From Polaromonas sp. YR568 (lineage in GTDB: Bacteria > Pseudomonadota > Gammaproteobacteria > Burkholderiales > Burkholderiaceae_C): DNA of 64,000 nucleotides. The DNA lies in the NCBI RefSeq assembly GCF_900116715.1, contig NZ_FPBM01000003.1, positions 456,522-520,521 of the forward strand, written 5' to 3'. Position numbers and translations under genes: made by a program. The notes under the pieces were generated by a model. The model worked only from the letters and a program-made list of their open reading frames with translations, did not search any database and was not told the DNA's origin. How positions within the stretch are numbered: position 1 is the stretch's first letter; each line of letters opens with the position of its first letter. Of the stretch, positions 1-64,000 are shown piece by piece.

Positions 1-1
1 G

Positions 2-472
2 CGGCCTTTCAGGGCGGAAGATTTTGTGGCCCTGCTTGGGCGCGTGGGGCCGGCATTGAGAGTCAACACCCCTGCGCCGCAGCCGCACCGTAGCGAGGCG
101 GCCTCCGCATCAGCCACCGCACCGGCCGACAGGCGCGGCCGCCTCAAGCGCTGGCCGCCCTCCTATTTAGTGGGCTCCAGCCGTGAACGGATTCAACTGG
201 CGACGCTACTGTCGCGGCGGTCCCGCTCGGCGCGTGAACTGAGCCTGGTGGCCGGTTACCCCGAGCCGGCATGCAACGCCTTCATGCTCGAGCTTGAAAA
301 GCATGACCTGCTGAACTGGGAAATATCCGAACAGCCCGAACACTCCCTGCCGGCGCCGCCTGCCATGCGCGCCACCTCGGCCTCCGCAGGTGCAGGCCAG
401 GGCGCACCGGGTCTGCTCAGCAGCATCCGCCGCCGCCTGGGCTTGCGCTGGAACAGCCGGAGCGCCGGATGA
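2..472 (+). CDS. C-terminal part of a response-regulator-like protein (partial)
   Basis: The reading frame is open from the window edge, so the true start lies upstream; the internal GTG at 26 is probably not the start. The first residues, RPFRAEDF, resemble the Lys/Arg-Pro-Phe end of a CheY-type receiver domain. After a Pro/Ala-rich linker comes a helical stretch (roughly residues 50-105 of the visible part) with the look of a winged-helix or DUF4388-like fold. The stop codon overlaps the start of the GTPase gene (ATGA at 469), so it is the first visible gene of a GTPase/roadblock operon. The receiver assignment is an inference from about ten residues. Confidence 0.55.
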   Translation, partial: RPFRAEDFVALLGRVGPALRVNTPAPQPHRSEAASASATAPADRRGRLKRWPPSYLVGSSRERIQLATLLSRRSRSARELSLVAGYPEPACNAFMLELEKHDLLNWEISEQPEHSLPAPPAMRATSASAGAGQGAPGLLSSIRRRLGLRWNSRSAG

Positions 473-1014
473 AGGAATACAAAATCGTTTTCACCGGCAC
501 CATGGGTGCGGGAAAAACCACCGCGATCGCGGCCATCAGCGAAACACCACCCGTCGTCACCGATGTGGCCAACAACGACAGCTCGCTGGCCAAAGCCAAA
601 ACAACGGTGGGGCTGGATTTCGGGCAGCTGACGCTGGATACCGGCGACAGGTTGCGCCTTTTCGGAACGCCCGGCCAGGCGCGCTTTGATTTCATGTGGC
701 GCATCCTGGCGCAAAACGCGCTGGGCATCATCATCCTGGTCGACAACTCCAGGCCCGACCCGCTGGCCGACCTGGACGCCTACCTCCAGGGCTTTGCCGA
801 CGTGCTGGCGCATACGCCCTGCACCGTCGGCGTCGGGCGTATGGACTCACACGCAGAGCCCGGCCTGGACGCCTATTCGGTCCGGCTGGAACAACACGGG
901 CTGGTGCTGCCGGTGCTGGCCGTCGACGTGCGCCAGCGCGAAGACGTGGCGCTGCTGATCGACACCTTGCTGTCGCAGATGGAATCCTCCATGACAGGGA
1001 ATGAAACAACATGA
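469..1014 (+). CDS. small Ras-like GTPase (COG2229 / MglA-like type)
   Basis: A 181-residue single-domain GTPase, probably a cytoplasmic switch working with the neighbouring roadblock proteins as in MglA/MglB polarity systems. The P-loop is clear at residues 10-18 (GTMGAGKTT), and Thr46 is the likely switch I threonine. The G3 motif is GTPGQ at 66-70, with Gly where classical GTPases have Asp, which is usual for this bacterial subfamily. The G4 position reads GRMD (124-127) instead of NKxD, so guanine specificity may be relaxed. It overlaps both neighbours by ATGA, implying translational coupling. The family call is firm; the process it controls is unknown. Confidence 0.85.
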   Translation: MKEYKIVFTGTMGAGKTTAIAAISETPPVVTDVANNDSSLAKAKTTVGLDFGQLTLDTGDRLRLFGTPGQARFDFMWRILAQNALGIIILVDNSRPDPLADLDAYLQGFADVLAHTPCTVGVGRMDSHAEPGLDAYSVRLEQHGLVLPVLAVDVRQREDVALLIDTLLSQMESSMTGNETT

Positions 1015-1397
1015 CGATGGTGAACGAAACGGTCCGCAACGCGGCCCAGGACCACGCACGCAGGATGCTTGAAGAAGTGAGCGGTGTGGTGGCGGTGGTG
1101 GTGGCCACCACCGACGGCTTTGACATCGCCAGCGCCGTGACGCGCGAGATCGACCCGGTGCGGGTAGCCGCGCTGGCAAGCTCGATCTCGGCCATCGGCG
1201 CCGTGGTCTCGCAGGAGGCCCGACTGGGCCGCAGCCGCAGCGTCACCATCAACACGGATGCGGGCTTTGCATTTCTCAGCGCGGTCAACCGCGCGGATGT
1301 GGACCTGGTTGTGAACGTCATCGCCAACGAGCACGCCATCCTCGGGCAGGTAGCCTACCGTTCGGGCGAAGTGGCCAGGGCGCTGGAGGCCGCGTGA
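1011..1397 (+). CDS. roadblock/LC7 domain protein
   Basis: A 128-residue protein with the pattern of a roadblock/LC7 (MglB-like) domain: an N-terminal helix, a GVVAVVVATTDGFDIAS strand-turn-strand, a central helix (VAALASSISAIGAVVSQEA), then strands ending in VVNVIANEHAILGQVAYRSGEVA. Such proteins bind small GTPases as activators or scaffolds. Its start overlaps the stop of the GTPase gene (ATGA at 1011) and its stop overlaps the next GTG start, so the set is one operon. It is the best candidate partner of the upstream GTPase. Confidence 0.8.
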   Translation: MTMVNETVRNAAQDHARRMLEEVSGVVAVVVATTDGFDIASAVTREIDPVRVAALASSISAIGAVVSQEARLGRSRSVTINTDAGFAFLSAVNRADVDLVVNVIANEHAILGQVAYRSGEVARALEAA

Positions 1398-1756
1398 ACA
1401 CCCAGCACATTTCAACGGTGCTGGCGGACATGGCCCTGACGCCGGGCGTGAAAGCCTGCGCGCTGGTGGATTCGGCCACCGGCATGGTGTATCTCTCCGC
1501 CGGCCAGCACCCGCAGATCGACGCCATCGCCGAAGCGGCGAGCGACTACTGGCGCCTGCATGAGCGCAGCGGCAGCCCTTTCGCCAAGCTCGGGCCGCTT
1601 CAGGCGATCTCGATGATCCACCGGGACGGCGTCCTGAGCCTGATGCCGTGCGGCAAGGGCATTGTGATGGCCACGCTGTCGGCGCGCATGGCGCTGGACA
1701 CGGCGGACTGGTTCCGCCAGGTCGGCGAACTCGGCCGGTTGATAGGACAGGGATGA
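1394..1756 (+). CDS. small roadblock-like protein
   Basis: A 120-residue protein with a GTG start overlapping the previous stop (GTGA at 1394). The order LTPGVKACALVDSATGMVYLSAG, central helix, ISMIHRDGVLSLMPCGKGIVMATLSA matches the helix-strand-strand-helix-strand layout of roadblock/LC7 domains, but with weaker similarity than its neighbours. It is probably a paralogue that forms heterodimers with them; that is inference from context and predicted fold only. Confidence 0.6.
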   Translation: MNTQHISTVLADMALTPGVKACALVDSATGMVYLSAGQHPQIDAIAEAASDYWRLHERSGSPFAKLGPLQAISMIHRDGVLSLMPCGKGIVMATLSARMALDTADWFRQVGELGRLIGQG

Positions 1757-1837
1757 ATTCAACGGGCACGGCAGGGGTGGCGCGCATGCCTCTTCCGTAC
1801 CCTTTAACAGACCATGCGCGCTAGGACTTACTCAAAA

Positions 1838-2197
1838 ATGGCAACCATCAAGCAATCTCTCGACGAACTGTTGACCCTGGACGGAGCGCAATGCGCCGCG
1901 GTCGTCGACTCCTCCAGCGGCATGATGCTGGGCTCCGCCGGCACCGGCGTGGACCTGGAAGTGGCCGCCGCAGGCAACACCGAAGTCATGCGCGCCAAGC
2001 TCAAGACCATGCGCTCGCTGGGCCTGAACGACGTGATCGAAGACATCCTCATCACGCTGGGCAAGCAATACCACCTGATCCGCCCGCTCTCGCGCAAGGA
2101 AGGCGTGTTCATCTATTACGTGCTGGACAAGGCCAAGTCCAACCTGGCCATCGCCCGGCGCAAGATGCAGGACATCGAAAAAGACCTGAGCTTCTAA
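1838..2197 (+). CDS. roadblock/LC7-like protein
   Basis: About 119 residues from ATG 1838, chosen over ATG 1814 because AGGA (1823-1826) lies 11 nt before 1838 and the conserved part begins MATIKQSLDEL. The GAQCAAVVDSSSGMMLGSAG segment and the following helix resemble the roadblock fold. The C-terminus (YYVLDKAKSNLAIARRKMQ) is a helix typical of small bacterial roadblock proteins. It is the third roadblock-type gene in this cluster, separated from the previous gene by 81 nt, and probably in the same transcription unit. Confidence 0.6.
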   Translation: MATIKQSLDELLTLDGAQCAAVVDSSSGMMLGSAGTGVDLEVAAAGNTEVMRAKLKTMRSLGLNDVIEDILITLGKQYHLIRPLSRKEGVFIYYVLDKAKSNLAIARRKMQDIEKDLSF

Positions 2198-2222
2198 GGA
2201 CTCGCCGGCGGCCTGAAGGCAG

Positions 2223-2248
2223 CGCTTGCACCGCGAGCGATGCTTTTT
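2223..2248 (+). terminator. putative rho-independent terminator of the GTPase/roadblock operon
   Basis: A 7-bp stem, CGCTTGC / GCGAGCG with one G-T pair and a 3-nt loop, is followed by ATGCTTTTT. It lies 25 nt after the last stop codon of the operon. The stem is short, so this is tentative. Confidence 0.4.
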
Positions 2249-2330
2249 GGCCCTATCAGTTAGTCACCAAAAACGTATTGCCCGTTTCCTCCTGACAGGC
2301 GCCACGGCTGCTGGTGTCTGGCTGACACGC

Positions 2331-3494
2331 CTAGCGGGTGAACTTCCCGTCCCGCCCCAGGATCATCATGTCGACGGAGCGGCCCGAGCTGTGCTGGGTT
2401 GGTGACAGCTCGACGACAAAGCCGCCCAGGTCCACCTTGCCCATGGATTCGAGGCCGCGCACCAGGCTCTCACGTGTGGGCTTGTTGCCGGCGCGCTTCA
2501 GGCCTTCGACCAGAAATTTGGCGGAAACAAAACCCTCCATCTGGCTGAAGGTGAAATCCTGAATGCCGGCCTTGCGGGCCAGGGCCTGGAATTCCCGCGA
2601 CACGGCGATGCCCTGGTTCCACGGTGAGGGCACGACCTGCGACACGACAATGCCACGGGCCCGCTCGCCCAGCGCCGCCACCAGCTGCGCGTTGCTGATC
2701 ACCGAGAGCATGTAGAAGGTGGAGCGGTGGCCGGCCTTCAGGTAGGCGTCGACAAAATCAATGCTGGGCTTGCCCGCGCTGACGACGATGATGGCTTGCG
2801 GGCTGACCTTGGCGATGGTGTCGACCGCCAGGTCTATCTTCGACCTGTCGACCTCCACCGGTGCTTTGGCCACCAGCGAGACGCCACTGGCGGCGGCGGC
2901 TTTCTCGACCGATGCCAGGCCGTCCGTGCCGAAGGGGTTGTTGAGGTAGGCCACGGCCACCTTGGTCACGCCGATGGTGGCGAGCTGCTTGACCATGGTC
3001 TCCAGCTCGGCGCTGTAACCGGCCTTGATGTTGAAGACATAGGGGCTGAATTTTTTGCGCAGGGCATCCGACCCGGTGAAGGGCGTGATGAAGGGCACGC
3101 CGGCTTCTTCGGCGATGGGCACCGCCGCCAGCGCCGGCGGCGTGCCGGCGTACTGGAACAGGGCCAGCACTTTTTCCTGTTCGATGAGCGTGCGGGTGTT
3201 CTCGGCCGCCTTCTTCGGGTCGTAGGCATCGTCCAGGGCGATGACCTTGATCTTGCGGCCGCGTATACCGCCGGCCGCGTTGACCTGGTCAAAGTAAAGG
3301 CTCGCGCCCTGGCGCACTTCGCTGGACAAGGCGGCCAGCGGCCCGGTGAGCTGGCATGACTGCCCGATCAGGATTTCCGTGTCCGTCGCGCCGGGGCCGG
3401 TTTGGGCCGATGCCAGCGAAATGCCGAAGCACAAAAACAAGGACGGGAACAGGCGGGCAAAGGGGCACCCCACCTTCTTGAAGTATGTATGCAT
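2331..3494 (-). CDS. ABC transporter periplasmic binding protein (LivJ/LivK type), second copy
   Basis: 387 residues. Start ATG 3494 is preferred over the longer frame (3593) because AGAGGAGA precedes it and it begins a good signal peptide (MHTYFKKVGCPFARLFPS..., cleavage near SLASA-Q). The mature protein is a type I periplasmic-binding fold: IGQSCQLTGPLAALSSEVRQG, LDDAYDPKKAAENTR and PFITPFTGSDALR are typical of branched-chain-amino-acid or aromatic-acid binding proteins. It is the last gene of the paa/liv run, after paaI. It differs clearly from the binding protein at 7515-8666, so the importer may have two specificities. The ligand cannot be told from sequence. Confidence 0.85.
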   Translation of the reverse strand: MHTYFKKVGCPFARLFPSLFLCFGISLASAQTGPGATDTEILIGQSCQLTGPLAALSSEVRQGASLYFDQVNAAGGIRGRKIKVIALDDAYDPKKAAENTRTLIEQEKVLALFQYAGTPPALAAVPIAEEAGVPFITPFTGSDALRKKFSPYVFNIKAGYSAELETMVKQLATIGVTKVAVAYLNNPFGTDGLASVEKAAAASGVSLVAKAPVEVDRSKIDLAVDTIAKVSPQAIIVVSAGKPSIDFVDAYLKAGHRSTFYMLSVISNAQLVAALGERARGIVVSQVVPSPWNQGIAVSREFQALARKAGIQDFTFSQMEGFVSAKFLVEGLKRAGNKPTRESLVRGLESMGKVDLGGFVVELSPTQHSSGRSVDMMILGRDGKFTR

Positions 3495-3589
3495 GATGTC
3501 TCCTCTATCGTTATCGAAATCCGGCCCGGTGGTCCGGGCTCTTTGCGCCGCGCGCAGCAGCTGTGCGCGCTCTGACGGTCTCCCTCGAA

Positions 3590-4057
3590 TCAAGGCGCGG
3601 GCAGCGCCACCAAAGGCTTGCCCTTCATCTGGTAAGAGCGGCCGCGGAAAATCGCCACGCGCTCATCCTTCTGGTTGCGGATGTCCACGTCATACACACC
3701 GGTGCGGCCGCTGCGGCTGACCTCCGCCGCGCGTGCGGTGAGCACTTCACCGCCATAGACGGGCGCGACGAAGTCGATGCTCAGCGATGAAGCCACGGTC
3801 ATCTCGTTGTAGGAGTTGCAGGCAAAGGCAAAGGCCGAATCAGCCAGCACGGTGATGTAGCCGCCGTGGCAGGTGTCCAGGCCGTTGAGCATGTCGTCGC
3901 GCACGGTCATCTCAAGGTGCGCGGAGCCAGGGCTGATGTGGGTGATGCGCATGCCCAGGCCGCGCGAGGCGCGGTCCCGGGCCATCATGCCGGTGGCCAC
4001 GGCTTCGGCGATTTGTTGCGGCGTCATGGCCTGGGGCGTGAGGGAGGTTGCTGTCAT
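3590..4057 (-). CDS. paaI: hydroxyphenylacetyl-CoA thioesterase PaaI
   Basis: 155-residue hot-dog-fold acyl-CoA thioesterase. The active-site region reads LDTCHGGYITVLADSAFAFACNSY, with the HGG turn and the catalytic Asp in LADSAF; the hot-dog helix and C-terminal strands follow (VDIRNQKDERVAIFRGRSY). In phenylacetate degradation PaaI recycles CoA from dead-end ring-hydroxylated phenylacetyl-CoA esters. It lies 31 nt downstream of livF in the paa run, which supports the specific name over a generic thioesterase. Confidence 0.88.
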   Translation of the reverse strand: MTATSLTPQAMTPQQIAEAVATGMMARDRASRGLGMRITHISPGSAHLEMTVRDDMLNGLDTCHGGYITVLADSAFAFACNSYNEMTVASSLSIDFVAPVYGGEVLTARAAEVSRSGRTGVYDVDIRNQKDERVAIFRGRSYQMKGKPLVALPAP

Positions 4058-4088
4058 GTGGTCGTTTTCTTTCTACGGGTGTCCTGGG

Positions 4089-4844
4089 CTACATGCCTAA
4101 ATAAGCCTGCCGGATCCGGTCGTCCCTGAGCAGTTCCGCTCCAGGGCCGGACATCACGATGCGGCCCAGCTCCATCACATAACCCTGGTCGGCAATAGAG
4201 AGCGCGGCGCGGGCGTTTTGCTCCACCACCAGAATCGTGATGCCCTGCTCGCGCAGCTTCTGGATCAGCTGGAAGATCTCGCGCACCATCAGCGGCGCCA
4301 GCCCCATGCTGGGCTCGTCGAGCAGCAACAGCTTGGGTGAAGCCATCAGTGCGCGCGCCATGGCCAGCATCTGCTGCTGCCCGCCAGACAGCGTGCCTGC
4401 GGGCAAGCCGCGCTTGTCTTTGAGGATGGGGAAGAGCTCGTACATCGAAACCAGGCTTTCGGCCATTTCAGCCCGGCTTCGGGTGAAGGCGCCCAGTTTC
4501 AGGTTGTCCTCCACCGTCATGGGTGCGAACACCTGTCGGCCTTCAGGCACCTGGTTGATGCCCATGCGCACGCGCTGGCTGGCGCCCATGCGGCTGATGT
4601 CTTGCTGCATGAAGCCGATGTCGCCACCGCTCACGGGCTGAACGCCAGAGATGGCGCGCAGCAGTGTTGTCTTGCCCGCACCGTTGGCGCCGACCAGTGC
4701 GACCAGCTGGCCTGCGCCCACAGACAGGTTCACACCATGCAAGGCCTGGATGCGGCCGTAGTGGCTGGTCAGCGACTTGACCGACAGCAGGGACTCCGCT
4801 TGCAGCGCTTGCTGCGTGGGCAGTTGGGTGAGGGTTGCAGTCAT
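4089..4844 (-). CDS. livF: ABC transporter ATPase, LivF type
   Basis: 251-residue ABC ATPase with Walker A GANGAGKTT, signature LSGGQQQML, Walker B LLLLDEPSMGL and H-loop region VVEQNARAAL. The Glu-Gln (EQN) in place of EH is characteristic of the LivF family. Its start overlaps the livG stop by one base (TAATG). With livG it powers the LivHM permease. Because it sits inside the paa gene run, import of phenylacetate or a related aromatic acid is plausible, but that substrate is inferred from location only. Confidence 0.92.
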   Translation of the reverse strand: MTATLTQLPTQQALQAESLLSVKSLTSHYGRIQALHGVNLSVGAGQLVALVGANGAGKTTLLRAISGVQPVSGGDIGFMQQDISRMGASQRVRMGINQVPEGRQVFAPMTVEDNLKLGAFTRSRAEMAESLVSMYELFPILKDKRGLPAGTLSGGQQQMLAMARALMASPKLLLLDEPSMGLAPLMVREIFQLIQKLREQGITILVVEQNARAALSIADQGYVMELGRIVMSGPGAELLRDDRIRQAYLGM

Positions 4845-5650
4845 TATGCGAATGCCTTCTTCGGTTCGGCCTGCGTGTGTGCCGGCTCCTCTACCTCGGC
4901 GCCCAGGTAGGCGGCGATCACCTCGGGGTTGGAGCGCATTTCTTCCGGTGTGCCTTCAGCGAGTTTTTTGCCGTAGTTCAACACCGTGATGGTGTTGGAG
5001 ATGCGCATCACCAGCGGCATGTCATGCTCAACCAGCAAGACCGTCAAGCCCTGGTCGGCCAGGCGCCGTATCAGTTGCCCCACTTCGGCGGTTTCAGTCG
5101 GGTTCAGCCCGGCGGCGGGTTCGTCCATCAGCACCATGCGGGGGCGTGTCATAAGGGCGCGCGCAATCTCCAGCCGCTTGAGCGCGCCATAAGGCATCTG
5201 GCTCGCATGCGCGTCCGCAAACGCTGCAATGCCCACTTGCGCCATGGCCTCCAGCGCCTCGGTGCGGCAGGCCTTGTCAGCCACGCGCAGGCCGGGCAAA
5301 GACAGCAGCCCGGCCAGCAAGCCGGTGTTTTGCCGCAGGTGCGCGCCCACCATGACGTTCTCCACCGCACTCATGTTCATGCACACCTGAAGATTCTGGA
5401 AGGTGCGTGCCATGCCGCGCCCCGGCAGCTTTTGCGGTGCGAGGCCGGTGATGTCTTTCGTCTCGAATGCCACCTGGCCCGAGGTTGGCGTGTACATGCC
5501 GGTGATGAGGTTAATCAGTGTGGTCTTGCCGGCGCCGTTGGGGCCTATCAGCGAATGGACAGTGCCCTGTTGCACCTCAAAGCTCATGTCCTGCACCGCA
5601 TGCAGGCCGCCGAATACCTTGTTCAGCGATTTGACTTCCAGCAAATTCAT
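4844..5650 (-). CDS. livG: ABC transporter ATPase, LivG type
   Basis: 268 residues from ATG 5650, which overlaps the livM stop by ATGA; the longer in-frame extension to 6103 is a shadow of livM. Walker A is GPNGAGKTT, Walker B is MVLMDEPAAGL, and the H-loop is VEHDM. The signature region reads YGALKRLEIARAL instead of LSGGQ, which is usual for LivG proteins (canonical form YG.QR.LEIARAL). Partner of livF. The C-terminal tail EEPAHTQAEPKKAFA is a variable extension. Confidence 0.92.
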   Translation of the reverse strand: MNLLEVKSLNKVFGGLHAVQDMSFEVQQGTVHSLIGPNGAGKTTLINLITGMYTPTSGQVAFETKDITGLAPQKLPGRGMARTFQNLQVCMNMSAVENVMVGAHLRQNTGLLAGLLSLPGLRVADKACRTEALEAMAQVGIAAFADAHASQMPYGALKRLEIARALMTRPRMVLMDEPAAGLNPTETAEVGQLIRRLADQGLTVLLVEHDMPLVMRISNTITVLNYGKKLAEGTPEEMRSNPEVIAAYLGAEVEEPAHTQAEPKKAFA

Positions 5651-6588
5651 GCGGCACCCCGGCGCAGCCTGGCGCGCAAAGTCGGCACCACACCCTTGGG
5701 CAGGAAGATCATGCTGGTCATCAGCACCAGCCCAAAGGCCACGGTCTCCCAGCCTTCGAGCGTCGAGAGAAATTGCGGCAGCAGCGTCAGCAACACGGCC
5801 CCCACGATGGAGCCGAACACGGACGCCATGCCGCCCAGCACCACCATGGTCACCAGCTCGATGGAATGGTGAAAGCCGGCAATGCCGGGTGTGATGAAGC
5901 CGACATAGTGAGCGCTCAGGCTGCCCATGACGCTGGCGATCACGGCGGACAGCACAAACACGCGTATCTTCATCGCCGTCACGTCCACACCGACGGCAAA
6001 GGCTGCGATCTCGGAGCCATGAATGGCCTGCAGCGCGCGGCCTCCGGGGGCATTGATCAGGTTGATCGCCGTCCACGCCATGAGCAGCAGCGCCAGGGCG
6101 CACACTGCATACCAGCTCTTTTCGCCGCTCACCTCCCAGCCGAACAGAACGAGCGCAGGCACGGCCATGCCGTCAGGCCCGCCGGTAAAAGCCGATTCAT
6201 TGGTGAGCACGATCATGATGATGATGCCCAGCCCCAAAGTCGCCATGGCCAGGTAGTGGCCTTTGAGGCGCAGCACAGGCCGGGCCACCAGCAAGGCCAG
6301 AAGCGCCGTCGCGCCGGCGGCAGCCACCAGGGCCAGCGCGGAAGGCCAGCCGTAGCGCGACGTGAGAATGGCCGAGGCATAAGCGCCCAGGCCAAAAAAG
6401 CCCGCATGACCCAGGCTGATCTGCCCGGTGTAGCCGATCAGCAGGTTCAGGCCGATGGCGACCACGGCGTTGATGGCGATGCGGATGGCGACGTCGTAAT
6501 AAAAGGTGTTGGGCAACACCAGTGGCAGGCACAGCAGCACAGCCGCCAGCGCGAGCAGGCCCAGGGTGGAAGAAGAGAGTTTGTTCAT
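5647..6588 (-). CDS. livM: ABC transporter permease, LivM type
   Basis: 313-residue inner-membrane permease with about eight to ten hydrophobic segments. The family fingerprint NLLIGYTGQISLGHAGFFGLGAYASAIL lies near residues 48-75. It pairs with LivH to form the transmembrane channel of the importer. Start ATG 6588 is followed by a typical first membrane helix. A 43-nt gap made largely of 11-bp repeats separates it from livH. Confidence 0.93.
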   Translation of the reverse strand: MNKLSSSTLGLLALAAVLLCLPLVLPNTFYYDVAIRIAINAVVAIGLNLLIGYTGQISLGHAGFFGLGAYASAILTSRYGWPSALALVAAAGATALLALLVARPVLRLKGHYLAMATLGLGIIIMIVLTNESAFTGGPDGMAVPALVLFGWEVSGEKSWYAVCALALLLMAWTAINLINAPGGRALQAIHGSEIAAFAVGVDVTAMKIRVFVLSAVIASVMGSLSAHYVGFITPGIAGFHHSIELVTMVVLGGMASVFGSIVGAVLLTLLPQFLSTLEGWETVAFGLVLMTSMIFLPKGVVPTLRARLRRGAA

Positions 6589-6604
6589 GCGATGCTTTTC
6601 AGTT

Positions 6605-6637
6605 CGGCTTCAAATCGGCTTCAAATCGGGTTCAAAC
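6605..6637. repeat. three 11-bp tandem repeats overlapping the livH stop
   Basis: The unit CGGCTTCAAAT occurs twice exactly (6605-6615 and 6616-6626) and once with two changes (CGGGTTCAAAC, 6627-6637). The last unit covers the livH stop codon (6632-6634), so the array fills the livH-livM junction. It may have lengthened the intercistronic gap by slippage. Confidence 0.75.
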
Positions 6638-7507
6638 CCGGTCCGTCGTCTTGGCGCCAAACAATCCGCTGGGCATAAAAAACAGCACCAGCAAAATCAG
6701 CACAAAAGGCATGGCGTCTTTGTAGGCAGACGAGATGTAGCCGGCCGTCATGGCCTCCAGAATGCCCAGCAGCAGGCCGCCCACCACCGCGCCCATGCCG
6801 CTGCCCAGCCCGCCCAGCGTGGCAGCGACAAAGCCTTTGAGGCCCAGCATGATGCCGACGTCATACGAGGTGTAGGTGATGGGGGCCAGCAGAATTCCGC
6901 CCACCGCACCCAGCGCGCCCGACAGCACAAAAGACAGCAGCAGAACCGATTTGGTGTTGATGCCCACCAGCTCGGCCGCCAGTGTGTTGTGCGAAGTGGC
7001 AAGCATGGCCTTGCCCAAACGGGTGTAGCCAAAAAACCAGCCCAGGGCCGCAACCACCACCGTCGCCACACCCATCACCCACAGGCTTTGCGGCAGCAAG
7101 GTGGCGCCGGCGATGACAAAAGGCTTTTCGCCCGAGAAAGCGCCCAGCGCATGCGTGCCCTTGCCCAGAAAGACCTGCACCAGGCCCCGCACTACCAGCG
7201 AGGCACCTATGGTGATGATGATGAGCGGCACCACGTCCGCCTTGCCTGCGGGCTCGATGGCGAATTTCTCGATCAGCGCAGCGACGGCGCCCGCCACCGC
7301 AATCGCCAGCACGATGGCCACCGACAGCGGAATCCCCAGGCCCGTCAGCGCCACCGCCGACATGCCGCCCAGCATGATGAACTCGCCCTGCGCGAAGTTG
7401 ATCACCCGGCTGGCGTTGTAAATGATGGCAAAGCCCAGCGCCGCCAGCGCATAGGTCGCGCCGACGGTGAGGCCCGAGAACAGGAACTGGAGAAATTCAG
7501 CAAGCAT
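6632..7507 (-). CDS. livH: ABC transporter permease, LivH type
   Basis: 291-residue inner-membrane protein. MLAEFLQFLFSGLTVGATYAL and IIYNASRVINFAQGEFIMLGG are hallmark LivH motifs; it has about eight membrane helices. It forms the channel with LivM. It is 7 nt downstream of the binding-protein gene (stop at 7515), so the two are co-transcribed. The C-terminus GLFGAKTTDRV is typical. Confidence 0.93.
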   Translation of the reverse strand: MLAEFLQFLFSGLTVGATYALAALGFAIIYNASRVINFAQGEFIMLGGMSAVALTGLGIPLSVAIVLAIAVAGAVAALIEKFAIEPAGKADVVPLIIITIGASLVVRGLVQVFLGKGTHALGAFSGEKPFVIAGATLLPQSLWVMGVATVVVAALGWFFGYTRLGKAMLATSHNTLAAELVGINTKSVLLLSFVLSGALGAVGGILLAPITYTSYDVGIMLGLKGFVAATLGGLGSGMGAVVGGLLLGILEAMTAGYISSAYKDAMPFVLILLVLFFMPSGLFGAKTTDRV

Positions 7508-7514
7508 GGCGGGC

Positions 7515-8666
7515 TTACTTCAGCAGCGACCAGCCGCCGTTTTTGACTTCCACCATCCGGAAGGCGCTCAGGTCCAGGCCCATGTGGTCGGTGGCCGACA
7601 TGTTGAACTGGCCGGTCGTGCCCATAAAGCCGCGTGTTTTCTCAATCGCGTTGCGCAGCGCTTCCTTGTTGGTGCCGCCCGTGGTCTTGACGGCATGCAG
7701 GCCCAGCATCAGCGCATCCAGCGCGTAGCCGCCGAAAGTGGAGGGCTCGTCCTTGTACTGCTTCCAGTAGGTTGCGGCATAGCTGGTGACCAGCGGGCGC
7801 TGCGGGTCATTGGCGGCCAGCGAATTGGCCACCAGCAGCGCTGGCGAAGGCATGCGCACACCTTCGGCCGCCGGGCCGGCAAGCTTGAGGAATTCATTGG
7901 AGGCCACGCCGTGCGACTGGTACAGCGGCAGTTTCATACCCAGCTGGGCGGCGTTTTTGGTGACGACCGCGGGCCCCTGCCCCAGGCCGAAGACCAGCAA
8001 GGCCTGGATGCCGGGGACGCCGCGGATTTTGGTTAGCTGCGCGGTGGTGTCGGTGTCTTTGGGGCCGTAGGTTTCATCGGCCACCAGCGTGATGCCGTAC
8101 TTTTGCGCGACGAGTTTGGTTTCTTTCGCGCCGGACTGGCCAAAGCCGCTGGTCTCGCTCAGCAGGCCGACTTTGGCGAAGCCGCGCTTTTTCATGTCTT
8201 CAAAGACTTTCTCGGCGGCCATGCGGTCGGTGTGGGGTGTCTTGAAGATCCATTTCTTGACCGGCTCCACCACCACCACGGCGCCCGACAGCGAGATCAG
8301 CGGAATGCCGGCTTTCTCCACCAGCGGAGCCATCGCCATGGTGGCGCCGGTGGTGGTTCCCGCGATCAGGAAGTCCACCTTGTCGTCGTCGATCAGGCGC
8401 TTGGCAAAGCCGTTGGCCTTGCCGGCTTCCGATGCGTCGTCGTAATGCACCATCTCAAGCTTGCGGCCCAACACGCCGCCCTCCTGGTTGATTTGCGCGA
8501 TGTAGGTCTGCAGCGTCTTGAGCTGAGGGTCGCCCAGGTAGCCCGCCGGGCCGGTGGTGGACAACACCGCGCCGATGCGTATGGGTTCCTTGTTCTGTGC
8601 GAAGGCAGGCAGGGCCAGTGCGGCCGTCCACACGGCGGCCAGTGCAATCAGGGTACGTTTGTTCAT
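7515..8666 (-). CDS. ABC transporter periplasmic binding protein (Liv family), first copy
   Basis: 383 residues. ATG 8666 has a strong Shine-Dalgarno (GAGGAG) and starts the signal peptide MNKRTLIALAAVWTAALALP with cleavage near AFA-QN. The longer frame to 8714 lacks such support. IGAVLSTTGPAGYLGDPQLKT and the Asp/Glu-rich hinge segments mark a type I binding fold. It is placed between paaK and livH, so it is the principal ligand-binding component of the importer in this operon. The likely ligand is an aromatic acid such as phenylacetate, by context only. Confidence 0.88.
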   Translation of the reverse strand: MNKRTLIALAAVWTAALALPAFAQNKEPIRIGAVLSTTGPAGYLGDPQLKTLQTYIAQINQEGGVLGRKLEMVHYDDASEAGKANGFAKRLIDDDKVDFLIAGTTTGATMAMAPLVEKAGIPLISLSGAVVVVEPVKKWIFKTPHTDRMAAEKVFEDMKKRGFAKVGLLSETSGFGQSGAKETKLVAQKYGITLVADETYGPKDTDTTAQLTKIRGVPGIQALLVFGLGQGPAVVTKNAAQLGMKLPLYQSHGVASNEFLKLAGPAAEGVRMPSPALLVANSLAANDPQRPLVTSYAATYWKQYKDEPSTFGGYALDALMLGLHAVKTTGGTNKEALRNAIEKTRGFMGTTGQFNMSATDHMGLDLSAFRMVEVKNGGWSLLK

Positions 8667-8720
8667 GTTTGTCTCCTCAGGTTTTAAAAATGACGAAGCG
8701 AAAAAGGGGCGCATGGGTGA

Positions 8721-10040
<1,320 letters not shown>

Positions 10041-10081
10041 CGCGGGTCTCCGTTGTATTTATGTGTTCCGTCTGGGCGGCT

Positions 10082-10879
10082 TCAGCGCCCGGAAAATTCA
10101 GGCGCTCGTTTTTCGGTGAAGGCGCTCACGCCTTCGGCATAGTCCTGGCTGTAACCCAGCTCGCGCTGCGCGTCGCGCTCCAGGTCTAGCTGCTGGTCCA
10201 GCGTGTGGGTGGCGGCAGCGTCTATCGCCTGCTTGGTACGGACCAGGCCTCGCGTGGGGCCGGTGGCCAGTTTGCGGGCGACGGCGTTCACTTCCGCTTC
10301 AAAGTCGGCAGCAGGCACGCACTTCCAGATCAGCCCCCAGTCAGCCGCCTGCTGCGCGCTCAAGGCATCGCCCAGCAAGGCCAGGCCCAGGGCGCGCGCG
10401 CGGCCCACCAGGTGCGGCAAGGCCCAGGTTCCACCGGCATCGGGCACCAGGCCCAGCTTGCAGAAAGGCTGCACAAAATTGGCTGTCTGCACGGCAATCA
10501 CGATGTCGCAGGCCAGCGCGATGTTGGCACCCGCACCGGCGGCCACACCGTTGACCGCACAGACCACGGGCTTGGGCATGGCGCGCAGGCGTCGCACCAG
10601 CGGGGCGTAATACTTTTCAATCGACTCGCCCAGGTCGGGCCTGGCGCCCCCTGACCCGGCTGAAACGGCACGGTCGCCCAGATCCTGGCCGGCGCAAAAC
10701 CCGCGGCCCGCGCCGGTGAGCACCAGGGCGCGCACCTGCGAGTCTGCCGCGGCGGCGTCCAGCGCGTGCTGCACTTCCAGGTGCATGGCGACGGTGAAGC
10801 TGTTGAGCTTGTCGGGGCGATTGAACGTCAGGCGCGCCAGCCCATCATCAACGCCGTAAATGATGTTCTGGTAGGTCAT
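10082..10879 (-). CDS. paaG: 1,2-epoxyphenylacetyl-CoA isomerase
   Basis: 265-residue enoyl-CoA hydratase/isomerase family enzyme that rearranges ring-1,2-epoxyphenylacetyl-CoA to the oxepin. Key segments are LVLTGAGRGFCAGQDLGDR (oxyanion hole) and VCAVNGVAAGAGANIALACDIVIA. The C-terminus (SQDYAEGVSAFTEKRAPEFSGR) matches PaaG. ATG 10879 is chosen over GTG 10894 because GGA stands 7-9 nt before it and family members begin MTY. It sits between paaN and paaK. Confidence 0.92.
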   Translation of the reverse strand: MTYQNIIYGVDDGLARLTFNRPDKLNSFTVAMHLEVQHALDAAAADSQVRALVLTGAGRGFCAGQDLGDRAVSAGSGGARPDLGESIEKYYAPLVRRLRAMPKPVVCAVNGVAAGAGANIALACDIVIAVQTANFVQPFCKLGLVPDAGGTWALPHLVGRARALGLALLGDALSAQQAADWGLIWKCVPAADFEAEVNAVARKLATGPTRGLVRTKQAIDAAATHTLDQQLDLERDAQRELGYSQDYAEGVSAFTEKRAPEFSGR

Positions 10880-10903
10880 GCGAGGTTCCGTCACGTTGAC
10901 GCG

Positions 10904-12565
10904 TCAGATATGAAAGCGCCGCTGCACGACACGAAAGCGGTTGGCCACAAAGGCCGAGTCGGTGTAGGAAGCGTTGGCCGAAGGGTTGCCGCCCGTGCCG
11001 TGGTAGTCCGAAAAGCCCGCCGACTGGTTGACGAAGATATTGCTCGTCAGATTGATCGACAGCGCGACCTTGCTGCGCCAGGTGGCCTGCACCATGGCGT
11101 CAAGCACCTCGGGGCGTGTGGAGTAGATGCCCGCCGTCAGCGCGCCGTGGTCCTGCACGATGCGCTCGGACAGCGCGATGGCCGACTTCGCGTCGGCGGC
11201 CCGCACCACAAAACTGATCGGGCCGAAGCGCTCTTCCATGTAGGCTTTTTCGTCGCTGGCATCGCACTTGAGCAAGGTGGGTGTGTGCACCTCGGCGTTG
11301 GGGAACTCGGGGTTGCTGAGTTTGCGGGAAGGCAGCACCACATCGGCGTACTGCGGTGATTCGGCGATGCGTCTGACCGTGTCTTCCGACTGGATCGCAC
11401 CCAGGACGGCGTTGGCGATCTTGGGGTCGGCCACAAAGTCGGCAATCGCCGTGCCCAGGTCGGCGGCCACTTCGTCAAAACTCTTGTGGCCTTCGTCGGT
11501 ATCGATGCCACCGGCGGGAACAATGATGGCCTGCGTGGTGGTGCACATCTGGCCGGAGTACAGCGACAGGGTAAAGGCCAGGTTCTTCAGCATGGCGCGG
11601 TAAGCGTCTGTCGATTCGATCACCACGTTGTTCACACCCGCCAGCTCGGCGTAGACCTGCGCCTGTTTGCAGTTCTCCATCAGCCAGGCACCGAAATGGT
11701 TGCTGCCGGTGAAGTCGACCGACTTCACATCGGCGTGCGTGGCGAGGATCTGCGTCGCGCTGCGCTCCGGCGTTACGGCCAGGGTGATGATGTTGGGGTC
11801 CATGCCGTTTTCAGCCAGCACCTGACGGATCACCGCCACCGTGATGGCGGCCGGCAGGATGGCGTTGCCGTGCGGCTTGACGATGACCGGGTTGCCGGTG
11901 GCCAGCGAGGCAAACACGCCGGGGTAAGTGTTCCAGGTCGGGAAGGTGCCGCAGCCGATCACCAGCGCAACGCCGCGCCCCACCACTTCAAAATGTTTTT
12001 GCATGCGCAGCGGTGCGTTTTTGCCTTGCGGCTTTTCCCACACCACCTCACGCGGAATGGCAGCCTGCTCGCGCCATGCGGCCGCCACCGCTTCCAGGCC
12101 GCGGTCCTGGGCATGCGGGCCACCCGCCTGGAAGGCCATCATCCAGCCCTGGCCGGTGGTCATCATGACGGCGTGGCTGATCTCAAAGCTGCGCTTGTTC
12201 AGGCGCTCGAGTGCTTCCATCAGGATGCCGGTGCGCCCGTCGGCGCCCAGCCGGCCCCAGGCGGGCATGGCCGCCAGCGCCGCGTCGACCAAAGCCTGCG
12301 GGTCGCAGACCGGATAGCTCACATTCAACGAGACGCCATAGGGTGAACGCTCGCCGCCGTACACGCCGGTCTGCCCCGGCTGGTTCAGCTCAAACACCTT
12401 GCCCAGCAGCGCATCAAAAGCCTGCTTGCCGGCCTCGGCGGCGGTTTCACCATAGACCTTGGGGCTGGGTTGCTCGCTGTAGGGGCTCCAATAACTGCGC
12501 GTCGCAAGGGCTTGCACGGCCTGGTCGAGCAGGGGCCGGTGTTTTTCAAACAGGGATTGGCTCAT
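10904..12565 (-). CDS. paaN: phenylacetate degradation aldehyde dehydrogenase PaaN
   Basis: 553 residues, aldehyde-dehydrogenase superfamily, matching the PaaN subfamily (about 550 residues, no C-terminal MaoC hydratase). Catalytic features include SGQMCTTTQ (nucleophilic Cys), YAELAGVNNVV (general-base Glu), VDFTGSNHFG and IGCGTFPTWNTYPGV. It presumably oxidises the semialdehyde after oxepin ring opening, taking the dehydrogenase role of PaaZ; the ring-opening hydrolase would have to be encoded elsewhere. It lies between paaE and paaG. Confidence 0.9.
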   Translation of the reverse strand: MSQSLFEKHRPLLDQAVQALATRSYWSPYSEQPSPKVYGETAAEAGKQAFDALLGKVFELNQPGQTGVYGGERSPYGVSLNVSYPVCDPQALVDAALAAMPAWGRLGADGRTGILMEALERLNKRSFEISHAVMMTTGQGWMMAFQAGGPHAQDRGLEAVAAAWREQAAIPREVVWEKPQGKNAPLRMQKHFEVVGRGVALVIGCGTFPTWNTYPGVFASLATGNPVIVKPHGNAILPAAITVAVIRQVLAENGMDPNIITLAVTPERSATQILATHADVKSVDFTGSNHFGAWLMENCKQAQVYAELAGVNNVVIESTDAYRAMLKNLAFTLSLYSGQMCTTTQAIIVPAGGIDTDEGHKSFDEVAADLGTAIADFVADPKIANAVLGAIQSEDTVRRIAESPQYADVVLPSRKLSNPEFPNAEVHTPTLLKCDASDEKAYMEERFGPISFVVRAADAKSAIALSERIVQDHGALTAGIYSTRPEVLDAMVQATWRSKVALSINLTSNIFVNQSAGFSDYHGTGGNPSANASYTDSAFVANRFRVVQRRFHI

Positions 12566-12601
12566 GGATAGTCTTCGGGAAGTTGGTGATGGTTGATCGG
12601 T

Positions 12602-13693
12602 TCAGATGTGTGCGTGGTCTTCGTCAAAGTCGATCACCAGCTTGTCGGTGACGGGGTAGCTCTGGCAGCACAGCACAAAGCCGCGCGCGACTTCGTAGTC
12701 TTCGAGTGCGAAGTTGATGTCCATGTCGACCTCGCCCTGGACCACTTTGGCGCGGCAGGTCGAGCAGACACCGCCCTTGCAGGAATAAGGCATCTCCAGC
12801 CCGGCCTTGAGTCCCGCATCAACCACGTTGTCCTGGTTTTTCTTCATGACAAAGCTGCGCCGCGTGCCGTCGAGCACGATCTCGACTTCACACGTGTCGT
12901 GGCCCTGGACAGGTGCGCGCGGGGCACGCTCCTTGCCGGTGTGGGTGTTGGTGCCGAAGAGCTCGACCTTGATGCGCGACTTGTCCAGGCCTTTGTCTTG
13001 CAGCGCTTTGGATGCCGCCAGCATCATGTCTTCGGGGCCGCAGATAAAGGCGGTGTCGATGCTCGCCGGGTCTATCCAGTGGGTGAGCAGCTGGCTGCAT
13101 TTTTCGTAATCGATGCGGCCGCTGAACAGCGGGATCTCCTGCGACTCGCGGCTCATGATCCAGACCAGGTTGAAGCGGCCCAGGTAGCGGTCTTTGAGGT
13201 CTTCCAGCTCTTCCTTGAACATGACGCCGCTGGACGAACGGTTGCCGTAGACCAGCGTCACGCTGGTGTGCGGCTCGGCCAGCAGCGTGGTCTTGATGAT
13301 GGACAGCACCGGCGTAATGCCGCTGCCCGAGGCAAAGGCCACGATATGGCGCGCCGATTGCGGCGCCAGGGGGATATGGAAGTGACCTTGCGGCGGCATC
13401 ACGTCGATGCTCGTTCCGGGCAGCAGGTTCTCTGCGGCCCAGTTGGAGAAAGCACCGCCGGCGACACGCTTGATGGCCACGCGCAGGCGCTTGTCTTGCA
13501 CAGCCGAGCAGATGGAGTAGGAGCGGCGCAGCTCCTGCCCGTCGATGGCGGTGCGCAGCGTCAGGTACTGGCCCTGCGTATAGGCAAACGCCTCGTGCAG
13601 ATGCTCCGGCACGGCGAAGCAGACAGCCACGGCGTCCCGCGTGACGGGCTGGACCTCGCTGATGCTGAGTGAATGAAATTGGGGTGTGGCCAC
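12602..13693 (-). CDS. paaE: phenylacetyl-CoA epoxidase, reductase subunit
   Basis: 363 residues from GTG 13693, just after the paaD stop; the extended frame to 13909 overlaps paaD and is not real. Domain order: FAD-binding barrel (RRSYSICSAV, GGAFSNWAA), NAD(P)H-binding domain (VAFASGSGITPVLSI, FICGPEDMM), then a C-terminal plant-type [2Fe-2S] ferredoxin with PYSCKGGVCSTCRAK and the last ligand in VLCCQSYP. It passes electrons from NADPH to the PaaA di-iron centre. No strong Shine-Dalgarno is visible, suggesting coupling to paaD. Confidence 0.94.
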   Translation of the reverse strand: MATPQFHSLSISEVQPVTRDAVAVCFAVPEHLHEAFAYTQGQYLTLRTAIDGQELRRSYSICSAVQDKRLRVAIKRVAGGAFSNWAAENLLPGTSIDVMPPQGHFHIPLAPQSARHIVAFASGSGITPVLSIIKTTLLAEPHTSVTLVYGNRSSSGVMFKEELEDLKDRYLGRFNLVWIMSRESQEIPLFSGRIDYEKCSQLLTHWIDPASIDTAFICGPEDMMLAASKALQDKGLDKSRIKVELFGTNTHTGKERAPRAPVQGHDTCEVEIVLDGTRRSFVMKKNQDNVVDAGLKAGLEMPYSCKGGVCSTCRAKVVQGEVDMDINFALEDYEVARGFVLCCQSYPVTDKLVIDFDEDHAHI

Positions 13694-13700
13694 GGTGTAG

Positions 13701-14249
13701 TCAGTGCGGTTTGAAATAGTCGAAGGGCTCCAGGCAGTCGCTGCACTGGTAAAGCGCCTTGCAGGCGGTGGAGCCGAACTGGGACAGCAGGCGCGTCTTG
13801 CGCGATGCGCACCTTGGGCACGGCACGGTGCTGCGGTGTGGCATGAGCGCGGTGATGTCGATGACCTGGCTATTGGCGCCGCCGGGCGCGCGAAGGACCG
13901 GTGGCGCAATGCCGTAACCGCGCAGGGCCTCGCGGCCCTTGGGTGTCATCCAGTCGGTCGTCCAGGCGGGTGACAACTGGGTTCGCACCTGCACCTCGCC
14001 CACGCCATGGGCTTGCAGCGCCTCACGGATCGAGTCGGCAATCACTTCTGTCGCGGGGCAGCCGGAATAGGTGGGCGTCACGGTCACGACCCAACCCAGG
14101 GTTTCGGCCTGCTGCTGCACGTCGCGCACGATGCCGAGGTCCACCACCGACACCACGGGCACTTCCGGGTCCATCACCTCGCCCAGCCACTCCAGCACCA
14201 TTTCGCGCGTGGCGTGCGGGGCGGCGACGTTCAGCAGCGCGGCGCTCAC
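13701..14249 (-). CDS. paaD: phenylacetyl-CoA epoxidase, subunit PaaD
   Basis: 182 residues; two adjacent GTG codons (14252 and 14249) can start it, and 14249 gives a GTGA overlap with the paaC stop. The N-terminal DUF59/SufT-like domain shows VMDPEVPVVSVVDLGIVRDV and TPTYSGCPATEVIADSI. The C-terminal zinc-ribbon-like part has CPRCAS...CKALYQCSDC. PaaD is thought to help assemble the Fe-S or di-iron centres of the PaaABCE complex. Confidence 0.92.
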   Translation of the reverse strand: MSAALLNVAAPHATREMVLEWLGEVMDPEVPVVSVVDLGIVRDVQQQAETLGWVVTVTPTYSGCPATEVIADSIREALQAHGVGEVQVRTQLSPAWTTDWMTPKGREALRGYGIAPPVLRAPGGANSQVIDITALMPHRSTVPCPRCASRKTRLLSQFGSTACKALYQCSDCLEPFDYFKPH

Positions 14250-14995
14250 CACTGGGCTCCGGGGTAGGCGCGCTGCACAAATTGCAGCGAAGTCAGCAAG
14301 TGGCCCAGGTGTTCGGAATGCCTGCCCTGCTTGCCGCCGCGCTGGTGGCCGGTGTAGGCCGGCATGGCCAGTGTGGCGCGGTTCAGCACCGCCTCGACGC
14401 TGGCATGCCAGGGCGCGCTCAGGCTGGACGCCACAGGGGCAATGCCTTCAGCCGCGCATTGCGCATCGACCGCATCAGATTCAAACCATTCGTTGGTATA
14501 GGGCCAGAGCTTGTTCACCGCTTCCTGCATCCGGTCGTGGCTCAGCTCGGTGCCGTCGCCCAGGGCGATCATCAAGCCGGCGCTACGTTCGACGTGGTAG
14601 CGCACTTCTTTCACGGCCTTCTGCGCGATCTCGGCGATGCGCGGGTCGCTGGATTGGCACAGCCCCGCCAGCAGGTGCTGGTGCCAGGCGTCAAACAGGA
14701 ACTGGCGCGCCACGGTGTTGCCGTAGTGGCCGTTGGGTTGCTCGACCAGCAGCAGGTTGCGAAAGTCGGGGCCGTCGCGGCCATAGGCCAGCGCATCTTC
14801 GTCGCGGCCCAGCCCCTCGACTTCACCTGCATACGTCAGCCACAGCCGGGCCTGCCCCAGCAAGTCCAGCGCCACATTGGTCAGCGCCAGGTCTTCTTCC
14901 AGGGCCGGGCCATGGCCGCACCACGCCGCCAGCTGCTGCGATAGCACCAGGCAGTTGTCGCCCAGGCGAAGCAGGTATTGAAACTTGGAGTCCAT
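14246..14995 (-). CDS. paaC: phenylacetyl-CoA epoxidase, structural subunit PaaC
   Basis: 249-residue ferritin-like protein that pairs with PaaA but is catalytically silent. It contains YLLRLGDNCLVLSQQLAAWCGHGPALEEDLALTN..LDLLGQAR, typical of PaaC. ATG 14995 is chosen over GTG 15001 because GAGG lies about 9 nt upstream. It overlaps paaD and starts 11 nt after the paaB stop. Confidence 0.94.
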   Translation of the reverse strand: MDSKFQYLLRLGDNCLVLSQQLAAWCGHGPALEEDLALTNVALDLLGQARLWLTYAGEVEGLGRDEDALAYGRDGPDFRNLLLVEQPNGHYGNTVARQFLFDAWHQHLLAGLCQSSDPRIAEIAQKAVKEVRYHVERSAGLMIALGDGTELSHDRMQEAVNKLWPYTNEWFESDAVDAQCAAEGIAPVASSLSAPWHASVEAVLNRATLAMPAYTGHQRGGKQGRHSEHLGHLLTSLQFVQRAYPGAQW

Positions 14996-15006
14996 GCGCA
15001 CCGGCC

Positions 15007-15342
15007 TCAGATGTGCTTCACGCCGTCGGGCGTCGGGTAGAAGGTCGGGTGGCGGTAGGTCTTGGTTTGCGCCGGGTCAAACAAGGCTTCTTTGTCGCCC
15101 GGGCTGCTGGCAATGATGTCGGCCGCGCGCACCACCCAGATGCTCACGCCTTCGTTGCGCCGGGTGTAGACGTCCCTCGCGTGCTGTACCGCACTGGCGC
15201 CGTCCACTGCATGGAGGCTGCCCACATGCTTGTGCGCCAGGCCGTGCTGGCTGCGGATAAAGATTTCCCACAGCGGCCACTCGTTTCGCACGGTCTGCAC
15301 GGGCTGTGCTGGCTTTGCAGTCGATTCGTTGTTCTGGGCCAT
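15007..15342 (-). CDS. paaB: phenylacetyl-CoA epoxidase, subunit PaaB
   Basis: 111 residues from ATG 15342, one base after the paaA stop. The core [28 protein letters not shown] and the C-terminus [16 protein letters not shown] are typical of PaaB, the small bridging subunit of the epoxidase. The in-frame extension to 15387 would overlap paaA and is not needed. Confidence 0.95.
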
Positions 15343-15343
15343 C

Positions 15344-16339
<996 letters not shown>

Positions 16340-16400
16340 GCCAAGCTCCGTTTGTCTTGAAATTCGTCGTGAGTTCGTGAGGTTTGATGGGCGGATGTTA

Positions 16401-16441
16401 GTGATACAGAATGACTCATACAATCGGATTTTGTGTATCAC
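16401..16441. promoter_or_regulatory. inverted repeat in the paaA/paaX divergent promoter (putative PaaX operator)
   Basis: A perfect 8-bp inverted repeat, GTGATACA (16401-16408) and TGTATCAC (16434-16441), flanks 25 nt of AT-rich sequence between paaA (start 16339) and paaX (start 16459). The arms continue with similar A-rich bases. E. coli PaaX binds TGATTC-like palindromic sites near its promoters, so this is the natural operator candidate for both directions. The binding is inferred, not shown. Confidence 0.6.
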
Positions 16442-16458
16442 TTCTGTTCGGGTAAACC

Positions 16459-17376
16459 ATGCGCCGCAGAATTTCAAACGACCAGATTTCAGCCAAAATC
16501 GCCCGCGTGCGACGCGGCCTGGTGCTGCGCGCCAATTCGCTCCTCATCACGATCTACGGTGACGCCATCGCGCCGCGCAACCAGTCGGTCTGGCTGGGCA
16601 GCCTGATCACCTTGATGGAGCCTTTCGGCCTGTCGTCCAGGCTGGTGCGCACCAGCGCGTTCCGGCTGACCGCGGACGACTGGTTCACCGCTACGCGCCT
16701 GGGCCGGCGCAGCTTTTATGGCCTGTCTGACACGGGGCAGCAGCGGGTTCAGCACGCCGACAGGCGCATTTACGAATTTGACCTGCCGGCCTGGGACGGT
16801 CACTGGACGCTGGCGCTGCTGGACCTGAAGATGCGCGCCAGCGCACGGCAGCATTTGCGGCGCGAGCTGCTGTGGGAGGGCTTCGGGCAGGTCTTGCCCA
16901 ATCTGTATGCGCACCCGCATGCCGACCCGCTGTCGCTCCAGGAAATCCTCAAGGCGGCCAAGGCCGAAGACCAGGTTGCCGTGCTGCAGGCGTCCAGCAT
17001 TGAAGGCTATTCACGCAAGCCCCTGCAGGCCATCATGCGCGACACCTTCAAGCTGATGGAGGTGGAGCTGGCCTGGAAGCAGTTCATCGCACGGTTTGCG
17101 CCGGTGGTGGAAGACCTTCCGGACCTGAGCCAGGCCGAGGCTTTTTTTGTACGCACCCTGCTCATTCATGAATACCGCCGGGTGCTGCTGCGCGACCCTA
17201 ACTTGCCTGAGGCCTTGCTGCCTGCGGACTGGCCCGGCATACAGGCGAAGGCTTTGTGCGAAACGCTTTACCGCGGTTTGCTGGGCAGCAGCGAAAGTTT
17301 TCTGCATGCGCTGGTGGAAACCTCCGACGGCGCACTCATGACAACGCCGGCATCGATTGCGCGAAGGCTGGCTTGA
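16459..17376 (+). CDS. paaX: PaaX-family transcriptional repressor
   Basis: 305 residues, the size of PaaX. N-terminal winged helix: [47 protein letters not shown]. The middle domain has [40 protein letters not shown], the family fingerprint. The C-terminal domain includes [32 protein letters not shown]. In E. coli it represses paa genes and is released by phenylacetyl-CoA. It is divergent from paaA with a shared 119-bp promoter region containing the GTGATACA repeat. Confidence 0.93.
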
Positions 17377-17445
17377 ACCCGGCCCAAAGCGCAAGACATG
17401 GGGGTATTGATAATCCCCAGGCGACTCCCCAACCTTGAAGGCCGC

Positions 17446-19401
17446 ATGAAATACCGCCCCAGCTCTCTTTTTGCCAATGCCGTCTTCGTTTTGTCTGTGG
17501 CATTGCTGGTGGCCCTGGGCGCGTGGTACCTGGCCGAGGATGCGCAGCCCTCTTCCGCCAGCTTGCACCTGACGCAAGCCGAGTGGCAGGTGTCGAATGC
17601 GCCGGAATACAGCGCGCCGCCGCTCACGGTGGACAGCAAAACCCTGGCGGGCAGCTGGCAGCAAGCCGGGCTGCCGCAGGCCTTGCCGGCCGCAGGCGAT
17701 GCCGCCGGGGCCATCCAGACCACCTGGGTCAGGCTGTCCACACAGGGGCAGCCCCAGGCCTCCGGGCCGCTGGCGCTTTATGGCGCCCGCATCAAGGTTG
17801 AAGGCACGGTCGCGGTGTATGCCAATGGCCGGCTGGTGCACCGGGTGCAGCCGCAAGGCCAGTTGTGGAACAGCCTGTTCACCCCGTTCTGGCTGGTGCT
17901 GGACAAGCGCGCCGACGACGCGCCTCTGACCGAGATACTCCTGCGCCTCGAACACTCGCCCTCGACCCGCGTGGGTGTGTCGTCGCTATGGCTGGGCCCG
18001 CCCGAGGCCTTGCGCGGGCGCTACTACGCGCGCCAGTGGCTGCAACGCGAACTGCCCGCCACGCTGAGCGCCGCCTTTCTGGTGGTCGGCATCTTTGCGC
18101 TGTTTGTGTGGATCAAGCGCCGCCAGGAAACCGACTACCTGCTGTTTTTCAATCTCGCCGCTGTCTCGTTTGCAGGGCATCTGCACTACTACGTGGGCCT
18201 ACCCATCATCGTGGACTGGTTTGCCTGGCTGACCAGCAACGCCCTGTTCTGGCTGGTGACGGTGCTTCACTTGTTCCTTCGCCAGTTGCACGGCCGCCCG
18301 CTTACCTGGCTGACGCGCGCTGTGGTCGGTGTGACGGTGCTGGTCAGCGTGCTGACGCTGCCCGCGCTGGCGGTGTTACCAGTGTTCCCGAGCACCTCTG
18401 CCCTGGTTCCGATGATGTATGCGGTGGTCGTGTTGATGGCCGCAACCGTCTGCCTGGTGGGCGGCGTCAGCGCCTGGCGCCGCTCCAGCGAAGGGCGCAT
18501 GCTGGCCCTGGGGCTGGGCGTATGCACCTTGCTGGGCGTGCCCGACTGGCTGCTGCACAACAACGTCATCAGCCCCGAAGGCTGGTTTCTGGGGGCCTAT
18601 ACCAACGCCGTGACCTTCGCCATGTTCGGCTCGCTGATGTACTACCGGTATGTCAGCGCCATCGGCAAGGTCGAGCAGCTCAACGCCAGCCTGTCGCAAC
18701 TCAACGCCGGCCTCGAGCTGCGTTTGAAGGCGCGCGAAACTGAACTGGAGATCAGTTACCAGCGGCTGCGCGAGGCCGAGACGCGGCAGACCATCAGCGA
18801 CGAGCGCCAGCGCCTGATGCAGGACATGCACGACGGCCTGGGCTCTTATCTCATCAGCGCCATCCGATCCGTGGAGCGTGGCGATATGAGCGACCTGAAG
18901 GTTTCGCAAATCCTCAAGGACTGCCTGGACGACCTGAAGCTGACCATCGACTCGATGGAGCCGGTCGAAGCCGACCTGCTGCTTTTGCTGGCCACACTGC
19001 GCTTTCGGCTGGAGCCGCGGCTGGAAGGCACAGGCGTCGCCCTGCTGTGGGAAGTGAAGGAGTTGCCCACACTGGCATGGCTGGACCCGTCCAGTGCGCT
19101 GCACATTCTGCGCATCGTGCAAGAGACCATCGCCAACATCCTGCGCCACACCCGCGCCAGCGAAATCCGCGTCAGCACCGCACTGGCCAGCACCGGTGTG
19201 CAGGTGACGATTGAAGACAACGGCCAAGGGTTTGATGTCGACAAGGCTCTAGGCGCCGCCGCAGGGCGCGGCCTGCATAACCAGCAGCGCCGCGCACAGG
19301 CCGTGGACGGCAACGTGAGCTGGAAGTCGGGGCCTGCGGGCACGCAATTCATGCTGTGGCTGCCGCTAAAGCGCGTAGGCCAGCCATTTCCAGCGGGCTG
19401 A
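17446..19401 (+). CDS. orphan sensor histidine kinase (NarX/LiaS-like HisKA_3 type)
   Basis: About 651 residues from ATG 17446, preceded by GAAGG and beginning a membrane anchor (SLFANAVFVLSVALLVALGAWYLA); the earlier ATG 17398 is less likely. Layout: one membrane helix, a periplasmic region of about 170 residues, some six to seven membrane helices (7TM-DISM-like), and a coiled coil rich in LNASLSQLNAGLE. A dimerisation domain with MQDMHDGLGSYL (phospho-His) and an HATPase (QETIANILRHTRAS, EDNGQGFD, GRGLHNQQ) follow. No response regulator is adjacent. Its position behind paaX may be chance. Confidence 0.85.
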   Translation: MKYRPSSLFANAVFVLSVALLVALGAWYLAEDAQPSSASLHLTQAEWQVSNAPEYSAPPLTVDSKTLAGSWQQAGLPQALPAAGDAAGAIQTTWVRLSTQGQPQASGPLALYGARIKVEGTVAVYANGRLVHRVQPQGQLWNSLFTPFWLVLDKRADDAPLTEILLRLEHSPSTRVGVSSLWLGPPEALRGRYYARQWLQRELPATLSAAFLVVGIFALFVWIKRRQETDYLLFFNLAAVSFAGHLHYYVGLPIIVDWFAWLTSNALFWLVTVLHLFLRQLHGRPLTWLTRAVVGVTVLVSVLTLPALAVLPVFPSTSALVPMMYAVVVLMAATVCLVGGVSAWRRSSEGRMLALGLGVCTLLGVPDWLLHNNVISPEGWFLGAYTNAVTFAMFGSLMYYRYVSAIGKVEQLNASLSQLNAGLELRLKARETELEISYQRLREAETRQTISDERQRLMQDMHDGLGSYLISAIRSVERGDMSDLKVSQILKDCLDDLKLTIDSMEPVEADLLLLLATLRFRLEPRLEGTGVALLWEVKELPTLAWLDPSSALHILRIVQETIANILRHTRASEIRVSTALASTGVQVTIEDNGQGFDVDKALGAAAGRGLHNQQRRAQAVDGNVSWKSGPAGTQFMLWLPLKRVGQPFPAG

Positions 19402-19723
19402 GCGCGCCAGCTGACCCGCTTTGCGCACCTGGGCGCACCCTCACCGGGTCGCAGCTTCGCCCCGCCGCTGCATTCCTTTCAGACACACCGGCAGCCCCTC
19501 AACCCGCACTTGAAGAGCGCTGTCTTTTTCAGGGCGCTCCACCCTTGCCTGCGGCAGGGCCCAACCCTGTCCCGGTCTCCTCAGAATAGAGGACGCAAGC
19601 CTCTGGGAAAGTGAGTATTGTCAAAAACAGAGCGGCACCGCACAACAAAAAGGGAATCGCGCAGCCGAACGCTGAGCGTCCCGCGAGCGGCAGTACAGAT
19701 AAAAAAAACAGAAGGAGGAATCC
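19402..19723. other. intergenic region before the low-G+C operon
   Basis: 322 bp without a credible gene. GACCCG (19413-19418) can pair with CGGGTC (19445-19450) as a weak stem after the kinase gene. The last 110 bp are A-rich on this strand and end in AGAAGGAGGAATCC, a strong Shine-Dalgarno for the next gene, so a promoter for the operon is likely here. Confidence 0.5.
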
Positions 19724-21412
19724 ATGGCCAGGATAAAAACAGGCACGTCCAGTAGCGACATCGACGGCGACACCGTCGACTCGCATTCCCATTCAGAATT
19801 CGGTCCGAAAACCACTGCGCCGGCGCGGCAGGGTTCTCAGCCTCATCTGCGCAAAGCTTTTACGGGAGCTCTTCTCCTGACGTTGGCGCTTGCGTCTGGA
19901 TGCGCCAACAACTATCTCTACAGCTCAACGCGTGACAAACAGGGCGCGGCGGCCCAAACCGCATGGAAGGCTGTGGACCTCAAACCCCTCTTTGCGAAGG
20001 AACGCGCGAATCAGGTCAGGCTGCTGAAAGAAGAACAAGCCAACCAGGATGCGCTGGGTACCACAGAGCGGGACCTTCGGCTCCGGATTATTGCCAGCCA
20101 CACGCCCTTGACGGACTCGCTTGAGAAACCCATACGCAAGGCGCTCATAGCGTCTATGGGCAGCGATAGCGATCCACCAGAAGTAGCGAGTTGGCAAGAT
20201 CTTCAAGGGGAGGCGAACGACGCAGCCCTGAATAATGAACAGATAAATGCTTATGCGTTTGTAGTCATGGGTCTTGAGCCTCCAAGCTGTGAAGAGCTTA
20301 TTGATGACAAAAAAGACCCCATTGAAAACAAAACGCCAGACTACATCACGGAGTGGAAGAAGGGGGCGATTGACAAGGACAAGACTCAAGCTGACTTCGC
20401 GGTGAGCCGATACAGGGATGCATGCAAGCCTCAGAAGGAATTCGAAAAGAAACTGAACAAAGCCGGAGATACTTTTAAGAACGGCCGTGTTCACCTTGCC
20501 TGGACAACGCACGAGCGTGATCGCAAGAAACTGGATGAGATGAAAATCACGGCCAGAAATGCCCAGAACGCCTATAAGTCAGCGAAAAAGGCCTATGTCG
20601 ATGCCGTCGACGCCGCCGAAGGAGCAAAGAACGAGAAAGATAAAACGTCGGCTCAAGAAGGTGTGGATAAAGCCAAAGCTCTGCTGGTCGCAGCCGTCGA
20701 CAAGCTCGACCACTTGCCCGACCCCATATCCCGCCTGTTCCTCAGCAAAGAAAAGGTCGCCTCCCTTCAGGAGTTCATCGCCAGCCTGACGGACTCGACG
20801 GAGACACCTACGACCAAGGCAAAAGGGAAAATCGCCGCAGCTGCTGTGCTTTTTCCGAAAATCATCGATGACGCCAATGCAGCCCTGGCCGCAGCCAGGA
20901 AGCCGATGCAAACACCACTGCTCATAGCGCGTGACGGTTTCGAGCTAAAGGCAAAGGCGGCGGCAAAGGATCTGGCGGCCCAAGAAGCGGTCGTCAAGTT
21001 ATCGCGTGCCATCTTCGATACCGAACTGGCCCGAATGGAGGCGCTTCGCGCCGCCAACGCGCAGCTCCACGACACCACCAAAGTACCCGCCGCCGCACTG
21101 AAACTCCATCTCACGGCAGCTGAGACGAAGTACCCCTCGGCCGCGGAGACCATTGAGTTTTCCGTCCTGAAATACCTGGACGCCGTAGGCGCCCTGGATG
21201 CCCGCAAGCTCAAGCTCGAATACGCCCGCTGGGACGCATTCTCGGAGCGCAAGGTGGCTTATGCGGAGGATGCCGCGGCGCAATGGCAATCACTGATCAA
21301 CACCACGGTTGCGCAGCTAGCCGCTTATCACGAAGAGGGTTGGACCACCGAGAAATCACTGGCTCCAATTAACTCGGCCTTGTTGCTCTTGATCGGATTA
21401 AGGGGAAATTGA
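19724..21412 (+). CDS. uncharacterised coiled-coil lipoprotein with long N-terminal extension
   Basis: 562 residues, not recognised. The start is set by a very strong Shine-Dalgarno. A hydrophobic stretch with lipobox LALASGC puts the lipidated Cys at residue 60. The signal peptide therefore carries an unusual 42-residue hydrophilic N-terminal extension rich in Ser, His and Asp. The mature part is highly charged and helical, with Lys/Ala/Glu-rich coiled-coil segments (NAQNAYKSAKKAYVDAVDAA, residues about 285-305) and no catalytic motif I can name. G+C is visibly lower than in the flanks. The stop overlaps the next start (TGATG). Likely anchored in the envelope; function unknown. Confidence 0.75.
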   Translation: MARIKTGTSSSDIDGDTVDSHSHSEFGPKTTAPARQGSQPHLRKAFTGALLLTLALASGCANNYLYSSTRDKQGAAAQTAWKAVDLKPLFAKERANQVRLLKEEQANQDALGTTERDLRLRIIASHTPLTDSLEKPIRKALIASMGSDSDPPEVASWQDLQGEANDAALNNEQINAYAFVVMGLEPPSCEELIDDKKDPIENKTPDYITEWKKGAIDKDKTQADFAVSRYRDACKPQKEFEKKLNKAGDTFKNGRVHLAWTTHERDRKKLDEMKITARNAQNAYKSAKKAYVDAVDAAEGAKNEKDKTSAQEGVDKAKALLVAAVDKLDHLPDPISRLFLSKEKVASLQEFIASLTDSTETPTTKAKGKIAAAAVLFPKIIDDANAALAAARKPMQTPLLIARDGFELKAKAAAKDLAAQEAVVKLSRAIFDTELARMEALRAANAQLHDTTKVPAAALKLHLTAAETKYPSAAETIEFSVLKYLDAVGALDARKLKLEYARWDAFSERKVAYAEDAAAQWQSLINTTVAQLAAYHEEGWTTEKSLAPINSALLLLIGLRGN

Positions 21413-21984
21413 TGAAAGCTTTACTCGCCGTTTTGGTTGCCAGCTCAATCCTGATGGGCTGCGCAACCGACCCCCATGTGCTCGAAGAGGCCAACCTTAC
21501 CGTCGGCATGATGGGCGAACTCAAAGGTGAAATTGACAACTACCGGAAGGTACAACAGCTGGAAGACAAGTACCGCAATGACTTTATTGCCGGTCAACGC
21601 AGCCGGATTTCAACCTTTAGCGAAAACCTCAAAGAGTTCACTCCGAAACTGGTCGCACCCGCCGTCAAAAACCAGGCCGAAGCGTACAAGCGCCTGCGAG
21701 AGGTTTCTGAAATTCGCGCAGCCCGCATCGCCACCGGCCCTGTGGAAGTTGAGCTCAAGCTGGTGGAGCCCTTGCCCGACGTAGGCCCTCAACTGAGCGC
21801 AGCACAGGTGGCGACCTCACCACTTGCTTCAGAGCTCGGCCGAAAAGAGCGGCTTGAAAACATCCGGAAGTTTGCAAAAGATGTCCACGATGGCATCAAA
21901 GACAACCTCAAGAAGATTGAAGACGCGAACGGCAGCGTGACGGCCGCCAAGCCACCAGTCCAGACACAAGTCAAAACACAGTAA
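21412..21984 (+). CDS. uncharacterised small lipoprotein
   Basis: 190 residues from ATG 21412 (AAGGGG upstream); it overlaps the previous stop by one base. The signal peptide MKALLAVLVASSILMGC ends in a clear lipobox (LMGC, Cys17). The rest is predominantly helical and charged, with a Lys/Glu-rich C-terminal segment (RKERLENIRKFAKDVHDGIK) and a Pro/Gln/Thr tail. No family recognised. Translational coupling to the preceding lipoprotein suggests that they act together. Confidence 0.75.
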   Translation: MKALLAVLVASSILMGCATDPHVLEEANLTVGMMGELKGEIDNYRKVQQLEDKYRNDFIAGQRSRISTFSENLKEFTPKLVAPAVKNQAEAYKRLREVSEIRAARIATGPVEVELKLVEPLPDVGPQLSAAQVATSPLASELGRKERLENIRKFAKDVHDGIKDNLKKIEDANGSVTAAKPPVQTQVKTQ

Positions 21985-22000
21985 ACAAAGGAGTCAAAAA

Positions 22001-22456
22001 ATGGCCACAAATGCTGCTGTTCCCAATCTTCCCGATGTCAGCCAACTTGATTTTGGCCCTGCTGCTCAGAATTTCGATGACATGGGCAACGAAGAATTCA
22101 AGCGATTTCTCGAAGTCTGGTTTACCCAGGGGGGCGCATTGACCAGCACGATCAGCCTGGCGCTGAAGATGCAGAACATTACGGCGGGCGCTGAAGCCGC
22201 AGCGTGGGCGGCAGAGGGCATCGCGGCAGACAAGCAAGTTGGCAGGCTTCGCCGGATGATGGATGAATTTCGCGCCAACCAATCCACCATCAAAGCCCCC
22301 ACCGCGGCAACCGTTCAGAAGGTAAAAGACCTGGCCCAGATTGTCGGGAACCTGCAGGCAGCGCAGCTCCAGGCCCAGGCGATTGCAGCCGCGGTAGCGT
22401 CAGTATTTATCGCCAGCAACAAGGTATTCAGCTCTGCCGCGCCGCCTCCGGCTTGA
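22001..22456 (+). CDS. uncharacterised Ala-rich helical protein
   Basis: 151 residues; Shine-Dalgarno AAAGGAG. There is no signal peptide or lipobox. Residues 30-80 read as an amphipathic helix pair (FKRFLEVWFTQGGALTSTIS...AAAWAAEGIAADKQ). Residues 105-145 form a long Ala/Gln-rich helix (LQAAQLQAQAIAAAVASVFIA) that is hydrophobic enough to be membrane-active or to pack in an oligomer. It is the third gene of the low-G+C operon, 16 nt after the second. No homologue is recognised. It could be a substrate or partner of the two lipoproteins; this is inference. Confidence 0.65.
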   Translation: MATNAAVPNLPDVSQLDFGPAAQNFDDMGNEEFKRFLEVWFTQGGALTSTISLALKMQNITAGAEAAAWAAEGIAADKQVGRLRRMMDEFRANQSTIKAPTAATVQKVKDLAQIVGNLQAAQLQAQAIAAAVASVFIASNKVFSSAAPPPA

Positions 22457-22516
22457 GGCGAACGGTCAGATTGCGCCGCGGTTCACCAAGCGGCCAATCA
22501 CCTGCGCCGGCTGGCC

Positions 22517-22753
22517 TTATTCGGGCAACTCAGCTTCAAAACGCTTCAGCTCTTCTTCGATAGTTCCGCGGCTGTCGAAGTCTTTCTGCGCCTGGCCGTA
22601 CCAATACTCGGCATTGCCCAGGTCGCCTTCCTCAATGTGCAGGATGCCGTGCAGCCAGGCGCCCAGCTGCGATTCATCGCTCTGCACCACAACATGTGCT
22701 TCATTCCAGCGCCCCGCGCGCATGTGGTCCAGGGCTTGGCGAAGATCGGCCAT
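22517..22753 (-). CDS. small TPR-like protein
   Basis: 78 residues with Shine-Dalgarno AAGGAAC. It has two helix-turn-helix units, ALDHMRAGRWNEAHVVVQSD and ILHIEEGDLGNAEYWYGQAQ, resembling tetratricopeptide repeats (Gly-Ala-Tyr positions conserved). It is a conserved small cytoplasmic protein of Burkholderiales, as I recall the family, with no known function. It stands alone between convergent and unrelated genes. Confidence 0.7.
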   Translation of the reverse strand: MADLRQALDHMRAGRWNEAHVVVQSDESQLGAWLHGILHIEEGDLGNAEYWYGQAQKDFDSRGTIEEELKRFEAELPE

Positions 22754-22862
22754 CGGCAGTTCCTTGAATTGGGTTGGATGACTGGAATGTATCGCTTGCG
22801 CGCCATTCCTGCTCCGCTACCGGCAAAGTTCTGCCGAAACAGGGCTATGCCTCCCCAAACCT

Positions 22863-23480
22863 CTAGATAAGCTGCAAAACCTGCGGCAGCGGGCGCCGCG
22901 GTTTTTGCGGCCAGTTTTCCGGCATGGCCACACCCACCGCGACCAGCAGGGCGGGGACTTCATCCACCGCCAGCTTGAACTCGCGCGCCACGGCTTCAGC
23001 GTCAAAACCGATCATGGGCGCTGAGCCCAGCTTCATGGCCTGCGCGGCATACATCAAGGTGCCGGCGCCCAGCGCTGCGGAGCGGATTGCCTCATCGCGC
23101 TGCCGCTGCGGTTGCCCCGCATACAGGCTGGCGGCAGCCCCTTGCCAGCCGGGCACCATGGCCGCGGGCATGAAACCGGCATCCACTGACGGTGCGAGCC
23201 TGTCCGGCAATGTCTCGGCGTTGGGCAGCTGGCCGCACACAATAAAAGTGACCGCGGCCTCCGTGACTTTGGCCTGGTCCCACGCAAGCTTTCGCAGCCG
23301 CGCCTTGGCGTCGGCCGTGCGCACGGCGATAAATCGCCAGTTCTGCAGATTGAAAGAGGTCGGCGCCTTGGTGGCCAGGCGAATGAGCTCCTGGATTTGC
23401 GCGTCGTCGAGGGTTTGCGATGCGTCGAACAGATTGGTGGTGCGGCGCTCTTCGATGGCCTGGATGAAGGGATGCGTCAT
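22863..23480 (-). CDS. nitroreductase-family FMN oxidoreductase
   Basis: 205 residues. RRTTNLFDASQTL near the N-terminus and KAPTSFNLQNWRFIAV form the FMN phosphate-binding region; the C-terminal DEVPALLVAVGVAMPENWPQKPRRPLPQVLQ is typical of the HadB/RutE/NfnB-like branch. It likely reduces nitro or quinone compounds with NAD(P)H. Start ATG 23480 follows AAGGAAA. It is 115 nt downstream of the SDR gene at 23596-24384 on the same strand, so the two may be co-transcribed and under the LysR gene at 24506. Confidence 0.85.
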   Translation of the reverse strand: MTHPFIQAIEERRTTNLFDASQTLDDAQIQELIRLATKAPTSFNLQNWRFIAVRTADAKARLRKLAWDQAKVTEAAVTFIVCGQLPNAETLPDRLAPSVDAGFMPAAMVPGWQGAAASLYAGQPQRQRDEAIRSAALGAGTLMYAAQAMKLGSAPMIGFDAEAVAREFKLAVDEVPALLVAVGVAMPENWPQKPRRPLPQVLQLI

Positions 23481-23595
23481 GGATATTTCCTTTTTTTGGA
23501 CAAAAGAATCCCCGCCTTGCCTGGTGCGGCAAGGTTCAAGGATGAATGGGTGAACGGGTGAATGCGGCCAGTTGCCGCAGTGGGTGGACTAAGGG

Positions 23596-24384
23596 CTAGA
23601 CCACGGTGTCGACGACACCGCCGTCGACCCGAAGCGCCGCGCCCGTCGTGGCGGACGCCTGCTCGGAACTGACATAGAGAATCATGTTGGCCACCTCTTC
23701 AACCCGGGCCGCGCGCCGGATGATGGAAGAGCTTCTGTGGGTGTTGACGAAATCGGCGGCGACCTTTTCAAGACTCTCGCCGGTGCGCTCCACATCGGCC
23801 TTGAGCATTTCGGCCACGCCCTCGGAAAGGGTGGGCCCCGGTAGCACGGCATTGACCGTCACGCCCGTTCCGGCCAGGCGCTTGGCCAGCCCGCGTGACA
23901 CCGCCAGTTGCGCGGTTTTTGTGAAGCCGTAATGGATCATGTCCGAAGGGATGTTGACGCCCGACTCCGACGAGATAAAAACAATGCGCCCCCATCCGCG
24001 CCGCACCATGCCCGGCCCGTAGGCCCTGGACAGTTGCACGCCCGACATGACGTTGACCTCAAAGAATCGCCGCCATTCGCTATTGGGCGTTTCAAAAAAG
24101 TCCTGCGGCCCGAATATGCCCAGGTTGTTGATCAGGATGTCGAAGTCCGGGTATTGCGCAACCAGCCGTGCGCAGGTGGCTTCATCGCTCAGGTCGCCGG
24201 CAAAGCCCTCGACCTTGCCCGGCGCGCCGCCCAGTTGCGCGATGGCGGCGGCCAGGCTTTTTTCGCTGCGCCCGTTGATGACGACATGCGCGCCCGCCGC
24301 CAGAAAACCCTTGGCGGCGGCAAAGCCGATACCGCTGCTTGAACCGGTGATAAGAACCCGGCGCCCTGTGAAGTCAATGATCAT
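23596..24384 (-). CDS. SDR-family oxidoreductase
   Basis: 262-residue short-chain dehydrogenase. The cofactor motif TGSSSGIG is at residues 13-20, NNLG follows the fourth strand, catalytic Ser is in ISSESG, and the Tyr/Lys pair is YGFTKTAQ. GPTLSEGV and the C-terminal ATTGAALRVDGGVV are standard. The substrate is unknown. ATG 24384 has AAGGAG upstream. Divergent from the LysR gene at 24506, its probable regulator. Confidence 0.9.
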   Translation of the reverse strand: MIIDFTGRRVLITGSSSGIGFAAAKGFLAAGAHVVINGRSEKSLAAAIAQLGGAPGKVEGFAGDLSDEATCARLVAQYPDFDILINNLGIFGPQDFFETPNSEWRRFFEVNVMSGVQLSRAYGPGMVRRGWGRIVFISSESGVNIPSDMIHYGFTKTAQLAVSRGLAKRLAGTGVTVNAVLPGPTLSEGVAEMLKADVERTGESLEKVAADFVNTHRSSSIIRRAARVEEVANMILYVSSEQASATTGAALRVDGGVVDTVV

Positions 24385-24444
24385 GGTGAAAGCTCCTTGT
24401 GCATGTCCCTGTGATGGCCTCTACTGTGAATCATTTGCCGTTCA

Positions 24445-24466
24445 TTGATAATCGCCTCGATATCAA
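24445..24466. promoter_or_regulatory. inverted repeat between SDR and LysR genes (putative LysR site)
   Basis: TTGATA (24445-24450) and TATCAA (24461-24466) form an inverted repeat with a 10-nt spacer in the 121-bp divergent promoter region. A dyad of this type in an AT-rich divergent spacer fits a LysR-type T-N11-A recognition site. Confidence 0.45.
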
Positions 24467-24505
24467 ATTCACTGTTCGATAAATTCGAAAGCTGAGGCCA
24501 GTCAC

Positions 24506-25414
24506 ATGGACCGCATCGACGCGTTGAGGATGTTCATCGAAACCGCGGAAGCCGGCAGCTTCTCGGCCGTGGCGCGGCAACGCGCGATTGCCACCTCCAC
24601 CGTCACGCTGGCGATCAACCAGCTCGAAGAAGAGTTCGGCGCGCGGCTGTTGGTTCGCTCCACCCGCCGCCTGGTCTTCACGCATGAAGGCGAAAAGCTG
24701 CTGGGCGATGCGCGCCGCCTGGTGTCCGACTGGGACGTGGCGATGTCAGGGCAGAGGCTGGAAGGGCCCCTGACCGGGCCCATCCGCGTCACCGCCTCGC
24801 ATGACTTTGGCCGCTCAAGGCTGCGGCCCTGCCTGGATGCGTTTCAGGCCAGCCACCCCGGCATTCATATCAGCCTGATGCTCAACGACAGCAACCTGGA
24901 CCTGATGGACGAGCAGATCGACCTGGCGCTTCGCAACGGTCCCCTGCCCGACTCCAGTTTGCGCGCCCGCCTGCTGCTGCGAAACGAGCGGCTGGTGTGC
25001 GCATCGCCCGCCTACTGGGGCCGCGCCGGCAAGCCCGCACACCCCAAAGACCTGGCCGGCCACAACTGCCTGGTACTGGCGCGGCCCGGCGCGCCGCTGG
25101 TGGCATGGCCGTTTCGCGAGGGCTCAAAGCCCTTCAGCGTCAAGGTCTCCGGCGACCGGCAGGTGGACGACGGCAGCATCCTGCGTGACTGGGCACTGGC
25201 AGGAGTCGGCGTGGCCTTCAAGAACCGCCTGGACATCCAGCATGAGCTGCAGGCCGGCACGCTGGAGACGGCGCTCGACGACTATGTTGTCGGGCCCACC
25301 GATCTTTATGCGGTGCACCCCGGCGGCGCGCCCAGCCGGCGCGTGCTGGCTTTGGTGGATTTTCTGGCGCAATCGCTGGCGGAGCCCGGCGAAAGAAACG
25401 CCGTCAAAATTTAA
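24506..25414 (+). CDS. LysR-family transcriptional regulator
   Basis: 302 residues. N-terminal winged helix: MDRIDALRMFIETAEAGSFSAVARQRAIATSTVTLAINQLEEEFGARLL. The effector domain is of the usual periplasmic-binding type. The closest look is the CrgA/DsdC-like 'quinone/short-chain dehydrogenase' subgroup that usually controls an adjacent divergent oxidoreductase. Its last codons overlap the end of the convergent LysR gene (25411). Confidence 0.9.
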   Translation: MDRIDALRMFIETAEAGSFSAVARQRAIATSTVTLAINQLEEEFGARLLVRSTRRLVFTHEGEKLLGDARRLVSDWDVAMSGQRLEGPLTGPIRVTASHDFGRSRLRPCLDAFQASHPGIHISLMLNDSNLDLMDEQIDLALRNGPLPDSSLRARLLLRNERLVCASPAYWGRAGKPAHPKDLAGHNCLVLARPGAPLVAWPFREGSKPFSVKVSGDRQVDDGSILRDWALAGVGVAFKNRLDIQHELQAGTLETALDDYVVGPTDLYAVHPGGAPSRRVLALVDFLAQSLAEPGERNAVKI

Positions 25415-26310
25415 TGCGCCCAGGGCGGCACCTGCAACGCCGCCACCAGAAAGTCCACCAGCCGCCGCACTTTCAAGGGCAGCTGTTTGCGTGTGGGGTA
25501 GACGGCAAAGATGCCCAGCTCGACCGCACGAAACTCCGGCATAAGTTCCACCAGCGCGCCGCTGCGCAGGTCTTCATGAACAAGGAAATCCGGCTGCAGG
25601 ATGACGCCCTGGTGCGCCAGTGCCGCAGCCCGGCAGGTATCGCCGTTGTTGGCGTGGATACGTGAGCGTGTGTTCACCGTCACTTCCCCTTTGGGCCCTT
25701 GAAAGCTCCACACATCGCCCGTCGCCCAGTAGCTGTACGACACCACCTCGTGCGAAGCGAGCTCGTGCGGATGCACGGGCGTGCCGTGCTGCGCCAGGTA
25801 AGCCGGTGAAGCGCAGAGCACCATGCGCGTGCGGGCCAGCGGGCGGCTCACCAGGCTGGAGTCGGCGAGCCGCGCAATACGCACCACCAGGTCATAGCCC
25901 TCCTCGACCAGGTCGACCACGCGGTCCGACAGCACGATCTCCAGGCTGACCTGTGGGTTCTCCGCCGCGAAGCGCCCCCACAGCGCGGCCAGGTGCAGCA
26001 CGCCAAAGGTCTGCGGTGCGCCTATGCGCAAGCGGCCCTGTGCCTCGACAGCGCTGGAGCCCACTTCAGCTTCGGCCTCCTGAACCGCGAGCAACACCTC
26101 TTTGCAGCGCTGGTAGTAAGTCTGGCCTTCGCTCGTCAGCGAGAGGCGGCGCGTCGTGCGCTGCAACAGGCGCGTGCCCAGGTGCGACTCCAGCTCGTTC
26201 ACATGGCGCGACACCGCGGGTTTTGACAGCCCGGTCGTGTCGATGGCGCCGACAAAGCTGCCGGCCTCAACGACCGCCGCAAAGGTTTTCATGGCTTGAA
26301 GAATGTCCAT
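25411..26310 (-). CDS. LysR-family transcriptional regulator
   Basis: 299 residues from ATG 26310, chosen over the TTG at 26325. Helix-turn-helix: MDILQAMKTFAAVVEAGSFVGAIDTTGLSKPAVSRHVNELESHLGTRLL. The effector domain (IGAPQTFGVLHLAALWGRFAAENP) follows. It is divergent from the cysteine hydrolase gene at 26450, with a 139-bp AT-rich spacer, and is the likely regulator of the 26450-28814 gene set. Confidence 0.9.
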   Translation of the reverse strand: MDILQAMKTFAAVVEAGSFVGAIDTTGLSKPAVSRHVNELESHLGTRLLQRTTRRLSLTSEGQTYYQRCKEVLLAVQEAEAEVGSSAVEAQGRLRIGAPQTFGVLHLAALWGRFAAENPQVSLEIVLSDRVVDLVEEGYDLVVRIARLADSSLVSRPLARTRMVLCASPAYLAQHGTPVHPHELASHEVVSYSYWATGDVWSFQGPKGEVTVNTRSRIHANNGDTCRAAALAHQGVILQPDFLVHEDLRSGALVELMPEFRAVELGIFAVYPTRKQLPLKVRRLVDFLVAALQVPPWAH

Positions 26311-26449
26311 AGTCTCGAATTTCAAAACAATATATGCAGCATAAGGCTGTTTATCTCCAAATTGTTCCCCAATAAAGTTCTTCTACGCCAGCAAACCTGC
26401 CGGCGATACCGCGCCAATCCAATCCATCCCAATCCACACGGAGAGAACC

Positions 26450-27283
26450 ATGAACAGGAAACTGACCCAAGTCGCCGCCGCCCTTGCACTGGCAGGCGCC
26501 GCCACGCTGGCCGCCGCGCAAACCCGCCCGGCCGACATCGTGAGCCCCATCACCGACAAGCCGCTGTCCGCCAAGACCAGCGCCGCAGACGCTCGCAAGG
26601 CCGGCCGCGCGGCCTATGAAAAGCCCACGCCCGACAACAGCATCATGCTGTTCATCGACCACCAGGTCGGCCTGATGGCGAGCACCCGCGACTTCGCCCA
26701 GGCGGCAGGCTACAAGGCCAACGTGGTGTCGCTGGCGCAAATGGCCAAGGCGCTGAAAATCCCGGTGCTGCTGTCGTCTTCGAATGCGCAGTGGCAAAAC
26801 GGCGATCTGCTGCCGGAGCTCAAGGACACCTTCAAGGACCAACCCATCTATCGCCGCACCGGCATCATCAATGCCTACGAGGACCCGTCCTTTCGCAAGG
26901 CGCTGGAAGAGCTGGTGGCCAAAACCGGCCGCAAGCACATCATCATCTCCGGCGTCACGCTGGGCACCTGCGTCACGCTGCCGACGCTGTCCATGATCAA
27001 TGACGGCTACGTGGTGCACCCGGTGGTGGACGCCTCGGGCGCCTGGAGCAAATACGAAGCCGACGCCGCGATGCAGCGCATGAGCACCGCGGGCGCGCAG
27101 CTCAACACCGTCTTCGCGCTCGGCGCTGAATTGCAGGCCGACTGGAAACTGCCGTCTGCCAACGACATGCTCGCACCCTTCGTCAACGGCCTGCCCGAGT
27201 ACGGCTGGATCGTGCAGCAGTTCTGGAACAACGCCGATGCGGCCAACCGCCCGGTCAAAGACCCGTTCGGCCTCGTCAAGTAA
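26450..27283 (+). CDS. exported isochorismatase-family cysteine hydrolase (YcaC-like)
   Basis: 277 residues. The signal peptide MNRKLTQVAAALALAGAATLAAA-Q predicts a periplasmic location, unusual for a family that is mostly cytoplasmic. The core has the catalytic Asp in SIMLFIDHQVG and the nucleophilic Cys in GVTLGTCVTLPTLS; YRRTGIINAYEDP holds the region around the third active-site residue. The tail (GLPEYGWIVQQFWNNADAAN) is an extension seen in the exported subgroup. It is divergent from the LysR gene and first in a short operon. Confidence 0.85.
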   Translation: MNRKLTQVAAALALAGAATLAAAQTRPADIVSPITDKPLSAKTSAADARKAGRAAYEKPTPDNSIMLFIDHQVGLMASTRDFAQAAGYKANVVSLAQMAKALKIPVLLSSSNAQWQNGDLLPELKDTFKDQPIYRRTGIINAYEDPSFRKALEELVAKTGRKHIIISGVTLGTCVTLPTLSMINDGYVVHPVVDASGAWSKYEADAAMQRMSTAGAQLNTVFALGAELQADWKLPSANDMLAPFVNGLPEYGWIVQQFWNNADAANRPVKDPFGLVK

Positions 27284-27290
27284 ACAAGCC

Positions 27291-27325
27291 CCCGCCCCAT
27301 GCGCTCCCTTGGCGCGTGGGGCGGG
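27291..27325. other. strong intercistronic hairpin
   Basis: A 14-bp stem (27291-27304 with 27312-27325, arms CCCGCCCCATGCGC and GCGCGTGGGGCGGG, one G-T pair) closes a 7-nt loop, 8 nt after the hydrolase stop and just before the AAGGAG of the next gene. There is no T-tract, so it is more likely an mRNA stability or attenuation element than a simple terminator. Confidence 0.6.
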
Positions 27326-27345
27326 CGCTGCCAAGGAGTATTTCC

Positions 27346-28155
27346 ATGAAGATTCCCGCCCTGTTTGTTTCACACGGCGCACCCATGTTTGCGCTGGAGC
27401 CCGGCCAGGCCGGCCCTTTGCTGCACGCCATCGGCAAGCGCCTGCTGGCGCTGCCCGGGCTGCGCGCCATTCTCGTGATCTCGCCGCACTGGCGCACACG
27501 CGGACTGCGCGTCGGTGCGAGTGCGCGGCCGGAGACCGTTCACGACTTCGGCGGCTTTCCGGCGCCGCTCTATGCGCTGCAATACCCTGCTCCAGGCGCA
27601 CCCGAAATTTCCGGCGAGGTAGCAACCTTGCTGGCCCGCGCCGGGCTTCCTGCCCAACTGATGGACGAGCAGGGGTTGGACCACGGCGCCTGGGTGCCGC
27701 TGCTGCACCTGCTGCCCGGCGCGCCGCTGCCGGTGTTCCAGCTCTCGCTGCCGATCGAGCTGCGCGCCACCGATGCGCTGGCGCTGGGCCGCGCGCTGGC
27801 GCCCTTGCGTGAGCAGGGCGTGCTCATCCTGGCCTCGGGCGGCCTGACCCACAACCTGTATGAGTTCCGCCAATCGGAGACAGAGACGCCCGAAAGCTAT
27901 GTGCATGAATTTGTGCAATGGGCGCGCCGCGCCGCGCTGGCGCATGACGAGGCGGCGCTCGTCGACTTTCGCGGTGCACCGCACAGCCGGCGCGCCCACC
28001 CCTCGGACGAGCACTACCTGCCACTGCTGGTGGCTGCCGGCGCCAGCAGCGCGGGCGAGCCGGTTGAGGTCATGGAAGGCGGCGTGACTTATGGCGTGCT
28101 GTCGATGGAAGGTTATGTGTTTGGCGACCTGCCGGCCGCGCCTGCCCTTGCCTGA
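27346..28155 (+). CDS. DODA-type extradiol aromatic ring-opening dioxygenase (LigB superfamily)
   Basis: 269 residues from ATG 27346 with Shine-Dalgarno AAGGAG. Metal and active-site residues are visible in PALFVSHGAPMFALEP (His), ISPHWRTRG (His), DEQGLDHGAWVPLLHL (His) and ASGGLTHNLYEF. Length and motifs match the YgiD/DODA group, which act on catecholic substrates such as DOPA. It follows the exported hydrolase by 62 nt. The true substrate is unknown. Confidence 0.9.
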   Translation: MKIPALFVSHGAPMFALEPGQAGPLLHAIGKRLLALPGLRAILVISPHWRTRGLRVGASARPETVHDFGGFPAPLYALQYPAPGAPEISGEVATLLARAGLPAQLMDEQGLDHGAWVPLLHLLPGAPLPVFQLSLPIELRATDALALGRALAPLREQGVLILASGGLTHNLYEFRQSETETPESYVHEFVQWARRAALAHDEAALVDFRGAPHSRRAHPSDEHYLPLLVAAGASSAGEPVEVMEGGVTYGVLSMEGYVFGDLPAAPALA

Positions 28156-28199
28156 ACTCATTCTGAATCCGCTGCATATATAGAGAGAAAGAGAAAACC

Positions 28200-28814
28200 A
28201 TGCCCTCCCCTTTCATCATCGTCCAGCAGCCGCAAGGCCCGGCATCGCAACTCGTGCTGCTGATGCACGGCGTCGGCTCGGTGCCCGAGTCCATGCTGGG
28301 CGTTGCGCACTGGTTCGCCAGCCGCGACAGCCACGCCATGGTGGTCAGCATTGCGTCGCCCGATCCGTCCGACATCTCGACTGGGCTGCAATGGTTCTCG
28401 GTGCGCGGGGTGACTGAAGACAACCGCCAGGCGCGCGTGGATGCGGCGATGCCAAGCTTCGTGGCGACCGTGCAGCACTGGCAGCGCGTGTCAGGCGCCG
28501 ACGCAGCGCACACACTCATCGCCGGCTTTTCCCAAGGCGCGATCATGGCGCTCGAATCCACCAAGCTCGCGGCCCCACCCGCGCTGAGCATCGTTGCCAT
28601 CGCAGGGCGCTTCGCTACCTTGCCGGGCCATCAGTCCAATGCAGTGATCCACCTGCTGCATGGCAACGCCGACCCGGTGATGCCCGCCGCGCTGGCGCAG
28701 GCCGCGCAGACTCGGCTTGAGCAGTTGGGCACGCGCGTCACACTGGATGTGGTGCAGGGCGTGGGCCACGAGCCGCATCCGGCGCTCATGGAGCGCCTTG
28801 CCGCGCGGTTTTGA
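28200..28814 (+). CDS. alpha/beta hydrolase, YpfH-like esterase
   Basis: 204 residues. The nucleophile elbow GFSQG is about two-fifths to one-half along; HGVG forms the oxyanion turn; LLHGNADPVMP carries the Asp and VGHEPHP the His of the triad. Size and motifs fit the phospholipase/carboxylesterase family (YpfH). It is 44 nt behind the dioxygenase gene and closes this small operon. Confidence 0.88.
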   Translation: MPSPFIIVQQPQGPASQLVLLMHGVGSVPESMLGVAHWFASRDSHAMVVSIASPDPSDISTGLQWFSVRGVTEDNRQARVDAAMPSFVATVQHWQRVSGADAAHTLIAGFSQGAIMALESTKLAAPPALSIVAIAGRFATLPGHQSNAVIHLLHGNADPVMPAALAQAAQTRLEQLGTRVTLDVVQGVGHEPHPALMERLAARF

Positions 28815-28818
28815 TTTT

Positions 28819-29457
28819 TCAGCGCGCCTCTGCCGCCATTTCGAGATCGATCTTCGACACATCCATGGTGGTGAGCACGGTCTCGCGATCCACGGCCAGT
28901 TGCTCATCGCTCAGAAAGGCCGTCCCCTGCACCGGAAAGAACTGCAAGGACTTCAGCCCCACGCAGCCCAGGGCAGCGGTCAGATAAGGCGTCAGGAAGT
29001 CAGGCTGGTTGGCGCGAGCACCGGTGAAGGATCCGCCGGAGGCGATGCCGACATACACCGGCTTGTCTTGCAGCAGGCCGATCTTCTCGCCTGTGGCCGA
29101 CATCCCGATCGTGCGGCCTACCCGCAGGATCTGGTCTATCCAGGCCTTGAGCACGGAGGGCACGGTGAAGTTGTTCATCGGTGTGCCGATGACCAGCACG
29201 TCGGCGGCTTCCACTTCACGGATCAAGGCTTCCGACAGGCGCAGGGCCCCTTTCGCTTCTCCGGCAGCCAATGTCGCCGGCGAAGACAGCGCCCAGGCAT
29301 AGTCGGCCTCGGGATGGGCGATGGGCTCGCGGCCCAGGTCACGGTGGGTGACCTGGGCATCGGGGTCCACGGCAAGAAGCCGCTCAACGATGGCAGTCGA
29401 GACTTTCCGGCTCTGTGACTCAGCCCGGGGGCTGCAGTCGATACGCAGAATTTTCAT
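28819..29457 (-). CDS. azoR: FMN-dependent NADH-azoreductase
   Basis: 212-residue flavodoxin-like quinone reductase. MKILRIDCSPRAESQSRKVS binds FMN phosphate; TPMNNFTVPSVLKAWIDQILR and IASGGSFTG are the standard AzoR segments. It reduces quinones and azo dyes by two-electron transfer. It is the last gene of a three-gene set (GNAT, AhpD-like, AzoR) divergent from the MocR gene at 30534, which suggests a stress-response role. Confidence 0.92.
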   Translation of the reverse strand: MKILRIDCSPRAESQSRKVSTAIVERLLAVDPDAQVTHRDLGREPIAHPEADYAWALSSPATLAAGEAKGALRLSEALIREVEAADVLVIGTPMNNFTVPSVLKAWIDQILRVGRTIGMSATGEKIGLLQDKPVYVGIASGGSFTGARANQPDFLTPYLTAALGCVGLKSLQFFPVQGTAFLSDEQLAVDRETVLTTMDVSKIDLEMAAEAR

Positions 29458-29475
29458 GTGAGCTTCTCCAGTCCC

Positions 29476-29910
29476 TTACTGACGCATCCCGATGGCCAGG
29501 CGGTTAAAGCCGCTCATCAAAGCAATGGCAAAGCACAGGTCGGATATTTCGACATCGCTGAAATGCGCCTTGAGCGGTTCGTAATCTTCGTCAGGCGCAT
29601 GCGTCTTGTCGATATGGGTCAGCGATTCCGTCCATGCCAGGGCGGCGCGCTCGCGCTCGCTGAAATGGTCACTGACGCGCCAGCCGGCCAGGCTGTCGAG
29701 CTTGGCCTCGGCCATGCCGCCGGCGCGCAGTGCCTTGGCGTGCATTTCCAGGCAAAAAGCGCAGCCGTTGATCTGCGACATGCGCAGCCAGGCCAGCTCG
29801 ATCAGCGGCTTGCCGAGGGGGCTGCTCTCCAGCGCTTTTTTGGTGGCGCCAAAGCCTTGGTAGGCAGCGGGAGACAGGGTGTGATAAGGCAAACGTTTGG
29901 GCATACTCAT
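29476..29910 (-). CDS. AhpD-like carboxymuconolactone-decarboxylase-family protein
   Basis: 144 residues from ATG 29910 (GGAG upstream). The redox motif INGCAFCLEMHAKALRAGG contains the CxxC and downstream His of AhpD-type peroxidase partners. The helical flanks (PLIELAWLRMSQ, ERAALAWTESLTH) match the family. It probably acts as a small thiol peroxidase or reductase. It lies 18 nt upstream of azoR. Confidence 0.88.
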   Translation of the reverse strand: MSMPKRLPYHTLSPAAYQGFGATKKALESSPLGKPLIELAWLRMSQINGCAFCLEMHAKALRAGGMAEAKLDSLAGWRVSDHFSERERAALAWTESLTHIDKTHAPDEDYEPLKAHFSDVEISDLCFAIALMSGFNRLAIGMRQ

Positions 29911-29957
29911 AAAAATCTCCAATCAAATTCAGCAATAAATAAAAGGTGAGGCGCGGC

Positions 29958-30401
29958 TCAGGCGGTGGCCTGCAGCGCCTGGCGGAAATGCATTCCCACG
30001 GCCAGCAGGCCCTGGCGGAAATAAAAGCGCTGGCCCAGCGCATTCGCCAGCCCCGTGTCGAGAACAAAGTTGGCGCAGCCTTGCTGCCGCGCCTCTTCAC
30101 GCACCGCATCAATCAAGGCAGCGCCCAGGCCGCAGCGGCGGGCCTCGGCAGTTGCCACCAGGTCATCGACATACAGGAAACGCCCGTAAATCAGGTTCTC
30201 CTGGATGCGATAGCCGGCCAGGCCTTTAACCTGGTCGCCCTGCCAGCCGGCCAGCAGCCGGTAGCCCTGGGCAGCCTGGCGGCGCACCTGTGCGGCAAAT
30301 GCGGCCGCATCGGCCAGATGGGGGCGCAGCTCATGCATGACGCTGAAACACGCCTGACAGTCCTCATCGCTGTCGATCAGGCGCAATTGAAATTGGCTCA
30401 T
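29958..30401 (-). CDS. GNAT-family N-acetyltransferase
   Basis: 147 residues. Acetyl-CoA-binding motif A is visible as VDDLVATAEARRCGLGAALIDAVREEA; the C-terminal NALGQRFYFRQGL matches motif B. The substrate is unknown. It is first in the set divergent from the MocR regulator, with a 132-bp spacer. Confidence 0.85.
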   Translation of the reverse strand: MSQFQLRLIDSDEDCQACFSVMHELRPHLADAAAFAAQVRRQAAQGYRLLAGWQGDQVKGLAGYRIQENLIYGRFLYVDDLVATAEARRCGLGAALIDAVREEARQQGCANFVLDTGLANALGQRFYFRQGLLAVGMHFRQALQATA

Positions 30402-30407
30402 GTGATT

Positions 30408-30433
30408 CCTGTCTAACTTTCCTGTCTAACTTT
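30408..30433. repeat. 13-bp tandem duplication upstream of the GNAT gene
   Basis: CCTGTCTAACTTT occurs twice back to back (30408-30420, 30421-30433), starting 7 nt before the GNAT start codon in the divergent promoter region. It displaces or duplicates the ribosome-binding region of that gene. Confidence 0.6.
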
Positions 30434-30468
30434 CTTCTCGAACAGGCTCCACTGTAGGAAAATAATGT

Positions 30469-30481
30469 CCTATGGCATAGG
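30469..30481. promoter_or_regulatory. palindrome CCTATGGCATAGG in GNAT/MocR promoter
   Basis: A perfect 13-bp palindrome (odd centre) lies in the divergent spacer and is followed by GGGACATCCAGGACA (about 30504-30518). MocR-type regulators bind repeated sites in such spacers, so this is a candidate operator. Confidence 0.45.
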
Positions 30482-30533
30482 TCCAAGAAATGATTAAATT
30501 CATGGGACATCCAGGACACAGGAGGCCTCACCG

Positions 30534-31958
30534 ATGGACTTGCAACAGCTGAAACCAAGCCGGGAGCAGGACGCAGCGATCTACCTGCAGCTGTACCGCC
30601 GTTTCCGCGAGTCGATTGCCAGCGGCAAGCTGCGCCCCGGCGATCGTGTGCCCTCGGTGCGCAGCCTCGCCAGCGAGCTGAACCTGGCGCGAGGAACGGT
30701 TGAAAAGGCTTACCAGATCCTGGTGAGCGAGGGCTATTTCGTGGCGAACGGCGCCGCGGGAACCGTCGTATCCCCCCGGCTGGGAAACCTGGCTGAAGCC
30801 GGCCGCGCCAAGGTAGCCGCGCCACCTGCCGGCGCAGCAACCCGCGAGCTGGACGAGGCGGGCAAGGTCTTGCCGTTTCAAATGGGCTTTCCTGCGCTGG
30901 ATGCGTTTCCGCGCAAGGTCTGGGCACGCCTGGCCGGCCGCAGCCTGCGCACGCTGGAGATCGCGACGATGAGCTATCCGGACCCATCGGGATACGGGCC
31001 CCTGCGCCGCGCCATTGCGACCTACCTGGGCATCTCCCGCGGTATCACCTGCTCGCACGAGCAGGTGTTTGTCACCGCAGGCTATCGGGGCGCGCTGGAG
31101 CTCGTGCGCCACACGCTGCTGCAAGCCGGCGACCTGGGCTGGTACGAAGACCCGGGCTACATCCTGGCCCGGCAGTTCCTCGAACATTCAGGCCTGCGCC
31201 TGGAGCCCGTGCCCGTCGACGACGAAGGCCTGAACGTAGGCATAGGCCAGCAACGCGCCGCCAATGCCCGCTTCGTGGTGGTGACGCCCACGCACCAAAG
31301 CCCCATGGGCTCGGCGCTGTCGCTGCCGCGGCGGCTGGAGCTGCTGGACTGGGCGCGGCGCAGCCAGGCGTGGATCATCGAAGACGACTACGACAGTGAG
31401 TTCCGCTACCACGGCCGGCCCCTGCCCGCGCTGAAAAGCCTGGACCGTGATGGGCGGGTGATGTACACCGGCACCTTCAGCAAGGTGCTCTTCCCCGGTT
31501 TGCGGCTGGCCTACCTGGTCGTGCCCGCATCGCAGGTCGGCAAGTTCAGGGACACGGTGAATTACCTTCCCGGCCCCGGCTCCATCCTGCCCCAGGCCAT
31601 GGTCGCCGCCTTTATGGAACAGGGCCACTTTGCGCGGCACCTGAGCAAGATGCGAGCAGTCTACGCAGAGCGGCGCGCCTGGCTGGTCGATGCGCTGGCG
31701 ACGACGCTCGGCGAGCAACTGAGCGTTCAGCCGCAAGCCGGCGGCATCCAGGTGCTGACCTACCTGAACACCCGCCAGAGCGACAAAGCCCTGACCACCG
31801 CCGCGGAAGCCAAAGGCCTCGCGGTGCAGGCGTTGAGCGACTGGCGGATGCGCAAGTCATCGCAGGGCGGCTTGCTCATGGGCTTCGCCAACTTTGCGAC
31901 GCCCGAAGAAGCCGCGGCGGCAGTCAGGCGGTTGAAGGTGGTGATGGCGAACCCTTAA
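30534..31958 (+). CDS. MocR-family regulator (GntR HTH fused to aminotransferase-like domain)
   Basis: 474 residues. Residues 15-80 are a GntR winged helix (FRESIASGKLRPGDRVPSVRSLASELNLARGTVEKAYQILVSEGYF). The rest is a class I aminotransferase fold with PLP lysine in YTGTFSKVLFPGLRLAYL and the Asp in IEDDYDSEFRY. It probably senses a PLP-linked or amino ligand and controls the divergent GNAT/AhpD/AzoR genes. Confidence 0.92.
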   Translation: MDLQQLKPSREQDAAIYLQLYRRFRESIASGKLRPGDRVPSVRSLASELNLARGTVEKAYQILVSEGYFVANGAAGTVVSPRLGNLAEAGRAKVAAPPAGAATRELDEAGKVLPFQMGFPALDAFPRKVWARLAGRSLRTLEIATMSYPDPSGYGPLRRAIATYLGISRGITCSHEQVFVTAGYRGALELVRHTLLQAGDLGWYEDPGYILARQFLEHSGLRLEPVPVDDEGLNVGIGQQRAANARFVVVTPTHQSPMGSALSLPRRLELLDWARRSQAWIIEDDYDSEFRYHGRPLPALKSLDRDGRVMYTGTFSKVLFPGLRLAYLVVPASQVGKFRDTVNYLPGPGSILPQAMVAAFMEQGHFARHLSKMRAVYAERRAWLVDALATTLGEQLSVQPQAGGIQVLTYLNTRQSDKALTTAAEAKGLAVQALSDWRMRKSSQGGLLMGFANFATPEEAAAAVRRLKVVMANP

Positions 31959-31964
31959 GGCCAG

Positions 31965-33014
31965 TTACCAGCTGGCGACGTCGGCGATCGCTTGCGCAAA
32001 AGCCTGCGGCGCCTCCTGGGGCAGGTTGTGGCCGATGCCGCCGGTGAGGGTGCGGTGCTCATACTTGCCGGTGAACTTTTTGGCGTAAGCCGCAGGCGGC
32101 AGATGCGGCGCGCCGTTCGCGTCGCCCTCCAGCGTGATGGTCGGCACCGAAATATTCGGCGCCACGCTCAGCTTGCGCTCGAGCTCGTCGTACCTGGCTT
32201 CGCCCGGCGCGAGCGCGAGCCGCCAGCGGTAGTTGTGAATGGTGATGGCCGCATGGTCGGGGTTGTCCAGCGCGGCAGCGGAGCGTTTGAAAGTGGCGTC
32301 GTCAAAGTTCCACTTCGGCGAAGCCGTCTGCCAGATGAGCCGCGCAAAGTCGTCGCGGTATTTCTCGTAGCCAAGGCGTCCGCGCTCCGTCGTCAGGTAG
32401 AACTGATACCACCACTGAACTTCCGCCGCCGGTGGCAGGGGATCCAGCGCGGTCTTCAGGTTGGACAGCAGGTAGCCGCTCACCGACACCAGCGCCTGGC
32501 AGCGCTCGGGCCACAGCATCGCCAGAATGCATGCCGTGCGCGCGCCCCAATCGCAGCCGCCGATCACGGCCTTGTCGATTTTGAGTGCGTCCATCAGGGC
32601 AATGATGTCCAGCGCCACCGCCGATTGCTGCGCATTGCGCACCGTGTCGGCGAAGAGAAAGCGCGTCGTGCCGTAACCGCGTAGATAGGGCACGATGACC
32701 CGGTAGCCGGCCGACGCCAGCAAGGGCGCCACATCCACATAGGTGTGAATGTCATACGGCCAGCCGTGGATCAGCAAGACAACCGGGCCGTCCGCAGGGC
32801 CTGCTTCGGCGTATCCCACACTGAGCACGCCCGCGTTGACTTGCTTCAAAGGGCCGAAGGATGTGTGCGTTCCAGGCTGGGTGGCAGGGATGCTCTTCAC
32901 TGACCCTGCAGCTTGCGCCTGCGCAGAGAGCAAAAAGCCCGACTGCGCCGCGATGGCGCCAAGCACGGTGGAGCTGACGAAATGGCGGCGGCCAAGGCTG
33001 ATGTGATGTGTCAT
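31965..33014 (-). CDS. exported alpha/beta hydrolase (epoxide-hydrolase/dehalogenase-like)
   Basis: 349 residues from ATG 33014. The signal peptide carries twin arginines (GRRHFVSS) before a hydrophobic stretch ending near AQAQA, suggesting Tat export. The core has HGWPYDIHTY (oxyanion turn), GGCDWGARTACILA (nucleophile Asp in GxDxG, as in epoxide hydrolases and haloalkane dehalogenases) and GGIGHNLPQEAP (His). The substrate is unknown. A 208-bp gap with a hairpin separates it from the oxidoreductase upstream. Confidence 0.85.
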   Translation of the reverse strand: MTHHISLGRRHFVSSTVLGAIAAQSGFLLSAQAQAAGSVKSIPATQPGTHTSFGPLKQVNAGVLSVGYAEAGPADGPVVLLIHGWPYDIHTYVDVAPLLASAGYRVIVPYLRGYGTTRFLFADTVRNAQQSAVALDIIALMDALKIDKAVIGGCDWGARTACILAMLWPERCQALVSVSGYLLSNLKTALDPLPPAAEVQWWYQFYLTTERGRLGYEKYRDDFARLIWQTASPKWNFDDATFKRSAAALDNPDHAAITIHNYRWRLALAPGEARYDELERKLSVAPNISVPTITLEGDANGAPHLPPAAYAKKFTGKYEHRTLTGGIGHNLPQEAPQAFAQAIADVASW

Positions 33015-33050
33015 GACGGTTCTTTCGTTGAAATGGTTGAGCCGGAGAGT

Positions 33051-33076
33051 CGGAGAGCCTGATGTATGGCTCTCCG
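33051..33076. other. hairpin between hydrolase and oxidoreductase genes
   Basis: CGGAGAGCC (33051-33059) and GGCTCTCCG (33068-33076) form a perfect 9-bp stem with an 8-nt loop in the 208-bp gap. There is no clear T-tract on either side. It may end or attenuate transcription from the upstream MFS/oxidoreductase genes. Confidence 0.5.
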
Positions 33077-33222
33077 GCACCACGGCCAGTAGACGAAAGA
33101 AACGTATCAGCGCTGTGTCGCGGCGGGTGCTGTTTGGTGTGTACGTGTCACTGCCGCCGCTGCGGATACGTAGCGACACAAAACACCCACGCCCGCCCCG
33201 CGCAAGGCAGCGTTAACAGGCC

Positions 33223-34263
33223 CTAGGCCTCCACGCGCACCACCACCTTGCCGCTGTGGCGGCCCTGCAGCAGGTCCGACAGCGCGGCGGGCGCATTCTG
33301 AAGGCCGTCCACCAGGTGCTCCCGCGCCTTGACCTGCCCGCTGTTGACCCATTCATCCATTTCACGGCGGAACGCGTCAAAGCGCTCGCCATAGTGGTCA
33401 AGAATGATGAAGCCCTGCACCCGCACCCGCTTCTGCAGGATTGCGGCCAGGAACTGCGGCAGCTGGTTGGCGCCGGGTGAGCCTGCCGTGTCGTTGTAGT
33501 GCGCGACAAAGCCGCACACCGGCATGCGGGCGCCGATATTGAACAGCGGCAGGACGGCCGACAAAACATCACCGCCGACGTTTTCAAAGTACACGTCGAT
33601 GCCCGCCGGGCACGCGGCCGCAAGCTGCGCCGCGAACGAGGGCTCGTGTCTGTCGACGCAGGCGTCAAAGCCCAGTTCGTCGACAGCTTGCCTGCACTTG
33701 GCAGCGCCGCCGGCGATGCCCACCACGCGGGCGCCTTTGAGTTTTGCGATCTGGCCGACCATGGCGCCCACAGCGCCAGTGGCCGCGGCGACCACCACCG
33801 TTTCACCCGCCTTGGGCTGGCCGATGTCCAGCAGGCCGACATGCGCTGTGAAGCCCGGCATGCCGAGCGCGCCCAGTGCCAGTGAGGGCTGGGGCATGTC
33901 GCCAAGGGCCTGCAGGTCGCTCCCATCGCTCACCGCGTAGTCCTGCCAGCCCGTGTTGGCAAGCACCAGGTCACCCGCGCGCCAGGCAGGGTACCTTGAG
34001 TCGACGACACGGCTGACGGCGCCGCCCGGCATGGCGCCGCCCAGCGGAACGGGTGGTGCGTAACCGGGCCCGATTTCATCCATCAGGTTGCGCATATACG
34101 GGTCCAGCGACAGATAAAGCGTTTGCAGCAGCACCTGGCCTTCACCCGCGCGAGGTGCGGGCTCCGTCACAAGCTTGAAGTCCGACGCAACAGGCAGGCC
34201 GCGCGGGTGCGCCGCCAAGGTGATGCGCCGGTTAAGGGTTGGGTCTTGTTCTGAATTTTTCAT
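33223..34263 (-). CDS. NADP-dependent oxidoreductase (zinc-free MDR, CurA/prostaglandin-reductase-like)
   Basis: 346 residues from ATG 34263 (AAGGA upstream); the longer frame to 34476 overlaps the MFS gene and is spurious. Features are TLYLSLDPYMRNLMDE, ALGMPGFTAHVGLLDIGQPKAGETVVVAAATGAVG (cofactor loop) and ENVGGDVLSAVLPLFN. Such enzymes reduce alpha,beta-unsaturated ketones or aldehydes. It is 19 nt downstream of the MFS gene, so the two are co-expressed. Confidence 0.92.
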   Translation of the reverse strand: MKNSEQDPTLNRRITLAAHPRGLPVASDFKLVTEPAPRAGEGQVLLQTLYLSLDPYMRNLMDEIGPGYAPPVPLGGAMPGGAVSRVVDSRYPAWRAGDLVLANTGWQDYAVSDGSDLQALGDMPQPSLALGALGMPGFTAHVGLLDIGQPKAGETVVVAAATGAVGAMVGQIAKLKGARVVGIAGGAAKCRQAVDELGFDACVDRHEPSFAAQLAAACPAGIDVYFENVGGDVLSAVLPLFNIGARMPVCGFVAHYNDTAGSPGANQLPQFLAAILQKRVRVQGFIILDHYGERFDAFRREMDEWVNSGQVKAREHLVDGLQNAPAALSDLLQGRHSGKVVVRVEA

Positions 34264-34282
34264 GGTTGTCCTTATGTCTCGC

Positions 34283-35506
34283 TCAAGCAGGCCTGGGCCC
34301 ACGCCGCCAGGCCAGCAAACCGCCCAGCGCGACAGCCACCAGGGCAAATGCAGGAGCGCCCAAGGCGCCAGTCCGGTCCACCATGAGGCCGCCTGCGATG
34401 GCGCCCGTGGCAATGGCGATCTGGAACGCGGCCACCAGCAAGCCGCCCGCGGCCTCTGCCTGGTCGGGTGCGGCACGGACTATCCAGGTCTGGAAGCCGA
34501 CCGGAAACGCGCCGAACGCAAATCCCCACAGCGTCACGGCCACAGCGGCGACCACAAAAGAGCCGCCGCCCACAAGCAGCGCAGCCGCCAGCACGGCAAT
34601 CATTACGCTGCCGGCGACGATCGCATGCCGTTCACTGCGCCCGGCCAGCCAGCCCCCCGCGAAGTTGCCGAAGAAACCGCCGATGCCGTAACCCAGCAGC
34701 ACAGCAGAAATCGATGCCACAGACAGTTTCGTCACATCTTCAAGCACGGGCCTGATATAGGTGAAGCCCGCGAAGTGGCCGGAGATCACCAGCAGCACCG
34801 CCAGCAGCGCAATGCGCACCGGCCCCCGTGTGAGCAGATCTCGCAGTCCCTTCAGGCTGGCCTGGTCGCGTGGCGGCAAGGCCGGCAACGCGACCAGCTG
34901 CACGACGAAAGCGACCAGGCCGACGACGCCAGCCGCCACAAAAGCGCTGCGCCATCCCCACAGGTCACCCATCCACGCGCCTATGGGCGCCGCACAGACA
35001 GTGGCAACGGACACGCCGGTCAACACCAGCGACATCGCGCGCGGAAAAAGCCGTTCGGGCACCAGGCGCATGGCCAGTGCCGCCGCCATCGACCAGAAGC
35101 CACCCAGCGCGATGCCGAGCACCACGCGCGCGACCAGCAATACCGAGAGCGATGCGGCTGTCGCAGCCAGCAGATTGGAGACAAACAACAAGGCGGTGAG
35201 CGCCAGCAGCACCCGCTTGCGGTCAAAGCGCGCCGTCAGCAGCGGGATGGTGGGCGCGGCCACCGCACCGACCAGCGCCGTGGCCGTGACGGCCTGGCCC
35301 GCAGCGCCCGCCGTGACATGAAGATCGGCCGCCATGGCGGTCAGCAGGCTGGCCGGCAAAAATTCGGCTGTGACCAGGCCAAACACACCGAGTGAAAGAG
35401 ACGCGACCGCCGGCCAGAGCGCAGCGGTCTCGCCGGACGGACCGTTGGCGGGCGTTACGCCGGCGGCCAGCGGATCGAGGCAGGCAGAAGAGGAAGTAGA
35501 TGACAT
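34283..35506 (-). CDS. MFS transporter, drug:H+ antiporter-1 type (NepI/YdhP-like)
   Basis: 407 residues with 12 predicted membrane helices. LTARFDRKRVLLALTALLF between helices 2 and 3 is the MFS motif A region, and PERLFPRAMSLVLTGVSVATVCAAPIGAWMGD resembles motif C of efflux pumps. It likely exports a small organic compound. It is divergent from the AraC regulator at 35585 (78-bp spacer), which probably controls it and the following oxidoreductase. Confidence 0.9.
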   Translation of the reverse strand: MSSTSSSACLDPLAAGVTPANGPSGETAALWPAVASLSLGVFGLVTAEFLPASLLTAMAADLHVTAGAAGQAVTATALVGAVAAPTIPLLTARFDRKRVLLALTALLFVSNLLAATAASLSVLLVARVVLGIALGGFWSMAAALAMRLVPERLFPRAMSLVLTGVSVATVCAAPIGAWMGDLWGWRSAFVAAGVVGLVAFVVQLVALPALPPRDQASLKGLRDLLTRGPVRIALLAVLLVISGHFAGFTYIRPVLEDVTKLSVASISAVLLGYGIGGFFGNFAGGWLAGRSERHAIVAGSVMIAVLAAALLVGGGSFVVAAVAVTLWGFAFGAFPVGFQTWIVRAAPDQAEAAGGLLVAAFQIAIATGAIAGGLMVDRTGALGAPAFALVAVALGGLLAWRRGPRPA

Positions 35507-35584
35507 GGAATGTGAAGCCTTGTTGAGGACAGGGTTGCCAGCTTAGGCCTAGCATCGACAGCTTTCCATGGCGAAAGAGCCGAA

Positions 35585-36586
35585 ATGCTTGACGATTCCT
35601 CCAGAACTTTCATGCCCGTCGTTCAGCCCCCTCAGGCAGCAGGAGGCCTTCCCGCCGCAGGGCCCGACCCGCTGACCAAAATCCTGCTGGGCCTGCGCCT
35701 GGACGGCATCGAGTACGGCCGCTGCCTGCTGCATGCGCCCTGGGCGATTTCCTTTGCGGCGCAACCCACCGCACGTTTTCATTTTTTTGCCAGCGGCGAT
35801 GGCTGGATGCGCACACCGCAGTCCGGGTGGATGGAACTGAAAGCCGGTGACGCCGTGCTGCTGCCGCGCGGCACGGCCCACACCCTGGCCAGCTCACCTG
35901 AAGTGCCGCCGGTAGAGCTCGCGACCTTTGACCGCGAGCGCGTCGCCGACGACATCTACCTGTTGAGGGACGGTACTCAGGCAGGGCAAGCACCCTCCCA
36001 CGTCATGTTCTGCGGCAGCATGAAGTTCAATCTCGATCCCCTGCACCCCTTGCTGACCATGATGCCGGAGGTGATACGCGCCGGCGACCTGGCCCAGCGC
36101 GACCCGGGCGTGCCCCTGCTGCTGGATGCGATGGAGCGTGAAGCCTCGCTCAACCGCATAGGCGCCTGCGGCATCCTGGCCCGCATGGCCGATGTGCTCG
36201 CCGCGAGCATCATCCGCGCCTGGGTGGAATGCGCCTGCAGCGATTCGACAGGCTGGATCACCGCGCTGCGCTCGCCCGGCGTCGGCAAGGTGCTGGCCGC
36301 CATTCACGCATCGCCCGAGCAGGACTGGAGCGTGCCGGAGTTGGCCAACATCATGGGTGCATCGCGATCAAGTTTTGCCCAGGCATTCAAGGAATCGGTA
36401 GGCGAAAGCCCGGCCAAGTACGTGGCCCGCATTCGCATGTTCCAGGCCCGCAGCTGGATTGCGCAAGACGGCATGCGCGTGACTACCGCCGCCGACCGGC
36501 TGGGCTTTGACTCAGAGGCTTCGTTCAGCCGGGCGTTCAAACGTGTCATCGGCCACCCGCCCAGCAAGGCACGCAGTGCCATGTGA
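35585..36586 (+). CDS. AraC-family regulator with cupin_6 sensor domain
   Basis: 333 residues. The N-terminal cupin (residues about 40-200) has ISFAAQPTARFHFFASGDGWMR and GDAVLLPRGTAHTL. Two helix-turn-helix motifs lie at the C-terminus: IMGASRSSFAQAFKESVGESPAKYV and AADRLGFDSEASFSRAFKRVIGHPP. The start at 35585 has a GAAAGAG upstream; ATG 35612 is an alternative. It faces the MFS operon across 78 bp. Confidence 0.9.
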   Translation: MLDDSSRTFMPVVQPPQAAGGLPAAGPDPLTKILLGLRLDGIEYGRCLLHAPWAISFAAQPTARFHFFASGDGWMRTPQSGWMELKAGDAVLLPRGTAHTLASSPEVPPVELATFDRERVADDIYLLRDGTQAGQAPSHVMFCGSMKFNLDPLHPLLTMMPEVIRAGDLAQRDPGVPLLLDAMEREASLNRIGACGILARMADVLAASIIRAWVECACSDSTGWITALRSPGVGKVLAAIHASPEQDWSVPELANIMGASRSSFAQAFKESVGESPAKYVARIRMFQARSWIAQDGMRVTTAADRLGFDSEASFSRAFKRVIGHPPSKARSAM

Positions 36587-36596
36587 GCAAGGCTTG

Positions 36597-37499
36597 TTAG
36601 TGCGCTGAAACCCGATCCGCCTGGCGAAGCGATTCGGTCAGGTACTCGCCAAAGGCCCGCGCAGAAGGCTTGGCGGCCCGCCCGGCCGGAAACACGGCGT
36701 GAAGTTCAACCGAGTCCATCGTCCAGTCGGCCAGCACCTGCACCAGTGCGCCGCTTGCCAGTTCGCTGCCGCATCCCCACAGTGATGTCGATGCGATACC
36801 CAATCCGGAAGACGCCGCGGCAATAGCCCCTTCATTGGTGGAACTCGTGAGCCGGCCGTCAATCCGGATGGATGTGGCTCGCCCGTCCTTGCGAAAAGTC
36901 CAGGCCCGACCGGAGCCCACCGGCCCGGCTATCACCGAATGATTCGCAAGCTGGGCGGGAGCATCTGGAACGCCATGACTGCGCAGGTAAGACGGTGAGG
37001 CCACCAGCAAATTGCCGATCGCGCCCAGCCGGCGCGCCATGGCAGTTGAATTCGCCAGCGTGCCAAAGCGCAGCGCCACATCGACGCCTTCGCTCACCAG
37101 TTCCTGACGCTGGTCATTCATGAGCAACTCAATGCGTAGCGCCGGATGCGCGTCCATAAATGCGGGCAGCCGTGGAATCAGCTCACGCACGGCAAAGCTC
37201 GATGACACACCGACGCGCAGCACACCCGTCAGTTCGCCCGTGCCCCGGGCGGCTTGGTCGGCCTCTTCCAGCGCGGCAAGTATCAGCTCGACCCGGGCCA
37301 GATAGTCGGTTCCCGCCTCCGTCAGCGTGACGGCTCGCGTGGTGCGCGTCAGCAGCGCCACGCCCAGTTCCTTCTCCAGCATGGAGACGATGCGCGACGC
37401 GGAAGGCTGCGTGAGGCCAAGCTCACGCCCGGCACGCGAGAAGCTCCCGGTCTGGGCGACACGGCAGAAAAGGCGCAGGGAAAGGATACGGTCACTCAT
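36597..37499 (-). CDS. LysR-family transcriptional regulator
   Basis: 300 residues. HTH: LRLFCRVAQTGSFSRAGRELGLTQPSASRIVSMLEKELGVALL. The effector domain starts near LRVGVSSSFAVRELIPRLPAF. It is divergent from the SDR gene at 37688; the palindrome ATTTGCAAAT (37503-37512) lies immediately upstream of its start codon and could serve in autoregulation. Confidence 0.92.
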   Translation of the reverse strand: MSDRILSLRLFCRVAQTGSFSRAGRELGLTQPSASRIVSMLEKELGVALLTRTTRAVTLTEAGTDYLARVELILAALEEADQAARGTGELTGVLRVGVSSSFAVRELIPRLPAFMDAHPALRIELLMNDQRQELVSEGVDVALRFGTLANSTAMARRLGAIGNLLVASPSYLRSHGVPDAPAQLANHSVIAGPVGSGRAWTFRKDGRATSIRIDGRLTSSTNEGAIAAASSGLGIASTSLWGCGSELASGALVQVLADWTMDSVELHAVFPAGRAAKPSARAFGEYLTESLRQADRVSAH

Positions 37500-37502
37500 T
37501 TG

Positions 37503-37512
37503 ATTTGCAAAT
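37503..37512. promoter_or_regulatory. palindrome ATTTGCAAAT next to a LysR start
   Basis: A perfect 10-bp palindrome four bases upstream of the LysR start codon; a half-like GGCAAATAAA recurs about 40 bp further into the spacer. Candidate LysR autoregulatory site in the 188-bp LysR/SDR spacer. Confidence 0.4.
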
Positions 37513-37687
37513 ATATCTTATCCGCGAAGAGGCTCTAGTGCCGTATTGGCAAATAAACGATATTTCACTTCACCACGGTTTGATGCGGGCCGCCAGTCTC
37601 AGTCTGGCTACCCCCGCCGGCAACACATCGACGTCAGGCCGTGTACTTCGAGCAATAGAAACTTCAGGAAAGAAAGCAATCAGCACC

Positions 37688-38437
37688 ATGAGCAAGTTAA
37701 CTGGAAAAATCGCCGTCGTCACTGGCGGCAGCAGCGGCATCGGCCTGGCAACCGCCAAACGGTTTGTGGCCGAAGGCGCCAAGGTGGCCATTACCGGCCG
37801 CAACCAGAAGGCCCTGGACGAGGCAACCCGCGAACTGGGCCCGTCGGCCATTGGCGTTCAGGGCGATGTCTCAAGCGTTCAGGACCTTGACCGCATCTTC
37901 AAGACCGTAGGCGCCCAACTCGGCAAAGTCGATGCGCTGGTGATCAACGCAGGGGTCTACGTTCTGGGGCCGGTGGCGGAGTTCACCGAAGCGCAGTTTG
38001 ACAAGGTAAGCGACATCAACTTCAAGGGCGCTTTCTTCAGCGTTCAAAAAGCCTTGCCGGTTCTCAAGGACGGCGCCTCCATCGTTCTGATCTCTTCGAC
38101 CGTCAATGGCAAGGGCATTCCCAACCATGCAGCCTATTCGGCCACCAAAGCAGCCGTTCGCTCCCTGGCGCGCAGCTTCTCGGCGGATCTGTTGAGCCGG
38201 AACATCCGGGTCAACTCATTGGCCCCCGGGCCGGTCGATACGCCCGTCTTCACCACCGTGACAAGCAACGCGGATGAAGCCAAAGCCATGGCCGCCGCCA
38301 TGGGCGACTTCGCGCCGGTTAAAAGGCTGGGCAGGCCGGAAGAGATTGCAGCCGCTGCGCTGTTCCTCGTATCCGACGAGTCCGCCTTCATGCTGGGAAC
38401 GGAAATCCTGGTGGACGGTGGCGTGAGAGATCTTTGA
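37688..38437 (+). CDS. SDR-family oxidoreductase
   Basis: 249 residues from ATG 37688, where the family N-terminus MSKLTGKIAVVTGGSSGIG begins; the extended frame to 37505 is not needed. NAGVYVLGP, the catalytic Ser in ISSTVNG, and YSATKAAVRSLAR are all present. The stretch PGPVDTPVFTTVTSNADEA is of note because a degraded relative of it lies at 58255-58325. Probably controlled by the divergent LysR protein; the substrate is unknown. Confidence 0.92.
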   Translation: MSKLTGKIAVVTGGSSGIGLATAKRFVAEGAKVAITGRNQKALDEATRELGPSAIGVQGDVSSVQDLDRIFKTVGAQLGKVDALVINAGVYVLGPVAEFTEAQFDKVSDINFKGAFFSVQKALPVLKDGASIVLISSTVNGKGIPNHAAYSATKAAVRSLARSFSADLLSRNIRVNSLAPGPVDTPVFTTVTSNADEAKAMAAAMGDFAPVKRLGRPEEIAAAALFLVSDESAFMLGTEILVDGGVRDL

Positions 38438-38446
38438 TTTAGATCT

Positions 38447-38468
38447 CTGGTGGTGGATGCACCACCAG
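38447..38468. terminator. hairpin between convergent SDR and flavoprotein genes
   Basis: A perfect 9-bp stem CTGGTGGTG / CACCACCAG with GATG loop lies 10 nt after the SDR stop and 11 nt before the end of the convergent gene. It fits a bidirectional transcription barrier, though T-tracts are poor. Confidence 0.55.
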
Positions 38469-38478
38469 GCTTCGCGCG

Positions 38479-39441
38479 CTATACAGCCCTTAGCGCCGGC
38501 AGCACACTGTTCGCAAACATCCGCATTTGTTTCAGCGCCTGCGCGTTATCAAGCAAGCCATTGCCGTTAAAAACGCAGCGCAGGTGGCCAATGCCTGTGC
38601 TTTCGCGCAGCGCCATGATCTGGGCGTGGCAGGCGTCGGGCGTGCCGGCGATGAACTGCTCGCTCAGCATGCGGCCGGTGTCTGGCGGCGGCACCTCGTG
38701 GGCAGGCACGCCGCGCCGGCCGGCGAAATAAATGCGGCGGGCATGCAGCCGCGGCCACAGATCCTGCAGTTGCCCCTCAACCTCGGCCTGCGTCGCACCT
38801 ATGCACACGTAGCGTGCCAGGGAGCTGCGGGCGCGCAGACTGGTGCGCAATTGGCCGGACACGGCGCCAGCCTGCGCGTCGAGTTCGGCGAGTTGTTTGA
38901 TCTCGGGCGGCTCCAGGCTTAGCAGCAGCGGCAGCGCGTGGCGTACGGCCAGGCCTATGGTCTCGGGGGTGGAGCCGGCGATGTAGAGCGGCGGGTGTTC
39001 GCCGACCAGCAGCACCTCAAGCCCCGCCTCGAAGCAGGCGCGGGTGGCATCTGCAGGAATTCCAAGCGCCTGCAGGGTGGCGGGGTCGGTGCCGCGGCCC
39101 AGGCCGGCATCGAAGCGCTTGCCGCTTTGCCAGGCCAGCTGTTGCAACTCTTCGGCCAGCAGCTGAGGCTGGTGCAGCGGCAGCACCAGCACCGCCGTAC
39201 CCACGCGCAGCCGTTCAGTGCGGGCCAGCAGGGCCGAGGCGAGCAGCAAAGGCGAGGGATAGGGCCGGGCATCTGCCGTGAGGCGGAATTCACTGAACCA
39301 CACACCGTCAAAGCCCAGGCGGTCTGCCTCTTCAAACAGCGCGAAGAACGCGCGTGTATCGCCGTGGGTGGCATCGCGCGTCCAGCCCGCCAGGTCTATG
39401 CGCATCGCCGGCAGGCGCTGCGGGGGCAGCGACGCTGTCAT
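38479..39441 (-). CDS. LLM-class (luciferase-like) flavin-dependent oxidoreductase in the B12 operon
   Basis: 320 residues, bacterial-luciferase-like TIM barrel. Features are ADRLGFDGVWFSEFRLTADARPYPSPLLLASALLART, LRVGTAVLVLPLHQP and FDAGLGRGTDPATLQALGI, which place it in the F420/FMN monooxygenase superfamily. It begins 4 nt after the stop of the CbiX-ferredoxin gene (GAGA upstream), so it is the sixth and last gene of the riboswitch-led operon. No known role in cobalamin uptake exists for this family; it could receive electrons from the ferredoxin domain next door. Function unknown. Confidence 0.85.
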   Translation of the reverse strand: MTASLPPQRLPAMRIDLAGWTRDATHGDTRAFFALFEEADRLGFDGVWFSEFRLTADARPYPSPLLLASALLARTERLRVGTAVLVLPLHQPQLLAEELQQLAWQSGKRFDAGLGRGTDPATLQALGIPADATRACFEAGLEVLLVGEHPPLYIAGSTPETIGLAVRHALPLLLSLEPPEIKQLAELDAQAGAVSGQLRTSLRARSSLARYVCIGATQAEVEGQLQDLWPRLHARRIYFAGRRGVPAHEVPPPDTGRMLSEQFIAGTPDACHAQIMALRESTGIGHLRCVFNGNGLLDNAQALKQMRMFANSVLPALRAV

Positions 39442-39445
39442 GCGT

Positions 39446-40246
39446 TCATCTCAGGGTCTGCTTGCCGGGCAGCGGCAAATAGGCCAGGTCTGCCGCGACC
39501 TCGCCGCGCAGCAAGTGCGACTCGATGATGCGGTTAACGCCGGCTTCGTCCACCCCGCCGTACCACGTGCCTTCGGGAAACACCTGCACCACCGGCGCGA
39601 GGTTGCACGGCCCGAGGCAGCTGGTGCGGGCGCTCATCATGCCCTCGCCGGCGTTACGCAGGTCCAGCCGCTTTTGCTCATTGCGCAGATGGCCCCATGT
39701 CTGCGCTGCGCCTGCGTGGTTGCAGGGCCCGCCCTGACAGACGAGGACGCGGCGCTTTTGCGGCGGGATCACCGAGCCGCCCGGGCTGGCTGCGGCAGGG
39801 GCGCCGATCCGGGCCGCGGGCTGGCCGAGCAGGCTTTGCACCAGGGTGTCGATGGCCAGGGTGTCGCCGGGCGGGATGCAAAGGCTCACCTCGAGGCGCT
39901 GCTCGGCATCGCGCTGCCAGCGCTGCACCGCACCGCTGATCCAGCTGCGGTAGCCCGGCTCCATCGGCACCAGCAGGGGCACGATGACGATCTCGCCAGG
40001 CACACGGCCACCCATTGCATCGCCGGAGGCCAATGCGTCCATCGCTTCGCGCAGGCTGGGGCTGCCCTGCTCGCTGAAGGCATGCACAACTGCTGCAAAG
40101 CTGCTTGCCATGGCGGCCTGGGTGCGTTGGGCCAGTTCTTCCATTTCGCGCACGGCCGCGGCCGTGATGGACGCCCTGGACAAAAGAATGGCGGCGCGCA
40201 GTGGTGAGCCGCCGTGTGAGTCATCTCGTGAGTCGTCGGTATTCAT
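39446..40246 (-). CDS. fusion of a degenerate CbiX-like domain and a thioredoxin-fold [2Fe-2S] ferredoxin
   Basis: 266 residues in two domains. Residues 15-145 resemble the CbiX/SirB chelatase repeat (order of strands, SPSLREAMDALASG, EIVIVPLLV), but both metal-binding His positions are gone: GHGSRDP is replaced by LLSRASI, and the His after VPLFL by MEPGYR. Residues 160-250 are a [2Fe-2S] ferredoxin with Cys170-x4-Cys175 and Cys210-x3-Cys214 (CQGGPCNHAGA, CLGPCNLAPVV). It starts by ATGA overlap with the ATPase gene. It may bind and reduce a corrinoid rather than chelate cobalt; that is inference. Confidence 0.75.
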   Translation of the reverse strand: MNTDDSRDDSHGGSPLRAAILLSRASITAAAVREMEELAQRTQAAMASSFAAVVHAFSEQGSPSLREAMDALASGDAMGGRVPGEIVIVPLLVPMEPGYRSWISGAVQRWQRDAEQRLEVSLCIPPGDTLAIDTLVQSLLGQPAARIGAPAAASPGGSVIPPQKRRVLVCQGGPCNHAGAAQTWGHLRNEQKRLDLRNAGEGMMSARTSCLGPCNLAPVVQVFPEGTWYGGVDEAGVNRIIESHLLRGEVAADLAYLPLPGKQTLR

Positions 40247-41064
40247 GATGAGACGCTTTCAGTGGAGCTCGCTTCAACCGGAATCACATAGGGCAACCCG
40301 CCGTCGCTGCCGATGCGCGCGCCCACGCCAAAAAGCGCCTGCACATTCGCCGGCGTGAGCACCTCATTAGGTGTGCCCGCATCCAGCAGGCGGCCGGCTT
40401 GCAGCATCAGCAGCCGGTCGCAAAAGCGTGCGGCCAGGGCCAGGTCGTGAATCGCGATGACCGCGCCCGCGCCGCGCTGGCGCGACAGATCGCGCACAGT
40501 CTGCAGCGTGGCGAGCTGGTGGCGCAGGTCCAGGTCGCTGGTGGGCTCGTCCAGAAGCAGCAGGCGGCCTTGCTGCGCCAGGGCGCGGGCCAGCAGCACA
40601 CGCTGGCGTTCGCCGCCGCTGAGGTCGCTGAAGTGGCGCAGCGCCAGTGGCTCCAGCGCGAGCCGCTCGATGGCGGCCAGGGCAATGGCCTCGTCTTGCT
40701 GCGGCGAGCTGCGGCCGCGGTGCGGCAGCCTGCCGAGCAGCACCATGTCGAGCACACGCAGCGACATGCTGGGGCCGGTGTGCTGCGGCACATAGGCGAT
40801 GGTGCGGGCCAGCTCCTGGCGCGCGTAGCCGGCCAGCGCACGGCCATCGAGCAGCAGGCTGCCGCCGCTGAGCGGCCGCAAACCGGCAACGCACTTGAGC
40901 AGCGAGCTCTTGCCCGAACCGTTGGGGCCGACCAGGCCCAGCACCTCACCGGGCTTCAGCGCCAGGTCGATGCCCCGGAGCACTTCGGGCGAGGCGCGCC
41001 CGCCGTAGCGGCTGCGCAGGCCGCCGGCCTCGATCAAGGGAAAAGCCGCCGCCGTGCCACTCAT
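40243..41064 (-). CDS. btuD: vitamin B12 ABC transporter ATPase
   Basis: 273 residues from ATG 41064, which overlaps the permease stop (ATGA). Walker A GPNGSGKSS, signature LSGGERQRVLLARAL, Walker B LLLLDEPTSDLD and H-loop AIHDLALA are typical of the FecE/BtuD family. With the permease and binding protein it imports a metal-chelate, here assigned to cobalamin because of the operon's cobalamin riboswitch. It couples to the CbiX-ferredoxin gene by another ATGA. Confidence 0.9.
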   Translation of the reverse strand: MSGTAAAFPLIEAGGLRSRYGGRASPEVLRGIDLALKPGEVLGLVGPNGSGKSSLLKCVAGLRPLSGGSLLLDGRALAGYARQELARTIAYVPQHTGPSMSLRVLDMVLLGRLPHRGRSSPQQDEAIALAAIERLALEPLALRHFSDLSGGERQRVLLARALAQQGRLLLLDEPTSDLDLRHQLATLQTVRDLSRQRGAGAVIAIHDLALAARFCDRLLMLQAGRLLDAGTPNEVLTPANVQALFGVGARIGSDGGLPYVIPVEASSTESVSS

Positions 41065-42176
41065 GACGACATCTCGTTGCGCCGCGTCAGCAGCAGGTGC
41101 AGAAAGAGCGGCACGCCCAGGAAGGCCACGACGATGCCGACGGGCACCACCACCGGCGCAAACAGCAGGCGCCCGGCCATATCCGCCAGCAGCACCAGCA
41201 GTGCGCCCACCACCGCGGCAAAAGGCAGCAGGGCCCGGTGGTCGCCACCTATCAGCAGGCGCGCGATGTGCGGCGCGACCAGCCCTACAAAACCGATCAC
41301 ACCGGTAAAGCTCACGATGGCCGCGCTGCTCAGCACCGCAGCCAGCGTGATGGCGACGCGGGCGCGGGCGACCGCCACACCCAGCGAAGCAGCCACGTCG
41401 TCGCCTCCGGCGCTGAATGCATTGAGCGCACCCGCATGAGCCAGCATCACCGGTGCGCACACCAGGCAGATACCGCCGGCCACCGAGACCTCGTGCCAGG
41501 TGCGGCCGTTGAGCGAGCCGAAGGTCCAGTGCACGATGGCCGCCAGCTGCTGCTCACTGGCAAAGAATTGCAGCGCCGCGGTGAGCGCGCCAAAGAGATA
41601 GGTAAACGCCACGCCCGCCAGCACCAGCACCATGGCATTGACGCCGCGCAGCGAAGCCAGGCCCAGCACGCCGGCCGCGCACACCATGGCCGAGGCAAAG
41701 GCCAGCGCCACCGTCCACCAGGCGCCGGTGGCGGGCAGGCTGTTCCAGCCCAGCAGGATGGCGATGGAGGCGCCGAAGGCCGCAGCCGGCGAAATGCCCA
41801 GCGTGTAGGGGCTGACCAGCGGGTTGCGTGTGATGCCCTGCATGGAGACACCGGCCATAGCCAGCCCGGCGCCGCAAATCAAAGCCATGACGGTGCGCGG
41901 CAGGCGCAGTTGCATCAGCACGTTGCGCTGCGGGCCGTCGATGGCCCAGACGTCAAGACCCGGCAGCAGCGACAGCAGCTGGCGCAGCACCGTGCCCACG
42001 GGCAGCGACTGCACGCCCAGGCTGAGCGAAGCGAGCACGGCCAGGGCCAGGGCGCACAAGGCCAGCACCGCAATGCGCAGCCGGCTGGCACGCAGGCGGC
42101 CCATGGCCTGCCGCAGCGCCGCGATGGCCGGCGATGCTGCGGCCGGGACCGTGACCGTGTCGGCCATGCTGCTCAT
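41061..42176 (-). CDS. btuC: vitamin B12 ABC transporter permease
   Basis: 371 residues from ATG 42176 (ATGA overlap with the binding-protein gene). FecCD-family inner-membrane protein with about ten helices. LRLPRTVMALICGAGLAMAGVSMQGITRNPLVSPYTLGIS and GFVGLVAPHIARLLIGGDHRALLPFAAVVGALLVLLAD are the signature stretches. It is BtuC by operon context; a siderophore permease would look the same. Confidence 0.9.
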   Translation of the reverse strand: MSSMADTVTVPAAASPAIAALRQAMGRLRASRLRIAVLALCALALAVLASLSLGVQSLPVGTVLRQLLSLLPGLDVWAIDGPQRNVLMQLRLPRTVMALICGAGLAMAGVSMQGITRNPLVSPYTLGISPAAAFGASIAILLGWNSLPATGAWWTVALAFASAMVCAAGVLGLASLRGVNAMVLVLAGVAFTYLFGALTAALQFFASEQQLAAIVHWTFGSLNGRTWHEVSVAGGICLVCAPVMLAHAGALNAFSAGGDDVAASLGVAVARARVAITLAAVLSSAAIVSFTGVIGFVGLVAPHIARLLIGGDHRALLPFAAVVGALLVLLADMAGRLLFAPVVVPVGIVVAFLGVPLFLHLLLTRRNEMSS

Positions 42177-43270
42177 GCCTGGCCCTTCACGCTGGCCAGT
42201 GAATACCAGTAGCCGCGTTGCGCCGCCACACCCTGGAAGTCTTTCAACCACGTGCCCATGACGGCCTGCGGATCAATGCCGGCCATGCGCTCGGGATGCA
42301 GCCACTGCGCGATCTGCAGCGCGCCGGTGATCTTGGAGCAGCCCGAGGCGAGGTAGTAGCTGAGGTGGTAAATCTGGCCGCGCCGCAGGGCCGGCGTGCC
42401 CTGCAGGCCGGGCCGCGCGGCCAGCTTGCCAAGCAGGTCGGCCGAGAAGGCGCGCGGGTGCGGCAGGTACTGGCCGGGCTGCAGCTTGATGACGGCATCG
42501 GGCCGGCGCGCCTGCACTTCTTCGGGGTCGACCTCAAAGTTCTGCACGTTGCCGCGCGGCGAGATACCGCCGGCAAGCTGGATGTCGCCGAAGACATTGA
42601 CGCCGCCGCCGGTCTCAATCATGTCGTGCCAACCTGAGCCCTGCAGCACGGTCTTGTAGTTGCCGACTTCCTCGAAGTACACACGTTTGGGCGTGACGCC
42701 CTGCAGCCGGCTGCGCAAGGTGTCGCGCCAGTGGCGGTAAAAGGCGTTGAGGCGCGCGGCCCGCTCAGGCTGGTAAAAAAGCCGGCCGAGCAGTGTGACG
42801 TTCCACTCATGCTTGAGCAAGTCCCACCCTGTGACGATGATGACCGGAATGCCGAAAGGCTTGAGCACCTCCGCGGCTTTTTTCCAGTCGCTGTTGCGCG
42901 GCATGAAAACGGCGTCGGCCTGCATGCCGACAATGGCCTCGTAATTGAGGCTGGACTGGCCGCTGCCCGCCAGCATGCCGGGGGTGACGCCGGGCCAGTA
43001 GTCGGGGTACTTGCTGCCGTCGAAGTCCACGCCCACAACCGCCGGCATGGCGCCGATGGCGCGGATGAACTCCGTTGTGTAACGGTTAAAAACCACCACA
43101 CGTTTGAGCGGCAGCGTGACTTCCACACTGCGGCCCAGATCGTCTGTGATGACCGTAGCCGCCCCGCCCTGGGCCAACGCGGGGCCAGCCAGCCAGGCGG
43201 CGCCCGCCGACCCCAGCGCCCGTAGCAGCGCCCGCCGGCCGCCGGAGCCGGCGTTCCGGTCAGAACGCAT
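42173..43270 (-). CDS. btuF: periplasmic corrinoid/B12-binding protein
   Basis: 365 residues from ATG 43270, which overlaps the end of btuB by 11 bases. The N-terminus has twin arginines (GGRRALLRALGSAGAAWLAGPALA), suggesting Tat or Sec export. The type III binding fold shows VITDDLGRSVEVTLPLKRVVVFN and the two lobe helices. It delivers the ligand to BtuCD. Tat export would be unusual for a BtuF and may reflect a folded or cofactor-bound form; this is a guess. Confidence 0.85.
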   Translation of the reverse strand: MRSDRNAGSGGRRALLRALGSAGAAWLAGPALAQGGAATVITDDLGRSVEVTLPLKRVVVFNRYTTEFIRAIGAMPAVVGVDFDGSKYPDYWPGVTPGMLAGSGQSSLNYEAIVGMQADAVFMPRNSDWKKAAEVLKPFGIPVIIVTGWDLLKHEWNVTLLGRLFYQPERAARLNAFYRHWRDTLRSRLQGVTPKRVYFEEVGNYKTVLQGSGWHDMIETGGGVNVFGDIQLAGGISPRGNVQNFEVDPEEVQARRPDAVIKLQPGQYLPHPRAFSADLLGKLAARPGLQGTPALRRGQIYHLSYYLASGCSKITGALQIAQWLHPERMAGIDPQAVMGTWLKDFQGVAAQRGYWYSLASVKGQA

Positions 43271-45410
43271 AGATGCCGGTGAGCCACACCGTGCGCGGCC
43301 GGCCCAAAATCCACTGCACGTCCGAGCCCTGCGTGGCATAACTCTTGTTCAGGAGGTTGTCTACGCGCAGGTCCAGCGTCACACCTTTTACCGCGCGCCA
43401 GTTGATGCCGGCGTTGACGACGGTGTACGACGGCAAGGAATCGGTGTTGGTGTTGTTCACAAAGCGCCGGCCGACATATTGCAGGGCGGTGCGTGCGGTC
43501 CAGTCGGGCGCGAAATCCCAAAAGACACTGAGGTTGGCGCTGCGCTTGGGCACCGTCATCGGCACCTTGCCGGCGAGCTGCTGCGTACCGGCGCCGACCT
43601 GGGCCCTGAAGTCGTCGAACTTCGGATCCAGCACCGTGCCGTTGACCTCCACGCGCCAGGCATTGAGGCGGATAGAGGCTGAGGCCTCAATGCCGCGCGA
43701 GGACTGCTGGCCGACCTGCTCCTGGATGGTCGGGTTGGCCAGGTTGGCGGTCAGCAGGTCTTTCTTGACGAGATGGTAGGCCGCAAGCGTCCAGTCGAAG
43801 CGCCCGCCCCAAAGACTTTGTTTCAGGCCGACTTCGACCTGCTTGCCCTTGGACAACCCGAAGCCCTGCTGGTTGGCGCCTATGCTGGCCAGCGACGTGA
43901 CCGGGTCTTGCGCCGTGGCAACCTGGCCGTACAGCGCGAGTTCGGGCACTGGGTTAAAGACCACGCCCAGGCTGCCGCTGGTGCCGCTGACCTTATCGTT
44001 GGTGGTGATGCGCGTCTGGCGGTCTTCGCGTTCGGTGCGGTAAGTGTCGCTGCGCAAGCCGGCAACCACCGACCAGCGCTCGCTCAGCGACAGGTGGTTC
44101 TCGAAAAAGACACCGACGCGGTTGAGCGCCAGGTAATACATGGGGATCGATTCACCCTGCCAGGCCGCGCGGTACAGCCCCGGCACAGGGTTGAGCGCGC
44201 TGACGGTGGAGGTGCCGCCGCGGTTGTTGTCGTAGCGGTCGTAGAAGCTGCGCTCAACCTGGAAGCCGGCGAGGAACTCGTTCTTCATGCCGCCGATCTG
44301 GCCCTTGAACTTGGCGTAGGTGTTCACGCCCTGCTGGGTCTGCACCGAGTAAGAGATGTCGCGGTAGCTGGTGCGGCGCACCGAGGCTGTGGCCGGCACG
44401 TAGGTAAACACGGTGGCGTCGCGGTAGCGGCGGTTGTGCGTCAGGCTGTAGAGCGTGTTGTGCACGGTGACGTCGGCCGAAGGCTTCCACTCGGTGTCCA
44501 GCGTGACCCACTTGTCCTGGAAGAAGAGGTCGCTGTCGGCGATGTTGTAGTTTTTGGTCTCGGTGCCAGGCACGGGCGCACCGTTGAAGACCGGCGTGCC
44601 GAGGTAGTGCATCGGTTTCTGGCGCCCGTAGTCGGCGGCCAGGATGAAATTGAGCTGCGGCGACAGGTCGTAGCGCAAGGAGGCCGACGCGGCCAGCGTG
44701 TCGGACTGTCCGCGGTCTACCCAGTTGTCGGAGCTGCGGTGGCTCAGGTCGACGCGGTAAGAAAAGCCGTTGCCCAGCGGGCCGGTGCTGCTGATGGCTT
44801 CATGCCAGGAGTTGTCGGAGCCTATGCCCAGGCCGATCTCGTGCGACGACTGCGTCGGGTTAGGCCGCTTGCTGACCACATTGACCGCGCCGCCTATGGA
44901 GCCGGCGCCGTAAAGTACCGAGGCCGGCCCATAAAGCGCCTCGATGCGCTCGACGTTCCACGGGTCAAAGGGAAAGCTCACCACGCCGCCGGCGTTGGAG
45001 AGCTCCAGGCCGTTGTAGAGCTGCTTGACGGAGTTGACGCCGGTGAACCCACGCGCGCTGAGCACGTTGCCGCCGTTGCCGGGGCTGTTGGCCGAACTCA
45101 TGCCGGGGGCCAGCGTCTTCGCATCGATGACCGAGGTGGTGCCTAGCGCGCGGATCAGCTCACCCGGCACGATGGCGACGCTGGCCGGTGTTTCGAACGG
45201 CGTGAGCTCAAGCCGGCTTCCGGCCGTGGACGGCAGCACCAGCGGCGTGGCGACGCCGCGGCCTTCGGTGATGGTGACCGGGGCCAGCGTTGGGGAGGCA
45301 GCGCTGTTGGCCGTCTGGGTTTGGGTCTGGGCGTGGACAAGGGCGCAGGGGTAAGCCGCTGCGATGGCGAACGGAAGCGCGGCAATGCGCGCACGAAGTA
45401 CGGATTTCAC
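43260..45410 (-). CDS. btuB: TonB-dependent outer-membrane receptor, probable cobalamin receptor
   Basis: About 716 residues if GTG 45410 is used, where a signal peptide begins (VKSVLRARIAALPFAIAAAY, cleavage VHA-QT); ATG 45497 is in frame but lies inside the riboswitch-linked hairpin. The plug domain shows VLSARGFTGVNSVKQLYNGLEL and YGPASVLYGAGSIGGAVNVVSKRP. The barrel ends in GIYAF, with the terminal Phe required for assembly. The barrel sequence resembles siderophore receptors, but the cobalamin riboswitch just upstream argues for a corrinoid ligand. Confidence 0.85.
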   Translation of the reverse strand: MKSVLRARIAALPFAIAAAYPCALVHAQTQTQTANSAASPTLAPVTITEGRGVATPLVLPSTAGSRLELTPFETPASVAIVPGELIRALGTTSVIDAKTLAPGMSSANSPGNGGNVLSARGFTGVNSVKQLYNGLELSNAGGVVSFPFDPWNVERIEALYGPASVLYGAGSIGGAVNVVSKRPNPTQSSHEIGLGIGSDNSWHEAISSTGPLGNGFSYRVDLSHRSSDNWVDRGQSDTLAASASLRYDLSPQLNFILAADYGRQKPMHYLGTPVFNGAPVPGTETKNYNIADSDLFFQDKWVTLDTEWKPSADVTVHNTLYSLTHNRRYRDATVFTYVPATASVRRTSYRDISYSVQTQQGVNTYAKFKGQIGGMKNEFLAGFQVERSFYDRYDNNRGGTSTVSALNPVPGLYRAAWQGESIPMYYLALNRVGVFFENHLSLSERWSVVAGLRSDTYRTEREDRQTRITTNDKVSGTSGSLGVVFNPVPELALYGQVATAQDPVTSLASIGANQQGFGLSKGKQVEVGLKQSLWGGRFDWTLAAYHLVKKDLLTANLANPTIQEQVGQQSSRGIEASASIRLNAWRVEVNGTVLDPKFDDFRAQVGAGTQQLAGKVPMTVPKRSANLSVFWDFAPDWTARTALQYVGRRFVNNTNTDSLPSYTVVNAGINWRAVKGVTLDLRVDNLLNKSYATQGSDVQWILGRPRTVWLTGIYAF

Positions 45411-45474
45411 GTGAAGGGTCAATCGCAAAAAATAACCCTGGCCGGCATCCCCGCCGGCGTCTGGGTGACACGAA

Positions 45475-45505
45475 CGCGCCGTCTGCCTGGCAGGCATGCG
45501 GCGCG
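45475..45505 (-). promoter_or_regulatory. expression-platform hairpin after the cobalamin riboswitch
   Basis: CGCGCCG (45475-45481) pairs with CGGCGCG (45499-45505), and GCCTG/CAGGC pairs inside. It lies 35 nt downstream of the aptamer on the minus strand and contains the in-frame ATG 45497. It could be a weak terminator or a translation-masking stem; a T-tract is lacking. Confidence 0.5.
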
Positions 45506-45540
45506 CTCACTTCGTTGGCCGGTATCCGGGCTGGCGGCAC

Positions 45541-45770
45541 TGCATCTCTCGCCTTCCCAGGCGCTTGTTCAAGGCGCCCAGTGGCTGTATTGAGAGATGT
45601 TGAAGACACATCGGCAATGCCGGTGTGCTTCGTCCGTTTGACCGTTGCGGGGGCAGCGCAGGCGGGACAAGACGGCGGGCCGGTGCTGCATAACAGCGGC
45701 CGGTTGCCAGGGTGTCCTCCTGCTTCCCGTTGAACTGCGGCGTGTGAACCACGCCGCGAGCACCAACGCC
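45541..45770 (-). promoter_or_regulatory. cobalamin riboswitch controlling the btu operon
   Basis: On the minus strand the order of conserved elements is TTGGTG (45761-45766), GGGAA then GGAGGACACCC (around 45710-45729), GCTGCCCCCGCAAC (45644-45657), the B12 box AGCCACTG (45579-45586), and CTGGGAAGGCG. A closing helix ATCTCTC / GAGAGAT surrounds the B12 box. This matches the cobalamin (AdoCbl-type) aptamer consensus. The btuB start lies 131-44 nt downstream depending on the start codon used. Ligand binding normally switches such operons off. Confidence 0.93.
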
Positions 45771-46062
45771 GGGATTGTAAGACGAAGTGTTTCGGGCGGC
45801 GGAAAGGGTGCCTGGCCGCAGCCGGCTGGCGCCGCTACGCCATGCGCGTGTCGCGCGCTTCGCAGGATGGCGGGCGGGAGGTGTGCGGATGAGAGATCCG
45901 CGGAAGGGAGCTTGGTGACGAGCCCGTTTGACCAGGGGATCTCAACGGCGAGTCAACGGCAAGTCAACGGCAAGTTAATGGCAAGTCAATGGCAAGCCTC
46001 ACTGCAAGTCCTCATGTTGAAACGACTGAGGAGCGCAACGCCGCATCAACCTTGCACCGGCC
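45771..46062. other. intergenic region between btu leader and pilE
   Basis: About 290 bp with no credible gene. It must hold the btu promoter (minus strand, upstream of the riboswitch) and the end of the pil transcript. Its striking content is the 11-bp tandem repeat array at 45942-45996. Confidence 0.6.
45942..45996. repeat. five 11-bp tandem repeats
   Basis: Five head-to-tail copies of TCAACGGCAAG (variants TCAACGGCGAG, TTAATGGCAAG, TCAATGGCAAG) fill 55 bp between pilE and the btu leader. A sixth, degenerate copy follows (ACTGCAAG). The unit is 9/11 identical to the rotated unit of the array at 55733-55776. Confidence 0.85.
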
Positions 46063-46518
46063 TCAACGCCAGCAGCTTTCGGCCGAGGTCCCGCCGGTGT
46101 TGCCGGTGACCGTGCGCCGGTCAACCTGGTTGATTTGCAAAGTGCCGCATTTATCGCGGGCCATGGGGCCCCCTGCGCGGGGCACGGCCTGCAGCACAAA
46201 GCCTGTTTGTGTGAGCGAGACAGGCGCAAAGCCGATATCGTAAGTTTGCGTGCCGGCCGCGGCGCCCTTGGGAGACACTTGCAGGGGCGCCGGCAACGCA
46301 ACAGCCACGGGCGTTGCGGCGTTGGTCATGTTGTACCGGTCGTTTTGCGAATAAAACCGCTGCATGTACTGAGCCGCGTCCAGCAGTTGCGCGCGTGCCT
46401 CAGCCCGCCTGGATTTGTTCACCGAATCACGGTAGCTTGGGTAGGCAATGGCTGCCAGTATCGCCAGTATCGCCACGACAACCATCAGCTCAATCAAGGT
46501 AAATCCACATTGGCGCAT
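46063..46518 (-). CDS. pilE: type IV pilin-like protein PilE
   Basis: 151 residues from ATG 46518, directly after AAGGAGGGGAGG. The prepilin leader MRQCG is followed by FTLIELMVVVAILAILAAIA (Gly-1, Phe+1, Glu+5), the PilD cleavage and N-methylation site. The C-terminus has Cys in RDKCG and AESCWR that can form the pilin disulfide loop. As last gene of the fimT-pilV-W-X-Y1 operon it is the minor pilin PilE type rather than the major PilA. Confidence 0.9.
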   Translation of the reverse strand: MRQCGFTLIELMVVVAILAILAAIAYPSYRDSVNKSRRAEARAQLLDAAQYMQRFYSQNDRYNMTNAATPVAVALPAPLQVSPKGAAAGTQTYDIGFAPVSLTQTGFVLQAVPRAGGPMARDKCGTLQINQVDRRTVTGNTGGTSAESCWR

Positions 46519-46561
46519 CCTCCCCTCCTCCTTCATCATTTTCAAAAGCAAAACGCCTCCT

Positions 46562-49500
46562 TCAATTGGGCTGTGCAATCACCTGGCGCCAGTAGCGCTT
46601 TGCAACACGGCCGAATGGACTTTGTTCAATCCCCTTGCCACTCGCATCCAGGCTGGTGACCCCACCCTTCGTATTTCTGACCCAGGTCAAAGGGCCGTTA
46701 TTGCTCGTCGAAGCGGCTACGGCCGTCAGCACGTCAGCTGAGGTGATGACGGTGTCGCCATTGGTGTCAAAAGTGGGCTGCTCAATCGCCTTCATGAAGG
46801 GGGCTAGCGACATTTCGTGGCGCAGCAGGCTGGGCGCAGCGCAGGTGGGCAGGCTTGGCGTGACTGTCTGCATCGATACACGGCCATTGGTCATTTCAGG
46901 CGCGTTCACCAGCCGCTGCCCCTGGCTCATGGTGAGCGGGAGACGCCAGCCGCGCTTGGTGTGGTAATCCACCGGCGTGACCGTCAAGCCGTAAAAAGTT
47001 CCTGTCGTGCCGGGCAGGGGCAGCGGCGTAAACGCCTGCGCCACCATGGTCGACGCGTCAGTGACACGATCTGTCGCAGTCGTGGACGCGGCACCCAGCA
47101 GCACCTTGTCCCACACGCCGTACAAGGCTCGCTGTCGGGTCTCTGCGGCATCGCCGGTTTCATGCAGTTTTCCGGTGCCAAACAGTATCATCACGCCCCC
47201 CGCTGGATGAAGCGCATAGGCAGGCGCCGCTGTAATGGGCTCGGGGGCCGCCGTGGCATACAGAGGGTTGCGCGCACTGCCCGTAGTGCCAAAAGCGACC
47301 GCCCAGTCCGATTGACGGTCAGAAGAAAAGTCGAACTTCCACAGGTTACCCAAGAGGTCGCCGGCGTAGGCGGCCACAATCCGGGCATTTGCATCGCGCA
47401 CCACACGCACGCCCCCCAGGCCGTTGGGGCTGGATGCGGAACCTGCGCCCGTGTCCAGCTTTTTGATCAGCGCGCCTGTCAGGGCATTGATGACGAATAG
47501 CTGGGCCTTTTTGCCGGCGCTTTCATAGCCATTTCCCACAATGACCACCCAGCTGCCATCCCGCATGACGCCGTGCTGGGCTGCATGCAGCACGTACCCC
47601 AGTTCGGCATAGTCCGGGTCAGCACTGGAGATATTCCACAAGATGTCAGATGCCCCAGGCGCGGACTGGGCGCTTGTCAGTGCCGCGGGCGCGTTGGTGG
47701 CCGTGCCCGGGTAGTTGACCACCGGAACATTGATGGCAAACAGGCTTTTGGCACCGGCGCCGGTGCCCCCCAGCACCAGGTTGCGCCATTTGGACGCGGT
47801 AGTGTCGTACACGTCGGCCTCGGTCAAGGGGCCATCCACAAAATACTGGTGCCTGTAAACCGGCGACGCCAGGTTTTTAAGGTTACCCAATACAGGATCG
47901 GGTACAAAGGCGAAGGTCTCGGCGCCATTGGCGTCACTGAAGGCATGGAGCATGCCGTCGTTGGCCCCCACAAAGAGCTGGGCCTGGCGCAACTTCTTGG
48001 CGGTCAGAAACCGGCGGTAAGTGCTTTGCCCCGCAACATTGGGCGGCAGAAAATCGTATTGCCCGTCCACCTGGTCCTTGACGAGCACCGGCGTCGAATT
48101 GACGATGTCACCCAATACGGAGGCGCGCGGCCTGTAGGTGCCCGCCTCATTCGTGCGGTCACCACGCAGGTAATTGAGCAAGTCAACGCCGCCGGAAGCG
48201 GAACCAAAAACTCTGACCCGCATGGGATCCGGCAAATCAGCCCATGCAAAGGCAATGCCTTTGGCGCCCGCTGCCGCCTTGTTATAGGTGAATATGTTTC
48301 GCGACCCGTGGGCCGGCATATTGGCAGCCGCCGTCCAGGCAACATTCTGGTCTGCGCCGGTTGACGACATATTGATCGCCTTGAGATCACCACTCCAGCG
48401 CAGCGACGAAAACTCCGGCACATACTTTCTCGTGACGGAAGAGGGCGTCAGGGTTCTGCTGGAAACGGCAACGCCTGCCTCATTGCCATTCATGGCGGCA
48501 ATGTCATTAATAATATTTTGAAGAGCGAGTGAGTACTCGGTGGTGTTGCTGGCGCTCAGATACCTGCCACGACTGTTCACGGCCGCATGCCACAGGTCAT
48601 CGATGTTCTCTTTTCGATCGGCGTCAGGCTGTGGCCAACTCTTCGAGCCACTGGTCAGTGCAGGCAGATCTGTTTTGGGATTGAGGATGCCCGCCAGGCC
48701 AAAGGCAACGGTGTAGTTGACCATGTGCTGCCAAAAAGCCGGGTTCTCGTCAGAGGCCTTGACCTCGTTTGCCAGACCGGGATGCAGATCCCGATTCCAG
48801 TAATACATGGCCACATCAGCCAGCGTGTCCGCATGTCCGTCCCTGTAAGGCCCACTCGGTAAATAGGTATAACGCTGGGATCTTGGGCCGGTAATAACAG
48901 GACCCGCCGTGTTGTCGACATTCTCGCGAGCCGCCGGGGTCGAAGCCGGATCCTCATTCCACATACCGTCCGTCATCATTATGTGGAAAGATCGCCTGCA
49001 AGCCAGTTGAGGCGCTGTGTTGTTGCTGCCAGGCTCGCTTCCCCAGGGGCCTTTGTTATCCGTGTACGAGTAATACCGGCCCACCGCATCCATGGCACGG
49101 CGCAAGGGGGTTCCCTCTGACGGTTTCTGCTGAAACAGCCATGTATAGAAGCTGCCTTTATTCCCTGCCGCCGTATCCACAAAAGGCCGGACACCTTTTT
49201 CGATGGTGTCCACGGACAAGCCGTCAATATCGGACGACTCCATTTTGCTAAGGCGTCCATACCCAACCCTGTAGGTAGCTGGGATGACGGAAAACGCTTC
49301 CGCCGTACCCGCAATGGCCACACGCATTCTGGAGCGATGGTACGAATACCAGTTGGAAAAGTTCTGCAACTCCTCGGCGTAGGTGCACACGCCCGCCGAT
49401 GTTGTGCAATCCACTCTGGCGGCCGCTTTCGGGTAAACGCCGCCTGGCTGGATTAGTACCTGGGTGTAGCTGCTGACAGCCTTGATATCAGAGCCTGTCA

Positions 49501-50065
49501 GATTGAAGTATTGAGCTACATAAACATTCTGGCTGTCCTCCGGGCAAGAGGACGTTGTGGGGCTTACACACCAGCGCGCACGGATCGGCCGCGAGACCGC
49601 CAGGTTTTGCACATCTGCCGAGCCAGGAATTTCGGGAAAATCTCGCGCTGCGGTGCCGGCATATGCCGGGTACCTGGAACCGTCAGACTTGAGCCAGGGT
49701 AGATAGCGAACGGCAGGGTTGTAATAAAGTGGGTTCACTGCGGCTGATCGCACCGTTCGGTTAAAAATACTCGGACTGCCTTTGTCGTAAGTGATCAACT
49801 TTCTCAATGTCGAGTAACCGCCAACCGGGTTCACCGGTGCGTTGTTGCTGAGAGGCGTGATGCTAAAACCGAAGCCTCCAGTGCACTCATCAGGCACACA
49901 CTCCAAATTCATTGACCCTGAGTCATCCAGGGTAAACATGATATTTGGCGGAACTACGCCAGCCGTGACCTGAACAGGCGCCTGCAGCATTTGGGCCGCG
50001 GCCTCACCGGCCAAGAGCAAAGCAGGCATCGCCATCAGCAAAACATGAGAAATCTTTGTTGCCAT
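46562..50065 (-). CDS. pilY1: type IV pilus tip/assembly protein PilY1
   Basis: About 1167 residues from ATG 50065 (the GTG at 50068 is also possible). Signal peptide with cleavage near EAAAQ. PNIMFTLDDSGSMN is a MIDAS-like motif of the N-terminal von Willebrand-like part. The C-terminal half is the PilC/PilY beta-propeller (FAFVPDPVLGNLKNL, GNGYESAGKKAQLFVINALTG, GDLLGNLWKFD). An EF-hand-like calcium loop DTNGDTVITSAD lies near residue 1100. It sits at the pilus tip and acts in adhesion and mechanosensing. Confidence 0.95.
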   Translation of the reverse strand: MATKISHVLLMAMPALLLAGEAAAQMLQAPVQVTAGVVPPNIMFTLDDSGSMNLECVPDECTGGFGFSITPLSNNAPVNPVGGYSTLRKLITYDKGSPSIFNRTVRSAAVNPLYYNPAVRYLPWLKSDGSRYPAYAGTAARDFPEIPGSADVQNLAVSRPIRARWCVSPTTSSCPEDSQNVYVAQYFNLTGSDIKAVSSYTQVLIQPGGVYPKAAARVDCTTSAGVCTYAEELQNFSNWYSYHRSRMRVAIAGTAEAFSVIPATYRVGYGRLSKMESSDIDGLSVDTIEKGVRPFVDTAAGNKGSFYTWLFQQKPSEGTPLRRAMDAVGRYYSYTDNKGPWGSEPGSNNTAPQLACRRSFHIMMTDGMWNEDPASTPAARENVDNTAGPVITGPRSQRYTYLPSGPYRDGHADTLADVAMYYWNRDLHPGLANEVKASDENPAFWQHMVNYTVAFGLAGILNPKTDLPALTSGSKSWPQPDADRKENIDDLWHAAVNSRGRYLSASNTTEYSLALQNIINDIAAMNGNEAGVAVSSRTLTPSSVTRKYVPEFSSLRWSGDLKAINMSSTGADQNVAWTAAANMPAHGSRNIFTYNKAAAGAKGIAFAWADLPDPMRVRVFGSASGGVDLLNYLRGDRTNEAGTYRPRASVLGDIVNSTPVLVKDQVDGQYDFLPPNVAGQSTYRRFLTAKKLRQAQLFVGANDGMLHAFSDANGAETFAFVPDPVLGNLKNLASPVYRHQYFVDGPLTEADVYDTTASKWRNLVLGGTGAGAKSLFAINVPVVNYPGTATNAPAALTSAQSAPGASDILWNISSADPDYAELGYVLHAAQHGVMRDGSWVVIVGNGYESAGKKAQLFVINALTGALIKKLDTGAGSASSPNGLGGVRVVRDANARIVAAYAGDLLGNLWKFDFSSDRQSDWAVAFGTTGSARNPLYATAAPEPITAAPAYALHPAGGVMILFGTGKLHETGDAAETRQRALYGVWDKVLLGAASTTATDRVTDASTMVAQAFTPLPLPGTTGTFYGLTVTPVDYHTKRGWRLPLTMSQGQRLVNAPEMTNGRVSMQTVTPSLPTCAAPSLLRHEMSLAPFMKAIEQPTFDTNGDTVITSADVLTAVAASTSNNGPLTWVRNTKGGVTSLDASGKGIEQSPFGRVAKRYWRQVIAQPN

Positions 50066-50076
50066 CACAACTCTTT

Positions 50077-50649
50077 TCAGGGACGCAGAACAGACTGGAG
50101 CCAGACTTCACTACCGGCAACGGCATTGCCATTGGCGTTAGCCAGATAGTCGGGGCTGTAACCCACGGCAGTGATCAGGTAAGGGTCACTCAAGGTGGCG
50201 TCACCGTCGGGCCTGCGCAAGCGGTATTGCTCAATCATGCAGCGCGGGCGCGGCAGGGGGCGCATGCTGGCGGTGGTGATGTAGTCGGCAGGTATCAGCG
50301 TGACTTTCGCGGCGCCGGCATACCAGTTGGCGCGTGTTTTCCACTGCGTTGGCATATCGCCGCCGGCCAATCCTTCCGACGCATCATTTTTGACAACGCT
50401 TGCCGAGCCCAGCATGGCCTGCCCCGTGCGCACAGCGTCCTCGCACAAGCGCATGGCCGTCTCTGCCGACTGCATGGCCACCGCATTGGTATGGATGTTT
50501 TTGGAGACCTGCTCTCCTGTCACGGCGTCACGCACGGTATACAGCGCCACCACCGACAGCACGCTGAGAAAAATAAGCACCATGGCCAGAACCACACCCG
50601 CCTGCCGTGCCGTGTGACTTCTTCGATGCGGAAGATGCGGGTACTTCAT
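50077..50649 (-). CDS. pilX: type IV pilus minor pilin PilX
   Basis: 190 residues from ATG 50649, two bases after the pilW stop. The N-terminal membrane helix GVVLAMVLIFLSVLSVVALYTVRDAVTGEQVSKN is the PilX_N domain, preceded by HTARQAG, so Gly-1 is in place while Glu+5 is absent, as usual for PilX. It follows pilW and precedes pilY1, the normal order. Confidence 0.92.
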   Translation of the reverse strand: MKYPHLPHRRSHTARQAGVVLAMVLIFLSVLSVVALYTVRDAVTGEQVSKNIHTNAVAMQSAETAMRLCEDAVRTGQAMLGSASVVKNDASEGLAGGDMPTQWKTRANWYAGAAKVTLIPADYITTASMRPLPRPRCMIEQYRLRRPDGDATLSDPYLITAVGYSPDYLANANGNAVAGSEVWLQSVLRP

Positions 50650-50651
50650 GC

Positions 50652-51566
50652 TCAAGATGAACTCGCAAAGTCAGCACGGTTGCGCAGCGCAAAGACCGAT
50701 GTGAATGAGCGGCGAACCAGCCCATTGGCGGAAGCCACGGAATTTCCGGCGCAATCAATGTAGTTGCCTGCGCCCTTCTGGTCGCGGCCTTCACTGCGCA
50801 TCACAATGCACAGCTTGACATTGACCACACGTGACCAGCGCGATTCAACACTGCCGGCCAATGCGTCCAGTTGCGTCTGGGTTACATAACGCACCACGTT
50901 TCCGCTGAGGCCGTCATCAGCGATGCCATAGCGGATGACCATTTGCTCCACGAACTGCATGAGCGGCTGCCGGACAAACGGGGCCGCACCACCAGACCCT
51001 GCACAAAAGAGCTCAGGCGTGCCACTGCTCGGGTCGATGGCAACAGAAAACCGGGATTCGACGAGCTTGTAGTTGCTTGCGTCATAGCTTGAAACCGTAT
51101 TGGCCGTGATGCCGCTGGTCAGGCAATCGCTGGGATTGCCTCCCACCGCCAGGGTGTTGACATCATCACCTTCAAAACGCACAACGAATGCCGCCTGCCC
51201 CGAGCCGGCATTCGGATTGCACGTTAGATCGTCAAACTTCGCATTGGCTGCGCTGCTGAAACCAAAATCACAGCCGCGGATGCCGGCGCCGGTGAAATGC
51301 CTGTCTGGATTGGTCACTTTGACGCCATTCACCAGTGCACCTCCGGGCGAAAAAATCGCGCGAGGCGGGCTGTAGCCGGCCATGCGGAGGTTATTGCCCA
51401 GTATGGCCATCACCATGGCGGCATCTTCACTGATGCGATTGGTGGAAGACGATTGGCGGCTGGTAGACATCGTGGCCAGGTACACCACGGAAATAGCCCC
51501 AACAACCACCAGCCCAATGACCATGCTGATCAGCAACTCGAGCAAGGTGCGGCCGCGCTGATTCAC
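50652..51566 (-). CDS. pilW: type IV pilus minor pilin PilW
   Basis: 304 residues from GTG 51566, overlapping the pilV stop (GTGA); the longer frame to 51641 overlaps pilV and is discounted. Leader VNQRG then RTLLELLISMVIGLVVVGAI (Gly-1, Glu+5). The large globular domain includes ISEDAAMVMAILGNNLRMAGY, the PilW family signature. Minor pilin of the priming complex. Confidence 0.92.
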   Translation of the reverse strand: MNQRGRTLLELLISMVIGLVVVGAISVVYLATMSTSRQSSSTNRISEDAAMVMAILGNNLRMAGYSPPRAIFSPGGALVNGVKVTNPDRHFTGAGIRGCDFGFSSAANAKFDDLTCNPNAGSGQAAFVVRFEGDDVNTLAVGGNPSDCLTSGITANTVSSYDASNYKLVESRFSVAIDPSSGTPELFCAGSGGAAPFVRQPLMQFVEQMVIRYGIADDGLSGNVVRYVTQTQLDALAGSVESRWSRVVNVKLCIVMRSEGRDQKGAGNYIDCAGNSVASANGLVRRSFTSVFALRNRADFASSS

Positions 51567-52120
51567 AGGCTCACCCGAAAATACATGCAGCGCGGCCTGG
51601 CGGCGGCCGCCGGCAGGCCCGCCAATGCAGGCGCCGGGCATCGATCTCCGCCGCTGGCGGATACAGACAGGCTGCTGGCGTTAAAACTTAGATCGGGTTC
51701 GTTCCAGATCACCCAGATGTCTGTCGCCAGCTTGTTGGTGGCGTCGCCGGTGACATAAGCGCCGTCGCCAGGCAATCTGCGCCGCAACGCATTGGTCCAC
51801 TCGGCAACGTCAATCGCGGCCAGTTCTGCCGCCGTGCAATTTGTGGGCATTGCGCAAGGGGGTACGGCTACCGCACCCGATGCGCCTGAATAGGCCGTGA
51901 CCTGGTTGTAGTTTCCGGCGCGAAATCCGGCGACATTGCCGCGGGCTCTTTCTCCGTACTCTTGTGCCAGTTGCGACCCGATGGTTTGAAACTGGGACAG
52001 TTTGGAATTCAGCAGCGCCGCGGCCGTCGCGCCGCTTAACGCCAGAAGCGCAAACGACATGACCAGCATGGCGATCAACACTTCGAGCAGGGATGAGCCT
52101 TTTTGAAAGTTGCTTTTCAT
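51563..52120 (-). CDS. pilV: type IV pilus minor pilin PilV
   Basis: 185 residues from ATG 52120. Leader MKSNFQKG followed by SSLLEVLIAMLVMSFALLALSG (Gly-1, Glu+5). The globular part has SQLAQEYGERARGN, typical of PilV. It starts 29 nt downstream of fimT and overlaps pilW. Confidence 0.92.
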   Translation of the reverse strand: MKSNFQKGSSLLEVLIAMLVMSFALLALSGATAAALLNSKLSQFQTIGSQLAQEYGERARGNVAGFRAGNYNQVTAYSGASGAVAVPPCAMPTNCTAAELAAIDVAEWTNALRRRLPGDGAYVTGDATNKLATDIWVIWNEPDLSFNASSLSVSASGGDRCPAPALAGLPAAAARPRCMYFRVSL

Positions 52121-52149
52121 CCCACACGCCGCAAGCCGGATACATGAAC

Positions 52150-52713
52150 TCAGGGGGTGCATAGATCAACCGGGTTGTTAATCAGCCGGGTCCGTCCGGA
52201 CATCGTGACGCAGACACGGCGTTGCTGGTTGGAGGAAAGTGACTGGGAATTGAAAGTGAACTGCGAAGCGCCTGACCGCATCAGGCCGGTAGGCAGGAAC
52301 ACCAGCTTTCGGAAGACGTTTTGCTCGATGCCACCGGTGTCGGTGACAGTGCCCTGCACACGCAGCAACACGTCGCTGGCAGTTGAACCAGAGTTCATCT
52401 GGCTATTGCCATCGCGGTCAACGAACACAATCCAGCCGGACTCCCAACCTGTTCCGCTGCCGGCACAGGTGGGCTGATTGCTGGCTGCCGCATCAACGCT
52501 GCGGCAGATCACCACCGGTGTACCCCGCTTGATGGCTTCTGAGCGCGCAAGGTTGATGGCGCTTATAAAACTGTTCAGCTGACCGGCCACCGCATTGCGC
52601 TCCAGGAAATTGCGCATCATGGGAAGTCCAATGCTGAGCAATATGGCGCCGACTGTGACGGTCACCATCAACTCGATCATGGTGAAACCACGCGAAAACG
52701 ACAACCTGGACAT
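52150..52713 (-). CDS. fimT: FimT/GspH-type pseudopilin
   Basis: 187 residues. Leader MSRLSFSRG then FTMIELMVTVTVGAILLSIGLP (Gly-1, Phe+1, Glu+5); AINLARSEAIKRGTPVVICRS and GWESGWIVFVDRDGN are GspH/FimT domain signatures. It is the first gene of the minor pilin operon. No good Shine-Dalgarno is seen before ATG 52713. Confidence 0.92.
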   Translation of the reverse strand: MSRLSFSRGFTMIELMVTVTVGAILLSIGLPMMRNFLERNAVAGQLNSFISAINLARSEAIKRGTPVVICRSVDAAASNQPTCAGSGTGWESGWIVFVDRDGNSQMNSGSTASDVLLRVQGTVTDTGGIEQNVFRKLVFLPTGLMRSGASQFTFNSQSLSSNQQRRVCVTMSGRTRLINNPVDLCTP

Positions 52714-53198
52714 GCAGCTAGCTATGAATTAGGAAAACACTGACGTGGAGATCTCAGAACCGGCGACGAAAAGTTTCGTGCGATCTGCGAAATGCATGAG
52801 ACTGACTTTGGTGTGCGGCCCATGCATCGCTTAAGTTGATCGCGCGAGTTACTAATTACCCGGCGCCAATTCTCTCGTCCAATTCACAAGCGAATTGTCA
52901 ACAATAGTCAAGTCCGCGAGACTGGTGGAGATCGGAATCACCCATCTCCACAACACACCGCGGCTAAACGTCAGCCATTGTTGGACGTTGCGGCAAATAC
53001 AGATCCACGCCACACATTTGTCGATGCAAGTGGGTGTCCATGAACCCTTGGGGCGATCCCAAAAACGGCGAGCTACAGCCCGAACAGAAGGCAGGCGAAT
53101 AGCACTGACATGGGTGCCTTCGCGCCAGTAAAGGCGGACAGGCCAGAAGAGATTACGGCCTCTGTCTCCAGCAGAGGTGGTCGCCAGCTAATAGGTGA
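52714..53198. other. 485-bp intergenic region upstream of fimT
   Basis: No gene I can support. A 78-codon frame (52895-53131, +) and a start-less open frame on the minus strand have no recognisable protein features. The base composition is more AT-rich than its neighbours near 52840-52920. It presumably contains the pilus operon promoter, but I cannot place -10/-35 or -24/-12 boxes with confidence. Confidence 0.5.
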
Positions 53199-53624
53199 CT
53201 ACTTCGCTATCGCGCGAGCAGCTTCAGCCTTGCGCTTGGCTTCGTCGGCCTTTTGTTGAAGCTCCTGGGCTTCTTTCTCTGCCTCCTTGGCCTTGGCCTC
53301 CTTATCGGAGGCATTGCCGCCAGCCAGCGCATTGCCGGCCATGGTGCCGGCAACTGCGCCCACGGCGACTGCGCCCATAGTGCCCATCAAGCCGGGTCCA
53401 CGGGCAGCGGGTGCAGCCGCAGCGGCCGGAGCTGCGGTAACGGCGGGTGCGGCAGCGGGCGCCGGGGCCTTGGCTGCTGGAGCGACCGGGGCATTGCCGG
53501 CTCGGGCGGCCGGCATCGTTCTGCCTCCACTTCCCATTCGCTTGGCGAATGCAAGCGAAGGCAGGGCCAGCGAAGCGATAGTCAGGGCGATCACAGATGT
53601 GGTGGTGCGAAAAGAAGTGTTCAC
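53199..53624 (-). CDS. exported Ala-rich glycine-zipper protein
   Basis: 141 residues from GTG 53624 (GGGAA upstream), where the signal peptide VNTSFRTTTSVIALTIASLA begins (cleavage after AFA). The mature protein has a low-complexity Ala/Pro region, a glycine-zipper stretch GLMGTMGAVAVGAVAGTMAG (about residues 80-100) that could insert in a membrane, and a Lys/Glu/Ala coiled-coil tail. No function recognised. It lies 70 nt downstream of the zinc-ribbon gene. Confidence 0.7.
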   Translation of the reverse strand: MNTSFRTTTSVIALTIASLALPSLAFAKRMGSGGRTMPAARAGNAPVAPAAKAPAPAAAPAVTAAPAAAAAPAARGPGLMGTMGAVAVGAVAGTMAGNALAGGNASDKEAKAKEAEKEAQELQQKADEAKRKAEAARAIAK

Positions 53625-53694
53625 GAATTTCCCGAAGTAAAAATGAATAAGAAGGAAGACTGGGCCATCCGGCTCACTCGGCCGGGCGTCTGCC

Positions 53695-53964
53695 TCAGTC
53701 GAATATTTCACTGAGCCACGATTTGGGCTTGCGCCTGCCATAACCCGTGTTGTGGCGGTAGTCTGAATCCTGAAAGTCAGGTCGCCGTGCCGGTTGCTGA
53801 TATGCCGGTTGCTGCGCCGGTGCGGCGGCCACGTCGCGCGCTATGAGCTTGTCCAACTCACCACGGTCCAGCCATACACCGCGGCATTGAGGGCAGTAAT
53901 CGATTTCAACGCCTTGGCGCTCCGTCATGACCAGTGTGACGTCGTTGCAATGAGGGCATTTCAT
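53695..53964 (-). CDS. zf-TFIIB-type zinc-ribbon protein
   Basis: 89 residues. CPHCNDVTLVMTERQGVEIDYCPQCRGVWLDRGELDKLI is the zf-TFIIB (COG3809) domain with two CPxC pairs. The C-terminal half is Gln/Pro/Tyr-rich and disordered, ending in KSWLSEIFD. It lies 15 nt downstream of the Bax-inhibitor-like gene; the pair likely forms an operon. Function unknown. Confidence 0.88.
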   Translation of the reverse strand: MKCPHCNDVTLVMTERQGVEIDYCPQCRGVWLDRGELDKLIARDVAAAPAQQPAYQQPARRPDFQDSDYRHNTGYGRRKPKSWLSEIFD

Positions 53965-53979
53965 GAGTTTCTCCTTGAA

Positions 53980-54660
53980 TTAGTCGTTGCTGCCGCCGAA
54001 GCCGAAGAGGCTCAACAGGCTGGTAAAAAGATTGAACAGGGAAACGAAGAGGCTTACGGTGGCCAAGACGTAATTGGTCTCGCCGCCGTTCACGATGCGG
54101 CTGGTTTCAAACAGGATCATTCCTGCCGACAGCAGTGCCACCACGGCCGACACGGCCAGCGCCAGCGCCGGCATCTGCAGGAACATCGCCGCCAGGCCCG
54201 CCAGAATCGCGATCACCATGCCGGCGAACAGGAAACCGCCCATGAAGCTGAAGTCACGCCGTGTGGCCAATACCCAGCCGGACAAGGTCAGGAAAGTCAC
54301 GCCCGTCGTGCCAAGCGCCAGTGCGATGGTCTGCGCTCCGCCTGGCAGGGCCAAATGCATAGCCAGCAAAGGGCCAAGCGTGTAGCCCATAAAGCCGGTG
54401 AGAGCGAAAACCGCCGGGACGGCCCAGCCGCTGTTCTGCACCTTATGGATGAGGAACAGCAATCCGAAATATCCGGCCAGCGTAATGATCAACCCAGGGG
54501 CCGGCAGCTTGAGGAAGACACTCAACGCGGCCATCGCGGCGCTGAACAACAGCGTCATGGACAGCAAGGCATAGGTGTTACGGAGCACCCTGTGCTTTGC
54601 AAGGCCTGCGCCCCAGCCGGAGCCGGCGGTTTGAGGTGAGAGAACTAATGGTCGATTCAT
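53980..54660 (-). CDS. Bax inhibitor-1 / YccA-family membrane protein
   Basis: 226 residues from ATG 54660 (AAAGG upstream). Seven hydrophobic helices; VLRNTYALLSMTLLFSAAMAALS at the start and LFETSRIVNGGETNYVLATVSLFVSLFNLFTSLLSL at the end match the YccA/BI-1 family, thought to act as leak channels or FtsH modulators. It is divergent from the LysR-type gene at 54773. Confidence 0.92.
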   Translation of the reverse strand: MNRPLVLSPQTAGSGWGAGLAKHRVLRNTYALLSMTLLFSAAMAALSVFLKLPAPGLIITLAGYFGLLFLIHKVQNSGWAVPAVFALTGFMGYTLGPLLAMHLALPGGAQTIALALGTTGVTFLTLSGWVLATRRDFSFMGGFLFAGMVIAILAGLAAMFLQMPALALAVSAVVALLSAGMILFETSRIVNGGETNYVLATVSLFVSLFNLFTSLLSLFGFGGSND

Positions 54661-54772
54661 GGTGTGCCTTTCTTGAGTCGCAGAAGATCCGCGGTAGTGA
54701 ATACAGAATAGGGCTTCCATTCACCAATAAAAAGCAGAAAATGGCTGATCTACCATCCCGTAAAAACTGACT

Positions 54773-55654
54773 ATGAGTCTCGCATTCAACTATCGGCATT
54801 TGTACTATTTCTGGGTCGTTGCGAAGGAAGGCGGCATGTCGCACGCGGCGGCGCGGCTGGACATGGCGGTGCAGACCATCAGCGCCCAGGTACGGGAACT
54901 GGAGCGGGACTTGGGATGCCAGCTGCTCAAACCCGCTGGGCGTGGCCTGGCGCTGACCGAAGCAGGCGACGTTGCCTTGCAGCAGGCCGAGCAAATCTTC
55001 CAGTTGGGCGAAGCGCTACCTGAATTGGTACGCAATGCCGCTCAGGTCAAATCAGTTCGGCTTACGGTAGGCATTGCAGACGGCCTGCCCAAGCTGGTGG
55101 TGCAGCGCCTGCTTCAGCCGGTGCTGGGCACGCCCGACCTGAGGCTCGTGTGCCACGAGGGTGAAATGGCCGACCTTCTGGCCGACCTGGCCATGCATCG
55201 GCTGGATGTTGTGCTCTCTGACCACCCCGCACCGTTCAATCCACATCTGAAGGTGCACAACCATTCCCTGGGCACTTCAGGTATGGGGTGGTACGCATCG
55301 CAGCGTTGGTGGAAGGCGGCTCAAAAAGATTTCCCGGCGTCATTAGGCAAGGTGCCGGTATTGCTGCCAACTTCACATTCCATCGTGCGCGGGCCACTGG
55401 ACCAGTGGCTTACCCAGCACGGGCTGCGCCCGCGAGTTGTTGGAGAGTTTGAGGACAGCGCCCTGCTGGAAACATTCGGTGGCAGCGGGCTGGGCGTTTT
55501 TCCGGCTGCGCTGTCGGTACAAGATGACCTCATGAAGCGCCATCAAGTCAGGTTGCTGGGTCCTTGTGAAGGTGTAGATGAAAACTACTATGCCATCAGC
55601 ACGGAGCGCAAAGTGAAGCACCCCGTGATCCAGCAATTGCTCATCCCCCACTGA
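54773..55654 (+). CDS. nhaR: LysR-family regulator, NhaR-like
   Basis: 293 residues. The N-terminus NYRHLYYFWVVAKEGGMSHAAARLDMAVQTISAQVRELERDLGCQLLKPAGRGL is characteristic of NhaR, the Na+/H+-responsive activator. The C-terminal YYAISTERKVKHPVIQQLL also matches. No nhaA is present in the window; its visible partner is the divergent Bax-inhibitor-like gene across 112 bp. Confidence 0.8.
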   Translation: MSLAFNYRHLYYFWVVAKEGGMSHAAARLDMAVQTISAQVRELERDLGCQLLKPAGRGLALTEAGDVALQQAEQIFQLGEALPELVRNAAQVKSVRLTVGIADGLPKLVVQRLLQPVLGTPDLRLVCHEGEMADLLADLAMHRLDVVLSDHPAPFNPHLKVHNHSLGTSGMGWYASQRWWKAAQKDFPASLGKVPVLLPTSHSIVRGPLDQWLTQHGLRPRVVGEFEDSALLETFGGSGLGVFPAALSVQDDLMKRHQVRLLGPCEGVDENYYAISTERKVKHPVIQQLLIPH

Positions 55655-55732
55655 TTTGCGAGGCGCGCCATTCAGTCCGCATGAGCGCTGCTTTGCGCTG
55701 CCGCATGTCTATAGCGAGCTGGCGAGATGCCG

Positions 55733-55776
55733 CGTCACCGGCACGTCACCGGCACGTCACCGGCACGTCACCGGCC
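55733..55776. repeat. four 11-bp tandem repeats
   Basis: CGTCACCGGCA repeats three times exactly and once with the last base changed (CGTCACCGGCC), between nhaR and the permease gene, ending 20 nt before the permease stop codon (55797). Confidence 0.85.
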
Positions 55777-55796
55777 CGTGAGCGGCTTCGTGGTGG

Positions 55797-56597
55797 TCAA
55801 TGTATGGGCCGGCCGAGCCGTTGGCTCATTCTTGATATGAAGTAGTTCACCAGGCAGTACAACACTGCTACAACAAGGTATACGGGTACCAGCGCGTGGT
55901 AGTTGGCGATTAGCACCTTGGCGTTCTGCATCAGTTCGCCGTAGGTGACGACATAGCCGAAGGTGGTGTCTTTGACCACGATGACCAGTTGCGCGACCAG
56001 TGCCGGGACGATGTAGCGCAAGGCTTGAGGAAAGACGACGGAGAAGAATACCTGTGCCTCGGTCAACCCCAGGCTTCGCGCAGCGTCGGTCTGGCCGCGG
56101 GGGACGGCCAGCACGCCCGCGCGGTAGACCTCGGCCACCACTGCGGCGATGCTGAGCCCGACGGGCAAGGTCAACATCCAGTAGGTACTCAGCTTGATCC
56201 CGGCCGACGGAAGCACCAGAAAACACACGTAGATGAGCAGCAGCGTCGGCACGCCACGCAGGAATTCGATGACCGCGATGCTGGGCCACCGCGCCAGCCG
56301 CAGCCGCGACATGCGGCCCAACAGCAGAACCAAGCCGAGGACCAGCGCGATGACGGCGGCCGTTGCCGCCGATGCGAGCGTGCCAAGCAGGCCCTTGGCC
56401 AGGAAGCCCCAGGTCGTGGTCCAGGCGAAGATTTTCCAGAGCCGCGCGTCGAGCTGGCCTGCGGCATGGAACCGGTACAGGATGCCTGCGGCCACTACGA
56501 GCAATACAACCGCGACGGCCGCGCTCACAGCCCGGGTGACGGCCCGGGCACTGGGGCTCGGAGCACCAAAGAGAATGTCTTCCAGCGCGCGGCTCAT
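55797..56597 (-). CDS. amino-acid ABC transporter permease (HisM/GltK type)
   Basis: 266 residues with about six membrane helices. LRGVPTLLLIYVCFLVLP and the EAA loop EVYRAGVLAVPRGQTDAARSLGLTEAQVFFSVVFPQALRYIVPAL are family hallmarks. The start overlaps the other permease's stop (ATGA). It is the last gene of the set, and no ATPase gene follows. Confidence 0.9.
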   Translation of the reverse strand: MSRALEDILFGAPSPSARAVTRAVSAAVAVVLLVVAAGILYRFHAAGQLDARLWKIFAWTTTWGFLAKGLLGTLASAATAAVIALVLGLVLLLGRMSRLRLARWPSIAVIEFLRGVPTLLLIYVCFLVLPSAGIKLSTYWMLTLPVGLSIAAVVAEVYRAGVLAVPRGQTDAARSLGLTEAQVFFSVVFPQALRYIVPALVAQLVIVVKDTTFGYVVTYGELMQNAKVLIANYHALVPVYLVVAVLYCLVNYFISRMSQRLGRPIH

Positions 56598-57256
56598 CGC
56601 AGTATCCGCATCTTCTTTTCAAGGATGGCGCCGGCCCAGGCGATGAGCAGGCCCGATACCAGGTACATCGCAGCAGCCACCGCGAACGCGGACATGCCGG
56701 CGGCGGAGTCATTGGCGATCTTGGCCACAAGCGCGGTGAGTTCGCGGCCCGGAAGCGGAACCTGCGAAGCCAGCGAGGTCGACAACATCAGCGCAATGAG
56801 CAGCGAGGTCATCGGCTGCACCACCGCGCGCAGCGCCTGAGGCAACACCACCGCAGTGATGACGCGTATCGGACGCATGCCCAGGCTGAGTGCGGCCTCC
56901 GCCTGGCCACCGGCGACGGTGTTGATGCCGGTGCGCAGGTAGTCCGCCGTGAACGCGGAACACACCAGCGTCAATGTCAGGATCACGCTGGGCTCATAGT
57001 CGATCAGGACGTTGAGATCGGGCAGCGCGAACACGATGAAGATCAGCAGCGCAACGCTGGGAATGTTGCGGAAGATCTCGACGTAGACGGTCAACACGAA
57101 GCGCAGCGGCCGCAACGGCAGAAGCCGGAGCACCGTCACGACCGTGCCCAGCACGAAGCCGGCGACAAACGAGATGGCTGTGAGCTTCCAGGTCAGCAAA
57201 AGGGCCTGCCCGAAGGCAGGCCCGTAGCTGGCCAGGAGACTGGAGACACTGCCCAT
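56594..57256 (-). CDS. amino-acid ABC transporter permease (HisQ/GltJ type)
   Basis: 220 residues. EIFRNIPSVALLIFIVFALP and the EAA loop GINTVAGGQAEAALSLGMRPIRVITAVVLPQALRAVVQP are typical of polar-amino-acid permeases. It starts 3 nt after the binding-protein stop and pairs with the downstream permease. Confidence 0.9.
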   Translation of the reverse strand: MGSVSSLLASYGPAFGQALLLTWKLTAISFVAGFVLGTVVTVLRLLPLRPLRFVLTVYVEIFRNIPSVALLIFIVFALPDLNVLIDYEPSVILTLTLVCSAFTADYLRTGINTVAGGQAEAALSLGMRPIRVITAVVLPQALRAVVQPMTSLLIALMLSTSLASQVPLPGRELTALVAKIANDSAAGMSAFAVAAAMYLVSGLLIAWAGAILEKKMRILR

Positions 57257-57259
57257 TGT

Positions 57260-58162
57260 TTAAGGCAGGGCGGGCGGCGTCGGAACAGCAGTGTTGCCGG
57301 TGCGTTGTCCGATGGAGACCGTCCACAGCTTGCCCCAGGTGCCGTCGGCTTCGATCTTCTTCAGGAAGGCATTGATGAAGGCCACACCGTCGGAGCCCTT
57401 GGGCAGGCCGACGCCGTAGGGGTCCTGCGCACCAAAGGGCGCGCCGGCCAGTTGCGCGTCTCCGGTGCCAAGGCTCAGGACGTTGAGCAGCAGTGTGTGA
57501 TCGGTCACGTAGGCGTCCACACGTCCCTGGCGCAGTGCGTCGAGGGCTTCCTGATGTGTCTGGAACTCTTGCACGGTAGCTTTGGGCGCGAACTGCGCCA
57601 GGATCGCGGGGCCCGTAGATCCGGCCTGCGTGGCGGTCTTCTTGCCGGCGAGATCGTTGTATGACTGGATCGCCTTGTTGTTCGACTTGACCAACACGCC
57701 AGCCTGTGAGGTGTAGTAAGGACCGGCGAAGGAGATTTTCTCAGCGCGGGCGGGGTTGATGGAGTAGGTGGCGAACACGATGTCCACCTGGTCGTTGATG
57801 AGCACCTGTTCGCGTGTGGACGAGTTCACCTGCGTGAACTGGAACTTGGACCCGTCGCCCAGAATGTAGCGCGTGATGAGCTGGGCCAGACCCGCGTCGA
57901 AACCGCGGATCTTGCCGTCCTTCTCATTGAGCAAGGAGAAAAGATTCGAGGTTTGGGTACCGCCCAGGCGCAGCGTGCCGGCCTTCTTGATCTTGCTGGC
58001 CCAGGTGCTCGAAGCGATGGTCGCAGCGTCAGCAACGGGGCCCTGGGCGATCAGCGCATCAAACGCCGGCGCATTGATGGGCGTGCCTTGCGCGAAAAGC
58101 GGCGCACCGGCAACGATAGTCAGTGCGACCACGGTGGATTTCAGGACGGATTGGATGGACAT
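57260..58162 (-). CDS. amino-acid ABC transporter binding protein (SBP_bac_3)
   Basis: 300 residues from ATG 58162 (AGAGGA upstream); the longer frame to 58366 runs through a pseudogene remnant and is spurious. The signal peptide MSIQSVLKSTVVALTIVAG ends near LFA-QG. GGTQTSNLFSLLNEKDGKIRGFDAGLAQLITRYIL and DQVDIVFATYSINPARAEKISFAGPYY are diagnostic for polar-amino-acid binding proteins (glutamate/aspartate-like). Confidence 0.9.
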   Translation of the reverse strand: MSIQSVLKSTVVALTIVAGAPLFAQGTPINAPAFDALIAQGPVADAATIASSTWASKIKKAGTLRLGGTQTSNLFSLLNEKDGKIRGFDAGLAQLITRYILGDGSKFQFTQVNSSTREQVLINDQVDIVFATYSINPARAEKISFAGPYYTSQAGVLVKSNNKAIQSYNDLAGKKTATQAGSTGPAILAQFAPKATVQEFQTHQEALDALRQGRVDAYVTDHTLLLNVLSLGTGDAQLAGAPFGAQDPYGVGLPKGSDGVAFINAFLKKIEADGTWGKLWTVSIGQRTGNTAVPTPPALP

Positions 58163-58254
58163 GCATTCCTCTTGGATGGTGGGTGATGCAAACGAATATA
58201 TAGAAGTCGATATAGCGGTTTTGGAATATGCATACTGCTTTCCTGGCCCTTCGA

Positions 58255-58325
58255 CTCCCGGGCCTACCGATACGCCTGTCTTCGCCAGCGTGACAAGCAG
58301 TGCGGACGAAGGGAAAGAGATGGAC
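58255..58325 (+). pseudogene. fragment of an SDR dehydrogenase gene
   Basis: On the + strand this stretch translates to PGPTDTPVFASVTSSADEGKEM, closely matching PGPVDTPVFTTVTSNADEAKAM of the SDR at 38224-38290; the DNA also aligns at roughly 80%. No other part of an SDR is present. It lies directly upstream of the binding-protein gene, within what should be its promoter region. Confidence 0.75.
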
Positions 58326-58437
58326 ACGTCTGAGGCATCGGTCTGCTGAAAAAGTCTGATTGGCATAGTGTCCGCTTCTGGCCGAAAGCTTTCATCTTAC
58401 GGACGGCTGTAATGGGCCCAGAGGAGTCGTTCACGGC

Positions 58438-58920
58438 TCAATGAACCCGCAGCACCTCAAACTGCTGTCGGATTGCAGCGACCTGTATCGACACATCATC
58501 ACCCTCGCATTTGCCCAGCATGGCCATGCCCAAAGGGGCTTCCATGCTGATGACCTGAACCAGCTGAGTCCCGCTTCCCAACTGCATGCTGCCCCCATCC
58601 GGGCCGAGAAAGAGCTGTTGCTGCTTGTCGTCGGAATCGACCAGGCAGACCAGCGCTCCGAGCTGTATCCCTTTACTGGCGTCGTAGGGACGCGGGCGGA
58701 ATTGGTGCCACTTGGCCATCGCCTGGCGGATGGCTTCGGCGCGCCGAACTTGGCCGGTGGCCAGGTAGGCGGCTTCGAGTCCCAATGTGTCGTATTTGTT
58801 TTCGGCGATATTTTCTGCGTGGGTCGCCGTTTCGTGTGCCACCCGCACTGCATCTTCGGCTTGCAGCAGGTCTTCGGCGAGCCGTTTCAGCACCTGCTGT
58901 TGCAGCGAGAATTTATTCAT
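58438..58920 (-). CDS. GreA/GreB-like C-terminal domain protein
   Basis: 160 residues from ATG 58920. The N-terminal helical part (residues 1-75) resembles the Gre coiled coil; the C-terminal GIQLGALVCLVDSDDKQQQLFLGPDGGSMQL and VQVISMEAPLGMAMLGKCEGDDVSIQV form the FKBP-like domain of Gre/Rnk proteins. The acidic tip of a true GreA cannot be recognised with certainty. It may modulate RNA polymerase through the secondary channel. Confidence 0.75.
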   Translation of the reverse strand: MNKFSLQQQVLKRLAEDLLQAEDAVRVAHETATHAENIAENKYDTLGLEAAYLATGQVRRAEAIRQAMAKWHQFRPRPYDASKGIQLGALVCLVDSDDKQQQLFLGPDGGSMQLGSGTQLVQVISMEAPLGMAMLGKCEGDDVSIQVAAIRQQFEVLRVH

Positions 58921-59341
58921 GACGGAAGGTAGACCTCTCAAACAAGCCGGGAAGGTCTTAATTATGAAGGGCTCCTCCAGCCGTCGACCCGATTGCACTT
59001 TCGGCAGTGCACCGTCAACGTTTATTCTTGCCGCCTATGAGTTCTCCTCCAAGCCAATAAACCTGGCGGCTACGCTGCGCGGCATGAAATGCCGCGCAAA
59101 TCCGTCACTCAACAGTGACGGATTTCGCCAGGTTTCGGGAGGGCTTGTGTGGCCACGTAACTTCGCTGCGCGAAGTAAGTGTCCACCAAACCCCGCAGCG
59201 CTATTGCGCACCGTGACTGTCATTCGACAGTCACAGACTTTGCCAAGTTACGGGTGGGGAGGGTTTGTGTGGCCGCATAACTTCGCTTCGCGAAGTGAGC
59301 GTCCACCAAACCTCGCAGTGCGCTGACGCGCACCGTGACTG
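58921..59341. other. 421-bp region holding fossil copies of the glmS 3' end
   Basis: No gene. From 59076 on it is packed with hairpins and two extra copies of the glmS tail (see repeat entry). The part 58921-59075 shows nothing recognisable. The nearest genes on both sides are on the minus strand, so glmS transcripts read into the repeats. Confidence 0.8.
59076..59098. terminator. strong hairpin at the far end of the glmS-tail repeats
   Basis: TGCGCGGCAT (59076-59085) and ATGCCGCGCA (59089-59098) form a perfect 10-bp stem with a 3-nt loop, directly beyond the last glmS-tail copy in the direction of glmS transcription. There is no T-tract, but it is the best candidate for the glmS transcript end. 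Confidence 0.5.
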
Positions 59342-59374
59342 TCATTCGACAGTCACGCTCTTTGCTAGATTGCG
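59105..59374 (-). repeat. three copies of the glmS C-terminal coding end
   Basis: Reading the minus strand, [10 protein letters not shown] plus TGA stop occurs at the true glmS end (59342-59374), at 59220-59252 and at 59105-59137. Between the copies are about 80-90 bp with a shared CTTCGC-GCGAAG hairpin, CCACACAA and GGTTTGGTGGAC elements. In the distal copy nine of ten codons differ from glmS, all synonymously (including AGC to TCC for Ser). In the middle copy four differ, all synonymously. Confidence 0.9.
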
Positions 59375-61192
59375 GGGTTTGTCCACATCCGTCCCCCGCG
59401 CCACAGCCGTGTGATACGCCAGCAACTGCAGCGGCACCACATGCAGCAGCGGGCTGAGTGCGCCGTAGTGTTCAGGCATGCGGATCACATGCAAACCCTC
59501 GCCGCTTTCGATGTGGCTGTCGGCGTCGGCCAGTACGTAGAGGACGCCGCCGCGGGCGCGGACTTCCTGCATATTGCTTTTGAGTTTTTCGAGCAGTGCG
59601 TCGTTGGGGGCGACGGTGACGACGGGCATTTCGCTGGTGACGAGGGCCAGGGGGCCGTGTTTGAGTTCACCTGCGGGGTAAGCCTCTGCGTGGATGTAGC
59701 TGATCTCTTTGAGCTTGAGGGCGCCTTCGAGGGCGATGGGGTAATGCAGGCCGCGGCCGAGGAAAAGTGCGTTTTCCATCTTGGCGAAGTCTTCGGCCCA
59801 GCTGATGACTTGCGGCTCCAGCGCCAGCACGGCTTGCAGGGCTGCGGGCAGGTGGCGCATGGCTTTGAGGTGGCCAGCCTCTTCTTCGTCTGTGAGCTTG
59901 CCTTTGCTTTGGGCCAGGGCTAGGGTGAGCAGGAAGAGGCCTGCGAGTTGGGTGGTGAAGGCCTTGGTGGATGCAACGCCAATCTCCACGCCCGCGCGCG
60001 TGATGTAGGCGAGCTTGCATTCGCGCACCATGGCGGACGTTGACACGTTGCAGATGGTGAGGGTTTGCGTCATGCCCAGGCTTTGCGCGTGGCGCAGCGC
60101 GGCCAGGGTGTCGGCCGTCTCACCGCTTTGGGTGATGGTGACGACGAGCGACTTGGGGTTGGGCACCGAGGTGCGGTAGCGGTATTCGCTGGCCACTTCG
60201 ACTTGTGTGGGGATGCCGGCAATCGACTCGAGCCAGTACTTGGCGGCGCAGCCGCTGTAGTAGCTGGTGCCGCAGGCCAGGATGAGGACGGAGTCGATGT
60301 CTTTGAAGACGCGGAAGGCCTCGTCGCCAAACAGCTCGGGGACTATGCCTTCAACACCTTCGAGCGTGTCGGCAATGGCGCGCGGCTGCTCAAAAATTTC
60401 TTTTTGCATGTAGTGGCGGTAGGGGCCCAGCTCGGCCGCGCCGCTGTGGGCCTGCACGGTTTTGACGTCGCGCTGCGCGGGCTTGCCGTCTTTGCCGACG
60501 ATCCAGTATTTACCAAGCTGGATGTCGACCATGTCGCCTTCTTCAAGGTAGACGATCTGGTCGGTCACGCCGGCCAGCGCCATCGCGTCGCTGGCGAGGA
60601 AGTTCTCGGTCTTGTCTTTGCCCACACCCAGAATCAGTGGCGAGCCGGCGCGCGCGCCGACGACGCGGTGCGGCTCGTCTTTGCAGAAGGCGGCAATCGC
60701 ATAAGCGCCGTGCAGTTGCGCCACGGTGGCTTTCAGGGCTTCAAACAAATCGCCGTCGTAGAGGCTGTCGAGCAGGTGCACGATGACTTCGGTGTCGGTC
60801 TGGCTGTCGAAGACATAACCCTTGGCCTTCAGGCCGGCGCGCAGCTCTTCGTAGTTTTCGATGATGCCGTTGTGCACCAGCGCAACCTTGCCGGGCTTGG
60901 CTTGCGATGCGGCGCCGCTGCCGTGGCTGAAGTGCGGGTGGGCGTTGTGCACGGCCGGCGCGCCGTGGGTGGCCCAGCGGGTGTGGGCAATGCCGGTGCC
61001 GCCTTCGAGCTTGTCGGTGGCGACCTGCTCTTGCAGCTCGGCCACGCGCGAGGTGCTGCGTGCGCGCTTGAGGCCACCGGCATACACCGCGACGCCGCAG
61101 GAGTCATAACCGCGGTACTCCAGCCGCTGCAGGCCCTGCACCAGGATGGGAACGATATTTCGTGTCGAAACGGAAGCAACGATGCCGCACAT
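59342..61192 (-). CDS. glmS: glutamine-fructose-6-phosphate aminotransferase
   Basis: 616 residues from ATG 61192 (AGGAGACC upstream), so that Cys2 becomes the N-terminal nucleophile (MCGIVASVS). Glutaminase domain: [15 protein letters not shown] and [17 protein letters not shown]. Two SIS domains: [38 protein letters not shown] and [41 protein letters not shown]. It makes glucosamine-6-phosphate for the cell wall. The C-terminus [13 protein letters not shown] is normal, but its coding end is repeated downstream. Confidence 0.97.
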
Positions 61193-61289
61193 AGAAAGGT
61201 CTCCTGAAATCAATGAATTGACGCAATGGAGGGATGCTACGTGCTTGCTATTTTGTTATGTGATTGATTTTTGTTTGATTTTGGAATTT

Positions 61290-61317
61290 AATTTCATCAA
61301 TGCCTATTGATTAAATT
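61290..61317. promoter_or_regulatory. AT-rich operator-like palindrome between glmS and asnC-type gene
   Basis: AATTTCATCAAT (61290-61301) and ATTGATTAAATT (61306-61317) are inverted with 11 of 12 positions matching around GCCT, in a strongly AT-rich 147-bp divergent spacer. It lies 23 nt upstream of the Lrp/AsnC start, fitting autoregulation. Confidence 0.6.
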
Positions 61318-61339
61318 TTATTTCATTTAAAGTAATTTA

Positions 61340-61825
61340 ATGGAACAAATCACCATAGACGAGACAGACCTCAAGCTGCTCGATAGCCTGCAAACCGACG
61401 CCTCGCTGAGCAACCAGGCATTGGCTGAGCGTACCCACATCTCGCCGCCTACCTGCCTGCGCCGCGTCAAGCGCCTGCGCGATGCAGGCCTGGTCGAGCG
61501 CGAGATCGCCGTACTCAGCACCGACAAACTGGCCGGCATTACCGGCCACGGGCTGACGGCGCTGGTTGAGATCACGCTGGAGCGGCAGGGCGCCGAGCAG
61601 CAAGAAGCGTTTGAGGCACGCGTGGTGCAGGACGACGCAGTGCAGCAGTGCTATCGCGTCTCACCGGGGCCGGACTTCATGCTGGTGGTGCATGTGGCCG
61701 ACATGCCGCGCTACCTGGCGCTGGCGCAGCGGCTGTTTACCAGCGATGCGAATGTGCGCAACGTAAAGGCCTTCTTCAGCACCAAGCGGGCCAAGTTTGA
61801 GCCGAAAGTGCTGCTAGCCCAATAA
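61340..61825 (+). CDS. Lrp/AsnC-family transcriptional regulator
   Basis: 161 residues. HTH: DETDLKLLDSLQTDASLSNQALAERTHISPPTCLRRVKRLRDAGLVERE. The C-terminal RAM domain starts near HGLTALVEITLE and includes CYRVSPGPDFMLVVHVADMPRY. Divergent from glmS, with a palindrome in the spacer. The effector is unknown. Confidence 0.93.
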   Translation: MEQITIDETDLKLLDSLQTDASLSNQALAERTHISPPTCLRRVKRLRDAGLVEREIAVLSTDKLAGITGHGLTALVEITLERQGAEQQEAFEARVVQDDAVQQCYRVSPGPDFMLVVHVADMPRYLALAQRLFTSDANVRNVKAFFSTKRAKFEPKVLLAQ

Positions 61826-61873
61826 AGACGGGCGCAGGCAGCTCTTGAATTTATAGCACCCCAAAAGCCGGAA

Positions 61874-62800
61874 TCAGGCCAGTGCCAGCTTGGCACGCAT
61901 CCGCGCCGTCGGCTTGTCTGTCGCAGCCTTTCGTGCCGAGGCCTGCTCACGCGCCAAGTCCCAAAACGCCCGTGCCAGCGGCGACAGCCTGGCCACGTCC
62001 AGGCAAGCCAGCCCCACCGTGCGCGGCTGTGTGGGCAGCAGCGGCCGGTAGACCACGCCCGGCGGTGCATCGGGCAAGGCCAGCCGCGCCGCAACCGACA
62101 CCGCCAGCCCCTGCTGCACAAATTGCAGGATGGAGATGATCTGCGTGAAGTGGTACAGCACCTTGGGCAGCGCAATGTTTTTTTGCAGGATGGGCACCAC
62201 GACCGGGCCGCAACCGGCCTCGGTCAGCACAAAGTCCAGCCCCGTCAGCGCGCTGACGGGCACGGCCTTGTGTTGGGCCAGCGCATGCCCCGCCGGCAGG
62301 ATGGCGACAAACTCGTCCTGCACCAGCGGCAGCACTTCAAAGCGCTCATCAGGCACCACCACAAAGCCAAGCTCCACGCGCTTTTGCAGCAGCCAGCCGT
62401 CAATCACTTCATCGCTTTCTTCTTCAATGCGCACCTGCGCGCCGGGGTGGCGTTTTTTGAAAGCGGCCAGCAGGGGCGGCAGCAAGTTGACGGTAGACGT
62501 CGGGCCGAAGGAGCCTATGCGCAGCGTGCCGGTTTTCAGCTCTTTGGCGTCGCCCAGCTCTTGCGTCATGGTGGCGGCCAGGGCCGTCATCTCGCGGGCG
62601 CGCAGCAGCAGGCGTTCGCCGGCGTCGGTCATGGTCACGCCGGAGGCATCGCGCTGCGCGAGCTTGACGCCGAACTGCGTCTCCAGCGCGCGCAGCGCAT
62701 GGCTGACGGCAGATTGTGTGGTGCCCAGCCGCATCGCAGCGCGCGAAAAACTGCGGCATTCGTCCAGGGTGATCAGCACTTCGAGTTGGGCCAGGGTCAT
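61874..62800 (-). CDS. LysR-family transcriptional regulator
   Basis: 308 residues. HTH: MTLAQLEVLITLDECRSFSRAAMRLGTTQSAVSHALRALETQFGVKLA. The effector domain begins LRIGSFGPTSTVNLLPPLLAAFKKRHPG. It is divergent from the EamA transporter gene (120-bp spacer), a common pairing in which the regulator controls the exporter. Confidence 0.92.
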   Translation of the reverse strand: MTLAQLEVLITLDECRSFSRAAMRLGTTQSAVSHALRALETQFGVKLAQRDASGVTMTDAGERLLLRAREMTALAATMTQELGDAKELKTGTLRIGSFGPTSTVNLLPPLLAAFKKRHPGAQVRIEEESDEVIDGWLLQKRVELGFVVVPDERFEVLPLVQDEFVAILPAGHALAQHKAVPVSALTGLDFVLTEAGCGPVVVPILQKNIALPKVLYHFTQIISILQFVQQGLAVSVAARLALPDAPPGVVYRPLLPTQPRTVGLACLDVARLSPLARAFWDLAREQASARKAATDKPTARMRAKLALA

Positions 62801-62919
62801 GATGAGTGAATGCCTATGAGTGAATGCTCATTTGATAGTGAGTTACTTAACAACTAATCTCATGCATGAATTTACGCGATTTGCCCCTTTTTCACCATCC
62901 CTCTCTCTTCAAGAACTCC

Positions 62920-63855
62920 ATGACCGCTGCCGCCACCTCCCCTGTCGCATCCTCACCCGCGCCCGGCGCCAGCCTGCTGGGCATCTATTTGCGCCTGAGC
63001 TGCGTGCCCATGCTCTGGGGCGCGACCTTTATCGCCGGGCGCGTCATCTCGGCGCATTTGCCGCCCGCCACGGCCGGCTTTATCCGCTTTGTATTTGCCA
63101 CGCTGGCGCTAATGGCAGCACTGCATTTCACCGAAGGCCTGCGCGCCCTCACGACGCTCACGCGGCGCCAGTTGCTGGGCACCATGGCGCTCGGCGCTAC
63201 CGGCATCTTTACCTACAACCTGCTGTTCTTCACCGCCCTCTCGGTGCTGCCTGCGGGCCGCACCTCACTCATCATTGCGCTCAACCCCGTCGTCACGCTG
63301 CTGATTGCCGTCGCGCTGCTGGGCGACCGTCTCTCGGCCACACGCTGGCTGGGCGTGGCCCTGGCGCTGCTGGGTGTGTGGGTGGTGGTGACGCGCGGCG
63401 ACCTGTCGCAGATCGCGCAATCCGTCGGCAAGGGTGAACTCTCGATGTTCGGCGCGGTGTGTGCCTGGGCCGTCTATACCCTGCTGGGCCGCAAGCTGCT
63501 GCAGGGCCTCTCCCCTGTGCTGGCCACGCTGTGGGCCGCGATCTGGGGCACTTTGTTTTTGGGCCTGCTGGCGCTGCGCGATGTACCGCATGTGCATGCC
63601 GCGTCGTTCACCGTTGAAGTGTGGGCAGGCCTGGTGTTCCTCGGCGTATTCGGCACGGCCGTGGCGTTTGTCTGGTACTACGACGGCTTGCGCCGGCTGG
63701 GTGCGGCGCGGACTGTTGTGTTTAACAACCTGGTGCCTGTTTTCGGTGTGTTGCTGGGGTGGTTGATTCTGGGGGAGCCTTTGAGTGCCAGTTTGCTGGC
63801 TGGTGGGGGGTTGGCGATATTTGGGGTGTTTTTGGTTAATCGGGTTAAGGGTTGA
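62920..63855 (+). CDS. EamA/DMT-family permease
   Basis: About 311 residues from ATG 62920, just before the first membrane helix; ATG 62866 is an alternative and neither has a good Shine-Dalgarno. Ten predicted helices in two EamA repeats, with MLWGATFIAGRVISAHLPPATAGFIRFVFATLALM in the first and VFLGVFGTAVAFVWYYDGLRRLGAARTVVFNNLVPVFGVLLGWLILGEPLS in the second. Likely an exporter of amino acids or other metabolites. Confidence 0.9.
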   Translation: MTAAATSPVASSPAPGASLLGIYLRLSCVPMLWGATFIAGRVISAHLPPATAGFIRFVFATLALMAALHFTEGLRALTTLTRRQLLGTMALGATGIFTYNLLFFTALSVLPAGRTSLIIALNPVVTLLIAVALLGDRLSATRWLGVALALLGVWVVVTRGDLSQIAQSVGKGELSMFGAVCAWAVYTLLGRKLLQGLSPVLATLWAAIWGTLFLGLLALRDVPHVHAASFTVEVWAGLVFLGVFGTAVAFVWYYDGLRRLGAARTVVFNNLVPVFGVLLGWLILGEPLSASLLAGGGLAIFGVFLVNRVKG

Positions 63856-63933
63856 ATTGTTTTTGGCCGGTCTTGCTCCGGCCTTAGCGCTTATCTGAGT
63901 TCTGCTGGCCGGGGGTGGCCCGGCGGCCAGTAA

Positions 63934-63959
63934 CTTTCTTTTGCTTCGCCAAAAGAAAG
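63934..63959. repeat. intergenic hairpin repeat at the window end
   Basis: CTTTCTTTTG (63934-63943) and CAAAAGAAAG (63950-63959) form a perfect 10-bp stem, followed by GTCACCAAAGAAAAGGCGACCC. From memory, this string is a common dispersed intergenic element in Comamonadaceae genomes. It can also act as a terminator for the EamA gene. Confidence 0.6.
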
Positions 63960-64000
63960 TCACCAAAGAAAAGGCGACCCGCAGTCTGGGTCCCTACGCT

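Follow-up and report, generated by a model that had tools for sequence, protein, structure and literature searches.

Integrases that act at the 3′ ends of genes restore the gene end with synonymous recoding; e14 and phage 21, which integrate in icd, restore its 3′ end. The attC sites of integrons are folded hairpins with bulges and an unpaired centre, and their outer boxes have the consensus RYYYAAC..GTTRRRY.

The other systems compared here are taken from four papers (PMC10293859, PMC2918618, PMC8266576 and PMC5934647). In Tn7, the final 36 bp of glmS are bound by TnsD, and the transposon inserts about 25 bp further on (PMC2918618). In IS608, of the IS200/IS605 group, a guide lying immediately 5′ to a hairpin base-pairs with the cleavage or target site, and altering the guide retargets the element (PMC5934647). 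REPs are described as mostly intergenic, with copy numbers from the hundreds into the thousands and a leading tetranucleotide that is most commonly GTAG (PMC8266576).

Here we describe an array of glmS ends in a 64,000-nucleotide stretch of Polaromonas sp. YR568 DNA (the window, meaning the whole stretch analysed) and the family of small folded units to which it belongs. We consider these units likely to be mobile elements without an ORF that insert at the end of a conserved gene, supply it with a new end and displace the previous end downstream, and assign this reading a probability of roughly 0.57. That the units move is likely; mobility and mechanism alike are argued from sequence comparison. 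In the portions of the open-access literature searched, we found no description of such units.

Recoded copies of the glmS end

The end of glmS is present three times on the minus strand of the window, as a sequence-only reading of this DNA had reported, and each copy encodes the same ten residues followed by a stop, matching at 11 of 11 positions (Table 1). The gene was identified from the ORF at 59345-61213, with the model starting at ORF residue 9; the start at 61192 is the methionine of MCGIV, chosen by eye. Codon comparison bore out the reported divergence: the near copy (tail 2) differs from the working end in 4 codons and 7 nt, the far copy (tail 3) in 9 codons and 10 nt, and all of the changes are synonymous. 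The same reading had argued that random decay would not keep the peptide. When equal numbers of changes were placed at random in the tail, the peptide was kept in none of 20,000 trials per copy. Plain tandem duplication followed by drift was rejected for the window's copies, because the peptide survives changes in 4 and 9 codons.

Table 1. Features of the glmS array, with positions in the window
Feature	Position	Strand	Evidence
glmS (glutamine--fructose-6-phosphate transaminase), with working tail 1	59342..61192	-	NCBIfam TIGR01135, 788.9 bits (cut-off 418)
Tail 1, real glmS end	59342..59374	-	peptide match 11/11
Unit 1, type A, 122 bp	59253..59374	-	R1, 133 bits
Core hairpin of unit 1 and guide-like arm	59260..59315	-	R3, 71.7 bits, E 3.4e-18
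Tail 2, displaced glmS end	59220..59252	-	peptide match 11/11; 4 synonymous codon differences
Unit 2, type A, 115 bp	59138..59252	-	R1, 119.3 bits
Core hairpin of unit 2	59140..59195	-	R3, 68.9 bits
Tail 3, displaced glmS end	59105..59137	-	peptide match 11/11; 9 synonymous codon differences
Unit 3, type B, broken within core hairpin	59038..59137	-	R2, 79 bits over 59019-59137

The C terminus of GlmS is near-invariant across organisms, with DNA variation mostly at wobble positions (PMC2918618), so intact recoded tails are expected only if each was, or stood ready as, a working end. The claim that each copy once ended a working gene is upheld, and the tails have the appearance of arriving DNA that took the place of older ones. 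Beyond the window, 22 of 44 tail pairs from 26 arrays have no non-synonymous codon, one of these 22 being identical, with the pairs pre-selected at 8 or more of 11 matches; the unbiased synonymous test is that of the window's own copies.

Anatomy and folding of the units

Each tail heads a structured unit that consists of the gene tail, a partly complementary arm and a core hairpin of about 50 bp, and is followed by the displaced older tail. Unit 1, for example, runs from tail 1 through a stop-codon hairpin, the arm, the core hairpin and about 8 extra bases to the next tail. Two types were distinguished, measuring 113-122 bp (type A) and 135-142 bp (type B) in the first ten genomes examined. 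In both the stop codon sits inside a hairpin, and type B forms a closed cloverleaf whose outer stem is the start of its own tail paired with the arm. The core hairpin is imperfect, with an unpaired centre (TCA/TTA or TCA/TGA). The larger folded units of the window, of 122 bp, 115 bp and a third broken in its core, had been missed by the sequence-only reading. The break in unit 3 was located by visual comparison with complete type B units. Breakage of the core where the inner stem begins, or close to that point, can affect the last unit of an array, as seen at sucD (L267), in the window's unit 3 and at L013 and L005.

Folded as single-stranded DNA, the two whole units of the window gave z scores of -8.0 and -5.9, and none of 200 shuffles folded as well. 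Changes on both sides of a pair that kept the pairing occurred at least once at 6 of 32 pairs in type A (8 sequences) and at 12 of 35 pairs in type B (9 sequences). Alignment A1 had 96.5% of its cells paired and 16 two-sided-change cells against 5.4 in shuffled versions, and alignment A2 had 92.4% paired and 25 against 7.8. The number of paired cells, the number of two-sided-change cells and the covariation score lay above all 500 shuffles and all slid versions in both alignments, in tests in which the structure was derived from the same sequences. The pair-type covariation count was not above shuffles, the observed value being reached by 80 of 500 in A1 and 354 of 500 in A2. Rfam gave no gathering-level match in 15 unit loci. 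A weak Rfam match to freshwater-2 lies over unit 3 (59034-59120, minus strand; 22.3 bits, cut-off 49.9, E 0.43) and is probably a chance one.

Arrays in related genomes

In a set of 61 genomes, made up of the window's own and 60 relatives, a 421-bp query matched 40, in most cases at the end of glmS. At least two tails were present in 10 of the 30 loci returned and one tail in 19, and one locus was interrupted by a contig end; the 24 loci from the same genus, the window's included, comprise 10 arrays, 13 single-tail loci and one that is cut off. Thus the array is not unchanged in all relatives. Both orders, A then B and B then A, are found among arrays. Fourteen named loci came from one type A pattern, which missed other unit types there.

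In each of three pairs of relatives, one genome has an additional unit between the glmS body and the tail. G017 carries B then A where its nearest relative, BC025, carries A (glmS third positions 82.5% the same); G033 carries A′, A and B where G026 carries A and B, the extra A unit being at the front (78.3%); and G026 in turn has A and B where G004 has B (87.9%). In the first two pairs the displaced tail is the relative's working tail at 33 of 33 bases, and at the G017/BC025 boundary, A|CAAACC, the displaced tail retains the old CAAACCG. In the third, the displaced B tail of G026, like that of G033, has one A-like and one B half, the mosaic expected from recombination within the tail. Comparison of the window with G159, its nearest relative, shows no gain, because the proximal A unit is common to both and the difference lies further out. 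Identical downstream sequence follows the last tail in G004, G026 and G033, so the last tail is probably the oldest and units probably entered between it and the gene body.

The units were more alike than the glmS third positions in 69 of 82 same-type pairs, the most extreme being A23 and BC025 (unit A 94.5% identical, glmS third positions 63.2%); structural constraint can explain part of this likeness between distant species. Right junctions vary, with 0 to about 25 odd bases before the displaced tail, and the first codons of that tail are changed or lost in G286, G132, G201, G136 and L061. Exact or near-exact tandem copies in G286, at argF and at sucD show that plain duplication also happens, and tandem duplication is a possible origin of these particular copies. 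No insertion event was caught in the act among the relatives compared.

Two loci have unusual layouts. The four glmS tails of L072 (G095:C6) belong to two alternating unit kinds, with tails 1 and 3 identical and tails 2 and 4 identical, which suggests duplication of a pair. At about 20, 28 and 97 kb downstream of glmS, Polaromonas JS666 (G032, C3:56474-154325; L037-L039) has incomplete units and a degenerate tail, all in the same orientation; the layout looks as though a single array had been split by the entry of several islands.

Tn7-like insertions in the arrays

G033 contains a 12 kb segment with inverted ends (TATTCCGCGCAATTAAAGTCGTAAACA..) and a 5-bp duplication (GCACT), situated 25 nt after the stop codon of displaced tail 2 and inside unit A; the three of its ORFs that were scanned include no transposase gene. 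Three other loci have similar ends at 22-27 nt beyond a tail. Displaced tails can therefore serve as attTn7, and nothing suggests that Tn7 made them. The sequence-only reading had cited Tn7 as its precedent, which is relevant to the later use of tails as targets and not to their origin, the G033 insertion being inside a unit. It had also looked to islands, or integrase or Tn7-like genes, between the copies: the Tn7-like insertion in G033 answers to this, but no integrase island was present in the loci read, in which islands are partly annotated.

In several single-tail relatives (L008, L009, L010, L014, L015, L016, L024 and L025), Tn7-like end repeats of the AATTAAAGTCGTAAACA, CAATAAAGTCTG and ACAAAGTCCGTCGG kinds, sorted by eye, occur shortly after glmS. 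The site after glmS seems to be crowded with several Tn7-like families.

The core hairpin at other genes

We searched for the core with a model, R3, built from a hand-picked alignment of 16 hairpins (7 from glmS, 5 from acs, 2 from metK and 2 dispersed); the 44 arms and 95 cores discussed below were found with this model, and cores were re-scored with a matrix built from the same alignment. R3 matched 65 of 150 genomes of the window's family and 16 of 250 genomes of the order, 13 of the 16 being outside the family. The window's genome has five sites (seven matches, two of them on the opposite strand), and nine genomes had 1-13 matches each, many at coding ends.

The targets named by NCBIfam are acs, metK, ornithine carbamoyltransferase (argF), proB, sucD and thiolase; aceE, truncated by the locus, and an alaX-like gene fall below the NCBIfam cut-off. 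A second gene end lies behind the core at glmS, acs, metK, argF, sucD, the alaX-like gene and the thiolase, and also at a small unnamed ORF, judged by eye to lie before murA, whose second end is an identical copy. The sequence-only reading had treated the repeats as a matter of glmS, a restriction that these other genes, including the 5′ end of the thiolase gene, do not allow. A core and an arm, with no second gene end detected, are present at aceE, at proB and at a gene named by eye as pilT-like. The second end keeps 12 of 12 amino acids with 5 nt changes at one acs locus (L077) and 10 of 10 with 9 at another (L253), 10 of 10 with 4 at metK (L252) and 12 of 12 with 5 at thiolase (L269), and at sucD it has 1 difference in 75 nt. 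Overall, 50 of 95 distinct cores are flanked by a 12-codon repeat (9 or more of 12), compared with 3 of 95 random positions; 15 of the 50 repeats have no base difference, and the other 45 cores have no repeated gene end.

The thiolase unit, a single case with a weak core (27.7 bits, E 2.2e-4), lies at the gene's 5′ end in the opposite orientation. The old start, MSDPIIIASVARTPMGGF, is upstream and the running gene begins MQDPIVIASVARTPMGGF, each preceded by a purine-rich stretch resembling a ribosome-binding site. The unit looks as if it supplies a new start codon, the first codons and an apparent ribosome-binding site.

A dispersed intergenic repeat also has the core hairpin (GCTCACTTCGCGnAGCGAAGTTA or close to it). 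It occurs in the window's own genome at G000:C17:22203-22253, C14:159529-159578 and C2:96-145 (L046, L047 and L048) and also at L139, L150, L260 and L261, within a larger structure (CCGG..CCGG, AAAGAAAG.. hairpins, then GGCGACCC). No gene tail was seen in this repeat, the C17, C14 and C2 hairpins with the core motif included; a dispersed REP family was rejected as a full explanation. The glmS repeats are not members of a dispersed family unrelated to the gene, although their core hairpin has dispersed cousins.

Complementarity of the arm to its own gene end

We took the arm as the 19 bases up to the core and scored it by the longest exact run complementary to its own gene end. This run was 8 nt or longer in 24 of 44 units (mean longest run 8.7), a count that retains several units with a doubtful upstream ORF. 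Against the ends of the other target genes the mean was 5.1, with 3.0% reaching 8 nt, and for shuffled arms it was 5.0, with 1.9%. The remaining 20 arms have no complementary run of 8 nt, and in three units the runs extend to 16-18 nt. The arm lies where the guides of IS200/IS605 elements lie, 5′ of the hairpin base, and by analogy it could splint the 3′ end of the core to the displaced end.

Search for a mobilising enzyme and for carriers

No mobilising gene was found: in the 150 family genomes, neither Y1 transposase, considered with the alternatives below, nor reverse transcriptase or integron integrase was significantly associated with the units. RVT_1 was present in 31 of 65 unit-bearing and 33 of 85 other genomes (p 0.32), and an integron integrase over the cut-off in 32 of 65 and 30 of 85 (p 0.10), the window's genome having none. 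RAYT, reverse transcriptase and integron integrase were tested as candidate mobilisers by this co-occurrence, and none reached significance. Y1_Tnp occurs in 112 of the 150 family genomes, mostly as a single copy, and many of these genes are RAYT-like by size.

Viral contigs had no exact match to the type A tail-hairpin pattern or to the core pattern, and the window's array gave no BLAST match in phages. With that array as query against plasmids, the matches listed (20 of 28 records) covered only its first sixth, the glmS end. The acs array matched six Variovorax/Paraburkholderia replicons; the R3 core was absent from both of the two examined, and so we claim no plasmid-borne unit.

Proposed mechanism

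We propose that the units are mobilised in trans, probably as a folded single strand, and that the arm acts as a guide that would splint the 3′ end of the core (..CCA) onto the target (..A|CAAACC.. in glmS). With such a guide, lineages of units would become specialised to one gene each. Every insertion would have to restore the target gene, so that moving units would be selected for the peptide and free at synonymous sites, which would explain the synonymous divergence. Tn7-like transposons would later use the displaced tails as attTn7.

A broader proposal, which we advance tentatively and hold to be somewhat doubtful, is that the units form a novel class of guide-programmed mobile DNA without ORFs in betaproteobacteria. 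Each would combine a core hairpin of about 50 bp, a variable guide arm of some 8-18 nt and a spare gene end, home to the ends of conserved and often essential genes, recode them synonymously and stack in arrays, with lineages differing only in the gene addressed, gene starts included. If true, conserved gene ends in a large bacterial family are repeatedly rewritten by elements far below the size of a transposase gene; these elements find their targets by base pairing, as a natural programmable inserter that repairs its own damage. They would also give rise to unusual codon choices at the ends of genes, and attTn7 could be multiplied within a genome, providing fresh landing sites for Tn7-like transposons.

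Alternative explanations

The main and strongest rival, which we judge unlikely, dispenses with dedicated mobility. In this view the units are structured 3′ ends that protect or terminate the mRNA and that spread through natural transformation: incoming DNA recombines homologously in the gene body at one edge and is joined through short homology in the tail at the other, and tandem duplication acts locally as well. The mosaic displaced tails of G026 and G033 fit such recombination, as do the tandem copies in G286, argF and sucD, the strong and conserved folding of the units and the variable right junctions, which transformation with one-sided homology would give too. Recombination alone, however, leaves several things unexplained: many unrelated genes have one core in common, with arms complementary to the particular gene; an extra unit precedes an unchanged 33-nt tail in G017 relative to BC025 and in G033 relative to G026; and one unit, in the opposite orientation, rebuilds the 5′ end of a gene. 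The conserved hairpin and gene-specific arms at many gene ends would need explaining even if recombination had spread them.

Two further accounts invoke known kinds of mobile DNA. The sequence-only reading had integrase islands, each with its own glmS tail, integrating serially and then being lost, so that the tails are fossils of attachment sites. Integrases at gene 3′ ends do restore those ends with synonymous recoding, and Tn7-like islands do occur in the arrays. Of that reading we keep the displacement of tails by incoming elements that carry a glmS tail, but not the large islands: the inserted thing appears to be the unit itself, which is found with the same size and architecture in numerous species and at further genes. 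Adjacent glmS tails lie 109-179 bp apart in the arrays examined elsewhere; the 12 kb gap in G033, the single island measured, is Tn7-like and within a unit; no integrase-bearing island separates the copies in the loci read (islands partly annotated); and the phage and viral collections gave no match with the queries used. We regard serial integrase islands as the least probable of the accounts considered. The observation behind them is real and more general than first stated, and the islands-and-fossils interpretation is replaced by a family of small units that carry a gene end. It is also improbable that these bacteria use their RAYT-like Y1 transposase to move the units as an atypical kind of REP. 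A hairpin with a 5′ guide resembles REP and IS200 substrates (PMC8266576), and a Y1_Tnp gene is present in all nine unit-bearing genomes first tested and in 51 of 65 overall. It is, however, equally common in genomes without units (61 of 85, p 0.45) and missing from 14 of the 65 with them, and among 12 Y1 loci with 1.5 kb flanks R3 gave one match, of 10.6 bits (E 0.66). The units, moreover, are low in copy number, with five sites in the window's genome, and carry coding sequence.

Comparison with known systems

The units share an address with Tn7, and in four loci a tail is followed at 22-27 nt by Tn7-like ends. To our knowledge, however, Tn7 does not carry or duplicate a glmS tail, and the units occur at other genes too. 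Inspection by eye of the unit ends, for Tn7 remnants, revealed no terminal repeats with a 5-bp target duplication. As with integrases and prophages that restore 3′ ends, the incoming DNA brings a synonymous gene end and displaces the old one, but the units have neither integrase nor cargo, measure about 110-180 bp at glmS and use one architecture for many genes.

Like REPs and REPINs, the units are short hairpin repeats in genomes that mostly have a Y1 transposase gene. They differ from REP/RAYT systems in being few per genome, in overlapping coding ends and in carrying replacement codons, and the 16-sequence core alignment (A3) has no conserved GTAG or CGTC tetranucleotide before the hairpin. 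Integron cassettes and attC sites offer another likeness, in that small units stand in a row with the apparently newest beside a fixed gene and have a bulged hairpin with an unpaired centre; the outer arms of the units, by contrast, are GGTTT..AAACC at glmS or, by eye, gene-specific, and not RYYYAAC..GTTRRRY.

Elements of the IS200/IS605 group have tetranucleotide guides, whereas the complementary runs of the units reach 16-18 nt in three cases. The units also lack tnpA and tnpB, are too short for a Y1 gene, have no Y1 linkage that we could find, and carry part of a host gene. The likeness to IS200/IS605 lies in the arm, which occupies the same place as the IS guide and matches the target over a run of 8 nt or more in 24 of 44 units (the other 20 have no such run), against 1.9-3.0% in controls.
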